A DNA stretch of 64,000 nucleotides from assembly GCA_013204545.1 (NCBI GenBank), contig JABMNN010000061.1:18831-82830 (forward strand). The letters run 5' to 3'. This DNA is from Chloroflexota bacterium. Its GTDB lineage: Bacteria > Chloroflexota > Dehalococcoidia > Lucifugimonadales > Lucifugimonadaceae. The notes under the pieces are model-generated. The model had not been told where the DNA came from, made no database searches, and saw only the letters and a list, made by a program, of their open reading frames with translations. Positions 1 to 64,000 of the stretch are shown piece after piece (within the stretch, counting starts at the first letter, position 1; each line of letters begins with the position of its first letter). The position numbers and the translations under genes were made by a program.

Positions 1-502
1 TTACCGGCTTCGAACCGAATGGTGGAACCGTCTGATGCGACCCTCCAGCTGTCATGCAATGTCCAATCATTCCTTGCTCGGCAGCCATCATGGCATAGTA
101 ACCACAACCTGCCAGATGACCTGAGTTTTTGACGGCGACAGCTGCCATGCCAAACTCTTTCGCCTTATCGATGGCTTGCTGCATAGCCCAAGGCCCGACG
201 TGAATTCCTAGCGCACCATCGGCATCGACCGTCATGGTCGTTTTCGACTCGCGAATAATTTTGAACTCGGGAGTTGGATTGAGCGACTTCGCACCGTACT
301 CGGCTACATAGCGACGCAGGCCGTTCGATACACCGTGTGATTCAACGCCTCGAAGGTCGTTCTTTATTAGAACGTCGGCTGAACTTGCCGCGTCCTTAAC
401 GGAAACCCCACTATGCCGCAGGATTCCTTCTGTAGCCGCCCTAATACGTTCAACAGGAACGTACACACGATCTTTTTCTGGAACTTTGAAGCGTTCGAGC
501 AT
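1..502 (-). CDS. Ldh family oxidoreductase (malate/L-lactate dehydrogenase family), C-terminus cut off by window edge
   Basis: Reverse-strand ORF from ATG at 502 reads MLERFKVPEKDRVYVPVERIRAATEGILRHSGVSVKDAASSADVLIKNDLRGVESHGVSNGLRRYV...GHLAGCGYYAMMAAEQGMIGHCMT; the DLRGVESHG and GHLAGCGYYA motifs are typical of this family. Open to position 1. Confidence 0.85.
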   Translation of the reverse strand, partial: MLERFKVPEKDRVYVPVERIRAATEGILRHSGVSVKDAASSADVLIKNDLRGVESHGVSNGLRRYVAEYGAKSLNPTPEFKIIRESKTTMTVDADGALGIHVGPWAMQQAIDKAKEFGMAAVAVKNSGHLAGCGYYAMMAAEQGMIGHCMTAGGSHQTVPPFGSKPV

Positions 503-767
503 CAGGTTTAATCCTTCTTGTCGACAGATACGTTTTGTGACATTGCCACTCGGGAACATTCTCGAGAATCGGCGACGGCAACACTTTACAGGTCTGAAGC
601 CGGACAAGGCGAACCACAGATAATCATGATCTGAATCGTTCAGTTTCTGGCTCAAAACAATAATTCCACACTGTAATCGGTAGTAAATATTAATATATTC
701 AATGTTTAACTTGATTTTACTTACTATTCATGGCAGTCTAATAAAAGAACAAGACGAGGAGCACCGC

Positions 768-1130
768 GTGGCAAATGACTGGCAGGAACTAACTCGACTC
801 ACTCAGGGAGAAGAAATTCTCGTTGAGCGGGTGAAGCTCGTTCGAACCGATATATCGATCGAAGGAGAGTTCGAACTCCCACCGCTTGCGCAGATAACTT
901 CGGAAGATCAGATCTTCGTAATGGCGTTCATAAAGGCCAACGGGTCGATCAAGGAGATGGAAAAAGTTTTTGGCATCAGCTACCCGACAGTGAAGAACCG
1001 TCTAAAGCGAATCGCTGACCAACTACCGCTCACCGAATCTGGCCCATTGCAGTCGAACAATTCAGAAATTCTCGACCAACTCGCATCAGGTGAACTATCC
1101 GCTGAAGAGGCGATCAGGAGAATGTCGTGA
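768..1130 (+). CDS. DUF2089-family protein, HTH-like region with C-terminal SHOCT-like motif
   Basis: ORF 702..1130; ISIEGEFELPPLAQITSEDQIFVMAFIKANGSIKEMEKVFGISYPTVKNRLKRI matches the DUF2089 pattern. GTG at 768 preceded by a purine-rich RBS-like gacgagga is the more likely start. Confidence 0.75.
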   Translation: MANDWQELTRLTQGEEILVERVKLVRTDISIEGEFELPPLAQITSEDQIFVMAFIKANGSIKEMEKVFGISYPTVKNRLKRIADQLPLTESGPLQSNNSEILDQLASGELSAEEAIRRMS

Positions 1131-1390
1131 TTCCGCCGATGGTCATGTGGTTCAAGGTCCAGTGGTTTGGAATCTGGGTCCCACTATTTCTGTTGTGGCC
1201 GATCATTCTCGTTTTTCTCGCGATCATGCTGCCATTGATTTTCATCGGAATGGTTATTGCAGGACGGGTATCTCGTTTCTGGGTAGTTATTCGAATAGTT
1301 CTCGCTGCCTATTCAACGATTTGTGCCGCAAGAGGCCTGCGCATCGACATACATAAAGAGCAAACGGTATTCGAAATCTATATTCCATGA
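1127..1390 (+). CDS. small hydrophobic membrane protein
   Basis: 87-aa ORF with two hydrophobic segments; GTG start overlaps the preceding stop (gtga), consistent with translational coupling. Confidence 0.55.
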   Translation: MIPPMVMWFKVQWFGIWVPLFLLWPIILVFLAIMLPLIFIGMVIAGRVSRFWVVIRIVLAAYSTICAARGLRIDIHKEQTVFEIYIP

Positions 1391-1433
1391 AACTTTCATC
1401 CCTCTTACCGACCACTAAGAAAGTGGAGAACAA

Positions 1434-1880
1434 GTGACATCTGAACGAAAACAAATATTGGATATGTTGGCGGCTGGCAAAATCACGGCTGATGAAGCAG
1501 AACAGCTCCTTCAACTGACGTCAAAGGTCTCTAGCGGATCTTCAGATGCCAGTGCACCACCTGCGGTAATAGTAAAAATCCGTAACCCTAGGTTCATTCG
1601 CATCATAGTTGAACCCAACAGCCAAACAATCGGAAATCAGGCTCAGCACCACGTCAACATTAGGGTCCCGCTAAAGATCGTGCGAGCCGGGGTGAACCTC
1701 GCTTCGCTGATTCCAAATGATGCTGGCCACATGGTGCAGAACAGCCTTTTGAACAAAGGATTCAAATCTGATCTGTCAAAGCTCGATGCAACTGCGTTAG
1801 ATGAACTGATCGAAGCGTTACAAGAGCTCAGTATCGATGCAACAGTCGACAACCATCTCGTCAAGGTATTTGTCGAGTAG
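1434..1880 (+). CDS. SHOCT-like domain protein
   Basis: N-terminus ERKQILDMLAAGKITADEAEQLLQL is a SHOCT-like/YvlB N-terminal motif; co-oriented and closely spaced with neighbours. Confidence 0.65.
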   Translation: MTSERKQILDMLAAGKITADEAEQLLQLTSKVSSGSSDASAPPAVIVKIRNPRFIRIIVEPNSQTIGNQAQHHVNIRVPLKIVRAGVNLASLIPNDAGHMVQNSLLNKGFKSDLSKLDATALDELIEALQELSIDATVDNHLVKVFVE

Positions 1881-1891
1881 GAGAAAAAATT

Positions 1892-2623
1892 ATGCGTATA
1901 GGTGGATATATTTTCGGGTTGATAGTGGTTCTTATAGGAACAGCACTGCTACTCGATAATTTGGGCATTTCAGGCGATGTTCCAATTGGTGAATACTGGC
2001 CTGTTCTTTTGATCGCTCTTGGTTTTTTTGGTTGGGTTGGCAAGCGCTTCGTGCCGGAATTAGGCAGCATGGTGTTGATGACTCTCGGTGGGATTCTTCT
2101 TACGCAGAACCTCTCCGACGACAAAAGCTTTGGAGATCTCTGGCCAGCGCTCGTAATCGCCATTGGAATTTCGATTATCTTCGGCAGAAGCCGTAGAAAA
2201 GGTTGCAGTAAGAAATTCGGTATGAGATTCCAAAAGGGCCGAAACTGGGGAGATCACGGTCACGGTCGCTTTCGTAATCGGGATCGAGACAAATCGTCCC
2301 ACGATGTTGACGAGTTCTTCTCTGGAAGTGAACGTCAGGTCGATGGTGAGTACACAGGAAGTTTGGCACGAGTAAAACTTGCAGGTGGATCGCTCGACCT
2401 CAGCAGAGCAACTCTCGGAGATGAGGGTGCGACGTTAGAGCTCGACATAACCCTGGGTGGATATAAAATTCGAGTGCCAAACGACTGGAAGCTAGATATC
2501 AGGGCAGATGTAACGATGGGCGAAATATCGGACAATCGACCTGCCCCAGATAGCGAGCGAACGGGGCCGACTCTGACGATAGATGGACGCGTATTCATGG
2601 GCGGCGTTGAGATTTCCGATTGA
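1892..2623 (+). CDS. LiaI/LiaF-like membrane protein (DUF5668-like TM region plus LiaF-like C-terminal domain)
   Basis: MRIGGYIFGLIVVLIGTALLLDNLGI...WPVLLIALGFFGW repeated membrane segments and C-terminal LDITLGGYKIRVPNDWKLDIRADVTMGEI...DGRVFMGGVEI. Confidence 0.75.
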   Translation: MRIGGYIFGLIVVLIGTALLLDNLGISGDVPIGEYWPVLLIALGFFGWVGKRFVPELGSMVLMTLGGILLTQNLSDDKSFGDLWPALVIAIGISIIFGRSRRKGCSKKFGMRFQKGRNWGDHGHGRFRNRDRDKSSHDVDEFFSGSERQVDGEYTGSLARVKLAGGSLDLSRATLGDEGATLELDITLGGYKIRVPNDWKLDIRADVTMGEISDNRPAPDSERTGPTLTIDGRVFMGGVEISD

Positions 2624-2642
2624 AAAGAGAGGTTTTGGCAAC

Positions 2643-3416
2643 CTAGATCACTGTGAGTCCACCATCGATAACGAAGTTTGCACCCGTGGCGTACGACGCT
2701 TCGTCGGTGGCGAGGAACGTGATGAATGGTGCAATGTCCTCAGGTGTGCCGAGTCTCCCCAGAGGCACATTAGCAACGGTCGCTGAATCTCGACCCTTGG
2801 GGTTTGGGTGATTGTCGTGATCAGGAGTTCGTTCGAGTGCGCCAGGGCAGATGCTATTCGCCCGGATTCCCTGATCACCGTAGTGAACAGCAATGTGCCG
2901 TGCCAGATTCACCAAGCCCGCCTTGCCTGTCGAATACGACACATTTGGTGTTGTTCCTTTCAGAGCGGTGACTGATGCCACGATGATCACTACACCGCCC
3001 TCGCCCTGCTTCACCATTTGAGCTAGGCCGTACTTGCAGGCGAAATACTGTCCTTTGTAGTTCACATCGTGGGTACGATCCCAGACTTCTTCTGGAAGCT
3101 CGTGCAGGTTGCGGTCTTCTTTGTGCATTTGGATACCGGCGTTTGGCACGAGGATGTCTAGACGTCCAAATTTCTCAACCGTTTGAGCGACAGCAGCTTC
3201 TACTTGTGCAGAATCCGACACGTCAGTTTGGATAGCGATTGCAGATCCTCCCAAAGCAACAATTTCCGCGGCGACTGCGATTACCCCGTCAATAGGTATA
3301 CCGGTGACCGCTACCGAAGCTCCCTCAGCAGCCATGAGTCGGGCAGTCGCTGCTCCGATTCCCGATCCGGCGCCTGTAATAAGTGCGACCTTGCCTGTTA
3401 GTTTTCCGTTGTTCAT
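2643..3416 (-). CDS. SDR family NAD(P)-dependent oxidoreductase
   Basis: TGxxxGIG cofactor motif (TGAGSGIG), NAGIQ, YSTGKAG and C-terminal FVIDGGLTV. Confidence 0.9.
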   Translation of the reverse strand: MNNGKLTGKVALITGAGSGIGAATARLMAAEGASVAVTGIPIDGVIAVAAEIVALGGSAIAIQTDVSDSAQVEAAVAQTVEKFGRLDILVPNAGIQMHKEDRNLHELPEEVWDRTHDVNYKGQYFACKYGLAQMVKQGEGGVVIIVASVTALKGTTPNVSYSTGKAGLVNLARHIAVHYGDQGIRANSICPGALERTPDHDNHPNPKGRDSATVANVPLGRLGTPEDIAPFITFLATDEASYATGANFVIDGGLTVI

Positions 3417-3440
3417 TTGTATCGGCAGTTCCTGTTAATT

Positions 3441-3461
3441 CCTTCTCCTCAAGGGAGAAGG
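3441..3461. repeat. perfect 8-bp inverted repeat (CCTTCTCC-tcaag-GGAGAAGG)
   Basis: Direct inspection, between two minus-strand genes; no clear U tract on the minus strand. Confidence 0.5.
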
Positions 3462-3520
3462 TTGGGTCGAGAGGGAAAGGTGAAAGATGGCGAACATTCA
3501 GCCGTTCAATCGCTATCCGT

Positions 3521-5257
3521 TCAGTAGCCCGCCGCGTGAGTTGGCTTCGTCTGCGGATTAATTCCGCTTTTCAAATCATCACCTTCACGAACGATTCCGT
3601 TCGGCTCTGAAAACGGCCAGAGGGTGAATTCTTTTGGCGGCAGCGAGTAGTTGTGACCGCGACGTTTCAAGTCGTTCAGAACTTCATCGCCGAAACGTGG
3701 ATCAATAACTGGATCGTCCGACTCAACATGAATCCGAGGTTGCTCCATTGCCTCTTGTAACCCCATACCGAAATCGACCCTGTTTACGATTGCCTGAACA
3801 ACTGCCGGCCAAATTCGTCGCCCCCCTGAGCCTCCGATTGCCATTACTGCTCTGCCGTTTTCATGCAGCACTATAGGAGTCATGTTGTTCAGCGCACGAG
3901 CGAAAGGTGCGATCGAATTGACCGTGCCGGACATTGGTGCCGACCAGCCCATCGCACAGTTCATCATCACGCCAACGCCCGGATTCAACACACCGCTAAA
4001 AGCGAGGTTGGTTTGCGTTAAGGCGACCATGTTGCCGTGTTTATCGGCGGTCGTGAGAGAAGTCGTTCCATCGTCTGGAGCAGATCCTGCTTGCGACGGG
4101 AAGCTCGATGGTTTCGCTACTCCTGCGAACGACCATGGGTCACCCGCCGAAAATTCTTTGGCTCTTGTGGGGTCAATTTCGCTTGCTCGACTTTTCGCAT
4201 ATTCCGCATCAGCCAGAGCATCGACGGGAAATCCGTACACAGCCGGATCACCCATGAAACTGAAGCGATCAACTGCAGCAAGTTTCACAGCTTCGATCAT
4301 CGTGTGAAGGAAATCGATTGATCCGTGACCCATATCCGATAGATCGAACTGAGCAAGAATGTTCAATATTTCTAACACGGTCGGACCTGCACACGGGCCA
4401 GTCACACCGGAAACTCCCAGACCACGATAAGTACCAGAAAGCGGCTGATCGTGAACGATAGGTCGATACTGTTCAAGGTCGGACAACCGAAGATATCCGC
4501 CGTTCTTCTCGACATCTTCGGCGATCCTCGCGCCTGTCTCCCCTCCGTACATATCGGAGGCACCGATTCGACCGAGTCTCTCTAGCGTATCGGCGTGTTC
4601 CGACTGGACGAAATGCGCACCGGTTCCGAGCGGCGATCCGTTGCTGAGATAAACAGTAGCAGTGGCGGCGAATCGTGAAAGCAGCGCGTGCCTCTCAGCC
4701 ATAGCGAGTGCCGTAGTTCTGGAAAGTGCGAAGCCTTCCCGCGCCAGCTTCACGGCAGGAGCGACCGCCTGATCGAGATCGATCGTGCCCCATTTTTCAA
4801 GTGCGGTAGTGAGACCAGCAACGGTTCCGGGAATGGCAATCGACGTATAGCCCTCGGTGTTGGCATTGTCTTTTACCTTCGACCACGAAAATCTGCGAGA
4901 CTGTCCCTGCACGTCTTGCTCATCCTCAAGTTCAAACATATCGGAGTGAGCCAAACCTGGAGCCTGCATACCAAAATCGACAGTTCCACCGCCGCCGCCT
5001 TCGAGATGCACAGTCATTAATCCACCGCCGCCAATACCGTTCCATATCGGTAGCAATACGCCCGTAGCGAAGGCCGTAGTAACTGCAGCATCGACCGCAT
5101 TTCCACCACGCTGCATCACCTCGACACCGACCTCGGCGGCTATCGGGTGCTGTGCGACGACCATGCCGGACTGAGCGGATATTTCTTCATGGCTAGTGAA
5201 TGACGAGCTTGTTCGCAATTTTGTGATCCCGTGATTGAATTTGTTTGACGGCGACAT
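3521..5257 (-). CDS. gamma-glutamyltransferase family protein
   Basis: GGNAVDAAVTTAFA, GGGGLMTVHL, DDGTTSLTTADKHGNMVALTQT (catalytic Thr region) and GGSGGRRIWPAVVQ. Confidence 0.92.
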   Translation of the reverse strand: MSPSNKFNHGITKLRTSSSFTSHEEISAQSGMVVAQHPIAAEVGVEVMQRGGNAVDAAVTTAFATGVLLPIWNGIGGGGLMTVHLEGGGGGTVDFGMQAPGLAHSDMFELEDEQDVQGQSRRFSWSKVKDNANTEGYTSIAIPGTVAGLTTALEKWGTIDLDQAVAPAVKLAREGFALSRTTALAMAERHALLSRFAATATVYLSNGSPLGTGAHFVQSEHADTLERLGRIGASDMYGGETGARIAEDVEKNGGYLRLSDLEQYRPIVHDQPLSGTYRGLGVSGVTGPCAGPTVLEILNILAQFDLSDMGHGSIDFLHTMIEAVKLAAVDRFSFMGDPAVYGFPVDALADAEYAKSRASEIDPTRAKEFSAGDPWSFAGVAKPSSFPSQAGSAPDDGTTSLTTADKHGNMVALTQTNLAFSGVLNPGVGVMMNCAMGWSAPMSGTVNSIAPFARALNNMTPIVLHENGRAVMAIGGSGGRRIWPAVVQAIVNRVDFGMGLQEAMEQPRIHVESDDPVIDPRFGDEVLNDLKRRGHNYSLPPKEFTLWPFSEPNGIVREGDDLKSGINPQTKPTHAAGY

Positions 5258-5444
5258 GTTACCTCTGATGAATTTAGATATAAAAAAACCCGGTTGGACG
5301 CGAGGTTATTCGCGAACAATTCAGGGTCAGTCCCTGTGTTCTGTCGTTATGACGTGGCGATTAGGGAATGGATTGCGTTCTTGTCTTTGACCGCTCTATG
5401 GATTGGTACGCGGTTGCGCCATCGATTTGATCGCCACTATATGA

Positions 5445-6290
5445 TTGGGTTATACGGGGCTACCTAATGACGGAATCGTAAGGGCTATACGACGAATGAT
5501 CGAAACTCTGCAAGATGTTCTAGATACGGTAGTAGAGATGCTTTGTGCAGAACTTTCTTGTTCGACTTCCGAGCTTACCGATGGACACGTTCACATCACT
5601 GTCCGCCTGCCTAGCGCTCATGAGAATCCGGCACATCGGTTATTCGACCCTCACCCTGGAAAAATCGGTATCGCATCATTGGGTCGTGGTGGGATCGTAT
5701 GTGTCGATGAAGAGCATTTAGCGTGGGCTGAAGAGGTGTTTGCCCCTGAGCCGAAAACGACTCGCGATGAACTGTTCATGCCCGAACGTATGGGTAAGAT
5801 GGCGGAACTGCTTAAGCCTGAAGGGCTTGTGCTTTACGGTCCGTTCCCGCGGTTCGCGGTGTCTTACAGTAGCCAGTTGCACGTTGAATCGCCCCCTGGG
5901 TACGGTGTGAGAGTCATCGATCAAGAAGGTGCCGATGCTATTGGGCAGCGGGCTCTCTGGCACAATGCCATATACAAAGTCCCGACTGCAACGGCTAGGC
6001 CGACCATGATCGCTGCTGTCGCCGAGCGTGACGGCATCGTTGTTGGAGTGTGCGGGGCTTCTGCCGATTCGCCGTTCATGTGGCAGTTAGGAATTGATGT
6101 AGCACCCGAGCATAGGGGACGAGGGATCGCTCCAGCTCTTACATCTGCCGTTTCCGAAGCTGTTCTGGATGCAGGCAAACTTCCTTATTACGGAACCTCG
6201 GCTTCTAACATACCTTCGATGAGAACTGCCCTCGCAGCGGGGTTCAAACCCACTTGGGTGGAGGTATTATCTCGACCGGCAGATATCTAA
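5445..6290 (+). CDS. GNAT family N-acetyltransferase
   Basis: C-terminal LGIDVAPEHRGRGIAPALTSAVSEAVLDAGKLPYYGTSASNIPSMRTALAAGF; start may be the internal ATG at 5496. Confidence 0.8.
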   Translation: MGYTGLPNDGIVRAIRRMIETLQDVLDTVVEMLCAELSCSTSELTDGHVHITVRLPSAHENPAHRLFDPHPGKIGIASLGRGGIVCVDEEHLAWAEEVFAPEPKTTRDELFMPERMGKMAELLKPEGLVLYGPFPRFAVSYSSQLHVESPPGYGVRVIDQEGADAIGQRALWHNAIYKVPTATARPTMIAAVAERDGIVVGVCGASADSPFMWQLGIDVAPEHRGRGIAPALTSAVSEAVLDAGKLPYYGTSASNIPSMRTALAAGFKPTWVEVLSRPADI

Positions 6291-6326
6291 GAGTTCACAA
6301 CCGCCCAGCTCAGTACGGAGATTACG

Positions 6327-7895
6327 ATGCGATTCGCTATTCTCGGCATTTCACACGAGACCAACACTTTTTCACGTGTTCCAGCAACCTACGAGCAGTT
6401 CGAGAAGGCTGTTCTCGCTCGGGGACAGGAGATCGTAGACCTCTACGCAGAATCCCAGTACACGATTTCAGGCTATCTTCAAGGTGCTGAAGAACTGGGG
6501 TTCGAAGCAGTTCCATTGATGTACGCAAACACGGGCCCGATCGGCACTATCACCAAAGACGCGTACGACCGAATCTCTGGCGAAATGCACCAGATGCTTC
6601 GAGATCAGGGCCCGTGGGATGGCGTTCTTATTAGCAATCATGGTGCTGCTGTGTCGGAAGAATTCCCAGACATGGACGCCGAATTCACTCGAGTAGTTCG
6701 AGAGATTGTTGGTCCAGATGTTCCGGTCGGCGTAACTCTCGACATGCACGCCAATATTTCGAAAGACACAGTAGCCAACACCGATGTTTGCATTGTTTGG
6801 CGAACTTGTCCGCACCTCGACACAAAGCTACGGGGTCGTAAAACTGCTGAATTGATATACCGAACAGCGTTGGGTGAAATCAAGCCTGTGCAGTTCATTG
6901 AAATGCCTCCGATGCTCGTGAACATCGTCAAGCAGTTCACCGGGCAAGAGCCGATGAAGAGTCTTGTAGACGAATGCATCGAAGCCAACGAAATTCCCGG
7001 TGTTCTCGATACTTCAATTGCCGAGGGCTACCCGTACGCCGACGTTGAAGAGATGGGTATGTCGTGGATTGCAATCACCGATGGGGACGCCGAACTCGCA
7101 GAGAAAACCGCTAAGGACATGGCGGCAAAAGCATGGACCAAGCGAGTGGATCTCAACAGACCCGTTTCGAGTATCGAAGACGCGTTAAAGCAGGCCGAGG
7201 AACTATATGTTGGGCCAAAGCCTGAAGGCGTAGAGAACTACATGCCGAGTGATGGTTCAGCGTTGGCAGAGGCCGAGCCATCGGAACATTCGCATCTTGG
7301 TCCAATTGTGCTGATGGACGTTGGTGACAACATCGGTGGTGGATCGTCAGCCGACTCGACCCATATTCTCAAAGTCGCCAAGGAGATGGGCGTCACTGGT
7401 TTGCTCCAGAGTCTTTACGATCCAGAGGCGGTTGAGGCGTGTGTTGTGGCAGGTATTGGCGCTGAACTGGCGCTGGATGTAGGCGGTAAGACCGATGACA
7501 TGCACGGCGAACCAGTCCACATAGTCGGTACCGTTTCTGTGATCGACGATGGCCCTTACGAAGAAACTCGACCTACCCACGGCGGGTTCCGCTTCTATAA
7601 CGATGGCAAAAGGGTGTTGTTCAACACAGTTGATGGCATGACGATTCTGCTGACTTCGATGAGAAGCGGAAACACGGCTAGAGCGCAGATGTATTCGATG
7701 GGTATCAACCCTGAGGATTATCGAGTTATCGTTGCGAAGGGTGTGAGTTCACCACGACCGGCATACCAGCCGATCGCAGCCGAGATCATTATCGTAAATA
7801 GTCCAGGCGTGACTTCTGCCGATCTCGATACGTTCGAGTTCAAGAGTCGCCGGGTGCCGCTGTATCCGTTCGAAGAGCCAAACTACCCAGCGTAG
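6327..7895 (+). CDS. M81 family metallopeptidase (MlrC-like)
   Basis: MRFAILGISHETNTFS, VLISNHGAAVSEEFPDMDAEFTRVVREIVG, LDMHANIS, DVGDNIGGGSSADST. Confidence 0.92.
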   Translation: MRFAILGISHETNTFSRVPATYEQFEKAVLARGQEIVDLYAESQYTISGYLQGAEELGFEAVPLMYANTGPIGTITKDAYDRISGEMHQMLRDQGPWDGVLISNHGAAVSEEFPDMDAEFTRVVREIVGPDVPVGVTLDMHANISKDTVANTDVCIVWRTCPHLDTKLRGRKTAELIYRTALGEIKPVQFIEMPPMLVNIVKQFTGQEPMKSLVDECIEANEIPGVLDTSIAEGYPYADVEEMGMSWIAITDGDAELAEKTAKDMAAKAWTKRVDLNRPVSSIEDALKQAEELYVGPKPEGVENYMPSDGSALAEAEPSEHSHLGPIVLMDVGDNIGGGSSADSTHILKVAKEMGVTGLLQSLYDPEAVEACVVAGIGAELALDVGGKTDDMHGEPVHIVGTVSVIDDGPYEETRPTHGGFRFYNDGKRVLFNTVDGMTILLTSMRSGNTARAQMYSMGINPEDYRVIVAKGVSSPRPAYQPIAAEIIIVNSPGVTSADLDTFEFKSRRVPLYPFEEPNYPA

Positions 7896-8102
7896 GTTTG
7901 TAGGTTGGGTTCTCTCGTCGTATTGGCGAGAGGGCTGGAGTGGGGGATTGGTTGATCGACAAGATCGGTCGGGACCTGACCGAGCCTTGAATTCTCATAC
8001 ACTCGAATTCATTTTTGTATTGTGGGACATGTTAGATTCCGTCTGTTGACTCAAAACAGTCGCCCATCTCGTATTGAACCCGGTGGTGCTGGAGAAATAT
8101 TT

Positions 8103-10361
8103 ATGGCCAGCAGATTTTCGTCTGAATCATTGGCGCGCTACAGCGCCGTGCGACCCAAGCGTGTGGCTAGTATCTGGCTGGTGACTCTGGTTTTGGGATT
8201 CTTGGTCATAGGGACACTCTGCGAAAGTTCCATCACCAACGCAGATAGCTTTCTGAGGGTATTACCGGATTCCGAGATAGCTGAAAACCTCCTCATTGAG
8301 CGATTGTGGAGCCCTGCCGATGGAACCAAGAAACCGGAAAGCGTTTCAGAAATTCTGGTGATCCGGTCGAGCGGACTGACGGTCGATGACCAGACTTTCC
8401 GCGACAAAGTTGAATCGATCTACGTCGCGATCAACACCGCAGGTGCGGGATCGACAGATAAAGATCCTACCCTCGTTGGAACTGTTAACTACTACATCAC
8501 CGGTGATCCAACGATGGTGTCGGATGACCGTCAGTCGACCATCGGTTTTATTGAATTTGCCGGCGAACTGGATGACGTAATCGATAATTTGCCAACGATC
8601 CAGGAGATCGTTGACGAAGCGAACGGAATCGATGGGTTCGAGATGTATCTCGTAGGGGACGCCAGTTTCGGTATACAGCTAAATGAAATCGCAGAAAAAG
8701 ACCTGTTGACCGGCGAAGGTATCGGAATTTTTGCAGCGCTGATAATTCTGGTCTTAGTATTCCGGGCTCTAGGTGCTGCTCCGATTCCGATACTTCTCGC
8801 CATCGTCACAATCATCATGGCTGTCACAGCAACATCACTGCTTGGTCAGATCCAGCCGGTGTCATTCTTCATCATCAACATGATTATGACGATCGGCATG
8901 GCTGTCGGAATCGACTATTCCCTATTTATCGTTGGTCGATACCGTGAAGAGCGACGCAATGGTCTGGAAAAGGTGGATGCCATTGCTAGAGCCGGTGCCA
9001 CAGCGTCTCGATCTGTATTTTTCTCTGGAGTGACGGTTGTAGTTGCGCTTGTCGGAATGTTGGCGGTGCCAGCGAGTATTTACTACAGTCTCGGGCTTGG
9101 TGCAATTCTGGCGGCAGTAATGGCAGTCGTAGCCGCCATGACGTTGTTGCCAGCGATTCTTAGTCTTGCAGGTGACAAAGTCGACGCAATCCGAATTCCT
9201 CTGCTCCGGGACACTGGCAGCGACCCGGAGAGTGGTTTCTGGCATCGTGTCACGCGGCAGGTAATGGCGCATCCCGTAATGGGGCTCGTGTTGTCCGCGG
9301 GCCTTCTGATATTGCTTGCGATTCCTGCGTTAGGCCTAAAAACTGGTCTTGCCGGAGTGGAGTCATTCTCGGACGAACACGACGTAATACGTGGTTACGG
9401 CATACTCGTTGAGGATTTTTCATCGGGAATAGTTGATACGACAGATATCGTCATAGACACTCCTAGTATCGCAGCCTCTGATGTGCAGGCTGGCATTCAG
9501 CGACTGCAAGATATTCTCGCTACCGATGACAGATTCAATTTGGCTAAGTTGGTTGTGAATGATTCAGGGAATCTTGGGTTGCTCAAACTGTCGGTCAACT
9601 CTGCCAGTAGTGACGAAGGGTTCAAGGCCGTCAGGGATCTCCGAAATGATTTCATTCCCGACGCGAGCATTCCTGCGTCAGTGTACGTCGGTGGGTCTGC
9701 AGCGAGTAACGTTGACTTCATTAATCTGGGTGATGAGTGGTTGCCTTATGTCGTCATTTTCGTACTGACTGCCAGTTTTATACTGCTCACCGTAGTGTTC
9801 CGATCGCTTGTCGTACCGATCAAAGCGATCATCATGAATCTGCTGTCGGTGAGTGCAACATACGGCTTGCTGACGATGGTGTTCATCCACGGAATTGGCG
9901 TCGATTTTTTGGGATTCACAAAAGTTGACGCTATTGATTCGTGGATTCCTTTGTTCCTGTTTTCGGTATTGTTTGGTCTCTCAATGGATTACCACGTAAT
10001 TCTGCTAAGCAGGATTAGGGAGCGTTTCGATGAAACCGGAAACAACGATGAATCAGTGGCTTTCGGGCTTCAATCCACTGCCGGAATGATCACCGGAGCA
10101 GCGACCATCATGGTCGCCGTGTTCCTTGGTTTCGCACTTGCTGAAATGGCAATGTTCCAGCAAATGGGATTTGGGTTGGCTGTAGCGGTTTTCCTCGATG
10201 CAACCGTCGTGCGATCAGTGCTTGTGCCTGCCAGTATGAGACTGTTAGGCACGCGTAACTGGTACTTGCCGGGATTCTTGGAATGGTTACCGGATCTCCG
10301 TGTAGAGGGGGATGAAACCCCAAGAGTTCCGGTGGTCACTCCAAGGGGAGCCACCGATTAG
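8103..10361 (+). CDS. MMPL/RND family transporter
   Basis: Two RND-like halves; GIGIFAALIILVLVFRALGAAPIPILLAIVTIIMAVTATSLLG, VGIDYSLFIVGRYREERRNG, LSMDYHVILLSRIRERF. Track ORF begins at 8022; ATG 8103 preceded by ggagaa is more likely. Confidence 0.9.
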   Translation: MASRFSSESLARYSAVRPKRVASIWLVTLVLGFLVIGTLCESSITNADSFLRVLPDSEIAENLLIERLWSPADGTKKPESVSEILVIRSSGLTVDDQTFRDKVESIYVAINTAGAGSTDKDPTLVGTVNYYITGDPTMVSDDRQSTIGFIEFAGELDDVIDNLPTIQEIVDEANGIDGFEMYLVGDASFGIQLNEIAEKDLLTGEGIGIFAALIILVLVFRALGAAPIPILLAIVTIIMAVTATSLLGQIQPVSFFIINMIMTIGMAVGIDYSLFIVGRYREERRNGLEKVDAIARAGATASRSVFFSGVTVVVALVGMLAVPASIYYSLGLGAILAAVMAVVAAMTLLPAILSLAGDKVDAIRIPLLRDTGSDPESGFWHRVTRQVMAHPVMGLVLSAGLLILLAIPALGLKTGLAGVESFSDEHDVIRGYGILVEDFSSGIVDTTDIVIDTPSIAASDVQAGIQRLQDILATDDRFNLAKLVVNDSGNLGLLKLSVNSASSDEGFKAVRDLRNDFIPDASIPASVYVGGSAASNVDFINLGDEWLPYVVIFVLTASFILLTVVFRSLVVPIKAIIMNLLSVSATYGLLTMVFIHGIGVDFLGFTKVDAIDSWIPLFLFSVLFGLSMDYHVILLSRIRERFDETGNNDESVAFGLQSTAGMITGAATIMVAVFLGFALAEMAMFQQMGFGLAVAVFLDATVVRSVLVPASMRLLGTRNWYLPGFLEWLPDLRVEGDETPRVPVVTPRGATD

Positions 10362-10880
10362 ATCGACCATTCCGATTAGAGGAGTCCGAGGGCGAATGGC
10401 TGGTTCAGTTAACGACCAGAGTTTGCAAACTGAGTCAGTGGATCCGTCAGAACAAAATACGACAGTGATGACGTCAGTAACTGCCAACAAGCACATGTAA
10501 TCACTTAATTTCCGATGAAAAGCATCAAACAGTTCGTCAGCATAGTTGGGTTGATCTGTGGAGATGAACTCATGTTGGCAGCAGTCGTGAATGGCGTCGT
10601 ATTCGGAGTTACGGACAACAGTCGAATTCGAAATAACGGTGATTGTTTGGATTGTTTTCTCCAATCAATCTGAATTACGGAATGTCATAACTTCCGCCCG
10701 ACCAGAGCGGACCGCCGCCATCACCTATCACCGCGCACAGGTTTTGACAGAACTTAACTAAGGCATATGCCTCATGAGCAGTTTCCCAAACTTTGTTAGA
10801 GAAATGGTATTCTGCTCAAATTCTGAATTCTGACCAAACCAAGAGATTGAGTCCTTCTACGAATATTCATAAGAATTAAA

Positions 10881-13244
10881 TTGTCTCTCCGACCAAAAAT
10901 ATTAGGTCGCCGCAGGAATTTCCGTATGCCAGCAGTTCTCCGCTCGTTATTTATCTACGCCTTAGTCACGTTGCTCGTGGCGGCCTGTACCCCGACAACG
11001 GCACCTAATAATGAGCCCGCTGTAATACCTGTGGTTCAAACTACACCGGATGACCAATCCGCCCCACCAACTGACAACCAGCCCACGGCGGAAGTCACTC
11101 CAGAAGAGGCAACTGCAGCAGGTGACGTTGTCGGAGCTCCTATTTCAGAAGAACCCAAGCCAGCTCCAATTTCAACGACTACTCCGACGCCAACTCCAGT
11201 TACGACCACTGCCGGAACGCCCAGCCCAACCCCGCCTCCTGCCGCGGTTCTTCAACCAACAAGGACGGCAGTGAGCGCTGAAGCAACCTTCCAGCAGTGT
11301 GTTGCCATGATAGTAGGCGACGAGATAGCGAGCGCCTTCACCTTAGAAAACGGTGAAGTCAGCATCACAGAAAGCTTTAATCCCGAGAGCCTACCCGTCG
11401 ATCAACTCATGGCAGTTGTGGCCTGTGCGGGTGCGGGCGACTCAAATGAACCTTCCCCGGATTCTCCACCCGTGACCGGGGGTACGGAACTTTCTCAGAA
11501 TTTTCAGGATTTCCAGAACTGCGCTGTGAAAATCGTAGGTAACGAAATTGCTCGAATCTTACAACTGACAGTAGGCGGCTTGCCCGATTTCTCCGGTTTG
11601 GGGTCGCAAGCTCTGCCGCGTTCAGCGACCCTTGAGCTTCTAACCTGTGTACCAGCATTACGAGCACCGGGATCAGCCACCCCACCTCCAGTTTTTTCTG
11701 CCGCTGTGAAGGCTCAAGCTCTGGCAGTGGCGGAGAGTGTACGTTCATCGGTTGTCGTGATTGAATCAGACAGCGGCACGGGGTCTGGATTTTTCATCTC
11801 GGAAGACGGACTCATCATGACCAACTGGCACGTCATTGAGGGCAGCACCAGCTTAACCATCTGGTTGCTGGATGGTCGAAAGTTTGAGGCTTCAGTGGTA
11901 GGCAAGGCGATACTCCCTGACGTTGGACTACTACAACTAATTAGTCCTCCTTCCGGCATCATCGCTCTTCCAATCGGAGTCTCGACGGACTTACAGCTTG
12001 GACAACCGTTGCTCAACGTAGGTCATCCCGGAACTGTGGGATACTGGGTGACAGCATTAGGGACGTCCTTGCAACACGAGACCGTGTCTTCAGTTGGCAG
12101 TTTTGTAGAGGTGGGCAAACTTACTTCCTCCGTTCCCGGGCTTCCCGGAGTCAGTGGCTCGCCTCTTTTGAATCTCGAAGGTCGTGTGGTGGGACTGGTC
12201 TATGGAGGTGAGTCAAGAAAAGATCGTGCTCCGGACGAGGCTCCATCTCCCTCAGCATCCGAGGTGCGGGAGTACGTCATCCCCAATTCCCTCGGGCTAG
12301 CTGTCCCAATTGAAGAGGCAATAGCATTAGCTTCGACATGGACTGGGCGAACCTTCACAATACTTCCTTCTGCCGCCGCCCCCACGGATCCCGTTACTCT
12401 TCCCGCCTCATCTGGTTTAACTCAGGCTGATCTGGACTTCCAAGCATGTGCCGCAGATCTTGTTAAACCGGAACTAGCAACTCTCTTGCAACTGACCGAT
12501 GGAGGCTTACCCGATTTTTCAGATTTGGGGCCGGAAACGCTCTCTTGGTCCGTGGTTATCGAGGTCCTAGATTGCGTGCCTGGTCTCGAAGGGGAGCCCT
12601 CAGCTACATTAGAGTCGATATTCTCTGATGAGATCAAGGCTCAGGCTCAGCAGACAGTAGATGCAGTACGATCCTCTGTGGTATTCATTAGTAGTGACAT
12701 TGGGAACGGGTCAGGGTTCCTCATCTCAGAAGATGGGCTCGTAATGACCAACTGGCACGTGGTTAACGGAGCTACAGATATCACTGTCTGGCTTCTGGAT
12801 GGACACAGCTATAAGGCAAAGATTTTAGGCTCCTCACAGAGCCCCGATGTCGCGCTGTTAAGAATTGATGCTCCTATTGGTGCCGTGGCTCTGACTATTG
12901 GGTCGTCCTTAGAACTCCTGCCCAATCAGACTGTGGTTAATGTTGGACACCCCGATGGTGTTGGTCAGTGGGTGGCAACTGTCGGATCATTTCTAGAACA
13001 TCAGGAAGGAACACCGCTGGTTTCAACGATTCCGGGACTTCCAGGTGTTAGCGGCTCACCCCTGTTAGACCTCCAGGGAAGGGTTGTTGGACTGGTTTAT
13101 GGTGGTACGCCAAGAGAAATCCAGAACTTAGGCGAGCATCCCGTGCCTTCATCAATTGATGTGCATGAATACCTCGTTCCAAACAGTCTGGAACTTGCAG
13201 TTCCAATTGAAGAGGCAATGGCGTTAATAGCAACATGGATGTAA
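10881..13244 (+). CDS. secreted lipoprotein with two tandem trypsin-like (S1C-type) serine protease domains and three copies of a short Cys-containing repeat
   Basis: Lipobox-like LVTLLVAAC; two copies of GSGF(F/L)ISEDGL(I/V)MTNWHV, DV(G/A)LL and GVSGSPLL(N/D)L(E/Q)GRVVGLVYGG; three FQxC...C segments. Confidence 0.85.
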   Translation: MSLRPKILGRRRNFRMPAVLRSLFIYALVTLLVAACTPTTAPNNEPAVIPVVQTTPDDQSAPPTDNQPTAEVTPEEATAAGDVVGAPISEEPKPAPISTTTPTPTPVTTTAGTPSPTPPPAAVLQPTRTAVSAEATFQQCVAMIVGDEIASAFTLENGEVSITESFNPESLPVDQLMAVVACAGAGDSNEPSPDSPPVTGGTELSQNFQDFQNCAVKIVGNEIARILQLTVGGLPDFSGLGSQALPRSATLELLTCVPALRAPGSATPPPVFSAAVKAQALAVAESVRSSVVVIESDSGTGSGFFISEDGLIMTNWHVIEGSTSLTIWLLDGRKFEASVVGKAILPDVGLLQLISPPSGIIALPIGVSTDLQLGQPLLNVGHPGTVGYWVTALGTSLQHETVSSVGSFVEVGKLTSSVPGLPGVSGSPLLNLEGRVVGLVYGGESRKDRAPDEAPSPSASEVREYVIPNSLGLAVPIEEAIALASTWTGRTFTILPSAAAPTDPVTLPASSGLTQADLDFQACAADLVKPELATLLQLTDGGLPDFSDLGPETLSWSVVIEVLDCVPGLEGEPSATLESIFSDEIKAQAQQTVDAVRSSVVFISSDIGNGSGFLISEDGLVMTNWHVVNGATDITVWLLDGHSYKAKILGSSQSPDVALLRIDAPIGAVALTIGSSLELLPNQTVVNVGHPDGVGQWVATVGSFLEHQEGTPLVSTIPGLPGVSGSPLLDLQGRVVGLVYGGTPREIQNLGEHPVPSSIDVHEYLVPNSLELAVPIEEAMALIATWM

Positions 13245-13246
13245 TC

Positions 13247-13284
13247 CATAGTGGAACATCCTACGCGTAGGGCATCCCACTATG
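13247..13284. terminator. long inverted repeat (CATAGTGG...CCACTATG) with internal perfect palindrome CCTACGCGTAGG
   Basis: Direct inspection immediately after the stop of the protease gene; no U tract. Confidence 0.4.
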
Positions 13285-13384
13285 GGAGGCTGTATCTGAT
13301 TGTTGAGTGCAGCCCGAATGATCTGGGTGGGGATGTGGGATCGCGGCGCAGCCTCAAGGCGTTTCGTGTCATAGACTTATTAGC

Positions 13385-14050
13385 ATGAAACCTTGGATTA
13401 CTGTGGGTGATGCACTTTCGCCTGATGGCACTCGCCTTGAATTAGTTGAGCACGACGGCGATTACGTTATACGAGCGGATGACCTGCCGTTGATGTCGAC
13501 CCGGCTGCACTTCTCTGAAGTCGAGTTGGCACGCCTCGTTTGCACTAAACTAAAACCGGGTGCGAAAGTCATGATCGGCGGACTTGGGCTCGGTTACACC
13601 CTTCGATCAGCTCTCGATCTGATTCCGAAGGACGGTACGGTTGTGCAGGTTGAACTTGTTCCTGAAGTGATCGAATGGAATAAAGGCCCTCTTGCGCCGT
13701 TCGCCAATCACCCGCTGGATGACAAGAGAACCGAGTTGGTGCAGGGAGATGTGGCGAAGATAATTCGTGGAGCACGCAACGAGTACGATGCGATCATGCT
13801 CGATATCGACAATGGTCCATCTCCGTTGGTGAACGAACGCAACGGTTGGCTTTACACATATCACGGTTTGTTGGCGATCAGAAGCGCTCTGAAAAACGGT
13901 GGCAAGGTGGCCATTTGGTCCGCCGATGACGATCCAAGATTTGTTGCCTTAATGAAGCGAAATGGATTCCGTGCAGAGAAGCACCATATTCAGGTGCACA
14001 AAGGAAAAGGCGGAATTCGTCACGTGATATTCACAGGTCGCAAAACTTAG
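13385..14050 (+). CDS. spermidine/spermine synthase-like methyltransferase-fold protein
   Basis: MIGGLGLGYTLRSALDLIPKDGTVVQVELVPEVIEWN, DAIMLDIDNGPSPLVNERNGWLYT. Confidence 0.8.
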   Translation: MKPWITVGDALSPDGTRLELVEHDGDYVIRADDLPLMSTRLHFSEVELARLVCTKLKPGAKVMIGGLGLGYTLRSALDLIPKDGTVVQVELVPEVIEWNKGPLAPFANHPLDDKRTELVQGDVAKIIRGARNEYDAIMLDIDNGPSPLVNERNGWLYTYHGLLAIRSALKNGGKVAIWSADDDPRFVALMKRNGFRAEKHHIQVHKGKGGIRHVIFTGRKT

Positions 14051-14108
14051 GCTGATATCGTTTAGTGAGTTTCCGATCAATAAGTCCCATTTAGCATAGA
14101 CATCGACA

Positions 14109-14813
14109 TTGACCTCAAGACAAGAACGTCGCCAGAAGACCTCAAAGAAGCCCCCAAAATCAAGCCAGCCAAACTGGATGATGTGGGGAGGCGTTGGTGT
14201 GGTGGTGGTTGCCATTGCGATAGTCGCATTTATGGTTCTATCTCCTGACGGTACATCAGGGGATGTTGAAGAATCGGCACTCCTCTCTGGCGGTTCGCTG
14301 ATCGGTGATCCCGATGCTTTGGTAACCCTTGTTGAATTCGGGGACTTTCAGTGACCTGTCTGCGCTAATTTTGCCCTCGGGCCAGGGCAACAGATCATTC
14401 GTGAGTATGTAGACACCGGACGCGTAAATATTCTTTTCAAGCACTTCCCGTTTATCGGTAACGAGTCATGGCGAGCAGCCGAAGCTTCAGAGTGTGCTGC
14501 CGAACAAGGTAAATTTCACGACTACCAGCAAACGGTGTTCTATAACTGGAAAGGAGAGAATCAGGGAACTTTCGCTGATGAGAACCTTCAAATTTTTGCC
14601 GAATTGAACGAACTGGGGATGAATCAGTTCGATGAGTGCATGAGCACGAACAGATACCTCTCCAAAGTCGAGGCCGATTTCAAGGACGGGGAAGCTGCCG
14701 GAGTGAATTCGACACCAACGCTGTTCCTCAACGGTGTGAACATCGGCGGCCTAAAGGAATACAGCTACTACCGAGTGCGTCTCGAAGAGGCTCTGGCTGA
14801 AGTAGGCGGTTAG
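14109..14813 (+). CDS. DsbA-like thiol:disulfide oxidoreductase, candidate selenoprotein (UxxC) with in-frame TGA at 14352-14354
   Basis: Track ORFs 14109..14354 and 14535..14813 are in the same frame and the interval between them is open: VTLVEFGDFQ-TGA-PVCANFALGPGQQIIREYVDTGRVNILFKHFPFIGNESWRAAEASECAAEQGKFHDYQQTVFYNW...GVNSTPTLFLNGVNIGG. TGA occupies the first Cys position of a DsbA CxxC motif. N-terminal TM anchor. Confidence 0.8.
14371..14390 (+). promoter_or_regulatory. candidate bacterial SECIS-like hairpin
   Basis: TTGCCCT-CGGGCC-AGGGCAA: perfect 7-bp stem, 6-nt loop with G at position 2; loop begins 23 nt after the TGA. Confidence 0.6.
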
Positions 14814-15307
14814 TGGCGCAGCAACAGGAGCCGCCGGCAGAAGATGTATCCGACCGGCAGTCAAAACTGTGGCTGTGTATTGCCTTGTTGGGTCTTGTTG
14901 GTCTCGCGGTAACGACTTACCTAACATCGAACGCGCTCGCACACACCGAGGTTGGTTGCAGTCTTAGCGGATGTAACACAGTTCTCGGCAGCAAATGGTC
15001 GAAGATATTGGGCGTGCCAGTTTCGGCGGTTGGCATGGCGACTTACGCGACGATCATGCTCGGTGCGCTGCACGCGTACCAATCGCCAATAGACGATTTA
15101 CGAGGACGCCGTATTGTTGCGGTAATTGCGGCTATCGGCGTGCTGGCATCGATATACCTGACGAGTGTCGAACTATTCGTGATTAAGGCAGCGTGTCAGT
15201 ACTGCATCACTTCAGCAGTGCTGGTGGTGATCGTGGCGGTGGCGGTTGTTATTGCTGCGCGCTCCGAAGGTCCGCTCTGGAGCGCCATTCGTCGACGCCT
15301 TGACTAG
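14813..15307 (+). CDS. vitamin K epoxide reductase (VKOR) family protein
   Basis: GTG start overlaps the DsbA stop (tagtg); GCSLSGCNTVLGSKWSKILGVPVSAVGMATYA and active-site ACQYC within hydrophobic helices. Confidence 0.9.
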   Translation: MAQQQEPPAEDVSDRQSKLWLCIALLGLVGLAVTTYLTSNALAHTEVGCSLSGCNTVLGSKWSKILGVPVSAVGMATYATIMLGALHAYQSPIDDLRGRRIVAVIAAIGVLASIYLTSVELFVIKAACQYCITSAVLVVIVAVAVVIAARSEGPLWSAIRRRLD

Positions 15308-15903
15308 CTTTCGTCAGCCGGCAGGAAGTTGTCGATTAATGAGGCGCAGCGAATAATCGCCTGTTCCGAATCGAGACCGTCGCACAGAATCACCATGTTT
15401 CCGACGATTGCCCAATCTTGATATGTCGGGCCCGGTGCTTGTCTGCTGCCACCACTGGAAACATCAGTAACGCCTCGAGCTTGCCAGCGATCTTTCACGC
15501 CTTCGGTCCAAACCTGCTCATCACGTTTAGCCTCGAACTCCGCACCGGTGGCGTCGATTGCTAGCTGCTGACCGCTCGAAACGGCGAGTTCGTGCGATGG
15601 GTAAAACCGAATCTCATAGTCGTGCCTATCGTACGGATCCAAACCCCAGAAGCCACGCCAAGCGTCGAGACCATCAGGCAATCCTTCAACGTCGTATTGC
15701 TTGTTGGCTTTAAGTTTGATCGCCTGAAGATCTTCAATTGTGTAATTCGCTGGTGCTGTTCTGACCTGAACAAAGTTCTCGGCATCTTTAGCGCCGCCAC
15801 TACCGCAGGCGGTAAACGCCAGCAACATCACTCCGAAAAGGGCGACCACGATCGCTTGCTTTGTTCTTCTAAAGTTCAAGCCAGCCATATCAACGTTCTC
15901 CAT
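15304..15903 (-). CDS. putative lipoprotein of unknown function
   Basis: 199-aa ORF, signal peptide with lipobox LLAFTAC; its stop overlaps the convergent VKOR stop in a shared CTAG. Confidence 0.65.
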   Translation of the reverse strand: MENVDMAGLNFRRTKQAIVVALFGVMLLAFTACGSGGAKDAENFVQVRTAPANYTIEDLQAIKLKANKQYDVEGLPDGLDAWRGFWGLDPYDRHDYEIRFYPSHELAVSSGQQLAIDATGAEFEAKRDEQVWTEGVKDRWQARGVTDVSSGGSRQAPGPTYQDWAIVGNMVILCDGLDSEQAIIRCASLIDNFLPADES

Positions 15904-16060
15904 AATTCGGACTAGATTTTGCCGTCAGTATATTCGACACCACGAACAGGCAACAACGGTCGGAGACACAAACTTCTTCATTGCATCGTTCGGTGGCGCA
16001 CGGTGCGGAGTGGGTATGTCTCCATTTTGGTTGCTACGCCAATACGCTCACTGGTCGAGG

Positions 16061-17557
16061 CTATTCCCGACTAGGGCGTTCGTACACTGGTTCGCTCATG
16101 CGCGGTGAGTTTGGCCACGGTCGTACCCAGCTTTCGTATCCGAAGGTGGGATCTTGCGACATGTCGCCGTTCTGTGCCAATCGATCGTCCATTGAGCCTT
16201 CGACTGACGCCATCAACTCCTGCATTAGTTCGATCTCTAGTCGACGAACGATATCGGCAAATACAGGATTTTCGTACAGGTTGACCTGCTCCTGCGGATC
16301 GTTCAGCATGTCGAACAACAGCAATTCGCCCGTACGGTATTTGTGCAGTTTGTAACGACCGTCGAAGTTCATCCAGCCGTCACTGAGAAGGCCAAAGATG
16401 TTGTCTCTGCCAGATTCTCCCGGCATCCCTTCACCCGGCATCGGTTGTGCGTCGTACCAACCGGGCTGTTCGATTCCTGCCCAGCTAAGCATGGTGGCGG
16501 TTACATCGCGTAGTTCAACTAAGCCCTCTTGAACCTGACCAGCTTCGATTCCGGGGCCCATTGCGATCATCGGAACCCTGATGGCAGATTCGTAGAACGA
16601 TGCTTTTCCGATTAGATTGTGATCACCGAGATAATCGCCGTGGTCGGAGGCAAGTACAACGTATGTGTTTTCGAGCAGACCTTTTTTACGAAGTGCGTCG
16701 AGGATTGCACCGACTTCGAAATCGATCTGCTGAACGAGTCCCGAGTAGTGCTTGCGAATAGTGTGTTTCGTTTCATCAGGGAATTCGGTGTAGTCGACTC
16801 CGTTCCACGGTCGCTTATTTCCGTCAACATTGCCTTTGCGGAGTTCAGGAGTGTGACCCGGAACTTCCGGAGCTGCCTCTGGAATTTTCGATTCGTCGAT
16901 ATCTTCGAGGAATCGTTCGTCGGGGTCATACGGACAGTGCGGTCCGGGGAATCCAACCATCATAGCGAACGGCTGATCGGCTCCGTATTCGTTGATGAAT
17001 TTTACGGCTTCGGAGCCAACAAACCGATCCCACGAGTACTCCCAAGGAATTGATTGAATCACAGCTCCTTTGTTCTCGTGGTAGCCGGGCATTTCGTTGC
17101 CGTGCAGTTTCTTCAGACCGTGTCGGCGCAAGTAGTGGAAATAATCGTCACGAACTTCGAGCCAACGCTTGTCTTCACAGATGACTCGGTATTGGAAACC
17201 ACGGCGCTCGTCCCACGGATAGAAGTGCATCTTGCCGATACCGGCGGTGTAGTAGCCGTTTTCGCCAAGAATCTCAGGCCAAGTACGTAGACCGGCGTCG
17301 CGCCAATCGGCGCGGAGGTTTTGGAGGTTACCTGTCACGCCGTTTCGTACAGCGTTCATTCCCGTGAGTAAAGCTGTACGGGCGGGAACACAAATTGGTG
17401 ACGCCGAGAATGAATTCGTGTACCGCACACCGTTCTCGGCAATTGAATCGATGTTCGGTGTTTGCAGCCAGTCGGCACCGTTACATCCGGCAAAATCAGC
17501 TCGGAACTGATCGGGGAACAAGAAAACGATATTGGGTCGCTGTTGATCTGCGGACAA
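16061..17557 (-). CDS. sulfatase
   Basis: RPNIVFLFPDQFRADFAGCNG, SPICVPARTALLTG (CxPxR sulfatase signature), ASDHGDYLGDH. Confidence 0.93.
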   Translation of the reverse strand: MSADQQRPNIVFLFPDQFRADFAGCNGADWLQTPNIDSIAENGVRYTNSFSASPICVPARTALLTGMNAVRNGVTGNLQNLRADWRDAGLRTWPEILGENGYYTAGIGKMHFYPWDERRGFQYRVICEDKRWLEVRDDYFHYLRRHGLKKLHGNEMPGYHENKGAVIQSIPWEYSWDRFVGSEAVKFINEYGADQPFAMMVGFPGPHCPYDPDERFLEDIDESKIPEAAPEVPGHTPELRKGNVDGNKRPWNGVDYTEFPDETKHTIRKHYSGLVQQIDFEVGAILDALRKKGLLENTYVVLASDHGDYLGDHNLIGKASFYESAIRVPMIAMGPGIEAGQVQEGLVELRDVTATMLSWAGIEQPGWYDAQPMPGEGMPGESGRDNIFGLLSDGWMNFDGRYKLHKYRTGELLLFDMLNDPQEQVNLYENPVFADIVRRLEIELMQELMASVEGSMDDRLAQNGDMSQDPTFGYESWVRPWPNSPRMSEPVYERPSRE

Positions 17558-17690
17558 TTTTTTCTCCGTTATACGGGCTGCGGTTTGGGCTGAACACGCT
17601 GTTGTTTAGAACCGCGCCAATGGGAATCACAACAATATGCCGGAAGACTAAGGGAGTATCTAGGAGGTATCAATCCTGCCTAGCCTCATC

Positions 17691-18710
17691 ATGCGTAACC
17701 TTAACGCCGTGAATAAGCCGAACCGCAGTACGTTGCCAACTGAAGAAATTTTCGCTCGTCGAGTTCAGCTCGGGCAGTCCAAGATCAGTGTGAGCACGAT
17801 CGGGACGGGAACATGGCAGTGGGGTGGTGCGTTTTATTGGGGGTACGGACGTTCGTATACCGATGAAGATCTCGCTGGTGCGTTTTCTGCCAGTATTGAA
17901 AACGGAATCAACTGGTTCGACACCGCTGAAATCTATGGGCGGGGTCGTTCGGAACGTATCGTTGGGCAGATGGTCAGTGGTTCAAATCGAATTGAAGCAA
18001 TTGCCGAATCAGAAGCAAAACCGGTCGTAGCGACGAAATTCTTCCCTTACCCGTGGCGGGTACATCGTCCGTCGCTTCGTCGAGCGCTCAAAGCGAGTTT
18101 GAGTCGACTCAATACTGAGTCGATCGATCTGTACCAAATCCACTTTCCGTTTCGTCCTCGAAGCTTTGAGTACTGGGTTGATGCCCTCGCTGACGCATCA
18201 CAGGATGGATTGGTCAAAGCTGTAGGGGTGTCTAATTTTTCGGCGGAGCAAACAAAGCGCGCTCACGAATTGCTCGACCGACGGGGTGTAGTTTTGGCAG
18301 CAAATCAGGTCGGTTACAGTTTGCTAAATCGCAAAATTGAATCGAATGGTGTGCTGGACACATGCAGAGAACTTGGTGTTTCAGTGATCTCGTATGGCCC
18401 ACTTTCAGAGGGGCTGCTCACTGGGAAGTATCGCACCGACAATCCACCGCCATTCATGCGCAAATGGCGATGGGCAAGGAAGCGTCTAAAAATGTTGCCG
18501 CCGTTGATTTCGCTGATGACCGATATCGCTAGCGATCACGATGCCTCAGCATCTCAGGTAGCCCTCAATTGGTTGATCACAAGAAACACGCTGCCAATAC
18601 CCGGTGCTAAATCTGCAATGCAGGCGACCGACAACGCATCGACGATGACGTGGAAGCTAGGAACTGACGAGTTTGATGCACTGAATGAAGCGACCAAGCG
18701 TTATTTGTAG
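17691..18710 (+). CDS. aldo/keto reductase
   Basis: GTGTWQWGGAFYWGYG, NWFDTAEIYGRGRSE, VGVSNFSAEQ, IPGAKSAMQATDNAS. Confidence 0.92.
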   Translation: MRNLNAVNKPNRSTLPTEEIFARRVQLGQSKISVSTIGTGTWQWGGAFYWGYGRSYTDEDLAGAFSASIENGINWFDTAEIYGRGRSERIVGQMVSGSNRIEAIAESEAKPVVATKFFPYPWRVHRPSLRRALKASLSRLNTESIDLYQIHFPFRPRSFEYWVDALADASQDGLVKAVGVSNFSAEQTKRAHELLDRRGVVLAANQVGYSLLNRKIESNGVLDTCRELGVSVISYGPLSEGLLTGKYRTDNPPPFMRKWRWARKRLKMLPPLISLMTDIASDHDASASQVALNWLITRNTLPIPGAKSAMQATDNASTMTWKLGTDEFDALNEATKRYL

Positions 18711-18761
18711 TGCGCCTAGAACGCTCTAGCTGCCAGAGTCGGAGTCGGAGTCGGATTTCGG

Positions 18762-19328
18762 TTACGGCTGCGAATTAGTTGAATCTGCTTCACTGGTGGT
18801 GATGGCAGCTGAGAGTTTTTCGCTCAGTGTTTCGGGATCGTTTGAAGCGATAAACCAAGTGTTGACCTTGTCATCACTGTCAGAATCGTTCAGTCGGATA
18901 TCGACTTCGATTCCAGATCTAACACCCAATACGCTCCACATTTTGGCGATGCTCTGCATATCTGGTCTCGCCTGAGCAGCAGCACGAGTCATTCTGGATT
19001 TAGGCTCCGCCACTCGAACGGCTACGATATCAGTCAATGTGACTACACCCGATTTCATTCCAAGACGAACATCGAAGATGTCACTTGAAATACGCAAAGT
19101 CATCATCAGGTAGTTCAACATCACGAACACAGTCAGCAGCGTACTAAGACTGAATGCCAAGTAGAAAGCAACTGCTCCGCCGCCAGTAACGACCGGATCG
19201 CTGATAAGGCCTTTCACAGCTACACCGGTTAATGCCCCTGCTGTAACGCCGAGCATTAGACCCAAAAATCCGAACACTCTGCCGGATGCTTTCACTTGTT
19301 GGAAATAATTCTGTTTTTGATCAGCCAT
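18762..19328 (-). CDS. hypothetical protein with two transmembrane helices
   Basis: 188-aa ORF with two hydrophobic segments near the N-terminus and a soluble C-terminal region. Confidence 0.6.
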   Translation of the reverse strand: MADQKQNYFQQVKASGRVFGFLGLMLGVTAGALTGVAVKGLISDPVVTGGGAVAFYLAFSLSTLLTVFVMLNYLMMTLRISSDIFDVRLGMKSGVVTLTDIVAVRVAEPKSRMTRAAAQARPDMQSIAKMWSVLGVRSGIEVDIRLNDSDSDDKVNTWFIASNDPETLSEKLSAAITTSEADSTNSQP

Positions 19329-19537
19329 GCTACCAACTATTTAATCATGGTTTCACTGGCTAAGTCATGACTCAAAACAAATTACCGATAGCAAACCGAT
19401 ACCAGTTCCTTACCATTTTCGATCATTCGTTATTTTGGAGCGATTGGATCGGCTGGTATTCTGACACTCTGGAAACCGTGAACGGGGAAGTGATTTTTAC
19501 ATGGTGATGTGGGCGGGTAATGCAGCGGTGAGGACAA

Positions 19538-22500
19538 ATGTCGACAGTTTGTGGCAAATATTTAGACGAAGCTCTGGATGGGCAATTAAAGCCGTCCAGA
19601 GCCTGGTCTAGAGTCTCTCCCGATGATGTCGCTGTTCTCAAACAATACGCGATAGTGGGGTTATTAGTTGCGAGCGAGATTGCAGAGACAATTCTCGACC
19701 ATACCTCGCATTACGATACCCGTATTGAAAACGTACAAAGCTCGACGGATGTTTCTCGGCTTAAAGTTCAGTACTCTGCATACTTCACCCGAGTGTTTAC
19801 AGGTGAGAAATTCGTTCACGACCCAAGCAATTCAGATTTCGTATCTGGGCTAAAAATCGATCTATATCTTGAGTCGATACCGAAAACCATCGAGAAATTC
19901 GAATCTCTGGTACTCGCTCATCAATCTGTCTCTCCAGTGGATACATATAAGTTGGTCGGCGCCCTATCGAAAAAACTGTGGGCAGACGCAATAGATGCAT
20001 ATTACAGTTCTCGGTTGATCGAACGCGATACGGTCAAGCCCATCGAAATCAACTTGGCGGATCAGACAGCCATCTTTGAGATGGCTATTGCGATTAGCTC
20101 AAGCAATTCAATCGACAGTGGGTTTGCCACATTCAGCCGTTCTCTTCAGAATTTTTTTGGCGCTGAGCGATCTGTCGTCTCGGTATTCAGGCCGGGAACG
20201 TGGACTATTACCGACAATTACATGTTCGATTTAGAAAATGGACATGTCCACGCGACAAACTTGTCATTAGTTGTGCCAGAAAACCTCGCTTCCTATCTGA
20301 ATACACGATCAGCGAGACATCTCGATCGAAACATATTCGAAAAATATGCTGACCAATTTCCTCCGTTTGCCGGGCGCGTCGCAACACAATCAGGTTCAGC
20401 AATCACGATTATTATCTGGCGTGGGGATGTGGCAGCCGGGGCATTGACCTTATTTGGATCCGATACCAACATTTTCAGCGATGGTGAGATTCAGCAACTC
20501 GAAAGTGTCGCAACACACGTTTCGGGTGCTATCGGGCATTTGTTAACCAATCGTGAGCTAGAAGCCGGATTAGCTCGAGAATCGATCTTGTCCGAAATTG
20601 GGCAGATTGTCGGTTCTGCGATGGATATCGGCTCCGTTTTCTCAGAAGTCGTTTCCGTGCTGAAACGGCTGTTTGAGTTCGACGAGGGCGTAATCACCTA
20701 TGCCGACATTGAAGCAGGGACTTACTCACTTCTCTTTCACGAATCAGATCGGAAGGTGGCGAACGTTGATGATTATCGGTTTCAGCTCAAGAACTCCCAC
20801 ACCGCTATGGTCATGGCTTCGCAAGAACCAGTTGTCGTCAGAGTAGCACCAGACGGAGAAGAAAAAGAAGGTACTCTGACCATTGTAGATGCCGAACCAC
20901 GAGGGATTAGATCGGCATGTGGAGTAGCCCTAATTTCAGATGGTGTCCCATTTGGTGGAATCCATTTTCGGTCATCGTCAAATAGCGCATTCGATTCTAT
21001 TTCCAAGGAGTTGTTCCTACAGATTTCCGCTCAAGTTTCTGGAGCAATCGCATATCACCAGGTGAATGATCGGCTCAGCACTGAGCTACGAGAGCAATCG
21101 ACGCTATCCCTTATAAGCAGAATTCTGGGACCGGAGTTAGACCTCGCAACTGCTTTCAGTGAAGTTGCACAAATTCTCCAGAAGCTAATCCCGTTCAACT
21201 CTATGTTTGCAAGTTACATGAACTCAGAAGTGGGAACTTTAACTTATCTGTATCGGATAGTGAACGGAAGAACGGACTCACAAATCGGCGTTGCGATTCC
21301 ACTGATTGGTTCGACAGCTGAAGTAGCGATTGATAGTCAAAAACCTCAGCGCATTAGTGTCGGAACAGACGGAAGCTGGGGCGGTGGCAGACTCCTCAAA
21401 CGATCCGCAGAACGTGGGGAGAGATCAGTACTCGTGGTGCCATTGATCTCCGAAGGCAAGGTCTTAGGAGTTCTTCATTTTCACTCAGGGCAGGAAAACG
21501 CCTACGACGACCTTGGTGATGATTTCGTTGAACTTTTAGCAAGTCATCTTGCAGGCACAATCGCCTATCAGAAGATAAATGATCAACTAAAAATCGAAGT
21601 GCGTGAACAATCGTTGCTTGCACAGATAGGACAAATTTTTAGCGCCAGCAGCGACATTCATTCAAATTTCGATGAGTTCGCTGAAACGCTGAGATCAATG
21701 ATTGAGTTCGACACAGTATTCGTAAACTCGATCAATCACGATACTGGCGAGATAACGGATCGATTCGTATCTGGCGCTCTACTTGACGGAACGAAGCCAG
21801 GGATCGTCGGATCACTTGCGGGCACATTGACCGAGAGAACGATTGAAAATGCCCTCCCCACCAGAAGTGATACCACTTACACGCGTATTCACGATTTTGG
21901 CTTTCTATCTGGCATCGCCATTCCAATTGTAGATAAAGGTAGTGTGATCGGAACGTTGCAACTTCGATCAAAACTTGAAAATGCATTCCCTTCTTATTTG
22001 GACAGATTTTTGACGCTCGTTGCCGACCAGATTTCGGGAGCAATAGCGCGCACAGAACTCACCGAAAACGAGACGTTCCTCACTGAAGAACGAAATCGAT
22101 CAGAACGTTTAGGGCACCAGAACGAACAGCTCGTGCAGACCCAACAAATACGCGACCAGTTCCTCGGAATGGTGTCTCACGAACTCAGAACTCCGCTTAC
22201 TAGTATTTCTGCGTTTACCGACATCCTCGGCCGTAACAAAGAGGAGACTCTTACTGATCGCCAATTACAACACCTTGCTGCTGTAGCTCGAAATGCGAAC
22301 CAACTTACAGGGTTAATTGATGACCTCATTCTCATGTCGAAAATGGAATCGGATCAGTTTGAATTAACAAAGAATCATTCGAATATTGTTGAGTTGGTTC
22401 GGGAAGTGTGTGAGTCAATGACTCCGGTTGTATGGCACCGTAATCAAAAGCTCGACATACAAACAAAAAATCACGATTTCAACTTAGATATCGACAGCGC

Positions 22501-22855
22501 CAGGATGACTCAGGTGCTTAATAATCTAATATCTAATGCCAGTAAGTTCTCGCCAAAGGATTCAACTATTTCTGTCAGAATCGAAAAGACCGAGATCAAT
22601 GTTCAAATCGAAATTTCCGACGAAGGTCCAGGGATAGATCAGTCCGATATAGAATCTGTGTTTAATCCGTTCTACCGTTCAGAAAATGAGATTGCAAAGT
22701 TGGTTCCCGGTACTGGGTTAGGCCTCTATGTTGCTCGAATGATCGTAACGCAGCATGGAGGTGAGATAGCGGTCGTACCTGACGCTCCCGTTGGCATGAC
22801 GATTCGGATACTGCTACCAACTGGTGCGCACTTACGTTCGGCTGTTGCCCACTAA
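19538..22855 (+). CDS. multi-GAF sensor histidine kinase
   Basis: Repeated GAF-like modules, then MVSHELRTPLTSISAFTDIL (H box), N box LNNLISNASKFSPKD, G boxes DEGPGID and GTGLGLYVARMIV. Confidence 0.92.
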   Translation: MSTVCGKYLDEALDGQLKPSRAWSRVSPDDVAVLKQYAIVGLLVASEIAETILDHTSHYDTRIENVQSSTDVSRLKVQYSAYFTRVFTGEKFVHDPSNSDFVSGLKIDLYLESIPKTIEKFESLVLAHQSVSPVDTYKLVGALSKKLWADAIDAYYSSRLIERDTVKPIEINLADQTAIFEMAIAISSSNSIDSGFATFSRSLQNFFGAERSVVSVFRPGTWTITDNYMFDLENGHVHATNLSLVVPENLASYLNTRSARHLDRNIFEKYADQFPPFAGRVATQSGSAITIIIWRGDVAAGALTLFGSDTNIFSDGEIQQLESVATHVSGAIGHLLTNRELEAGLARESILSEIGQIVGSAMDIGSVFSEVVSVLKRLFEFDEGVITYADIEAGTYSLLFHESDRKVANVDDYRFQLKNSHTAMVMASQEPVVVRVAPDGEEKEGTLTIVDAEPRGIRSACGVALISDGVPFGGIHFRSSSNSAFDSISKELFLQISAQVSGAIAYHQVNDRLSTELREQSTLSLISRILGPELDLATAFSEVAQILQKLIPFNSMFASYMNSEVGTLTYLYRIVNGRTDSQIGVAIPLIGSTAEVAIDSQKPQRISVGTDGSWGGGRLLKRSAERGERSVLVVPLISEGKVLGVLHFHSGQENAYDDLGDDFVELLASHLAGTIAYQKINDQLKIEVREQSLLAQIGQIFSASSDIHSNFDEFAETLRSMIEFDTVFVNSINHDTGEITDRFVSGALLDGTKPGIVGSLAGTLTERTIENALPTRSDTTYTRIHDFGFLSGIAIPIVDKGSVIGTLQLRSKLENAFPSYLDRFLTLVADQISGAIARTELTENETFLTEERNRSERLGHQNEQLVQTQQIRDQFLGMVSHELRTPLTSISAFTDILGRNKEETLTDRQLQHLAAVARNANQLTGLIDDLILMSKMESDQFELTKNHSNIVELVREVCESMTPVVWHRNQKLDIQTKNHDFNLDIDSARMTQVLNNLISNASKFSPKDSTISVRIEKTEINVQIEISDEGPGIDQSDIESVFNPFYRSENEIAKLVPGTGLGLYVARMIVTQHGGEIAVVPDAPVGMTIRILLPTGAHLRSAVAH

Positions 22856-22886
22856 ACAGTTGTCGATCATATGCACACTCGGGTAA

Positions 22887-24624
22887 CTACCTCGGAATAA
22901 CTGGTAGTACTAGATGAGAGTTTCGTTCTGCTGAATGGAAAATCGTTTGGTGTGCTACCCGCAATTCTGCGTCGGACCAGTAGTCCTTGCCAGTGTTGTG
23001 GTTCCTATCGAAGTTAGGAAAGTCTGAACTCGATACGTACAAACGCAATTTTTGACCCGGTTTGAACAAACACCCGATCGGATTCAACTTGATCGTGTAT
23101 TCGGAAACTTCGCCCGGTTCAAGCAGAGCCGGATTTTCGAAGCCATTCCGGTGCTGAGCACGCATGATTCCGTATGTCAGGTTCACGGCAAGACCGTCTT
23201 CATAGACAACCGCAAGCTTGGCTGTCCAATCGGTATCTAGTCCGTCCGTTTTCGCCCAAAGTTTTAACGAAACCGGCCCGGTGACTTCGAGTTCGGAATC
23301 GAAAACTGGGAAGTCGTATACGAGTACATCTTGGCGGTGATCGTGCGGGGATTGATCGACGGGAGCAGCCTGCGAATCAGCCCGCATCAGGCTCATCACC
23401 GGATCGCGAGGATCGTATTTGTACTCGTCTTGTTCGCTCTCATCGACTGAAGGTGATTTTAGCGATAGTGATCCATCGCCACTGACGGTGTTAGCACTTC
23501 CCTGAGAATGAAGATAAAAGTTCGTGTAGTTCGTTCGTGCAAGTGGCCATTCGTTCTCGCCACGCCATTTATCTTCGCCGAGAACCCACATTTGAACTTG
23601 GGCTTCATCAGCCATTCCGTTATCGAAGCTTTTTATATCGAAGTCGTACCAACGAGCGATCAGATCGGCATACGTCGTTGCGGCATCTGGACCGTAATCA
23701 ATGGGGCCGATTTTACCGGTGTACTGGGTGGCATCATGCCCCCAAGGGCCGATGATAAGTCGATGTTTGTCGCGTAGTTCGTCGGGTCCGTTCTTCGTGA
23801 TTCCTTCGAAGTTATCGACAGTTCCGATTAGTCGATCCCACCAGCCGGTAATTTGATAAATCGGGGTTTGGATTTTTGGGTGAATATCTCCAAAATGTTG
23901 GAATTCGCCGTTTTGTTCTCGGTAGTATTTCTGCAATTGCGGGTCAAGTTCTGAAAAAACTTGACTTGGAATCTCGCCTAATGGCAACCACCACATGTAT
24001 TTACCGCGCTCAACTTCGTTCCACCGCTTTGAAGCTTCATCAGGCGTTACTGCGCCATCGGTAAGTTCCGCACGACGTCGCATATCGGCGGCCATCATGT
24101 AGGTCCAGTCGAGCCTGCGACCGGTTTCAAAAATACCAAAATTAATGTCGAGGATATTCTGAGACATGCCACTGGCGAGAGCTGAGGTTAGACTCGGCGG
24201 CTGTGAATCGAGCATCATCCAAATTGCCCAACTGGCGTTCGAGTGTCCCCATGTGCCGACACGTCCATCGCTCCATTCGAGCTTTGCAGCCCATTCGATG
24301 GTGTCGTAGCCAAGGAGTATCGTGCGTTTCAGTACGCTCTCGCCACATCCACTCGTAGTCACCGTCGGATGCATAGCGACCACGGAAATCCTGCATCACA
24401 ACGCAGTAGCCACGGGCAGCGAGATTGATAGCCGTTTCAACGTATCGGGGAGTCAACTTCTGGTAAGGCGTGCGGCATACGAGGGCTGGGTATTTGAAAG
24501 CGTCGACAGGATGATATACATCCGCACGCAAAACAACGCCATCACGCGTTGTCAGCTCCATGTTGCTTTCGACAACGACTTTTAGGGGCGCAGCATTCGG
24601 ATATTGTTTGTCATGTTTGGTCAT
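22887..24624 (-). pseudogene. CocE/NonD family hydrolase, split by an apparent frameshift near 24312
   Basis: N-terminal part (MTKHDKQYPN...RYASDGDYEWMWRERTETHDT) and the rest (GYDTIEWAAKLEWSDGRVGTWGHSNASWAIWMML...) lie in different frames and join with a single-nucleotide offset. Confidence 0.75.
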
Positions 24625-24754
24625 GGGATTATTCGCTAATATGCTGCAGCACGTTTATTCATCATCTTGGAAGTAATTCAAAAACAGATCGATAGTCAGT
24701 GCGGCGTTAAGGCTCTCGAATGAGGTAGCCAGCACCGCTCTTACCGTTCAGATC

Positions 24755-25648
24755 TTAATCTGCAGGCCACGGAACCTTCATCATCTCTTCGCCCCAGATA
24801 AGTTCTCCGTTCCAAGCTTGCTTGGCCTCGACTTCACGTGGTCCTTTCATTTCAGCGGTCGTGAGACGTGCTCCGATGTGAACCATCACGAGTTGTTTTA
24901 CTCCGGCTTCGGCAGCAGTCTCAGCAGCTCCTAGTACCGACGACGAAGCATCAGCGTGAGGATTGCCGTCCATGCGATCGTGAGTCTCCCAGCACATCAT
25001 CATCAATACGTCCGCACCTCGTGCGAGATCGGTAACGGTATCGCATGGAGACGTGTCGCCAGTAAGGACAACGGAGCCGTCGGGGGTGTCTATTCGGTAA
25101 GCCAGAGAGTCTAAATACGGTTGCACGTGATCGGCAGTGGCTGCGGTAACTTCCCAGTTTGACCCTGACTTGATTAGGCCGGGGCCCATGTTGTGCGGAT
25201 CGACATCTGGCTTGCTACGTGGAAGTTCTCCTCCTCGATCCTGAAACGTAATTTGCGAAGCTGGGTGGTGAATACGGGCTTTCCAATCGTGTGCGAACAG
25301 ACCCGTGTCTTCATCAAGAATTCCGTTCGTGAACTCTTCAGTAAGTTTCGGGCCGTAGACGTTGAGCGTCTTGTCACGCGGAATCATTTGATCCCAACGA
25401 GTGAGGATGAACGTTGGAAAATCGGCATCATGATCGAAGTGGTGATGGGTGAAGAACACATCGTCGATTTCGGTAGTTTTAATACCAGCTCTGGCCAATT
25501 TCCAAGTCGTTGCGGGACCGCAGTCGAAAAGCAATTTTTCATCGCCGACCTGCACTACATATGAAGAACCAAATCGATCAGGGAGCGGTGTTGGTGTTCC
25601 ACAACCAATGATTGTAACTTCGGGTGTTAACGGCTTCTTTGCGCCCAT
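24755..25648 (-). CDS. MBL-fold metallo-hydrolase (RNase Z-like)
   Basis: VTIIGCGTPTPLPDRFGSSYVVQVGDEKLLFDCGPATTWKLARAG, FFTHHHFDHDAD, SVVLTGDTSPCD. Confidence 0.88.
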   Translation of the reverse strand: MGAKKPLTPEVTIIGCGTPTPLPDRFGSSYVVQVGDEKLLFDCGPATTWKLARAGIKTTEIDDVFFTHHHFDHDADFPTFILTRWDQMIPRDKTLNVYGPKLTEEFTNGILDEDTGLFAHDWKARIHHPASQITFQDRGGELPRSKPDVDPHNMGPGLIKSGSNWEVTAATADHVQPYLDSLAYRIDTPDGSVVLTGDTSPCDTVTDLARGADVLMMMCWETHDRMDGNPHADASSSVLGAAETAAEAGVKQLVMVHIGARLTTAEMKGPREVEAKQAWNGELIWGEEMMKVPWPAD

Positions 25649-25852
25649 GCTTACTCCACTTGATTCGTGATCAGATTAGTTCACGCCGCAGAGTACAGGA
25701 TGTATCGGAACTTGATCGGTTATTCTTGCGAATATAAAAGACCTCCAGATACCAATCGTGTTGTGAAATCCGCTCAATCGATCTACAAGGACGCAGTTTT
25801 TTTCTTTCGTGGGGGATGATGAATGCGAGCAGTGCGGAGGTTGGGGAGGTTA

Positions 25853-28800
25853 CTACCCGGCGCTCATCGGCATTGATTCTGCTTGATCGGCAGCACTTGC
25901 AGCAATCGCCATATCCATTATTTGGTGCATTCGTTCCTGGAACATTTTGATCTGCTCTATCACAGCCATCAGTTCGTCGATCCAGTCTGGGTCGTCTCGA
26001 TCAATGTCGACGCGGATCTGCATGTGACCAACGTCAACGCCCCTACCTAACTGCCTTTGCAGCGGTTCACGTGCGCCGCCAGTTGGCCGCTTCAACGACA
26101 TTGTTGCGCGGAATTCTTTTGTGTTGATCAGATCGATACCGGCGTCTTCTGCGAGTACTCGCATGCGAGTTGTTTTCATCAACAACTTCACATGAGTAGG
26201 CATAGGACCAAATCGATCGCGAATCTCCTCATCGATGTCAACAATTTCTGATTCGGTTTGCATACCGGCGAGTCGCTGATAAATCGAAAGTCGTTGGGCG
26301 AGATCTTCGATGTAGCTGTCGGGAATCCGTGCATCGATCCCGATATCGACTCGAACGGTCGAAAACTCCGGAGCAGCGAGTTCTAATTCGTCGGTGTTGC
26401 CCCCAGCCTTTTTTAGTCTTCGAACTGCATCGGCAAGGAGTTTCGTGTAGAGGTCAAAACCAATCGCTGAGATCTGACCCGATTGCTCGGCACCTAGGAG
26501 GTTTCCGATTCCACGAATTTCAAGATCACGTAGGGCGATCTGAAATCCGGCTCCAAGTTCAGTTGCCGCTAAAATCGTATTCAGTCGCTGTTCAGCTTCC
26601 TCTGTGAGAGTTTTAGCACGAGGAACCATGAGATAAGCGTAGGCACGATTCGTGCCACGACCGATTCGACCTCGAATTTGATAGAGCTGAGATAAGCCGA
26701 ACGTGTCTGCTCTATCGACTATCAGAGTGTTTGCGTTGGGAATATCGACGCCCGACTCGATGATCGTTGTACAAAGAAGTACGTCGAATTCATGGCGGTC
26801 GAATGCCGCCATTACTTTCTCAAGGTCGTCTTCAGCCATTTGTCCGTGCGCTACCTGAACGTTTGCTTCGGGTACAAGTTCCTGCAAACGATTTGCAACC
26901 AGCTCAATGTCTTTCACGCGGTTGTGCAGATAGAAGACCTGCCCACCTCGATCGAGCTCTCGCATGATCGCCTCGCGAGTAAGATCATCGCTCTCTTCTG
27001 AAACGTAAGTCTTGATTGGTAAACGTTCTTCTGGTGGCGTTTCGATCGTGCTCATATCGCGAACACCCGCCAGCGACATGTGGAGCGTTCGCGGGATAGG
27101 GGTTGCGCTCAAGGTCATCACGTCGACCTGTGTTCGAAGTCGTTTCAGGCGTTCTTTGTGCGACACGCCAAATTTGTGCTCTTCGTCGATAATGATGAGT
27201 CCAAGATCCTTGAACCGAACGTCCTTTTGCAACAGACGATGCGTCCCGATGACGATATCCACACTGCCGTTCCCAATCTTGGAAATCGTTTCTTTTTGCT
27301 GTCGAGCAGAGCGGAATCTAGAAAGCATATCGACAACGGCAGGGAACGGCCCAAGTCGTTCAGAGAATGTTTCGAGATGTTGCTGGGCGAGGACAGTTGT
27401 TGGGACGAGAATTGCTACCTGTCGACCTGATTGCACGGCTTTGAACGCCGCACGCAGTGCGATTTCTGTTTTCCCGTAACCGACATCACCACAGATCAGT
27501 CGATCCATAGGTTGCGAAGATTCCATATCGGCTTTGACAGCCTCTATCGTCGTTAACTGATCGGGGGTTTCTTCGAATGGGAAGCTGGCTTCTAGTGAAT
27601 CCTGCCAAGGTGTATCGGGGGTTGCTGCAAATCCTGTTGCAATCTTCCTCGATGCATACAACGCGATTAACTCTCCCGCCAACTGCTCAGTAGCCTTCTG
27701 TGCTCTGGCTCTGGCCTTGCTCCACTCCTGTGTGCCAAGTCGAGTAAGTCTCGGAGAGGAGTCGGCGGCGCCGTGGTAGAACTGGATACGATCGAGATGC
27801 TCGGTAGGAACGTAGAGCTTGTCATCTTCGGCGTATTCGAGAACGAGGTATTCCTGACCTTCATCGCCCATGACCTGAGTTCCGACGAATTTTGCAACAC
27901 CGTGCTCAACGTGGACGACGTACGAATCCGGCTTGAGTTGTTCGAGTGCGGGCCCTTTGGGAATTGGACGCTTACGAACACGTCGGCGTTCCTTAGCGAT
28001 GCCAAACACTTCAGCATCGCTAAGAATCGAAACTTCAGTACCGTCTGCCATTTCGATCGAGAAGCCAGAAATCAAATGACCTGCAATGACGTGAGTTTCA
28101 CCGGGTTCAGGTGCCACGTCGATAGTCTTCACGAGACTTGTGGATACGCCATTTTCCGTTGCAAGTTCGTGAAATCTCTGTGCGTGGTTTGTGATGACAA
28201 CGGTGCGTTTCTTCTCAGGAATGCCCTTACGGACGACTTCCAATGCCGTTTCGACACCACCACTTACCAGCGAAGGTAATTTCAACGGTAGCGCCATAGA
28301 TCCGCCTGGAATCTCGGCATCAATGCCCCAAGGCGATAGCGTCACGCTTTTAGGGCGGGCATCAATGGCATCGGATATGAAATCCCATTCGATGTGAGGC
28401 TGTGCAAAGCCAATAGGGACATCGCCGCGCTTTTCTTTTGCTTCACGAAGCGTGATCATGCGTCGATCCAGAGATCGACCGGTTTCCTCGATTGCGCCGG
28501 GGCGCAGTACGATCATCAAACTCTCGGCTGGAAGATAGTCGAACACATTGCCGAGATTGAAGAATCCGGCATAGAACGAAATCTCGTCGAGGATTTCGCC
28601 TTCGAGGACGCGACTGAGCTCCGAAGGTATCCGACGTTGAGCCTCTTCGGAAGTCCCCACTAAATCCATTTTGCCAAGCAGTTCCTGCACACGCTCTGCA
28701 TCGGCTAGACGAGGCAAGGTTTCAAGGGCAGGCGGAATGGTGATAGTGCGTATTTTACCTGCCGAACGTTGGGTTCCTGGATCGAAGAATCTAATGCTTT

Positions 28801-29422
28801 CGACTTCGTCATCGAAAAGCTCTATACGGACTGGTGTCTCGCTCGAAACCGGGAAGATGTCGAGGATTCCACCGCGACGAGAGAATGTACCGGGTATTTC
28901 AACGGTGGGTTCGTGGACATAACCCATATCGATCCATCGACGGATTTGTGATTCGAGATTAATGCGGTTTCGTAGGCTAAGTGTGTGGGTGGACGAATCG
29001 AACACCGATCGTTCAAGCGTCGCTTGTGAAGCAGCGTTGACTGATGCGATGACCAGAGGTTGCTTCACACCACTCACCTCACCGCGCATCGCAGCGAGTG
29101 CGCGAAGGCGTGCGTGACTGGCTACGCGATCAGGGACGTACCGTTCAAATGGGATGTCTTCCGTTTCTGAAAAATGGAAGACCGGAGCACTGTCACCAAG
29201 CCAGGTAAACAAACGATCATGCAGTCGTCTGGCCGATTCTGGGTTCGGAGTTAAAACGAAGACAGGCGCGCTTGACTCGCGCCAGAGAGCCGCCACAGTA
29301 CATTCTGTGGCAGGATCTGGTGCTATCACCGCCGCCTGCGCTCTTGAAGCACGAAGGCTATTTAGAAGCGCCGCGAACTGCTCAGTTTCACCAAGCAGCG
29401 GGAGCAACCCCGACAGACTCAT
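25853..29422 (-). CDS. mfd: transcription-repair coupling factor
   Basis: 1189 aa; CarD-like RID region, GDVGYGKTEIALRAAFKAV, DEEHKFGV, LSATPIPRTLHMSLAGVRDMS, GRIGRGTNRAYAYL. Confidence 0.97.
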   Translation of the reverse strand: MSLSGLLPLLGETEQFAALLNSLRASRAQAAVIAPDPATECTVAALWRESSAPVFVLTPNPESARRLHDRLFTWLGDSAPVFHFSETEDIPFERYVPDRVASHARLRALAAMRGEVSGVKQPLVIASVNAASQATLERSVFDSSTHTLSLRNRINLESQIRRWIDMGYVHEPTVEIPGTFSRRGGILDIFPVSSETPVRIELFDDEVESIRFFDPGTQRSAGKIRTITIPPALETLPRLADAERVQELLGKMDLVGTSEEAQRRIPSELSRVLEGEILDEISFYAGFFNLGNVFDYLPAESLMIVLRPGAIEETGRSLDRRMITLREAKEKRGDVPIGFAQPHIEWDFISDAIDARPKSVTLSPWGIDAEIPGGSMALPLKLPSLVSGGVETALEVVRKGIPEKKRTVVITNHAQRFHELATENGVSTSLVKTIDVAPEPGETHVIAGHLISGFSIEMADGTEVSILSDAEVFGIAKERRRVRKRPIPKGPALEQLKPDSYVVHVEHGVAKFVGTQVMGDEGQEYLVLEYAEDDKLYVPTEHLDRIQFYHGAADSSPRLTRLGTQEWSKARARAQKATEQLAGELIALYASRKIATGFAATPDTPWQDSLEASFPFEETPDQLTTIEAVKADMESSQPMDRLICGDVGYGKTEIALRAAFKAVQSGRQVAILVPTTVLAQQHLETFSERLGPFPAVVDMLSRFRSARQQKETISKIGNGSVDIVIGTHRLLQKDVRFKDLGLIIIDEEHKFGVSHKERLKRLRTQVDVMTLSATPIPRTLHMSLAGVRDMSTIETPPEERLPIKTYVSEESDDLTREAIMRELDRGGQVFYLHNRVKDIELVANRLQELVPEANVQVAHGQMAEDDLEKVMAAFDRHEFDVLLCTTIIESGVDIPNANTLIVDRADTFGLSQLYQIRGRIGRGTNRAYAYLMVPRAKTLTEEAEQRLNTILAATELGAGFQIALRDLEIRGIGNLLGAEQSGQISAIGFDLYTKLLADAVRRLKKAGGNTDELELAAPEFSTVRVDIGIDARIPDSYIEDLAQRLSIYQRLAGMQTESEIVDIDEEIRDRFGPMPTHVKLLMKTTRMRVLAEDAGIDLINTKEFRATMSLKRPTGGAREPLQRQLGRGVDVGHMQIRVDIDRDDPDWIDELMAVIEQIKMFQERMHQIMDMAIAASAADQAESMPMSAG

Positions 29423-29631
29423 TCAGTTTTCCGAGTACCCGTTTTAAGGGCTCCGCGATGATCGGGTTACGAGAACTAATCAACGCCTCACCAACACAGC
29501 TAAAGGACCATCGAACGAAATTCGGTGACCTTGGTGTCGTTCCATGCTAGCACTGAGGGGCGGTGACGTTACAAAATAACCACTACTTATTTCGCCAACT
29601 CTGTGAAATCTTGCTCAACAATCAATTATTG

Positions 29632-30777
29632 ATGGATATCAAGCAAGAACGACCTAAACGAATAGTCGTTAAACTCGGCACCAACTTGCTTACTGGCGGG
29701 AAGGATTCGCTTGATCTTAAAACCATCAAGGATATTTTTCGTCAGATCGCATCAGTGCGTGCTTCCGGCATTGATGTCTTGATTGTCAGTTCCGGTGCAG
29801 TTGCCGCAGGGCGAGCCTCGCTTTCGAGGACTCCCGACAAGAACAAACTCCAGCGAGACACAGTGGCATATCGACAGACGTTGGCTGCGCTTGGCCAGCC
29901 TCAGTTGATGATGACGTTTGCACAAATATTCAACGAGCACAATATCGAGGTTGCTCAGGCACTTATTTCACGCGGTGATCTACAGAGTCGTTCCAGATAT
30001 TTGAATGTGCGAAATACTCTCGATGCCCTGCTGTCGATTGGCGCAATTCCGATCCTAAACGAAAACGACGTTGTCGCAGTCGAGGAGTTGGCAGGTCTCG
30101 TTTACGGCGATAATGATCGACTTTCGGCGATGATCGCCAGCACTGTCGACGCTGACTTATTGATTCTGCTTGGCGATATGGACGGCCTACACACGACCGA
30201 TCCGCACATCGACCCTAGTTCCGAGCTTATATCTTTCGTTTATGAAATAGACGCGACAATCGAAAATGCAGCTAGCGGACCCCATGACCTACAGGGCAGT
30301 GGTGGGATGGAAAGCAAGCTCGAAGCCGGCAGAATTTCAATGGACTCTGGAATACCGATGGTGATCGCATCTGGGAGGGTCGCAGGGGTGATCGAATCAA
30401 TCTGCGATGGTGCTGAAATCGGCACTCGATTCGTTCCAAGCGAATCTCGCCCAGAAAGTCGAAAACGATGGATCCTCACAGGCAGAACCGAAAGTCGCGG
30501 AAGCGTCTCTGTCGACGCGGGTGCATCTAACGCGTTGAAGAGCCGAGGTAACAGCCTTTTGCCGATAGGGATCGTCTCGGTTACCGGTCCGTTCGAACGA
30601 GGCGATATCATTGAAGTTACGGAAATCGACGGAACGACGATTGGATGGGGTTTGGCTTCATACCCATCGACTGATGTCGAGCTAATAAAAGGTAAGAATT
30701 CGAAGGTCCTACCTGATTTTCTAGGACACTACTACGGCGCAGAAGTAATTCACCGCAACAACATGGTGTTGCCCTAA
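29632..30777 (+). CDS. proB: glutamate 5-kinase
   Basis: RIVVKLGTNLLTGG, VIVSSGAVAAGR-like, ILNENDVVAVEEL, GDNDRLSAMIAS, C-terminal PUA-like region. ATG 29632 preferred over track start 29563. Confidence 0.95.
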   Translation: MDIKQERPKRIVVKLGTNLLTGGKDSLDLKTIKDIFRQIASVRASGIDVLIVSSGAVAAGRASLSRTPDKNKLQRDTVAYRQTLAALGQPQLMMTFAQIFNEHNIEVAQALISRGDLQSRSRYLNVRNTLDALLSIGAIPILNENDVVAVEELAGLVYGDNDRLSAMIASTVDADLLILLGDMDGLHTTDPHIDPSSELISFVYEIDATIENAASGPHDLQGSGGMESKLEAGRISMDSGIPMVIASGRVAGVIESICDGAEIGTRFVPSESRPESRKRWILTGRTESRGSVSVDAGASNALKSRGNSLLPIGIVSVTGPFERGDIIEVTEIDGTTIGWGLASYPSTDVELIKGKNSKVLPDFLGHYYGAEVIHRNNMVLP

Positions 30778-30825
30778 AGTGCAAACTCGTAACAGCACCC
30801 TACCGTTAATTTTCTATTCAATACG

Positions 30826-32103
30826 ATGACACTGACCTCCCAAACACTTCACGATCAAGCCAAAGCCGCAAGCACTGCTTCGAGGCGATTGGCTGCGATT
30901 TCAACAGAGACAAAAAATGCGGCGCTCATCGCTATTGCCGAGGCGATCGAAGCGAATCGTCAATCGATACTGCGGGCTAATGAGCAAGACCAAAAAGCCG
31001 CCAATCGCGACGGTGTCGATTTCCAGATGATGGAACGAATGACGTTGAACAACAGCCGTGTAAAACAGATGGCTGATGCGGCTCGAAACATCGCTGCTTT
31101 GGAAGACCCAATTGGTGAGATTCTGGAAAAACGTGACCTGCCCAACGGCTTGAATCTTGAAAGGGTTCGAGTACCGCTTGGCGTAATTGGTGTTATCTAC
31201 GAGAGCCGCCCCAATGTCACAATAGATATCGCAGCTCTGTGCCTCAAGGCAGGCAACGGCGTGATTCTACGCGGCGGCAAAGAATGCATCCTCACCAACA
31301 CTGTTCTCGCTCGAATCGTAAAAGACGCTATCGAGAGTGTGGGTGTTCCACGGGATGTTGTTCAATTTGTCGAAACGACTGATCGAGCTCTTGTAAAAGA
31401 GATGCTTGAAATGAACGATGTGATTGACCTAATGATTCCTCGCGGCAGCGCAGAATTGGTCAACTTCGTCGGGCAAAATGCCAAGATGCCGGCAATCACT
31501 GGCGGAGTAGGTGTTTGCCACACGTATATCGATTCAGATGCCAATCTCGACGACGCACTCAAGATAGTTGTAAACGCCAAAGCCAAACGTCCCACCGTTT
31601 GCAACGCACTCGATACTGTGCTGATCCACCAAAACGTCGCCCGAGAATTTTTGCCTAGACTCGCAAAGGAGTTCGGAGTTCACGATGTTGAGCTTCGTGC
31701 CGACGGGCGCGCCATGAGCATTCTTGGTGCGCTATCTGGTGGTGCAAAAGTTGTACCGGCTAAATCTGACGATTTCGGCACAGAATTTTTGGCGTTGATC
31801 GCATCGGTCAAGATCGTCGATTCAATCGACGAGGCGATGGAGCATATTGCTGAGTACGGATCAAAACATTCAGAAGCGATAATCTCTGAAAATACAGAAG
31901 CGGTTGAACGATTTTTGAATGAAGTCGATTCCGGCACAGTCTTCGCCAACACATCGACTTACTTCAACGACGGAGCACAGTTCGGACTCGGCGCCGAAGT
32001 GGCCATTTCAACCAACAAACTCCACGCTCGGGGCCCAATGGGTCTCAAGGAAATCACCACTTACAAGTGGAAAGTTCGCGGGCAGGGCCAGGTACGAAAT
32101 TAA
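30826..32103 (+). CDS. proA: glutamate-5-semialdehyde dehydrogenase (gamma-glutamyl phosphate reductase)
   Basis: PLGVIGVIYESRPNVTIDIAALCLKAGNGVILRGGKE, MIPRGSAELVNFV, VCNALDTVL; directly downstream of proB. Confidence 0.97.
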   Translation: MTLTSQTLHDQAKAASTASRRLAAISTETKNAALIAIAEAIEANRQSILRANEQDQKAANRDGVDFQMMERMTLNNSRVKQMADAARNIAALEDPIGEILEKRDLPNGLNLERVRVPLGVIGVIYESRPNVTIDIAALCLKAGNGVILRGGKECILTNTVLARIVKDAIESVGVPRDVVQFVETTDRALVKEMLEMNDVIDLMIPRGSAELVNFVGQNAKMPAITGGVGVCHTYIDSDANLDDALKIVVNAKAKRPTVCNALDTVLIHQNVAREFLPRLAKEFGVHDVELRADGRAMSILGALSGGAKVVPAKSDDFGTEFLALIASVKIVDSIDEAMEHIAEYGSKHSEAIISENTEAVERFLNEVDSGTVFANTSTYFNDGAQFGLGAEVAISTNKLHARGPMGLKEITTYKWKVRGQGQVRN

Positions 32104-32121
32104 GGTCAGGCAGTAAGCACA

Positions 32122-32457
32122 ATGGCGCAGTTTTATTTTGAAAGAGAAGTCCGCACGCCCACAGGCGAGTGCTACACAATTTTGGAAGATGGCAAACCGG
32201 TAGGTCGGCTCGATCTTCACTTCGTACCGGGCATGGTGCACGGCACGATGATTGTTTCCGAATCGCAGACTCAAGACACTATCCAAGAACTAATGTCGAT
32301 GGTCGACGAAGATCTAACAGACGCGGTCGGAATCGAACGAGAAGATCTTGTCGTGCATGTGCATCAGGGCCGTGACCTTGGAGTATTCACGCACAACGAT
32401 GGTCTATTCCATGAAGGTCAAGAAGGTGACGCCACGCCACCTGTGGCTGGGGCTTGA
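32122..32457 (+). CDS. hypothetical protein
   Basis: 111-aa ORF closely following proA with plausible composition; no recognised family. Confidence 0.5.
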   Translation: MAQFYFEREVRTPTGECYTILEDGKPVGRLDLHFVPGMVHGTMIVSESQTQDTIQELMSMVDEDLTDAVGIEREDLVVHVHQGRDLGVFTHNDGLFHEGQEGDATPPVAGA

Positions 32458-32549
32458 GTTAATCACAGTACGTTGGTTCTTTTGTGATTGCGAGTCATGA
32501 AATATGACCGACGAGGCAATCAGTGAGAGTGATAGTTTTCCACAGGGAA

Positions 32550-34430
32550 TCACGCCTTAGCTGCCCATTGTTCGTATAGATCTTCAAGTAATGACGTGTT
32601 TCGCACTAGCTGTTGATTCAACTTCTTACCTGCTCTGATGTCGTTGTTCTCGAAGGCATCACTGAGTTTTTGCTCTAGTCCGGTCTTATCGGCCTCTACT
32701 TCCTCGATTCGCCGTTCCAGCAAAGCAACGTCAGCACGAAGTTCAGTCGGTTGATTTCGTCCACGTTTACGATCTGATCCACGAGTAGACACTCTGCCTG
32801 ACTCACCCGACGATGACTTCTGAGTGGCCTGCCAGTACTCCGAAAAATTTCCTTCGAACGAAACAAGACCACGGTCTTCGAGTTCCACCACCCGCCCAAC
32901 GATTTTGTCTAAAAAATATCGATCGTGTGATACGACCAGAATCGTACCTTCGTAGTCACCCAAAGCATCTTCAATTGCTTCACGCGCTGGAATGTCCATA
33001 TGGTTCGTCGGCTCGTCGAGAATCAGAAAATTGGGTTTCAACTTCATCAAAGTGGCAAGCTGCAATCGATTCCGTTCACCACCTGAAAGATTCGTAATTT
33101 TCTTCTTTAGGTCTTCTCGAGTGAACAAGAAATTTCTGAGTAGTGCAAATGCAACCGTTTCGTTGCTCTCGGGCGGTGCCGACATCATGGCTTCAAGAAT
33201 CGTACGATTGGCGTCGAGAACTTCCTGTTGCTGAGCCGCGTAGCCGGTTCGAATACTTGGTCCTATCCGAATGATATCGTTATTCCAATCACCGAGTTCA
33301 ATGATGTCTTTCAGCATCGATGTTTTACCACTGCCGTTGGGGCCAATGATCGCAACACGCTCGCCACTGGTTAGATCGAGATCGACGTTTTCGAGCAGTG
33401 AGTTATCGTCGAATCGCTTTGAGTAGCCACGCATTTGTAGCACGATATTTGCCTGTGTTCGACCGTCTTTGAACTCGGCACCAATCGCTGAAACCTCGGA
33501 CACCGGTTTTTCGACAGCTTGATTTTTCTCGCGTGCCAATTGGGATCGCCGTGACCTCAATCGCCTACCAGCTTCAGTACTCGCTACATTTCTTGCTGTG
33601 AGTTCTAGTCGCTTCACCAACACTTCGAGTCGGGCGAGTCGTTTCTGATTGGCACTGTAATCAGCTTGTTGAGCAAGCAATTCGCGAAGGCGAGTTGAGC
33701 GGTAGTTGGAATATCCACCGGCATACCTGCTGACCTTGCCATCTTCGAGCGTCAAGATTCCCGTGGCTACTCGGTCGAGCGTGTGGCGATTGTGAGAGAC
33801 GATCAGCACCGCTCCTTTGAATGAGACTAAAAACTCCTCAAGCCACGCTAATCCCTGGAAATCGAGATGGTTTCCGGGTTCATCGAGAATCAGAAAATCA
33901 GGTTCGTTCAATAGCGCCCGAGCTAACGAAAGTACGTTCTTTTCGCCACCTGAAAGGGTTCCGATCCGTTGATCTTCTTTGCCTTGCAGACCGAGTGAAT
34001 CCAGAGTTGCCTGCGCTTCATCGGGTCGACGATCGGCATCGGCAGCATCGTATTTATCCCGAGCTACTTGATATGCCTCCATCGCAGAATCGAGTTCGTC
34101 GGGAGACGCCGCTGCCATGTTCGATTCGGCTTGCCTGAGATTGTCTTCGAGAGCGATGTATTCGGCAATCAGCCAATCGATGACTAGTTCGTCGTCTTTC
34201 GCATCGACATACTGCGGGACGTAACCGACCCTGACGCCGGAGGCGATATGCACATTGCCTTCACTCGGGACATCCTCGCCGAGAAGAATTTTCAGTAATG
34301 TAGTTTTGCCGGATCCGTTCGGACCTATCAACCCGAGTCGATCTTCGGACGTAATCTCAAACGAAACGCCCTTAAGAACCTTTTGGCTCCCGTATTGGGC
34401 AGTGACGTTGGTTAGATTGGCGACAAGCAT
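32550..34430 (-). CDS. ABC-F family ATP-binding protein
   Basis: Two ABC domains: GPNGSGKTTLLKILLG and GPNGSGKTSMLKDII, LSGGEKN/LSGGERNR, DEPGNHLDFQGLAWLEEFL and DEPTNHMDIPAREAIEDAL; no TM segments; C-terminal coiled coil. Confidence 0.93.
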   Translation of the reverse strand: MLVANLTNVTAQYGSQKVLKGVSFEITSEDRLGLIGPNGSGKTTLLKILLGEDVPSEGNVHIASGVRVGYVPQYVDAKDDELVIDWLIAEYIALEDNLRQAESNMAAASPDELDSAMEAYQVARDKYDAADADRRPDEAQATLDSLGLQGKEDQRIGTLSGGEKNVLSLARALLNEPDFLILDEPGNHLDFQGLAWLEEFLVSFKGAVLIVSHNRHTLDRVATGILTLEDGKVSRYAGGYSNYRSTRLRELLAQQADYSANQKRLARLEVLVKRLELTARNVASTEAGRRLRSRRSQLAREKNQAVEKPVSEVSAIGAEFKDGRTQANIVLQMRGYSKRFDDNSLLENVDLDLTSGERVAIIGPNGSGKTSMLKDIIELGDWNNDIIRIGPSIRTGYAAQQQEVLDANRTILEAMMSAPPESNETVAFALLRNFLFTREDLKKKITNLSGGERNRLQLATLMKLKPNFLILDEPTNHMDIPAREAIEDALGDYEGTILVVSHDRYFLDKIVGRVVELEDRGLVSFEGNFSEYWQATQKSSSGESGRVSTRGSDRKRGRNQPTELRADVALLERRIEEVEADKTGLEQKLSDAFENNDIRAGKKLNQQLVRNTSLLEDLYEQWAAKA

Positions 34431-34504
34431 GGTCGAAGTATTTTAGTGGTCATCTGGCGTCCACTGAGTAACCAAATCAAACCACTCACGCCGCTTGTAC
34501 AGAT

Positions 34505-35515
34505 TTAGTTGTCGAACACGTCCAACAATGCCTGAATGTAACCATTGGCGTAGGCACGCCCTTGATGGCCCCAAGCTGTGTCGCCTGTAGTTACTGGTAC
34601 GTGGTCATTGACCAGTACACCCTCGAAACCGACCTCTTTGTAGATTTCCAGGGCGCGAATCATGTCGACATGACCAGTGTTGATGAACTCCTCGACAAAT
34701 GGTTCACCAGCATTCGATACGTTGCGGAAATGGACGTACAGAATCTTTTTACGCTCACCGAAATACCGAATCATGTCGTAAATGCGTTCGCCCTCAGCAT
34801 CTTCCATCTCTGAGAACGTGCCCTGACAGAACTCGATCGCATTCGAGGGTGAATCAACGATCTCTATCAGTCGCTTGTACGCTGCAAAGCTGTTGAGCAA
34901 CCTCGGCACCCCACCGACGGAATCTACCGGTGGATCGGCAGGATGAATACCGATGCGGATGCCCTCTTCTTCAGCTACAGGTGTGATGATCTTTATCCAG
35001 TACTCAAGGTTGTCCCACATCTCCGCTTCGGTGTACACCCGACCGTGAGTCAGAGCGTGATTCGTATTCTGAGAGTGATCGTATGCCGTTACCCATGTGC
35101 CCGCTCTGTGAGGAGAATTTTCGCTATTGCGCCACACTCCCGAAGGCATCCAGTTGTATCCGAAGATCGGGATTCCTGCACGGGCGATGTTCCGCACGGT
35201 ATAGATCATGTTTTCGATCTGTTCGTCGCGCTTAGGACCACCGAGCATGATGTGATCGTAGAAAGCACTCGGGACGTTTTCGAGGGCTTCCAAATGAAGA
35301 CCATGCGACTCGACGCGCTTCCGCAAATTTACAAGATCGCCTAGCTCCCAGAATTCATCCCCGGGAACAACTGTCCATTTCTCACCCACGCCTTTGCCGG
35401 TATATGACTGCAACACAATATCTGTCGCGCCGTACTGAGCTGAGAACGTGAGTAGTTCGTCCAACGGTGTGTCGGAGTCGTTTGTCCCATTGATGAAGTT
35501 AAAGCCTAATCGCAT
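34505..35515 (-). CDS. mannonate dehydratase-like (UxuA family) protein
   Basis: YTVRNIARAGIPIFGYNWMPSGVWR, IGIHPADPPVDSVGGVPRLL, IEFCQGTFSEM, KILYVHFRNV. Confidence 0.85.
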   Translation of the reverse strand: MRLGFNFINGTNDSDTPLDELLTFSAQYGATDIVLQSYTGKGVGEKWTVVPGDEFWELGDLVNLRKRVESHGLHLEALENVPSAFYDHIMLGGPKRDEQIENMIYTVRNIARAGIPIFGYNWMPSGVWRNSENSPHRAGTWVTAYDHSQNTNHALTHGRVYTEAEMWDNLEYWIKIITPVAEEEGIRIGIHPADPPVDSVGGVPRLLNSFAAYKRLIEIVDSPSNAIEFCQGTFSEMEDAEGERIYDMIRYFGERKKILYVHFRNVSNAGEPFVEEFINTGHVDMIRALEIYKEVGFEGVLVNDHVPVTTGDTAWGHQGRAYANGYIQALLDVFDN

Positions 35516-35767
35516 GTTAATTTAACCATTATTACGAAGTATTTGTTCGCAACGTCTCCAATTGAATCTGTTGAGCCGACATCAATGTAATGGGTAATGA
35601 AGACTGAGTCGAGAAGAAATAAAACGTACTGATAGTCGACTTCCCGACCACCGTTAGTCTGCCAAATATCAGCACGCTCATGTGACGAATTCCCAAGCGA
35701 TGCTTCGATTCAAGTGCAATCAGTGACCATTCACATCGACGTTACCGAGAAAGTCACCCACTAGATG

Positions 35768-36961
35768 CTAATAATTTTCAAACAATTTGCCCCAAGGGGT
35801 TTTCATTGCTTCGTTGACTCGCTTGCGACCCACCATCGGCAACCAGAACTTATTGTGGTACACGTTCGACGCCCAGTAAGCCCACGGAGCGATTGGCGAC
35901 CGTAGCAGGACGCCTTCGAGTGGCTTGAGTGGTCCGTGGTAAATCAGTTTTTGACCACGTGAAGCCAAGGTGCTTTCGTTGCCTGCGAAATTCCAGTTCA
36001 CATCGGCGATATCATCGCCAACGACTTCGATCTCCTCAGGCTTTCCAACACCGAGTCCCATCTCGTGGGCAATACGAATCATCGGAATCGACATTGAGTC
36101 GAGACCCATCATCTTTGCTGCTACAGCATCGATCGCAACTTGGTCTGCTGAAGCCAGAATCACGTTCTTATTGTGAATCCTCATTGCGCGCGGCCCGGGC
36201 CCATCACCAGCGAATGTTCCGTCCATTACAGCGAACAAACCAGAGTGAATTTCTTTCTGAATCTGAAGCAGATCAACAAGAGTCTCGTGAATTACAGAAT
36301 GGGTCCAGTGACGATATCTGTGCAGCAAGCCACCAAAGGCATTCTTCATTGCGCCTGTCATCGTCGTGAACACGTGGGTCTTCACCGTGGGCAATTGAAC
36401 GATGTTCGTACCCGGGAACACCTCTGGAATGTAGAGACCATCCTTGTACACATCATCCAACACGAGCATCTTGGCGGTTGGCTTGTATGGAACCCACTTC
36501 ATCGGTGGAACATCGAGGGTGACATGATCCAGACCCAGTCGATCCTCTACAAGCTTGTGCTTGTTCTTCTCTCGTCCCTCAACTGGATTTACCACAACCG
36601 TTCCATTGTGGGCAGCGGTGAGTTTGTTGAATCCGTCGGCTCTAAGTTTTTGAGTCACACCATCGATCTGCCACGGTGCCGTTGAGCAAGCAGGATAGTA
36701 GTGTTGCCACGATATATTCACTTTCAAGAAAGTATCAATATCGGGTATTAGTGCTGTCTGATAATCAGCGAGGTCAAGAAGCCGTGCGTAATCTTCAATG
36801 ATGGTCTCGGGCGTGGTGTAGATCACCGCAACTTTGCCCATTTTGGGTTCTGCATGCGGTATATCGGGCTGAGTCAGTACTCGCCCTTCATCTCTGATCA
36901 TCGAGACCATTGGTCTTTTTTCCTTGATAACGGCATTACTGTGAAGGGCAGCCCCGTTCAC
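35768..36961 (-). CDS. DUF362 domain-containing protein
   Basis: VKTHVFTTMTGAMKNAFGGLLHRYRHWTHSVIHETLVDLLQIQ, DQVAIDAVAAKMMGLD. Confidence 0.75.
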   Translation of the reverse strand: MNGAALHSNAVIKEKRPMVSMIRDEGRVLTQPDIPHAEPKMGKVAVIYTTPETIIEDYARLLDLADYQTALIPDIDTFLKVNISWQHYYPACSTAPWQIDGVTQKLRADGFNKLTAAHNGTVVVNPVEGREKNKHKLVEDRLGLDHVTLDVPPMKWVPYKPTAKMLVLDDVYKDGLYIPEVFPGTNIVQLPTVKTHVFTTMTGAMKNAFGGLLHRYRHWTHSVIHETLVDLLQIQKEIHSGLFAVMDGTFAGDGPGPRAMRIHNKNVILASADQVAIDAVAAKMMGLDSMSIPMIRIAHEMGLGVGKPEEIEVVGDDIADVNWNFAGNESTLASRGQKLIYHGPLKPLEGVLLRSPIAPWAYWASNVYHNKFWLPMVGRKRVNEAMKTPWGKLFENY

Positions 36962-37027
36962 ATCGAAAGCATGGCGTAGCTAGAATAAGCACATTCCATG
37001 CAATAGCGGTACTCGAACAGTGTATCT

Positions 37028-37927
37028 TTGGTCGAAATCAGCACACCACTGAATTGCGAGCCCAATTTGAACCATACGAGACAGCACTTGATTATAGACT
37101 CGTGCGCACATGTCATTCCGGTGTCGTTCGAGGACAATAAAGAACGTATTTCGAACGCTGACCGCACGTTCAGGAGTCTATTTGCCGATCCGAAGGCGAA
37201 ATTTGCTCAAGCTGACGATCTGATCGCATCGATGGACGAAGCTGGCGTCGACATTTCCGTGTGCGCCGGTTTCGGCTGGACCGACCCTGAGGTAGCTAGG
37301 GAATCCAATAACTACAACCTTGAAGCGGCAAAATCCCACCCAAAGAGATTAGTGGCGTTTTGTAGTGTAAATCCGCTATGGGGCGAAGATGCCGTAGCCG
37401 AAGTTCGGCGGTGCCATGCAGCTGGGGCTAAAGGCATCGGTGAGCTTCACCCAGACACTCAGGGCATTCTCGATGCCGATCTCGCGTCGCTCGCACCCGT
37501 ATTCGACACGGCGAAAGAACTTAAGATGCCGATTCTTATGCACGCATCTGAACCTGTCGGACACGGCTATCCAGGAAAAGGATCGGTCACGCCTGAGTTG
37601 TTGATGACACTCGTGAACGCGTTCCCTAACAACACGTTCATTTTTAGCCATTTCGGCGGGGGTTTACCGTTCTACGGCTTGATGCCTGAAGTGAAGTCGG
37701 CTTTGAAGAACGTGTACTTCGATTCGGCAGCGTTCCCATTCCTTTATCGACCCGAGGTTTTCGATGTGGTCGCTCGTGCGATCGGAGCAGAGAAAATTCT
37801 CTTTGCAAGTGATTTTCCATTGGTATCTCAGAAGCGAGCTCTGAACGAATTCTCTCAGTCTGGACTATCTGCTGATCAGACCAAACTAGTTCAGGGTGTA
37901 AATGCAGCAGGTGCGCTTGGAATCTAA
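37028..37927 (+). CDS. amidohydrolase family protein
   Basis: IDSCAHVIP, DEAGVDISVCAGFGW, MHASEPVGHGYPGKG, NTFIFSHFGGGLPFY, KILFASDFPLVSQ. Start uncertain; the first ~15 residues may be non-coding. Confidence 0.85.
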   Translation: MVEISTPLNCEPNLNHTRQHLIIDSCAHVIPVSFEDNKERISNADRTFRSLFADPKAKFAQADDLIASMDEAGVDISVCAGFGWTDPEVARESNNYNLEAAKSHPKRLVAFCSVNPLWGEDAVAEVRRCHAAGAKGIGELHPDTQGILDADLASLAPVFDTAKELKMPILMHASEPVGHGYPGKGSVTPELLMTLVNAFPNNTFIFSHFGGGLPFYGLMPEVKSALKNVYFDSAAFPFLYRPEVFDVVARAIGAEKILFASDFPLVSQKRALNEFSQSGLSADQTKLVQGVNAAGALGI

Positions 37928-38050
37928 CGACCACAGGTAGAACCGTTCATGTTGAAGTGACGAGTGGTGACCCCACACATGATTGCTTCACAAATTACCT
38001 ATGTTGAAATTTGCCTTGAACTCGATGTCAGGCGTATATTGAGGTTTGAT

Positions 38051-38158
38051 ATGAGCAACTCACTCCGCACTACAACTACGAACTCGCAGCAAGTCAGCAC
38101 CTGTATGTGTTGCTGTACGCCTGAAGGGGTTCCTAGTTTTGCGTGTTGTACTTGTTGA
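38051..38158 (+). CDS. 35-aa polycysteine short ORF (candidate cysteine attenuation leader peptide; RiPP-like precursor is the alternative)
   Basis: MSNSLRTTTTNSQQVSTCMCCCTPEGVPSFACCTC-stop; -10-like TATATT at 38035-38040 leaves almost no 5' UTR; followed by an intrinsic terminator. Confidence 0.6.
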   Translation: MSNSLRTTTTNSQQVSTCMCCCTPEGVPSFACCTC

Positions 38159-38186
38159 ACTAAACAAGTCGTAACGTAGAGAAATT

Positions 38187-38218
38187 CGAACCCCTGTCGC
38201 AAAGCAGGGGTTTTTTGT
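38187..38218 (+). terminator. rho-independent terminator (AACCCCTG-tcgcaaag-CAGGGGTT + T run)
   Basis: Perfect 8-bp stem whose 3' arm runs into TTTTTT. Confidence 0.9.
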
Positions 38219-38268
38219 TGCCTAAAAAATCCATCCCACCATCACGTACATCGAACCGAAATAACATC

Positions 38269-38379
38269 ATGCTCAACATTTTCAAAATCGCCCTCTCCGG
38301 GATTCGAAAAGCACTCGATTCAGCGCAAGGACTCGGAATCGAAGCCGACTCGCTGGCTCCCGCCCGTAAGCATCGCTAA
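38269..38379 (+). CDS. possible 36-aa small protein
   Basis: MLNIFKIALSGIRKALDSAQGLGIEADSLAPARKHR immediately downstream of the polycysteine ORF/terminator; no clear RBS. Confidence 0.3.
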   Translation: MLNIFKIALSGIRKALDSAQGLGIEADSLAPARKHR

Positions 38380-38539
38380 ATTCGACCATCGGTCAATTGA
38401 GCCATCATCTGTCAACTTCAACCTGAATCTCTCGAAGAATCTCAGATTGATATCGGGTCGCGAGCATTTTTGACGGCAAACGGGTAACATTCCGCCCCAA
38501 CACGAACATCGCACTCAATCGTGATCGAGTCAGTGCGCT

Positions 38540-39532
38540 ATGGGGATTACGGTAATGCCTGTACTTACTGTCGAGGAAAAAGAGCACTTCGAAGAGTATG
38601 GATTTGTCCATATTGAAGACGTTTTTGACCCTGAGGGGACCATTGATCCTGTGATCGATGAGTATGCCGCAGTCCTCGATTCGCTCGCCGATAAACTTCA
38701 CGCTGAAGGCAAAATATCATCGACCTATTCAGGGCTCGAATTCGGCGACCGCGTAACTAAAATCTATGGTGAATCGGGCGAAATACACAACCAATTTTTT
38801 GATTTCTCACTCCCGCAAAACGGTGTCTTGCCAGATACTCCGTTCTGGGCAGGTCCTGCAGTATTCAAAGCACTTACTGCTCCCGGACTACTGGACGTCG
38901 CTGAATCTGTCGTTGGTGGCGAGGTCTACTCCAATCCGGTACAACACGTTCGGATTAAGATACCCGAAGCCGTTTCACCACGCGACGAATACGGCAACGT
39001 GATGTTCGGAGCTACACCCTGGCATCAGGATGCTGGAGTTGTAAATCCAGAAGCCGATCAGACCAATATCCTGACGGTTTGGTTTCCTCTGATGGATGCC
39101 GGAGTCGAAAATGGTTGCCTCACGGTCGTCCCCGGGTCCCACCGCGGCGAATTGCTCACGCACTGCCCGGGATACAAAGAACGACCCGGGCTCCAGATCC
39201 CTGAACATCTATTCAATGTCGGCGACTCGATGCCTGTTCCAGTGAAAAAGGGCGGGGCCTTACTGCTGACTAAGCAGACTGTTCATGCAGCACTTCCGAA
39301 CATTAGCAACCGTATTCGATGGAGTTTCGATCTTCGATATCAGCCAACGGGTGAGGCTACCGGACGAAGTGTATTTCCGGGCTTCGTCGCCCGTAGTAAG
39401 TCGAATCCTAATTCAGAGCTTCACGATGCAGAAACTTGGTTCGAGATGTGGAAAGACACCCGCGATTCACTCGCTAGAGGTGATCAGCCATCATTCAATC
39501 GATGGGATGCAGACGATCCCTCCTGCGCGTGA
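38540..39532 (+). CDS. phytanoyl-CoA dioxygenase family protein
   Basis: EEYGFVHIEDVFD, ATPWHQDAGVVNPEADQTNILTVWFPLMDAGVENGCLTVVPGSHR. Confidence 0.9.
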   Translation: MGITVMPVLTVEEKEHFEEYGFVHIEDVFDPEGTIDPVIDEYAAVLDSLADKLHAEGKISSTYSGLEFGDRVTKIYGESGEIHNQFFDFSLPQNGVLPDTPFWAGPAVFKALTAPGLLDVAESVVGGEVYSNPVQHVRIKIPEAVSPRDEYGNVMFGATPWHQDAGVVNPEADQTNILTVWFPLMDAGVENGCLTVVPGSHRGELLTHCPGYKERPGLQIPEHLFNVGDSMPVPVKKGGALLLTKQTVHAALPNISNRIRWSFDLRYQPTGEATGRSVFPGFVARSKSNPNSELHDAETWFEMWKDTRDSLARGDQPSFNRWDADDPSCA

Positions 39533-40428
39533 TTCCAACTACTGCTGAACTCGAAACACTTCGCGAAGCCGGTCGCATCGCCTCCAATGCACGGAACTGG
39601 GCTGCGGAAACGATAAAGACTGGTTACCTGTTGCGCGATCTTCAGGAAGGCATGGAAACGATAATCCGTGAGGCGGGCGCGCTGCCTCCGTTTCCGGCTC
39701 AAACCAGCAGGAACAAAGTCGCTGCGCACTACTGTTCTTCACCAACAGACAACTCTAGATTTGAAGAAAACGACCTTGTAAAGATCGATGTCGGAGCGCA
39801 TATCGATGGGTTAATCGTCGACACCGGAATCTCCGCCGATTTGTCAGAAGATCAGCGCTGGAAGGCACTGATCGGAGCCGCATCAGACGCACTAGATGCA
39901 GCGATTGGCATGTGCTCACCACAGCTCGATGTGGAAGATATTGGCGAACGCGTAGAGGAAGTAATCACCGCAGCCGGATTTCGACCAATTTTGAATCTGA
40001 CGGGCCACGGATTAGGCAGGTATACGCTTCACGACACCCCACAAATTCCAAACGCTCGCATAGGGTTGAAGGGATCGCTTGAGGCAGGATCTATCTTCGC
40101 TATCGAACCATTCGCTACTTCAGGACGCGGCTACATCAAAGATGATGGCAAGCCCGAAGTGTTCATGCTCGAACGCACGCCAAAACCATCCAACAAGATC
40201 GATGCAGAGTCATTTGAAGCCATCCAAAGCTGGAAGGGGCTGCCGATAGCACGACGATATTTCAGCGATATTCCAAAGAAGCCGTTTGAGCGGACTTTGA
40301 AAGAGCTAATCAAACAGGGAGCGGCACGTGAGTACCCGCCGCTATCGGAAGTTACAGGGCACCACGTTGGATGGAAAGAACACTCGATCTGGCTCGGCCC
40401 TGATGGTCCAGAAGTGCTGACGGCGTAG
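39529..40428 (+). CDS. methionine aminopeptidase, type II (archaeal/eukaryal-like), M24 family
   Basis: AGRIASNARNWAAETIKTG, NKVAAHYCSSPTDNSRFEENDLVKIDVGAHIDGLIVDTG, LTGHGLGRYTLHDTPQIPN, GSIFAIEPFAT. GTG 39529 overlaps the preceding stop. Confidence 0.85.
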   Translation: MIPTTAELETLREAGRIASNARNWAAETIKTGYLLRDLQEGMETIIREAGALPPFPAQTSRNKVAAHYCSSPTDNSRFEENDLVKIDVGAHIDGLIVDTGISADLSEDQRWKALIGAASDALDAAIGMCSPQLDVEDIGERVEEVITAAGFRPILNLTGHGLGRYTLHDTPQIPNARIGLKGSLEAGSIFAIEPFATSGRGYIKDDGKPEVFMLERTPKPSNKIDAESFEAIQSWKGLPIARRYFSDIPKKPFERTLKELIKQGAAREYPPLSEVTGHHVGWKEHSIWLGPDGPEVLTA

Positions 40429-40471
40429 ATGTGACGTTAATCAACGATTACCCACAACAACCGAGGATGAT

Positions 40472-41365
40472 TTGAACTACAAAAAGATCACGGGTGTCAT
40501 TCCAATCCTTCAAACACCATTCGACAAGAGTGGCAGGATAGATACCGAAAGCCTTAGTAGAGTGGTTGATTACAACATCGAAGCTGGTGTGGACGGTTTG
40601 GGCATCGCACTGGCTAGCGAAGTGCTCCTTCTCAACGAATCGGAGCGTGATTTACTACTCAAAACCGTAGTAGGCCAAACCAACAACAGGGTTCCAGTAG
40701 TGATGAATACCGATGCCAATGGAAACGATCTAGCCATTTACTACAGCAAGCGAGCCGAAGAGCTTGGCGCTGATGCTGTGATGCTTACGCCTCCGAATTC
40801 AGGAGTGGTTCGAGGTAACCCGGAAATCACCCGACAGTATTTCCGAGACATCGAAAGCGCAATCGGCGTGTCGGTGGTGCTTCAAGATGTGGAATTTGCG
40901 CAAGTTCCGCCGCAGATGGTCGCTGATATGGCACAGGAATGTCCCGGTATCGTCGCTTGCAAGATGGAAACGCCACCAACAGCACCTCGTATTGCTGCGA
41001 CCGTTGATGCGCTGCAAGGCAAAATCGTCGTGCTTGGTGGGGGTGGTGCTACCTACCTCATGGAAGAGCTAGCGCGTGGCAGCAGTGGAACGATGCCGTT
41101 CAGTTCAACGCCTGCTGAATTCATGGAAATTATGGATGTTTACGTAAGCGGAAACATCGAAAAAGCAACGAAAATCTTCAATCTGCGAATTGCCCCTCTG
41201 TGTCATCTGGTTAGTCAGGCACCTGAGTTGGCAATCGGCTTCCACAAGCAAATACTCAAAAGACGAGGTTTGATCGAGTCTGCCCGAGTACGAGAACCCG
41301 CGGCCAGCCCCGATAAGCACACTCAGCGAGACATTGACGCTCTTCTCGAACGAGTTATTGTTTAG
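40472..41365 (+). CDS. dihydrodipicolinate synthase (DapA) family protein
   Basis: ITGVIPILQTPFDKSGRIDTESLSRVVDYNIEAGVDGLGIALASE, GADAVMLTPP, IVACKME. Confidence 0.88.
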   Translation: MNYKKITGVIPILQTPFDKSGRIDTESLSRVVDYNIEAGVDGLGIALASEVLLLNESERDLLLKTVVGQTNNRVPVVMNTDANGNDLAIYYSKRAEELGADAVMLTPPNSGVVRGNPEITRQYFRDIESAIGVSVVLQDVEFAQVPPQMVADMAQECPGIVACKMETPPTAPRIAATVDALQGKIVVLGGGGATYLMEELARGSSGTMPFSSTPAEFMEIMDVYVSGNIEKATKIFNLRIAPLCHLVSQAPELAIGFHKQILKRRGLIESARVREPAASPDKHTQRDIDALLERVIV

Positions 41366-41432
41366 CCGTTAAAGTCAGCGCAATTAATGCACAATTTCAC
41401 GGCAGATTAATTCAATAAAGCACTACTCGCGA

Positions 41433-42425
41433 CTACCCGCCGAAGTTGAATTCGAATCCTACGCCTTGTTCCTTTGCCTGTTCGTAAACGAGCGAGGCGC
41501 AGGAAATATCTTGAATCGCCAAGCCCACGCTCTTGAACAGCGTGATTTCCTCTTCGTTCTCCCGCCCAACAAGCGTGCCATTGACCACCGCACCTAGGTC
41601 GCCATGAATATCGTCGGCTGAATACACTCCCTCCTCAATCGGAATCTGAATGTCGCCAGCCTCATTTAAGCAGGCCTGTTTCTGGTCGGCAACGACTTTA
41701 GCCCGCTGAATCGTCGCGGTATCGAGCTCACGGACACCCGGGGTATGTGAACCTATGGCGTTGATGTGAGCGCCGGGCTTCCACCAATCGGCTTGAACAA
41801 TCGGCTTCGAAGCCGTCGTTGCGAGAGCGACAATATCTGACTCACGACAGAGTTCTTCACCACTTGCAGCTAACCGCACTTCAACACCAGTTTCAGCCGT
41901 TAACGATTCCGCAAATTTCCTGCGAGCGTCATCGGCATCGAGCGAGAAAGCAAGAATGGTATCGAGATCACGTGCGGCTGCCATTCCAACAACCTGTTGA
42001 CGTGCTTGAACACCTGTGCCGAAAATTCCGGCGATCTTCGCATTCTTGCGAGCCAGATGGCGAGTGGCGACACCGGTTACTGCTCCGGTTCGGGCTGCGG
42101 TTAGGAATCCACCATCCATTACAGCAACCACTTCACCGGTCTGGTTATCTTGAACCAAGATTGTGCCGATCGTTGTAGGCAAACCAAACTTCGAAGGGTT
42201 CTCTTTATAAACGGTGACTGCCTTGATTCCGAGTGCACCGCCAGTTTTAAGATAAGCAGGCATGTAGGCAATCCACCCGCCAACTGCAGGATCAACAAAA
42301 ACAGTGCGGTCGGGCATTTCTGCTGTGCCTGCCGCAAGTTCACCAAACGCAGCCTCGACGACGTCGATCGCTTTAGACATTGGAAGAAGCTTTATTACGT
42401 CAGATCGGTTCAGTAGTAGTGCCAT
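41433..42425 (-). CDS. ornithine cyclodeaminase/mu-crystallin family protein
   Basis: FGTGVQARQQVVGMAAARDLDTILAFS, AARTGAVTGVATRHLARK, HINAIGSHTPGVRELD. Confidence 0.92.
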   Translation of the reverse strand: MALLLNRSDVIKLLPMSKAIDVVEAAFGELAAGTAEMPDRTVFVDPAVGGWIAYMPAYLKTGGALGIKAVTVYKENPSKFGLPTTIGTILVQDNQTGEVVAVMDGGFLTAARTGAVTGVATRHLARKNAKIAGIFGTGVQARQQVVGMAAARDLDTILAFSLDADDARRKFAESLTAETGVEVRLAASGEELCRESDIVALATTASKPIVQADWWKPGAHINAIGSHTPGVRELDTATIQRAKVVADQKQACLNEAGDIQIPIEEGVYSADDIHGDLGAVVNGTLVGRENEEEITLFKSVGLAIQDISCASLVYEQAKEQGVGFEFNFGG

Positions 42426-42652
42426 TAGAATTCTCCAGCATGGTTTAGGAGGTAGGTCACATCAGTTCGGATGTGTCATATCAAATTGGATTACGATGGC
42501 GATTATAGCCATGCCGTAACTCTTACAAAATGATTTGTCCGTATTTGTTTCGGTTATCAACCCTTAACAGATAGATCACCCGCAGATGTAAAACAAATGT
42601 ATCGTTGGTACAAGAAGATTGATTAGCAATAGTGGCTCTGTAGGACGCGCGT

Positions 42653-43702
42653 GTGACGAAATCGAACGATAAAGATCCTTGGCTCGGTGGCGAGGTTGAA
42701 AAAAAGCCTAAAGTTCTAAAGAACCTAAAGGGCAGCAAAAAACCTCAGGCTGAGAGCATGCCCGAAGACGGTGATGTGCTTAATGTGAATGACAAGCTAG
42801 AAATTGATACCGGATCTGTGGAAGCTGCTGAAGCCTCCGTTTCTTCGGAAGAAGCAACAGCCGATATCGAATCTGACTCGCCCGTAGGCGAGCAAGAATC
42901 CACCGGTGACACTCGATATGAGTTCACCCCATCGGATGTTCCAGATCGAGATCGCTTACTAGGCGATGAGCCGTACTACGGCGGCAGAGGCGGAACAGCT
43001 TTTGGGTTTGTTCGCCAGTCAGAAGCGAACTTCGTTCCTACCGAGCCGAAGCTATATATAGCACCCGGTACAGAAGATAATGATGGCGAAGAGCAGTTCG
43101 GGTTCCCTGATGTACCTGCGAATACTCAGCGCCTGTTCATAGCAATCGAAATTCCGCGGGCTGTGAAACGAGAACTATCTGAGTTGCCGGGAAGTTTCAT
43201 CCCACGTGAATACGAGCGCGTCCGATGGATCGGACAAGATGCGATGCACCTCACACTGAAATTCTTGGGTGATATACCGATCAGCAAAATTCCGGAGATC
43301 AAAGATTCGCTGCAGCAGGCGGCAGAATCTACCGGACAATTCACGATGAAAATCGGTCGTACCGGGTGCTTTCCATCATTTAAAGACCCACGTATTTGCT
43401 GGATCGGATTCTCCGGTGAACTCAGGCGACTCGAACAACTTCAAGGTCGTGTAGAGGGTCGTATGGTCACTCTTGGTCTTGAGCCTGATGATCGAAATTT
43501 TGCAGCGCATGTGACGATCGGACGAACTCGACCTGGTATTCGTGGTCGATTTGCCGAAGATATTGGGGTTTCTTGGCGGCACGCTCCGCTCAAATCCACA
43601 GGAAAGATCGTTTCAGTGACTTCCATTGCACTGTATCGAAGCTACCTCGACGAAAAAGAAGACACGCAATACGAACAGCTAGCCAACTTTGAACTCGTCT
43701 AG
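42653..43702 (+). CDS. RNA 2',3'-cyclic phosphodiesterase (ThpR/LigT family) with long acidic N-terminal extension
   Basis: RLFIAIEIPRAVKRELSELPGSF...MHLTLKFLGDIP and FAAHVTIGRTR (two HxT motifs). Confidence 0.88.
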   Translation: MTKSNDKDPWLGGEVEKKPKVLKNLKGSKKPQAESMPEDGDVLNVNDKLEIDTGSVEAAEASVSSEEATADIESDSPVGEQESTGDTRYEFTPSDVPDRDRLLGDEPYYGGRGGTAFGFVRQSEANFVPTEPKLYIAPGTEDNDGEEQFGFPDVPANTQRLFIAIEIPRAVKRELSELPGSFIPREYERVRWIGQDAMHLTLKFLGDIPISKIPEIKDSLQQAAESTGQFTMKIGRTGCFPSFKDPRICWIGFSGELRRLEQLQGRVEGRMVTLGLEPDDRNFAAHVTIGRTRPGIRGRFAEDIGVSWRHAPLKSTGKIVSVTSIALYRSYLDEKEDTQYEQLANFELV

Positions 43703-43829
43703 CGCATAGGTTTTCGCAGCGTCTCGCGCCCAACGTCAGATCGCTCGTCTTCGATGATTTATTCCAGATGAGCGAAATGGAAACCAGCTGCTGCATGAAA
43801 AACATTGAGCAGGTAATATTGAAAAGTTA

Positions 43830-44110
43830 CAGGTAACGACGGAGATACGATCGAATCCGTCCACCCCCTTTAAGCGAGCCCGGTATGGTGAGAGCGGGCA
43901 TGGGGCGGGAATCGATCATCACTCCCGAGCCGTTCACTGAACGTCGGCGTGAACAAACGCTGGCGCTAGGCTGAACCGTTCCTGCCGGACGTTATACCGG
44001 CTCGACTGAGTGTTCCGATAAGCGAAGAGCGAATCGGGAAACCAGGGTGGTACCGCGGTACCGTTTTATTTCAAAACGCCCGTCCCTGATCCATTAGGGG
44101 CGGGCTTTGT
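43830..44110 (+). ncRNA. T-box leader upstream of ileS
   Basis: AGGGTGGTACCGCGG T-box sequence at 44044-44058, followed by terminator GCCCGTCCCT-gatccatt-AGGGGCGGGC + T-rich tail (44078-44110), located directly upstream of an Ile-tRNA synthetase gene. 5' boundary approximate. Confidence 0.92.
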
Positions 44111-44177
44111 TGTTAACTTGCGACATCGAACGTCTGTCTCGACTAATCGTCGAGAAAAACAAGTAGAAAGCGTGCCA

Positions 44178-47100
44178 ATGGGCACACAAGGAAAAATACA
44201 CGTGGCGAGCCACTTCGATTCAGTAGATCCAAAAGTTGACTTCGTAGCCAATGAGGAAGCAATTCTCAAGTGGTGGGAAGATAACGACATCCCAGCTCGC
44301 TATCGAGCGCTGAACGACGATAAAGAGAAGAAATTCTCGTTCATCGACGGTCCGATCACAGCGAACAACGCCATGGGTGTGCACCACGCATGGGGGCGCA
44401 CGTACAAAGATCTTTTCCTTCGTTTTCGCAATATGCAGGGCTATAAGCAACGATTCCAGAACGGCTTCGACGGTCAGGGGCTTTGGATCGAAGTCGAAGT
44501 CGAAAAAGAGATGGGATTTAAGTCGAAACGCGACATCGAAGCGTTTGGGGTTGGCAAGTTCGTCGAAGAATGTCGTAAACGTGTCGACCGTTTTGCAGCT
44601 CGTATAACTGAGCAATCTAAGCGACTCGGATACTTCATGGACTGGGACAACTCGTACCACACGAAGTCCGACGAAAATAACTACACCATCTGGCATTTCC
44701 TAAAGACCTGTGCTGACAAAGGCTGGATCTACAAGGGTCGAGATGTCATGCCGTGGTGCCCGCGTTGTGGGACGGGACTCTCTCAGCACGAGATCGTCAC
44801 TGAGGGTTATCAGGACATCACCCACGAAAGCCCGTATCTGAAATTCCCACTCATAGACCAAGGGCATGAAGGCGAGAATCTTCTCGTTTGGACCACCACG
44901 CCGTGGACTCTCGCAGCAAACGTGGCTGCCGCAGTAAACCCCGAATACACCTACGCCAAAGTCGAAGACCGCGGCGAGATCCTCTACTTCAGTAAATCTC
45001 TAGTTGAGTCACTAAAGCGTGATCATGTCTTGACCGACGAAGCCAAGGTAATTGGCGAAGTTAAAGGTTCAGAACTCGTAGGCCTCAAATATCGTGGGCC
45101 TTTTGACGAACTTCCTGCACAGGCAGAAACCATCGACCAGCACCGTGTACTGGCGTGGGACGAAGTCGGCGAAGACGAAGGAACAGGTATCGTCCACACG
45201 GCTCCCGGAGCCGGTGCCGAAGACTTCAAGCTCGGTAAGGAAAACGGGCTAACTCCAATCGCCCCGCTCGACCAGAACGGCATTTATTTAGAAGGATTCG
45301 GTGAATTCACTGGCAAATCTGCAGCTGATGTGAAAGACATGGTCTTCGCATCTCTCAAAGAAAAAGGGCTTCTCGTTCGAGTCAACAAGTACACCCACCG
45401 ATATCCGGTTTGCTGGCGGTGCGGCACCGAACTCGTATTCCGCTTGGTCGATGAATGGTTCATCAATATGGACGAAATTCGACCCAAGATGGAAAAAGCC
45501 ACGAACGAGATGAACTGGTACCCAGAGTTTGGTAAGGCGCGCGAGCTCGACTGGCTCAAAAACATGCAGGATTGGATGATCTCGAAAAAACGATATTACG
45601 GTCTCGCCCTACCGATCTACGCCTGCGATTGTGGGCACTTCGATGTGATTGGTTCACAAGAAGAACTCAAAGAACGTGCAGTCGAAGGCTGGGCAGAATT
45701 CGAAGCAAGCGGCGCATCACCACACCGACCGTGGATCGATGGCGTGAAAATCGCTTGCTCAGAATGTGGTGAACCAGTCGATCGTATTCAGGATGTTGGA
45801 AATGCTTGGCTCGATGCCGGAATCGTTCCGTTCTCGACCATCGGCTACAAGTCCGATCCTGAGTACTGGAAAGAATGGTTCCCTGCCGACTGGATATCAG
45901 AAAGCTTTCCGGGACAGTTCCGCAACTGGTTCTACTCTCTGATCGTTATGGCAGCCGTACTCGAAGACTCACTGCCAGCTAGAAACGTTTTTGCATACGC
46001 ACTGATGCGCGACGAAAACGGCGATGAGATGCACAAGTCAAAGGGCAACGCCATCTGGTTCGAAGAAGCAGCCGACAAGATGGGTGTCGACGTGATGCGT
46101 TGGACCTACAGTCGGCACAATCCGGCATCAAACCTCAACTTCGGCTACAAGACAGGAGATGAAGTTCGCCGTCAATTCATGATTCCTCTGTGGAACATTT
46201 ATTCCTTCTTTACGACCTACGCCAACCTCGATGGTTGGACGCCCGGCGACTGCTCGATTCCGGTATCGTTCGGATTCGACGCCGAAGGCACGAAAAACGC
46301 TTATGAGTCGTGGACCATGCCTAAGGGTGAGGGGTTCTCTGAGCTCGACCGTTGGATCCTCTCTGAGCTGAATCAACTCATCGCCAAGATGACCGACAAC
46401 CTAGAAAACTGGCAGCTTCCGTATGCCGCCAGTGAAGTTGAGCAGTTCGTTGAGGATCTGTCGAACTGGTACGTCAGGCGATCACGTCGACGCTTCTGGA
46501 AAACGGAAGGCGACAAGGACAAAAACGCCGCCTATTCGACGCTATACACATGCCTGACTACGCTTTCTCGTCTGTTGGCTCCGTTTACGCCTTTCGTAGC
46601 CGACATCATGTTCCGAAACCTCGTTGCCGATCGCATTGACAGCGCGCCGGATTCGGTCCACCTGACGTCGTGGCCAAAATCCAATGAATCATTGATCGAC
46701 GAAGACGTAATGAACGAAACGCGCCTTGCGATTCGACTGGCTTCTCTAGGTCGGTCGGCACGAGCGCAATCACGGCTAAAAGTTCGTCAGCCTTTGGCAG
46801 AGTTCATCGCAGAAGTACGGCACGATTGGGAGCATTTTGCTCTCGCCAAAATCGAGAATGTTCTAAAAGAAGAATTGAACGTGAAAGCTGTTCGAGACGC
46901 ATCAGCAATGGGCGGTCTGCTCGGATTCGAAATTAAGCCGAACCTGCGCATACTCGGACCCAAGTACGGTAAGCAAATTGGCGAAATCAGAAATGCGCTG
47001 CAAGCAACCGATGCCAATGAAATCGCACGAGCTTCCGAAGCCGGTGAAATCATTTCAATAGGCGGATTTGAACTAGAATCAGACGAAGTTCTCGTCGAAC

Positions 47101-47459
47101 GAATAGCGCTTGAGAACTATGCAGTCGCCACCGACGCCGGTTATGCCGGAGCAGTCTTTACGGTTGTTTCAGACGAACTAAAAGCTGAGGGAACAGCCCG
47201 CGAAGTGGTGCGTATGATTCAGAATCTACGCAAAACGTCAGGTCTCGAAATCTCAGATCGAATCAACCTCTGGATGTCGTGTTCAGATGATGTGACCGGA
47301 GCTTTGATGACCTACTCTGACTACATTGCGGCAGAAACGTTGGCTGAAAACATCGACCTCGGAGCAGTCCTTAGCGACGATGCGCTCGGAATAGCCGCAA
47401 CTGAAACTTTGATACTCGATGACGACTCAACTATCACCGTCGCTTTAGAAAAAGCGTAA
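44178..47459 (+). CDS. ileS: isoleucyl-tRNA synthetase
   Basis: FIDGPITANNAMGVHHAWGRTYKDLFLRF, WTTTPWTLAANVA, ALMRDENGDEMHKSKGNAIWFEEAADKMGVDVMRW. Start could be 44178 or nearby. Confidence 0.96.
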   Translation: MGTQGKIHVASHFDSVDPKVDFVANEEAILKWWEDNDIPARYRALNDDKEKKFSFIDGPITANNAMGVHHAWGRTYKDLFLRFRNMQGYKQRFQNGFDGQGLWIEVEVEKEMGFKSKRDIEAFGVGKFVEECRKRVDRFAARITEQSKRLGYFMDWDNSYHTKSDENNYTIWHFLKTCADKGWIYKGRDVMPWCPRCGTGLSQHEIVTEGYQDITHESPYLKFPLIDQGHEGENLLVWTTTPWTLAANVAAAVNPEYTYAKVEDRGEILYFSKSLVESLKRDHVLTDEAKVIGEVKGSELVGLKYRGPFDELPAQAETIDQHRVLAWDEVGEDEGTGIVHTAPGAGAEDFKLGKENGLTPIAPLDQNGIYLEGFGEFTGKSAADVKDMVFASLKEKGLLVRVNKYTHRYPVCWRCGTELVFRLVDEWFINMDEIRPKMEKATNEMNWYPEFGKARELDWLKNMQDWMISKKRYYGLALPIYACDCGHFDVIGSQEELKERAVEGWAEFEASGASPHRPWIDGVKIACSECGEPVDRIQDVGNAWLDAGIVPFSTIGYKSDPEYWKEWFPADWISESFPGQFRNWFYSLIVMAAVLEDSLPARNVFAYALMRDENGDEMHKSKGNAIWFEEAADKMGVDVMRWTYSRHNPASNLNFGYKTGDEVRRQFMIPLWNIYSFFTTYANLDGWTPGDCSIPVSFGFDAEGTKNAYESWTMPKGEGFSELDRWILSELNQLIAKMTDNLENWQLPYAASEVEQFVEDLSNWYVRRSRRRFWKTEGDKDKNAAYSTLYTCLTTLSRLLAPFTPFVADIMFRNLVADRIDSAPDSVHLTSWPKSNESLIDEDVMNETRLAIRLASLGRSARAQSRLKVRQPLAEFIAEVRHDWEHFALAKIENVLKEELNVKAVRDASAMGGLLGFEIKPNLRILGPKYGKQIGEIRNALQATDANEIARASEAGEIISIGGFELESDEVLVERIALENYAVATDAGYAGAVFTVVSDELKAEGTAREVVRMIQNLRKTSGLEISDRINLWMSCSDDVTGALMTYSDYIAAETLAENIDLGAVLSDDALGIAATETLILDDDSTITVALEKA

Positions 47460-47485
47460 TTCGTTCTGTAGGTAGGGCAACAAAC

Positions 47486-48463
47486 ATGAAAGCACTCCTC
47501 CTCGACAAACCCGGCCCAGTATCCGATCTTCGCATTGGTGAACTTTCTCTACCCGAACCGGGCCCGAACGAGATTCGAGTGAAGGTTTACGCTGTCAGCC
47601 TTAATCCGGTCGACTACAAACTGGCAGGGCGTGGCAACGATAACTGGACGTTCCCGCACGTTCTCGGACTCGACGTTGCTGGTGTTGTCGACGCGATCGG
47701 TTCTGACGTTGTTCAGTGGCACCCATACGATCGGGTTTTCTACCACGGCGATCTCACCAAGGCTGGCGGATTCGCCGAATACGCGATTACAACCGCCCAC
47801 ACTAGTGCCAGGATTCCAGACAACGTCACGTTTGCTGAAGCGGCGGCAATACCATGCGCAGGACTAACCGCTTACGAGGCGGTGGTGCGTCGTCTAGATG
47901 TCCAACAAGAGCACACGGTATGGATGCAGGGTGGTGCAGGTGGCGTAGGCGGCTTCGGGATTCAGATATGCAAGAACATAGGCGCAACGGTCATAACCAC
48001 TGCCTCTGAACGAAACCATGATTTCGTGAAGTCGCTCGGGGCAGATCATGCGATCGATTACAACAACGAGCACGTGGTCAAAACGATCATGGCAATTACT
48101 AACGGTCGAGGAGTTGATCGGGTACTCGGAGCGGTCGATGCAAATACCGTCAATGAAGGAATTGAAGTTCTTAAATTCCGTGGAGGAATCGCCTGTGTAG
48201 CCGGAATGCCGACCATCACAGACACGACGTTCTCTGGTGCGAAGTCGATCCACAACATTGCGTATGGCGGGGCTCACACGTCGACCAATCGGGCAGCCCA
48301 GTTCGATCTCGCGAAAATGGCACAAGAAATGATCGCACTCGTAGCCGATAAGAAAATCGATCCGATGATCGAGCAAACGATTAGCTTTGAAAACATTCCA
48401 GAGGGTCTAGCTCAACTCGAATCCCGCCACGTTCGTGGGAAGATCGTCGCTGAGATCGAATGA
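47486..48463 (+). CDS. zinc-type alcohol dehydrogenase/quinone oxidoreductase family protein
   Basis: MKALLLDKPGPVSDLRIGELSLPEPGPNEIRVKVYAVSLNPVDYKL, GGAGGVGGFGIQICKNIGATVITTASERN. Confidence 0.92.
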   Translation: MKALLLDKPGPVSDLRIGELSLPEPGPNEIRVKVYAVSLNPVDYKLAGRGNDNWTFPHVLGLDVAGVVDAIGSDVVQWHPYDRVFYHGDLTKAGGFAEYAITTAHTSARIPDNVTFAEAAAIPCAGLTAYEAVVRRLDVQQEHTVWMQGGAGGVGGFGIQICKNIGATVITTASERNHDFVKSLGADHAIDYNNEHVVKTIMAITNGRGVDRVLGAVDANTVNEGIEVLKFRGGIACVAGMPTITDTTFSGAKSIHNIAYGGAHTSTNRAAQFDLAKMAQEMIALVADKKIDPMIEQTISFENIPEGLAQLESRHVRGKIVAEIE

Positions 48464-48550
48464 GCATTTAGCGCAGAACTGTGCGGTTTGGGCCCCTTTC
48501 AGCTTTCTCCTGATCGGTGAACCTAAATAAGTAAAACCCACAATGCCGAT

Positions 48551-50392
48551 TTGGTGCTAAGACTAAGATCATTCATCACTCTATGCATAGACTCAATAGC
48601 GAGTCCATTCGCATGTGACTCGTTGATAGAGATTGCATTGATTTTCCTGTTATTAGGTTCTGGAATAATCACGGTATCGCTTGTGGTTTACGCAACTCGT
48701 CTCGAGGGTCGTGCCGGAATAGCGCCGATGGCTGTCGTATTCACTGGTATCGCGATTTGGTCATTCGCATATGTAATTGAACTCAGTGCTGAATCATTCG
48801 ACATGAGACTAACGGCAGCAAAAGTCTCATATGTTGGGATTGTTCTCATCCCCGGCTCATGGTTTGTGTTCGCACTCGAATACACCGGTAGACGTCGTTG
48901 GATATCGAAGAGACTGATTCTTGCACTGACAATTGCGCCACTCATCGCCCTGACTGCCGTCTGGACAAATGACTTTCACCATTTGCGCTGGACTGGCACC
49001 GTGATTCACCGGACAGAGCAGTCGTACTGGATAGAATTCAAAGGAGGTCCATTTTTTTGGGTGCACAGTATCTACTCATACAACCTGTTATTAGTGGGTA
49101 TGGGCTTGGTATTTCGAGAGGCCATTCGTCTACCAGGCAAATTAAGAAAACAGGGATTCGCCCTCATTTTCGTAACGCTAACACCGTTCTTCGGCAGCAT
49201 GCTTCACGTTCTGGGCATCTCACCGTTCGGGATCATCGATCCAGCTCCAATAACCGCGTTAATCTCTAGCTTGATGATGATCGTAATAGTTAGGCGACTC
49301 AAACTTCTACAAGTTCTCCCAATCGGTCGAGAAGTCATAATGAAGAACTTTCGAGATGGAATGATCATCGTCGATGAGAACTCCGTTATCGTTGATATCA
49401 ACCAAACAGCTGAGCAAACCATAGGCCTCACGTTAAACGACGTTGTCTTGAAAAACGCTAAGGAAATTTTCGGAGACCGAGGAACATTCACCAGCTTCGA
49501 TTTTACGTCGACTTTGGGATTGGAACACGGCGTGCATATCGATCCAGTCTTGGGCGTAAATGGTCTGCACTACCACCCGGTGGTTTCCAACATTGACGAT
49601 GGATCAGACAGGATGTTGGGGCGGTTAGTGATTTTCCGAGATATTTCAGATCGAATGGAAGTCGAGAAACAAGTCGCTGAAGCACGAAGCCAATTCCTAT
49701 CAACAATTTCGCACGAGCTCCGAACTCCACTAACTGTTATTTCAGCATTCGCCGATATATTGGTGAGTAACCGGGAACAAATCCTCGGAGAAAAACAGAT
49801 CCAGCAGGTATCGGCAATTCAACGATCATCAAGAAATATGAATGCGCTGATATCTGACCTGCTTGACGTGTCACATTCTGATGGCGGACGTCTCACAATC
49901 GAACCCGTTGAGTTTGAGTTGACACAAGTAATTCGAGATATCGAGATAAACACTCAGAACCAACTCGATGCTAAAAATCAGCAGCTCCTCATTGAAATGA
50001 ACCACAGGGAGTTATATCTGGTTGCAGATGAGTTGAGATTTATTCAAATTGTCACGAATTTGGTTACGAACGCATCGAAATACTCTGCGATAGGCAAGAC
50101 CATTAACTTAGATTTAGATGTTCTTCGATCTGGAATTCGATTATCCGTAGCAGATGAAGGAATCGGCATATCTACAGAGGATATGTCAAAGATGTTTACG
50201 CCATTCTTCCGGGCTGAAAATGCCGAGACTCGCTCGCAACCTGGCACCGGGCTGGGACTATCAATCGTCAAATCAGTGGTTGAACTTCATGATGGAGAAA
50301 TCGAAATCGATAGTGTTTTCGGCGTCGGAACCAAGGTGACATTTTGGATTCCCGGATTGATCGATAAGACAGTGGATCAAGCGGTCGCTTAG
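48551..50392 (+). CDS. sensor histidine kinase with N-terminal 7TM-like region and PAS domain
   Basis: Seven hydrophobic segments, MIIVDENSVIVDINQTAEQTIG (PAS), TISHELRTPLTVISAFADIL, DEGIGISTEDMSKMFTPFFRAENAETRSQPGTGLGLSIVKSVV. Confidence 0.9.
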   Translation: MVLRLRSFITLCIDSIASPFACDSLIEIALIFLLLGSGIITVSLVVYATRLEGRAGIAPMAVVFTGIAIWSFAYVIELSAESFDMRLTAAKVSYVGIVLIPGSWFVFALEYTGRRRWISKRLILALTIAPLIALTAVWTNDFHHLRWTGTVIHRTEQSYWIEFKGGPFFWVHSIYSYNLLLVGMGLVFREAIRLPGKLRKQGFALIFVTLTPFFGSMLHVLGISPFGIIDPAPITALISSLMMIVIVRRLKLLQVLPIGREVIMKNFRDGMIIVDENSVIVDINQTAEQTIGLTLNDVVLKNAKEIFGDRGTFTSFDFTSTLGLEHGVHIDPVLGVNGLHYHPVVSNIDDGSDRMLGRLVIFRDISDRMEVEKQVAEARSQFLSTISHELRTPLTVISAFADILVSNREQILGEKQIQQVSAIQRSSRNMNALISDLLDVSHSDGGRLTIEPVEFELTQVIRDIEINTQNQLDAKNQQLLIEMNHRELYLVADELRFIQIVTNLVTNASKYSAIGKTINLDLDVLRSGIRLSVADEGIGISTEDMSKMFTPFFRAENAETRSQPGTGLGLSIVKSVVELHDGEIEIDSVFGVGTKVTFWIPGLIDKTVDQAVA

Positions 50393-50797
50393 CGATTTTC
50401 TGTAGGATCGACGCTCTTCACGGTTCAAGCCCAACCTGCGTGCCACCGACACATGGACAACAATCTAATCTTTCGCCCGATGGTAACAACTGTGTGCCTG
50501 TCCCAATTCAAATCCGATACACTGCGGCAAGATGATCGCCACACTCACTTAGACCAACATAGAACCTCTTCGATTAAAAATCCTGCGATAGCACTACAAG
50601 CACCATAGGATTGAGAGCAAGAAGATATTTCACAGAAATACGGGGTATTGAACGGCGTATCGGTGCGTTCGATAAAACGCTTCTTACCATTGATTCAAGA
50701 TCAGAATCGGTATCGATGCGAATTCGAAAACTCTCAACTGGCTCTGAGACCTGACACTTCCGAAGCAAAGGCTGAAACAGTGACGTTCACGCCATAA

Positions 50798-51850
50798 CTA
50801 GTCGCGATCTGGCCGTATGGTGGCGCCGTTTGTAATTGAACCAGAGTTCCTCACCGCGTCTGGATTATCATCAAAATCCGAGTATTGCCCTCCAGTAGGG
50901 ATTGGGTTTGACATACCCGGCAGCGACGCCGTCCCACGAATTCGCTGTAAGCTTCTCGATAGTGACTGATTGCGCTTCTTCTGTTCGGCTTCCGCCAGAT
51001 AGAACGCGTATCGCGAAGTGAGCATTGCCCCAACCAACAAAATAATCGCCGACACGTAAACAAAAATCATCAAAACGATGATTACGCTGACACCACCATA
51101 AATCGTAGTCGCCACACCGCTCATGTTTCTCAGATAGAAAACAAAAATCGCTTTCGAAATTTCAAACGCGGCAGCACCGGCAAGTGCGGTTGGCCAAACC
51201 TCTTTGAACCGCAACTTAGTATTCGGTAGCCACCAATACAAAGTCAGGAACACCATGAAGTTCAGCACTAAGGGAACGAACACAGCGATCCGTTGCCAAA
51301 GAACGGGGTCGCTAATAGGAGCGTCGGGAAGCCAAATTGCCGAAAGGTCCTGAATGAAAGTGATCGTTCCGGTAATAATCACCGAAGCGAACAGCAGGGT
51401 TGCGGCGCCAAACATCAAAGCGATGTCCATCATTCGTTCAGTAATGAATGAACGAGTCTTATTGATGCCCCAAATGACATTTATGCTCTTACGTATCGCG
51501 CTAAATACTTGCTGCGATACCCAAAATAGTCCGATGACTGCGACTACTCCACCAACTGCCCGTCCGTCCGAAATACTCTTAAAGAAGTTCCCAAGAAATG
51601 CATCGTCGGCTTCGGCGAGAACGGGAATCTGTTCTCTAAGTCCAGCAATCAATTGGGTCTCGAAATCTCCGACACCGAGAAATAACGAAAATACTGCTAT
51701 CAACGCCAGTGAAAGTGGAAAGAGCGAGAAGAACGCGTAGTACGCAATGGCCGCCGACATATACGGACCGTTCTTTTCAAGGAACTCGTTGAAGTTACTT
51801 GAAATGAATTTGATTATTCGAACTACGGCGTTAAGCATTAGGCTACCCAT
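50798..51850 (-). CDS. YihY/BrkB family inner-membrane protein
   Basis: YMSAAIAYYAFFSLFPLSLALIAVFSLFLG, WVSQQVFSAIRKSINVIWGINKTRSF, WWLPNTKLRFKEVWPTALAGAAAFEISKAIF. Confidence 0.93.
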   Translation of the reverse strand: MGSLMLNAVVRIIKFISSNFNEFLEKNGPYMSAAIAYYAFFSLFPLSLALIAVFSLFLGVGDFETQLIAGLREQIPVLAEADDAFLGNFFKSISDGRAVGGVVAVIGLFWVSQQVFSAIRKSINVIWGINKTRSFITERMMDIALMFGAATLLFASVIITGTITFIQDLSAIWLPDAPISDPVLWQRIAVFVPLVLNFMVFLTLYWWLPNTKLRFKEVWPTALAGAAAFEISKAIFVFYLRNMSGVATTIYGGVSVIIVLMIFVYVSAIILLVGAMLTSRYAFYLAEAEQKKRNQSLSRSLQRIRGTASLPGMSNPIPTGGQYSDFDDNPDAVRNSGSITNGATIRPDRD

Positions 51851-51959
51851 TGTGCCAATTAGAGTTCACGCGGTGCAATCGTGACGATAAACGTATAAAC
51901 GGGACGAACACAGAATATAATTTGGTGCGTATACGAACAGACACTCCGCCACCGCGCAA

Positions 51960-52997
51960 TTAGCCCAGCTCGCCAGCTCGGAATGCAGTGATGTAGTTCA
52001 TTGCGAAATCGTCATTGCCTTTAAGCAACTCAAGTGCGAAGCGCGCGGGGACTGAGTCGAGATCGGCGTTGAGTGATTGCTGAGCGGAGGTTGTCATGGG
52101 ATCAATGATCCCAGAGTCAGCCCCGGCCTGAATCGCCAAGTATAGGAACACATCGTTAATGAGTTGTCGCTTCGGAATCCCAAACGACACATTGCTCATA
52201 CCACCCGCTATATGAATTTCATCTCCGAACTCTGCTCTTATTTTCTCGATGGCCTCGAAGGCATGTTTACCGTAGTTCGCATCTACCGCGATTGGAAAAT
52301 ATAGAGGGTCGACGAATATGTCGCCTTTATCCATGCCTTTCGACAACGCCATTTCCACGATCCTACCGACGTTCTCAAGTCGTTCGTCAGCATCTGCCGG
52401 CATACCGACCTCGTTCGACGCCATGACCACGGCCCGAGCGTTGTGCTTCTTCGCCATATCGATCGCCTCAGGTCGCTCGAGTGCGATCGAGTTCAGCATT
52501 GGTCGTCCTAGACTTCCGCTATATGCAGACAGACCTGCTTCGATGATCTCTGAATTAGAAGAATCTATGCTCGGAGGAACCGAAGAAATCGATTCGACAA
52601 ATTTGACCAGCCACTCCATCGTGGCAATCTGCTCGTGTAGCCGGTATGAAGACTCGTCGACGTTCAGATCGAGATAGTGCGAACCGGCGTTGATCTGCCG
52701 ATCGACCTCGTACTTGATGTAAGCCTTGCCAGCTTCAGCCTGATCGGCATCGCCATTGGCACCCATCCACATAGCAATTTGGAAGTGTTTTAGCGTGCCC
52801 TGCTGATACGGCTGGGTGGTAGTGAAATGTTCAGGAACATGGACGAATCGCCGTTCACCATCGAGTCGGTACTTGATTGCCTCTTTACCATCTTCGAATA
52901 CGTGACCACGCACCCCGCCACGCTTCACAACGCGAGTTGCGTGAATGTTCTCACCTATTACGGTGAACTGATCGGGGCTGCTGATGACTTTAGGCAT
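51960..52997 (-). CDS. pterin-binding / dihydropteroate synthase-like (methyltetrahydrofolate methyltransferase-type) protein
   Basis: FTVIGENIHATR, GSHYLDLNVDE, PPSIDSSNSEIIEAGL, GDIFVDPLYFPIAVD, IHIAGGMSNVSFGIPKRQLIN. Confidence 0.85.
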   Translation of the reverse strand: MPKVISSPDQFTVIGENIHATRVVKRGGVRGHVFEDGKEAIKYRLDGERRFVHVPEHFTTTQPYQQGTLKHFQIAMWMGANGDADQAEAGKAYIKYEVDRQINAGSHYLDLNVDESSYRLHEQIATMEWLVKFVESISSVPPSIDSSNSEIIEAGLSAYSGSLGRPMLNSIALERPEAIDMAKKHNARAVVMASNEVGMPADADERLENVGRIVEMALSKGMDKGDIFVDPLYFPIAVDANYGKHAFEAIEKIRAEFGDEIHIAGGMSNVSFGIPKRQLINDVFLYLAIQAGADSGIIDPMTTSAQQSLNADLDSVPARFALELLKGNDDFAMNYITAFRAGELG

Positions 52998-53079
52998 TGT
53001 GTTTCACTTACTGGCTCGACCACTACTAATAATTTCTGGTCGGTATCTCAAGCTGTTGTAGCCGAGTAACGACTACCGA

Positions 53080-54831
53080 TTATGCATTACCATGGGGATC
53101 AACGGGGCTCTGCTTAGCGTGATGGTCACGTTTGAGGAATGTATTAGCCCAGGCTGATGTGTGGCGAAGAGATGCATCGCGGAACACAACAGGGCGTTGC
53201 AGCATTTTCATCTCGTCACCAAATGGTTTAAGACGATCATAAGCGCGAATCCATATGCACTCCTGATCTAGAATTTCGCATTGACCGGCCTTCGTACCAC
53301 CGCACGGTCCATTTCGTTGGCTTTTCACGCATTGGGATTCCGGGCAAAGGTAAGCGATATCTGGAAGTGAACAATCGCCGCAATCGCGACAGTGATAAAC
53401 CGGAACTTTCGTCGCCTGTTCAAGTACGTGGATGATACCTGTCAATTTCTTGCTCTTATCGATCGGTCCGTAAACGATTTTTCCAGCCTTGAATCCAAAA
53501 GAGCCTTCGGTAAACACACGGTCATGAACAAACTTCCCGATTCGATACTGCAACGGTACGGTGAATCGAGACTTAACCTGGGCAGATTTGGTTTTGGAGG
53601 CGAGATACGACTTACTGACTTCGTTCGAACTCACACCAGCGTTATCACCCTGCTCGTAGTAATAGAACTCGTCTGGTTGGGCGAAGTTGATTTCTTTAGC
53701 GAATTCTTTCCAATCATTCTCGCCATATGAATCCGCCATCTCGAGGATGTTCTGGATTCGACCCAATTGCGGGCGACCTGATATGTATGCGCCTCGATAA
53801 CCAATTCCTTTGAGAATCGCTATCTGCTTGGCCGCTAGCTCAGAAAAGAACGCTCGGCCTCTATCTTTCGACTTGGCCTGCTCATTCGCTATATCTCGAA
53901 GTTCGTCTGAAACCCAGACTCCAGGCACCCCCCATCGATTAAAGAATCGACCGGCTGGTGCGGTTAGGATGAATACTGATCCAATCAACGGCAATGGGAT
54001 GTTGTTCGACTGGACGTATTGATACAACTCTGAAGCTTTTCGAGAGCCGTAGCCGATCTGGGTGATGGCGAATTTTGCACCAGTACGTGCTTTGAGCGCC
54101 AACTTGAAGTACTGAGTCATCAACTCACCTTCGAGTTTTTTGAACGGACTAACCGCGCAACCGGCGAAGAAATTTGTCTTCTCAAGCCGATCTTCCCGTC
54201 CAACCGATCCCCACATTTGGTTCGGCAGGCCATCGTTCATTTGCGACATTAGTTCGAGAAGCCCAACAGAATCGATATCGAACACTGGTTGGGCCTGGCC
54301 ATTAAATCCGCCAGTCGGATAGTCGCCAGAAAGTGCGAGAACGTTAGAAAAACCCTGACTACCGAGTGCCCAGAGTCGACTTTCAACACCATTACGGTTG
54401 TAGTCCTTGCACGACATGTTGATCACGACATCTCGCCCACGGAAGAGAAGGTCTTGACCCAGCACTTCGGGGCGGATATGTGGATTACCTCCAGGATTGT
54501 CTGTCAAAGAAACAAAATCGACCCGGTCGAATTCGGAAAGTTCTTTGGCAAGTTCTGCCGTTTTCCTTGAAGCTTCCGCCATGAGAAGACCGCGGGAAGT
54601 TTCGATTTCGACAGATGTCAAGAATCGATCGCTATTTTCCAACATTCCGCGTAGGTTTTGAGAAGTTGAACCGATTGGTTCCAATGAAGCCCCTCTGTCT
54701 AGTCCAGTTACTTCGAAGTACAAGCCTATCGGGTCACTGTGTGGTACACACCAGTCGTTCGCAAGCCTGATACGTGAGGGATGGGGGAATTTACCAGTGG
54801 CACTCGCATTTTGAGTTCGACTAGACATCAC
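53080..54831 (-). CDS. methylenetetrahydrofolate reductase with C-terminal Cys-rich MTHFR_C-type domain
   Basis: FEVTGLDRGASLEP, VDFVSLTDNPGGNPHIRP, VLALSGDYPTGG, GAKFAITQIGY; C-terminal CRDCGDCSLPDIAYLCPESQCVKSQRNGPCGGTKAGQCE. Confidence 0.88.
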   Translation of the reverse strand: MMSSRTQNASATGKFPHPSRIRLANDWCVPHSDPIGLYFEVTGLDRGASLEPIGSTSQNLRGMLENSDRFLTSVEIETSRGLLMAEASRKTAELAKELSEFDRVDFVSLTDNPGGNPHIRPEVLGQDLLFRGRDVVINMSCKDYNRNGVESRLWALGSQGFSNVLALSGDYPTGGFNGQAQPVFDIDSVGLLELMSQMNDGLPNQMWGSVGREDRLEKTNFFAGCAVSPFKKLEGELMTQYFKLALKARTGAKFAITQIGYGSRKASELYQYVQSNNIPLPLIGSVFILTAPAGRFFNRWGVPGVWVSDELRDIANEQAKSKDRGRAFFSELAAKQIAILKGIGYRGAYISGRPQLGRIQNILEMADSYGENDWKEFAKEINFAQPDEFYYYEQGDNAGVSSNEVSKSYLASKTKSAQVKSRFTVPLQYRIGKFVHDRVFTEGSFGFKAGKIVYGPIDKSKKLTGIIHVLEQATKVPVYHCRDCGDCSLPDIAYLCPESQCVKSQRNGPCGGTKAGQCEILDQECIWIRAYDRLKPFGDEMKMLQRPVVFRDASLRHTSAWANTFLKRDHHAKQSPVDPHGNA

Positions 54832-54999
54832 TGCAAACTCTAAATTCGAACGTCAGTGACCTTTATTTGACGTGATCGAGCAATCCTACCGCGGGTAGAA
54901 TAAACATACATTCGAAGATGTCCGTTGCCGGATAGCGGTTCCGTGTAACGTTTACGTGTAATTGAACTGTAGTGGAGAGGATCGGATCCTCAAAATCGC

Positions 55000-55662
55000 A
55001 TGAAAACAAAGCAGCAAGTTGTAGTAATTGGGCTAGGTCGATTCGGCGGTAATGTCGCTCGTACGTTGTATCAGCTCGGTCACGACGTCATGGCAATCGA
55101 CATTGATGAGGAACGCGTCCAGAATCTCATGGGTGAGGTAACGTACCCCGTGGCCGGTGACGCAACTCAGGAAGCGGTTCTCCGTGAGCTCGGCGTCCAC
55201 AACTTCGACATCGGAATAGTAGCTATTGGCGCGAATGTTGAGGCCAGCATTATGGTTAGCGTATTGTTCCAAACAATGAACTTGCCGTTCATCGTTGCAC
55301 GTGCACACAGCACACTTCACGGAAATACGCTACGCAGACTTGGTTGTCACCGGGTCATCCATGCTGAGGAAGAGATGGGAATCAGGCTGGCGCACAGCCT
55401 TTTCAATCCTGACGTTGAGGAATATATGGAACTTGCCGACGCGTACGGAGTCAGTCGATTACAGGTTCCTGACCGTTTCACAAATATGACGCTCGCTGAG
55501 GCTGGATTCGCAAGCGCTCGCGGTAAATATGGAATTGCGATTGTTGCGTTGAAAAGGGGCGATGAGATCACGCTCAGCCCCGATTCAGACGAACGACTTC
55601 GTGCGGGAGACGTTTTAGTAGTTGCGGGTCGAGACGAGTACATCAGTCGAATCACCAGCTAG
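55000..55662 (+). CDS. TrkA/KtrA-like RCK potassium-transport regulatory protein (N + C domains)
   Basis: QVVVIGLGRFGGNVARTLYQLGHDVMAIDIDEERVQ, GDATQEAVLRELG, C-terminal LRAGDVLVVAGRDE. Confidence 0.92.
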   Translation: MKTKQQVVVIGLGRFGGNVARTLYQLGHDVMAIDIDEERVQNLMGEVTYPVAGDATQEAVLRELGVHNFDIGIVAIGANVEASIMVSVLFQTMNLPFIVARAHSTLHGNTLRRLGCHRVIHAEEEMGIRLAHSLFNPDVEEYMELADAYGVSRLQVPDRFTNMTLAEAGFASARGKYGIAIVALKRGDEITLSPDSDERLRAGDVLVVAGRDEYISRITS

Positions 55663-55735
55663 CCGTAAAGCACACATATAACTCGCTACTAAAACATGTT
55701 TAGCGGGCAAAGTGCTAAAAGGTAAGTAGAATCTC

Positions 55736-56203
55736 ATGCCTTTCAATCGAGTAATAGCGGTCGTCACAGACGATCCATCTGATATCAACACCGTCTCTCG
55801 GGCGGCTGACATCGTTCGAGACGATCGCGGCCACTTGTACGTCATCTATGTGATAAAAATTGAGCGAGCATTACCTCTTGATGCTGAACTCGAAGATCAG
55901 ATAGCCAGGGGGGAACAGGTCCTTCACCGGTCCGAAAGGCTGGCTCGACTTCCACGCGGTGATATCGACTCTCAATTGCTTCAAGCGCGTGAAATCGGTC
56001 CTGCCGTTGTGCATGAAGCGATCGTTCGAGATGCAGATGCTATTGTTGTCGGAACTTCCTATCCGACCGAATACGGATCTTTTTCTCTCGGTAATGACGT
56101 TCCGTACATACTCGAACATGCCCCGTGTGATGTAATTTTGTGGCGGGAACACAGTGGCGCTGCACATCCCATAGCTCGAACTTCGAGGAACGGACGAGCC
56201 TAA
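55736..56203 (+). CDS. universal stress protein family
   Basis: FNRVIAVVTDDPSDINTVSRAADIVRDDRGHLYVIYV, DADAIVVGTSYP, VPYILEHAPCDVIL. Confidence 0.8.
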   Translation: MPFNRVIAVVTDDPSDINTVSRAADIVRDDRGHLYVIYVIKIERALPLDAELEDQIARGEQVLHRSERLARLPRGDIDSQLLQAREIGPAVVHEAIVRDADAIVVGTSYPTEYGSFSLGNDVPYILEHAPCDVILWREHSGAAHPIARTSRNGRA

Positions 56204-56268
56204 AAGGCTGATATAACCATTACAGGTTCACAAAAAAATCAGGCAATTCAGGATTCGTACCTGCAAAT

Positions 56269-56685
56269 ATGAACGTAATAATCGTAGGGGCCGGTAATAT
56301 CGGCTCATCACTCGCCCGAAAACTTAGCGATATAGGGCACAAAATTACTGTTATCGAGAAGAACCCTACGGCGATCTCGCAACTTCCTCGCGGACGAGTC
56401 GATTCGGGTGTGATGACTGTCATACACCGTGATGGGTCGACCGGCGCAGCAATGCTTGAAGCTGGAATTTCTGAAGCGGACGTGTTCATCGCCGCAACTG
56501 GTAAAGACTCACTAAACGGATTAGCCGCACAACGGGCGAAGATCATATTTCACGTAGCTCAGGTGATAACTGTCGTCGGAGACGAAGGTGCACGAACGCT
56601 CTACGATTCGCTTGGTATCAAGACGATCAATAAAGCAACGCTAGCGAGCGACAAACTCATCAGTATGCTGACAGGGGATGTGTAA
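56269..56685 (+). CDS. TrkA-N domain protein (no obvious TrkA-C)
   Basis: MNVIIVGAGNIGSSLARKLSDIGHKITVIEKNP, GDGSTGAAMLEAGISEADVFIAATG-like (RDGSTGAAML). Confidence 0.88.
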   Translation: MNVIIVGAGNIGSSLARKLSDIGHKITVIEKNPTAISQLPRGRVDSGVMTVIHRDGSTGAAMLEAGISEADVFIAATGKDSLNGLAAQRAKIIFHVAQVITVVGDEGARTLYDSLGIKTINKATLASDKLISMLTGDV

Positions 56686-56691
56686 CGAAAT

Positions 56692-57357
56692 ATGTACCTC
56701 GTAATTGTCGGTGGCGGAAAAGTGGGCGCCCCCCTCGCATCTTCTCTCATCAATGAGGGGCACGAAGTGTTCGTGCTCGACAAGGATCCAGAAAAGGTCG
56801 CGTCACTGCAACGTGAGCTTGGGATGATCGCAACGGTCGGCGAAGCAGCATCCGTGAAAGCTTTGCAAGATGCAGGGGCCGCACGTGCAGGAGCGCTCAT
56901 TGCGACCACTAGTTCGGATGAGGATAATCTAGCCGCCTGCCAGCTTGCGAGAACAAATTTCAATGTACCTCGTACGATCGCCGTAGCGCATTCACCTGAA
57001 AACGCCAGTTTGTTCGAACGAGCTGGTGTTGATCTGGTCGTTAGTACTACCGACCTCGTGTTATCTAACCTCGCTACTGCACTTCCAGCCCACCCACTGA
57101 TACGGCTGATGCCAATTGCCGATCGTTCGCAGGAACTCGTCGCAATTAAATTACCCGCAGCAGGAACCGTCATAGGGCGCAGTCTTTCTGAACTTCGACT
57201 TCCTTATGGAACGAAGATCGTCCTGATAGTGACTTCAACTGGCCAGTCGAAACCGTCCAATTCCGATGCTGTGATCGAAGCCGAAGATGAAATCATTGCT
57301 TTGTCGCCTTCCAATTCGACTAATGAGCTGTGGGAGTTACTCACAGAACTGAGGTAA
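56692..57357 (+). CDS. TrkA family protein (TrkA-N + TrkA-C)
   Basis: MYLVIVGGGKVGAPLASSLINEGHEVFVLDKDPEKV, GAARAGALIATTSSDEDNLAACQLAR, C-terminal VIGRSLSELRLPYGTKIVLI. Confidence 0.9.
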   Translation: MYLVIVGGGKVGAPLASSLINEGHEVFVLDKDPEKVASLQRELGMIATVGEAASVKALQDAGAARAGALIATTSSDEDNLAACQLARTNFNVPRTIAVAHSPENASLFERAGVDLVVSTTDLVLSNLATALPAHPLIRLMPIADRSQELVAIKLPAAGTVIGRSLSELRLPYGTKIVLIVTSTGQSKPSNSDAVIEAEDEIIALSPSNSTNELWELLTELR

Positions 57358-57359
57358 TC

Positions 57360-58202
57360 ATGCCGAAAACAATTGCATTTCTTGGGCCAGAAGGTACCTA
57401 TACCGACGAGGCGTGCTATCTCTACGCACCAGAAGAAGATCGAATTCCTTTTGCATCTCTGAGTCTCGTGACCGGTGCACTAGAGGAAGGCAAAGTCGAC
57501 GAAGCGGTGGTTCCTATAGAAAATTCGCTAGGGGGCACAGTTATCGAAGTTGTCGATTACCTAATCACCTCTAAGAATGCGCATATCACCGGCGAAATTC
57601 TTCTGCCAATTAATCATTGTCTTATTACTCGACCAGGGGTGAAACTGAGCGATATTAGAGTAGTGATGTCGAAACAGGAAGCGCTGACCCAGTGCAGAGA
57701 ATTTCTTTCTAGAGAGCTGAGGTTTGCGGAACAGATACCCACGACCAGCACCGCCCTTGCAGTAACCGACCTTAAAGAGGCGGATGACCGAACAGCGGCA
57801 ATTGGGCCACGTCGCTCAGCTGAACTGGCTGGATTGCCGATTCTTGTACACGGTATTCAAGATCGACAGAACAACGTGACGAGATTCGCTGTTTTAAGTT
57901 CAATTGGCGCGTCTCCTGCAGGCAGTGACAAGACATCAATTGCCTTCGATTTCGACCGTCCAGATGCACCTGGACTTGTTTACGGGGCACTTAGCCCATT
58001 CGCAGATCGTGGCATAAATCTGCTGAAAATTGAGTCGCGCCCTACCGGAAAAGGCATGGGCAACTACATATTCCTTCTCGATTTTGAAGGACAGGTCGAC
58101 GAATCGCACATACAAGAAGCAATCGCTGATCTGAAGAAGCACACCTCGACGTTCAAGATCTTTGGGTCCTACCCGAGAGCCAAAGGGCTTTCGATCAGGT
58201 AG
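57360..58202 (+). CDS. pheA: prephenate dehydratase
   Basis: MPKTIAFLGPEGTYTDEACYLY, VVPIENSLGGTVIEVVDYL, NVTRFAVLS, ACT-domain DRGINLLKIESRPTGKGMGNYIFLLDFEG. ATG 57360 used rather than the track start 57330. Confidence 0.95.
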   Translation: MPKTIAFLGPEGTYTDEACYLYAPEEDRIPFASLSLVTGALEEGKVDEAVVPIENSLGGTVIEVVDYLITSKNAHITGEILLPINHCLITRPGVKLSDIRVVMSKQEALTQCREFLSRELRFAEQIPTTSTALAVTDLKEADDRTAAIGPRRSAELAGLPILVHGIQDRQNNVTRFAVLSSIGASPAGSDKTSIAFDFDRPDAPGLVYGALSPFADRGINLLKIESRPTGKGMGNYIFLLDFEGQVDESHIQEAIADLKKHTSTFKIFGSYPRAKGLSIR

Positions 58203-58230
58203 TAAAGTGTCTGTTTAGCGGGACCTCCGG

Positions 58231-58512
58231 CTAAAGATCTTCATCGTCTAGATCGAGATCGTCGAATCCGTCGTCATCTCGCGTCTGCGAGGCGGCTCGT
58301 CGACCTTCTGTGGCAGCGGTCGCCATTCGCTCACGGGTCGCTGAAGTAAGTTCGTCTGCCTTGTCTCGCCATTCTCGGCTTTGATCGAGTATGAATGCAC
58401 GAGTCTCTTCTCCAGATTTCGGAGCGAGAATCATTCCGGCGACGAACCCACCAATACCACCCATAAGTAGCCCGAGAAGAAATCCTCCTCCGCCACTGTC
58501 TTTCTCAGCCAT
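58231..58512 (-). CDS. YtxH domain-containing protein
   Basis: FLLGLLMGGIGGFVAGMILAPKSGEETRAFI. Confidence 0.8.
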   Translation of the reverse strand: MAEKDSGGGGFLLGLLMGGIGGFVAGMILAPKSGEETRAFILDQSREWRDKADELTSATRERMATAATEGRRAASQTRDDDGFDDLDLDDEDL

Positions 58513-58593
58513 TACTTACCTCTGGGATCTGCATTTCGTCTCAGGGTGAGAACGAATCAACTGTAGTCCTGTATCTATATGCGTCTGTGCGCT

Positions 58594-58920
58594 TTACTTG
58601 TTTTCTGGATCGGCGTCCTTTGGCGCACTAGCACCGAAAAGCCGAGTAATACCTTGAAATGCGCCAACAAGACCAAGTCCCTTTGCAACTGGCTTCAGCA
58701 CTGACGCAGCATCTTCAATGGCTTGGCGCGCTACTGCGACTCTACCGAACGTCTCTTCAAACCTCTCAGCGACATGTTCCATTCGGTCCATGAAACGATT
58801 CACCCGTATATAAAGGCGCAGCGAAAGAGCAGCAGCGAACAACATGACAATAAACGAAAACAGCAAGAAGACAATTAAAACAATGTCTTTTATCTGGGCT
58901 ATAGTCTCGGTGAGCGTCAT
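58594..58920 (-). CDS. hypothetical single-TM protein (DUF948-like)
   Basis: N-terminal TM helix then amphipathic region; adjacent to the YtxH gene, same strand. Confidence 0.6.
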   Translation of the reverse strand: MTLTETIAQIKDIVLIVFLLFSFIVMLFAAALSLRLYIRVNRFMDRMEHVAERFEETFGRVAVARQAIEDAASVLKPVAKGLGLVGAFQGITRLFGASAPKDADPENK

Positions 58921-59284
58921 ATGGGTCTTCAGTTCAGCGCACGTTGGCGACGGTCGAATTTTCAGTTAAATATCGACTAGGCAGTCACTCAATACTAGCA
59001 GTGAGTTGAATACAACCGCAACATTATATAGTATTTAGTTGTTAACTATTTACTTTTTATAAATCTGGCAGTGATATCGGCTGGTAATTCATTAAGTGCC
59101 TCGTTACTCACTCATTAGCGGTGATCATTACGATTCGAACACCATAGTGTGGACATATTTCGCACTATGAAGAGTCGGGACCCAGCGGGGGGTTACTTCC
59201 ATATCTTCGACAAAACGCGTCATCGGGCAGAGGGGGCAAGTTTTTCTGAGTGGAACAGCCTGCAGTCCGCAGGGGGTCAGCAAA

Positions 59285-60823
59285 CTATTCGAGAAAGTCT
59301 CGTAGCATTTTCGAGCGAGTCGGGTGGCGCAGTTTTCTGAGTGCCTTCGCCTCAATTTGGCGAATTCGTTCACGGGTAACACCAAATTCTCGACCGACTT
59401 CTTCGAGTGTACGGCTGCGCCCGTCTTCTAGACCGAACCGCAGTTGCAAAACCCGGCGCTCACGCTGGCTGATCGAATCTAGAACCGTATCGACCTGTTC
59501 CTTTAGCAACTGGTACGAGGCGGCCTCGGCAGGTGCCTGGGTATCGTGATCAGGAATAAAATCGCCGAGGGAAGAATCATTTTCCTCACCAATCGGTGTT
59601 TCAAGCGAGATCGGTTCTTGAGATATTTTCAGAATCTCTCGAACTCGCTCTGCCGACATTTCCATCTCGCTGCCAATCTCCTCGGAAGTCGGCTCTCTAC
59701 CAAACTCCTGCACAAGCCGTCGACTTACCCGAAGTAACTTGTTGATCGTTTCGACCATGTGAACAGGTATTCGAATCGTGCGAGCCTGATCAGCAATTGA
59801 ACGAGTAATAGCCTGTCGAATCCACCACGTAGCGTATGTACTAAATTTGTAGCCCTTGCGGTAGTCGAACTTTTCTACAGCCCGGATTAGCCCGATATTC
59901 CCCTCTTGAATTAGATCTAATAACGACATTCCGCGGCCGATGTATTTTTTGGCAACCGAAACGACCAATCGCAGATTAGCTTCCGTCAGATGGCGTTCAG
60001 AGCGTTCTGATTGATCGGCAATTCTCGAAAAATGTGCGCCAAACAAGAATTCGTAGACCCCCAATTGGCTTTTGCAGGCACTATTTGCTGCGGTGCTCGC
60101 CAGAGAGTCCAGCCAGGGGTCATCGTCCAGCGCATCCAGAGCTTCAGGAGCGACTAGTGCTGAGTCGATGGATAAATCCTTGACCATGCCCTGAGCAGCT
60201 TCAAGTTCACAGTTGAACGCATCTGAAAGGAAAGCCAATAGATCTTCGTTGTGCGGACCGTCTATCAACTCGCGTAGCTCGGGAATGCCTAGCAGTGTTC
60301 CAAGTGTGACATTTTTCGGAAGACCGATGAAACCTGCGATTGCTGAAGCAACTTCGTGCTGCGAACCCACTCGGCTAAGCAGTTCGCATGTAGTATCGGC
60401 CGAAGTCGGCATTCGACCAGTGAGTGCAGCCATCTCAGCCTGCAAATCGGAGAGCCGTCGCGAAATTTCCATACCGCGAGCAAGAAATCGCTCGTCCTGA
60501 GCCGTTAGTAGGCTGACGCGGCCGATCTCGCGCAAATACATGCGCACAGGGTCGTCTGATATTTCTGAATCTTCGACCACGGGATTGAAATTGAGTGCTG
60601 CGAAACCCTCTGACTCTTTCGAGTCCCACGTTTCCAATTCCGAAGCGCTCGATGCTACCGCACTCGAACGGAACACAGCCGGAGCCGCACGATCACCAGT
60701 ATCATCATCGTCGGTTGCATAACCATCCAGATTGTTACTGCTGTTCGGCAGCAACAATTCTCCTGAGCTAACAAGATCCTGAAGTTGGTCTTCGTTGTCG
60801 GTTGTCCGGGTGGATCGTGCCAT
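59285..60823 (-). CDS. rpoD: RNA polymerase primary sigma factor (sigma-70 family)
   Basis: [106 protein letters not shown]. Confidence 0.97.
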
Positions 60824-60825
60824 TT

Positions 60826-62655
60826 TTATGCCCGCCCTGTCATTACTCTTCGAAGATTCTCGTTCGGCAGGAGCGATTGATTCAAAAGCTCCTGTGCTTC
60901 CTCACCTTCCAACTCCCCAAATCGTTCGGTTTGCAGTTTTTTGATACCCCGAAAGTGCCGTTCTCTCAACCGCATCACACACTGAGTGACATCCGCGACA
61001 TACCGGGCTTGATCCGACGGAGGTAGCTCACGTTCCACAAGGCGATGTGCTTTTTCCGTTAATTCATCACCGAGTTCGTGCGAAATTTCGTCGAGTGTAG
61101 ATGAGGATTGCCATGCAGTAAACAAGGCCCTATTGTCGGTCTCGTGCAGAAACTCGGGTGGCATTGCCAACGCAAATTCCCGTAGATCCTCTCTCTGCAG
61201 CACTAGAGTAAGAAGATGCTCTTCAAGGGGATCACCTCCGGAACTACCAAGCACCTCGGTAACTTGTTGCGACGAAATTCGTCCCGTATCCACAAATTGC
61301 GACTTGTTTCCCCTTCTCGCAGAAGAGTTACTGCGCGACCGAGAGCGAGACAGTAAACGAGGTTTATCGACTATTGATTTGAGCCTTTGCTCGGTTACAC
61401 CAACCAGTTTCGCTGTAGTCGCCCAATAACGATCCCGGTCGTAGTCGTTCGTCACGTTGTAGATCAGAGGAGCAACACTGTTTGCGAAATCAGCAATACC
61501 TTGACCAGAATCTAAATTATGAAGTTTTGACTTCGCAATGAGCAAATAATCGATCAGTGGCTCTGCAGCGTTCAGTGAAGCTCGCCAGCTATCTGGGTCA
61601 GAACGAATAGCTTCGTCTGGGTCTTTTCCGCCATCCGGACGTGCGACTTTCACTTCGAGTCCTCGACGTCGACCGGTACTGAGTTCAGCAGTTACGCCCT
61701 CAAGTGCCCGCATCGTCGCAGCCTCACCAGCGGCGTCAGAATCAAGGCACAGAACAATCGTTCCCGTGCCCCCAGCTGTTGCGTGTCGAGAGAGAGAATC
61801 CAATTGCAGGCCGGTTACCGCTGTCCCCATCGAAGCGACAACATTGGTGAAGCCGTGTTCGTGAGCAGCGATTACGTCCATGTAACCCTCAACGACTACC
61901 GCTTCGTTCGACGCCCGAATCGACTCAGCGGCCCAGTTCAAGCCATATAAAGTCGAGGATTTGTCGAACGCATCGGTTTGAGGTGTATTTAGGTACTTTG
62001 GTTCTGAACCATCAAGTGTTCGAGCTCCAAAGCCAATGATTCGGTCGCGAGCATCACGAATCTCTATCGTGAGCCGTCCCGTGAACATGTCTCGCCAAGA
62101 ACCATCGTGCTTGCGTGTGATCAACCCTGCGTCACGTGCAGTTCGCGCTTGAACGTTTTTCGTCCGCAGGTGCCCTGAAAGAGTTTCCATCCCACTGGGA
62201 GCGAGACCTAGTCCACGGCGAACCGCAGTTTCAATGTCTATTCCCCTGTCAGTCAGGTATTTGAGAGTTTCTTCGCCAATAGGAGCTCTCAATCTCGAAA
62301 GAAAGTATTCCGAGGCGATTTCGTTAGCTTCAATAAGACCTGTGATTGGCTTCTTGCGGGGCTCGTTCTTGCGCTCTTCAACCTTGATCCCGGCGCGATT
62401 CGCCAGATTCTCAAGAGCTTCAACGAACGACATGTTTTCCTTCTTCATCATGAAGGAAATAACGTCGCCCCCCTCAGCGCAGGACCCAAAGCATCGCCAA
62501 CTGCCAGATTCGGGGTAAATCACAAATGATGGCGAACGTTCAGAGTGGAATGGACAGAGAGCTTTAGGTTGGCGCGACGAAGTATCCAAGTCGACATAAT
62601 CTGAGATGACTTGAACGATATCGGACCGGCTTTTTACCTCGTCTACTAGCGCCAT
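60826..62655 (-). CDS. dnaG: DNA primase
   Basis: [80 protein letters not shown]. Confidence 0.96.
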
Positions 62656-62827
62656 ATCTTAAACTCTGCGCACTCTATTGAGATACGTCTACAAACTCCT
62701 AAAGTCGATGCTACGCCTCAATCAGGAGCTCAGATTCCACACGGATTCGGATAGGTAGAACTGCTCCGAAAGTATACGGGCAGGATTTTCCCAGCGGCAC
62801 TTTAACTGGGGTAATTTCGTACCATTT

Positions 62828-63961
62828 CTAGATCCGACCCTGAAACACACCGGCGCTAAGCCCCGGCTTTATTTGTTCAGCCATCATCATGGCAAAGTTG
62901 TCGGTCATCCCGCACACGAAGTCTGCTGCCGCTTGCTCAGCGGACCCCGAAAGTTCACGCAGCCACGCGGGGATCGATTCGGGTTTGCGACTGAAGTGTT
63001 CATATAACACTCCGACGATCGCTGCAGCCTTACGCCCTTCAACCGATGCACTGATCGGGTGATAGAAGCGTTCGAACATAAATACCCTGAGATCAGTAAC
63101 AATTTTGCCAAGTTCTGGAGACATTCGAACCCATGGGCTACCGCCAATTTCACCTTCGGAGTTTTCTGAGCCCTCAACTTCAATTTCTCCTGTGCAATCC
63201 CACGAAGACTGTATGACATCTCGCACAACAACATCGACTCGCTGAGAGTGCCTGATACCCAGAGCCTCAACAGCTTCGGATGGTAAATCTTCAATCTTGA
63301 TGTAGTCGGACCGCAATGCATCGAGGATGTCGTGCGCAAGATACGCAAGTGCGTCTGAAATTCTGACGATTTGAGCCTCTAGCGATAGGTTTATCACTGC
63401 TTCTTTTGAAAGGAATGAACCCTCAGGCTTCGAGTGATTGCGAATTCCGTCGATCACGTGTTCGGTCAGATTCAGCCCCTTGCCATCCTTTTCAAGCTCA
63501 GTAACTAGCCTTACAGAGTGACGACTGTGGTGGAATCCACCGGCAAGCATCTGATTCAACACACTCTCACCGATGTGGCCAAAGGGAGTGTGCCCAAGAT
63601 CGTGTCCGAGGCCTATTGCTTCAACTAGATCCTCATTCAAGTTCAACCCACGAGCGATTGAACGCCCTACTTGCGACACCTCAATGACATGCGTTAGTCG
63701 TGTCGTGAAATGATCTCCCTGAGGTGCGACAAATACCTGGCTTTTGTGCTTTAGCCTGCGGAATGAGTTGGTATGTATAACTCGATCCCGATCACGCTGG
63801 AACTCAGTTCTCGTTTCTGAGGGAACCTCGGGAATGGCTCTAACCGATTCAACTGATCTCGAAGCGAAGGGCGATAAAAGCTCTTCACGTTGTTCTAAGC
63901 GCGCACGCACTGAACTTAGGTCGGGATTCTTTTTTCTAGGGATAGTGTCCATCAACTTCAA
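62828..63961 (-). CDS. dgt: deoxyguanosinetriphosphate triphosphohydrolase-like protein
   Basis: FQRDRDRVIHTNSFRRLKHKSQVFVAPQGDHFTTRLTHVIEVSQVGRSIARGLNLNEDLVEAIGLGHDLGHTPFGHIGE. Confidence 0.94.
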   Translation of the reverse strand: MKLMDTIPRKKNPDLSSVRARLEQREELLSPFASRSVESVRAIPEVPSETRTEFQRDRDRVIHTNSFRRLKHKSQVFVAPQGDHFTTRLTHVIEVSQVGRSIARGLNLNEDLVEAIGLGHDLGHTPFGHIGESVLNQMLAGGFHHSRHSVRLVTELEKDGKGLNLTEHVIDGIRNHSKPEGSFLSKEAVINLSLEAQIVRISDALAYLAHDILDALRSDYIKIEDLPSEAVEALGIRHSQRVDVVVRDVIQSSWDCTGEIEVEGSENSEGEIGGSPWVRMSPELGKIVTDLRVFMFERFYHPISASVEGRKAAAIVGVLYEHFSRKPESIPAWLRELSGSAEQAAADFVCGMTDNFAMMMAEQIKPGLSAGVFQGRI

Positions 63962-64000
63962 GACTATATGCGGAGTCTATTTCGGTCACCTGTCGTATAC

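Follow-up and report, generated by a model that had tools for sequence, protein, structure and literature searches.

A candidate cysteine-responsive transcription attenuator upstream of a conserved small-protein gene in SAR202 Chloroflexota

The locus and the gene that follows the leader

The DNA analyzed here (the window) is a 64,000-nucleotide stretch from a Chloroflexota bacterium. A previous interpretation made without database searches, the sequence-only reading, had pointed to a near-leaderless cysteine-rich ORF followed by a terminator and had proposed a cysteine attenuator. The features of this region are listed below; counts of loci refer to the 27 copies described in the next paragraph.

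38011..38040, + strand: promoter, TTGCCT (38011-38016), spacer of 18 nt, and TATATT (38035-38040); it recurs in four genera, and the start site is inferred
38051..38158, + strand: leader ORF MSNSLRTTTTNSQQVSTCMCCCTPEGVPSFACCTC, 35 codons (38051-38155) and TGA (38156-38158); homologues in four genera, low synonymous divergence
38074..38085, + strand: segment 1 (AACTACGAACTC), pairs with segment 2; supported by folding and by covariation (both-side changes at 8 of 11 pairs, 0/500 shuffles)
38102..38116, + strand: control Cys codons, TGT-ATG-TGT-TGC-TGT (Cys codons 18, 20, 21, and 22); Cys run kept in 27/27 loci
38125..38138, + strand: segment 2 (AGGGGTTCCTAGTT), alternative partner of segment 1 or segment 3; supported by folds, covariation, and codon shuffles
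38150..38169, + strand: small hairpin over the stop codon (ACTTGTTgaactaAACAAGT), within the 2:3 loop; clear in the closest relatives of the window, less so elsewhere
38188..38195, + strand: segment 3 (GAACCCCT), 5' arm of the terminator and 3' arm of the antiterminator; supported by complementarity and covariation
38206..38216, + strand: segment 4 (AGGGG) and U-tract of the intrinsic terminator, whose whole stem spans 38188-38213; present in 27/27 loci
38269..38379, + strand: regulated gene, encoding the conserved 36-aa protein MLNIFKIALSGIRKALDSAQGLGIEADSLAPARKHR; after the terminator at every intact locus

A DNA search of 100 related genomes detected the leader region in 15 of the 18 other genomes of the genus (16 of 19 including that of the window) and gave no convincing match outside the genus. 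Leader and terminator were also found in three more genera (g12, g2, and g10), all in one SAR202 family of the Chloroflexota, for 27 loci in four genera. The g2 and g10 loci were first found with a profile of the small ORF, and re-inspection revealed a leader and a terminator in front of it. The sequence-only reading had called for a search of related genomes for the same ORF and hairpin, and leader, promoter, and terminator do recur there. The genus includes the cultured Candidatus Lucifugimonas marina JH1073 (CP046147.1; PMC10444878), which carries the device at about 329207-329430 on the minus strand. Three genomes (G001, G003, and G007) have neither leader nor small ORF, as was confirmed for G001 by direct reading of its amidohydrolase-dioxygenase interval. 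A short contig (G098 C81, JASMAO010000081.1) in a genome assigned to another SAR202 family carries a 78% identical aminopeptidase, the small ORF, and the end of the leader, and is likely mis-binned.

Gene order and conservation identify the 36-aa ORF, rather than the dioxygenase or methionine aminopeptidase gene, as the target. The 36-aa ORF and the dioxygenase gene had both been named as downstream genes; the 36-aa ORF stands as a conserved gene, and the phytanoyl-CoA dioxygenase gene is missing or displaced in several relatives. It lies 3' of the leader in most genomes of the window's genus, is not found in the interval from leader to aminopeptidase in G002, G006, G010, and G016, and, like the methionine aminopeptidase gene, is separated from the leader by opposite-strand genes in some g12 genomes. 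The aminopeptidase at 39529-40428 of the window is of type II (archaeal type), found within the family only in g1, g12, and g3 among the genomes searched.

An ORF of 34-37 aa invariably comes next after the terminator. The small-ORF family (about 34-44 aa) was recovered at every leader-bearing locus by the profile search. Its substitution rates (dN/dS of about 0.16, dS of about 1.4) indicate that it evolves as a protein under strong protein-level selection. The protein is cationic, with a conserved GL(G/A)(I/V)E motif and a predicted amphipathic helix at residues 2-22; AlphaFold modeled only that helix (pLDDT of about 80 there and 68.5 overall). Searches of Pfam, NCBIfam, and the PDB gave no match. 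Weak matches in other genomes of the class (G296, G306, G459, G475, and G528) lack a leader and seem fortuitous.

Conservation of the leader and its promoter

The coordinates of the leader ORF and the positions of its seven Cys codons (18, 20, 21, 22, 32, 33, and 35, all in the last 18 codons) are exactly as first described. The promoter hexamers are likewise present, with TATATT 10 nt 5' of the ATG and TTGCCT at a spacing of 18. Promoter-like matches alone do not exceed chance expectation over this stretch (1 found versus 2.0 expected from shuffling), and support for the promoter comes solely from the recurrence of its geometry in relatives. TATATT stands 5' of nearly all leader copies, and 24 of 27 loci have 7-13 nt between the -10 hexamer and the ATG; the distance is 16 nt in G009 and G015, and the start is broken in G017. 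Transcription is expected to begin at or a few nucleotides 5' of the ATG, at about 38046-38051, an inference from promoter position since the start site is unmapped.

Loss of the Cys codons in relatives had been set beforehand as an observation that would refute the attenuator, and they are conserved in four of four genera. Every strand-corrected copy in the genus encodes a peptide with the core C.C.C.C.P.G and, after it, another Cys cluster. This second cluster (codons 32, 33, and 35), near the stop codon and 3' of segment 2, is kept in g1 and g12 and absent from g2 and g10. One repeat unit of the Cys run is gone from the G011 leader. The G017 leader has a TGA at codon 6, with the Cys region still in frame from an internal ATG, which could reflect decay, re-initiation, or an assembly error.

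The Cys-rich ORF might itself be the product, encoding a small peptide that binds metal or is modified, transcribed from its own promoter to its own terminator and unrelated to the next ORF; within the genus, the end of the peptide (C.CMCTCTP.GV...ACCTC) is indeed well conserved. We consider this very unlikely. The g10 leaders have shrunk to 22-25 aa and have lost the C-terminal Cys residues, the small ORF is always next, and the sister leaders described below share Cys runs but not peptide sequence. In addition, constraint on synonymous sites nearly matches that on the peptide: leader dS is about 0.27, roughly one fifth of that of the adjacent small ORF (1.37), with dN/dS of about 0.66, which is the mark of RNA-level constraint. 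The genome sets used for the two ORFs differ somewhat; over a shared set of close genomes the same contrast was obtained (dS of 0.21 for the leader and 1.16 for the small ORF).

Competing RNA pairings

As the sequence-only reading held, a strong intrinsic terminator follows the ORF (stem 38188-38213, 10 pairs, then a U-tract), and AGGGGTTC (38125-38132), within the ORF, is exactly complementary to GAACCCCT (38188-38195). Three competing pairings can be drawn: 1:2 (38074-38085 with 38127-38138), 2:3 (38125-38132 with 38188-38195), and 3:4, the terminator. For the window alone, a run of at least 8 Watson-Crick pairs between ORF and terminator arm arose in 0.3% of codon-shuffled ORFs, and the region folded better than dinucleotide shuffles (z of -2.4). 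No Rfam family matched anywhere within the window.

The complementarity between the ORF and the terminator arm is conserved in relatives, with compensatory changes. In covariation tests with segment blocks anchored by hand, 90% of cells were paired for 2:3 across 24 distinct rows, with 22 double-change cells (0/500 shuffles); sliding the partner reduced pairing to 31-53%. The 1:2 pairing gave 88.6% paired cells and 20 double-change cells across 12 distinct rows (0/500 shuffles). The 2:3 test omitted G148 (poor register), G013 (identical to G012), and G027; the 1:2 test omitted repeats of identical rows and loci in which 1:2 did not fit the common register (e.g., G002, G016, G017, G054, G059, and g10). 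In the standard register, 2:3 pairing is weak in G018 and G148. In G017 an insertion shifts AGGGGTTG to another reading frame, and the motif AGGGGTT is nonetheless kept.

Folding agreed with mutually exclusive hairpins, both states being foldable in 27/27 loci. With the Cys-codon region masked, 2:3 folded before segment 4 exists at all 27, and with the RNA masked to 12 nt beyond the stop codon the terminator folded, again at all 27. The distance from the stop codon to the U-tract is held at 45-59 nt. With no ribosome, the minimum-energy fold before segment 4 favored 2:3 over 1:2 in 26 of 27 loci, and the untranslated state is therefore not clearly "off"; kinetic folding or constant leaderless translation may settle how that state folds.

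Cysteine could instead act through translation or Rho, as proposed in mycobacteria, with the hairpin an ordinary terminator. Leaderless polycysteine short ORFs of mycobacteria are reported to act on downstream translation (PMC9031893, PMC13236596), and no conserved terminators were observed in those cases (PMC1262725). We give this proposal very little weight here, since every locus has an intrinsic terminator and a covarying alternative pairing between leader and gene.

Sister leaders before sulfur genes

A covariance model built from 23 of the leaders at the 27 loci was run over 76 genomes of the family. Twenty matches scoring below the known loci were inspected, and 3 were spurious; the secondary matches G013 C1:2160920, G000 C104, and G003 C68 were discarded for lack of a credible Cys leader. 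Genuine-looking sister leaders precede cysH-cysDN (cysD and cysN were named by reading translations), YeeE/YedE sulfur transporter genes, DUF4395 genes, a Cys/Met-metabolism PLP enzyme resembling O-acetylhomoserine sulfhydrylase, and a 1-Cys peroxiredoxin with DUF4395. The sequence-only reading had worried that the genes downstream of the leader were not obviously related to cysteine; the sister leaders before cysteine-metabolism genes answer this concern.

All 35 sister leaders tested have an intrinsic terminator. Pairing between the terminator 5' arm and the leader was above shuffles in aggregate (median p of 0.04; Fisher p of 6e-16, which is optimistic because the rows are related). A survey of CysH loci found a C.?C.?C leader within 400 nt in 22 of the 30 best SAR202 loci and 1 of 30 on the reverse strand; the loci surveyed in the order include three further families. 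At CysH loci in two other orders of the class, a Cys-rich leader was found in 0 of 35. The window's own genome (G000 C126, CysH at 13939) has a reduced two-Cys leader, MMKIRFSAVQFCSCNSDTLLRDE, and a terminator before cysH; a DCLCCC leader, present in 8 of 19 genomes of the genus, is absent from it.

Two side observations concern the genes behind such leaders. Genes for DUF4395 membrane proteins, some in tandem, lie behind Cys leaders, which suggests a role for DUF4395 in sulfur metabolism. At G006 C26:2080-2192, a polycysteine leader (MESILSLCVCTCTSSVRDEVL) and a terminator lie 5' of a short-chain dehydrogenase (SDR) gene, an unexpected target.

The spacing of Cys residues like that of metal-binding peptides, and the peroxiredoxin behind one sister leader, are compatible with a leader whose signal is metal or redox state, detected by the nascent Cys-rich peptide, instead of the charging of tRNA-Cys. 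That seems highly improbable to us, as the targets are mostly sulfur assimilation and transport genes and the peptides are alike in little beyond the Cys run. Finally, an amidohydrolase gene lies just 5' of the device in most relatives (in g12 the leader follows the same amidohydrolase as in the window's genus), but the view that the terminator merely ends the amidohydrolase transcript, the short ORF and the complementarity being coincidental, is already contradicted by conservation, by covariation, and by recurrence of the same device before unrelated genes, and can be set aside almost with certainty.

Proposed mechanism and relation to known attenuators

Comparison among relatives establishes which parts the device has, that they are conserved, that the paired segments carry compensatory changes, that both states can fold, and that sister devices exist before sulfur genes. 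On this basis, and without expression data, cysteine attenuation is strongly supported. The earlier suggestion of a cysteine attenuator outside the Actinobacteria thereby gains support from conserved Cys codons and compensatory pairing, with the response to cysteine remaining inferred. In our judgment the device is very probably a ribosome-mediated transcription attenuator that senses charged tRNA-Cys and controls the 36-aa gene. Classical attenuation by ribosome stalling is the simplest account, and it fits the placement of the Cys codons just 5' of segment 2 and of the stop codon between segments 2 and 3.

In this attenuator, a near-leaderless mRNA would start at about 38046-38051 and be translated immediately. 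When cysteine is scarce, the ribosome would stall at the Cys codons (38102-38116), blocking pairing of segment 1 and leaving segment 2 free to form the 2:3 antiterminator, and RNA polymerase would continue into the 36-aa gene at 38269. With ample cysteine, the ribosome would run on to the stop codon (38156) and sit between segments 2 and 3; the 3:4 terminator would then pair and transcription would end. Where transcription starts, that the ribosome stalls, that cysteine is the signal, and which way control runs are all inferred.

Overall, the locus most likely contains a real, conserved, cysteine-responsive transcription attenuator that controls a new small protein and belongs to a SAR202 cysteine regulon. 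A broader and more tentative possibility, to which we would not give even chances, is that SAR202 bacteria have an order-wide cysteine regulon that relies on leader-peptide attenuators and not on a protein regulator, and that one member produces a previously unknown helical small protein only under cysteine starvation, which tunes some machine of sulfur uptake or assimilation. SAR202 is among the ocean's most widespread bacterial groups. We found no literature on Chloroflexi cysteine leader peptides or SAR202 small proteins (subscription papers were outside the search); the device would extend cysteine-codon attenuation to a phylum for which no report was found, with a regulon of many targets. 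It also brings to light a conserved family of small proteins (about 34-44 aa). The way these are regulated gives the best clue to their function and predicts a role in cysteine or sulfur stress. As the cultured strain JH1073, with a complete genome, carries the device, these predictions can be tested now.

Among the closest known systems are the leaderless polycysteine attenuators demonstrated in mycobacteria (Canestrari et al. 2020, Mol Microbiol 114:93-108, as cited in PMC9031893 and PMC13236596). In both, a short ORF that is leaderless or, as inferred here, nearly so carries a run of Cys codons 5' of cysteine and sulfur genes, and, to the extent that these citing sources describe it, ribosome speed on Cys codons is the proposed sensor in mycobacteria. 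The present device is in Chloroflexota rather than Actinobacteria, and this copy controls a new small protein. Cysteine leader peptides predicted in Actinobacteria have no conserved terminators (PMC1262725), whereas an intrinsic terminator with a covarying antiterminator is found here. The device would work like the mycobacterial ORFs but is not classed with them because of the intrinsic terminator at every locus, and it supplies the intrinsic-terminator version missing from those cases.

The uORFC-8-2 motif, found computationally 5' of cysS in Rhodobacterales (PMC8632094), likewise combines a uORF containing Cys codons with a downstream intrinsic terminator. It has two tandem Cys codons and a single target, cysS, in alphaproteobacteria, and two stems are described for it, without covariation support for a third; its position 5' of cysS is not matched here, where the 36-aa ORF is downstream. 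With the trp and his attenuators the device shares a leader peptide enriched for the amino acid that is sensed, segments pairing as 1:2, 2:3, and 3:4, and an intrinsic terminator. It meets three criteria for that type, namely, a leader with a Cys run, a terminator before the gene, and a mutually exclusive antiterminator supported by covariation; increased read-through under limitation of the amino acid is a prediction, and targets in the metabolism of the sensed amino acid are found for the sister devices only. It differs in having its Cys codons in the gap between segments 1 and 2 instead of within segment 1, in an mRNA inferred to be near-leaderless, and in a target at this locus that is no known biosynthetic gene. 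Mechanisms of this kind are known; what appears to be new is the lineage, the design with an intrinsic terminator, and the small protein as target.
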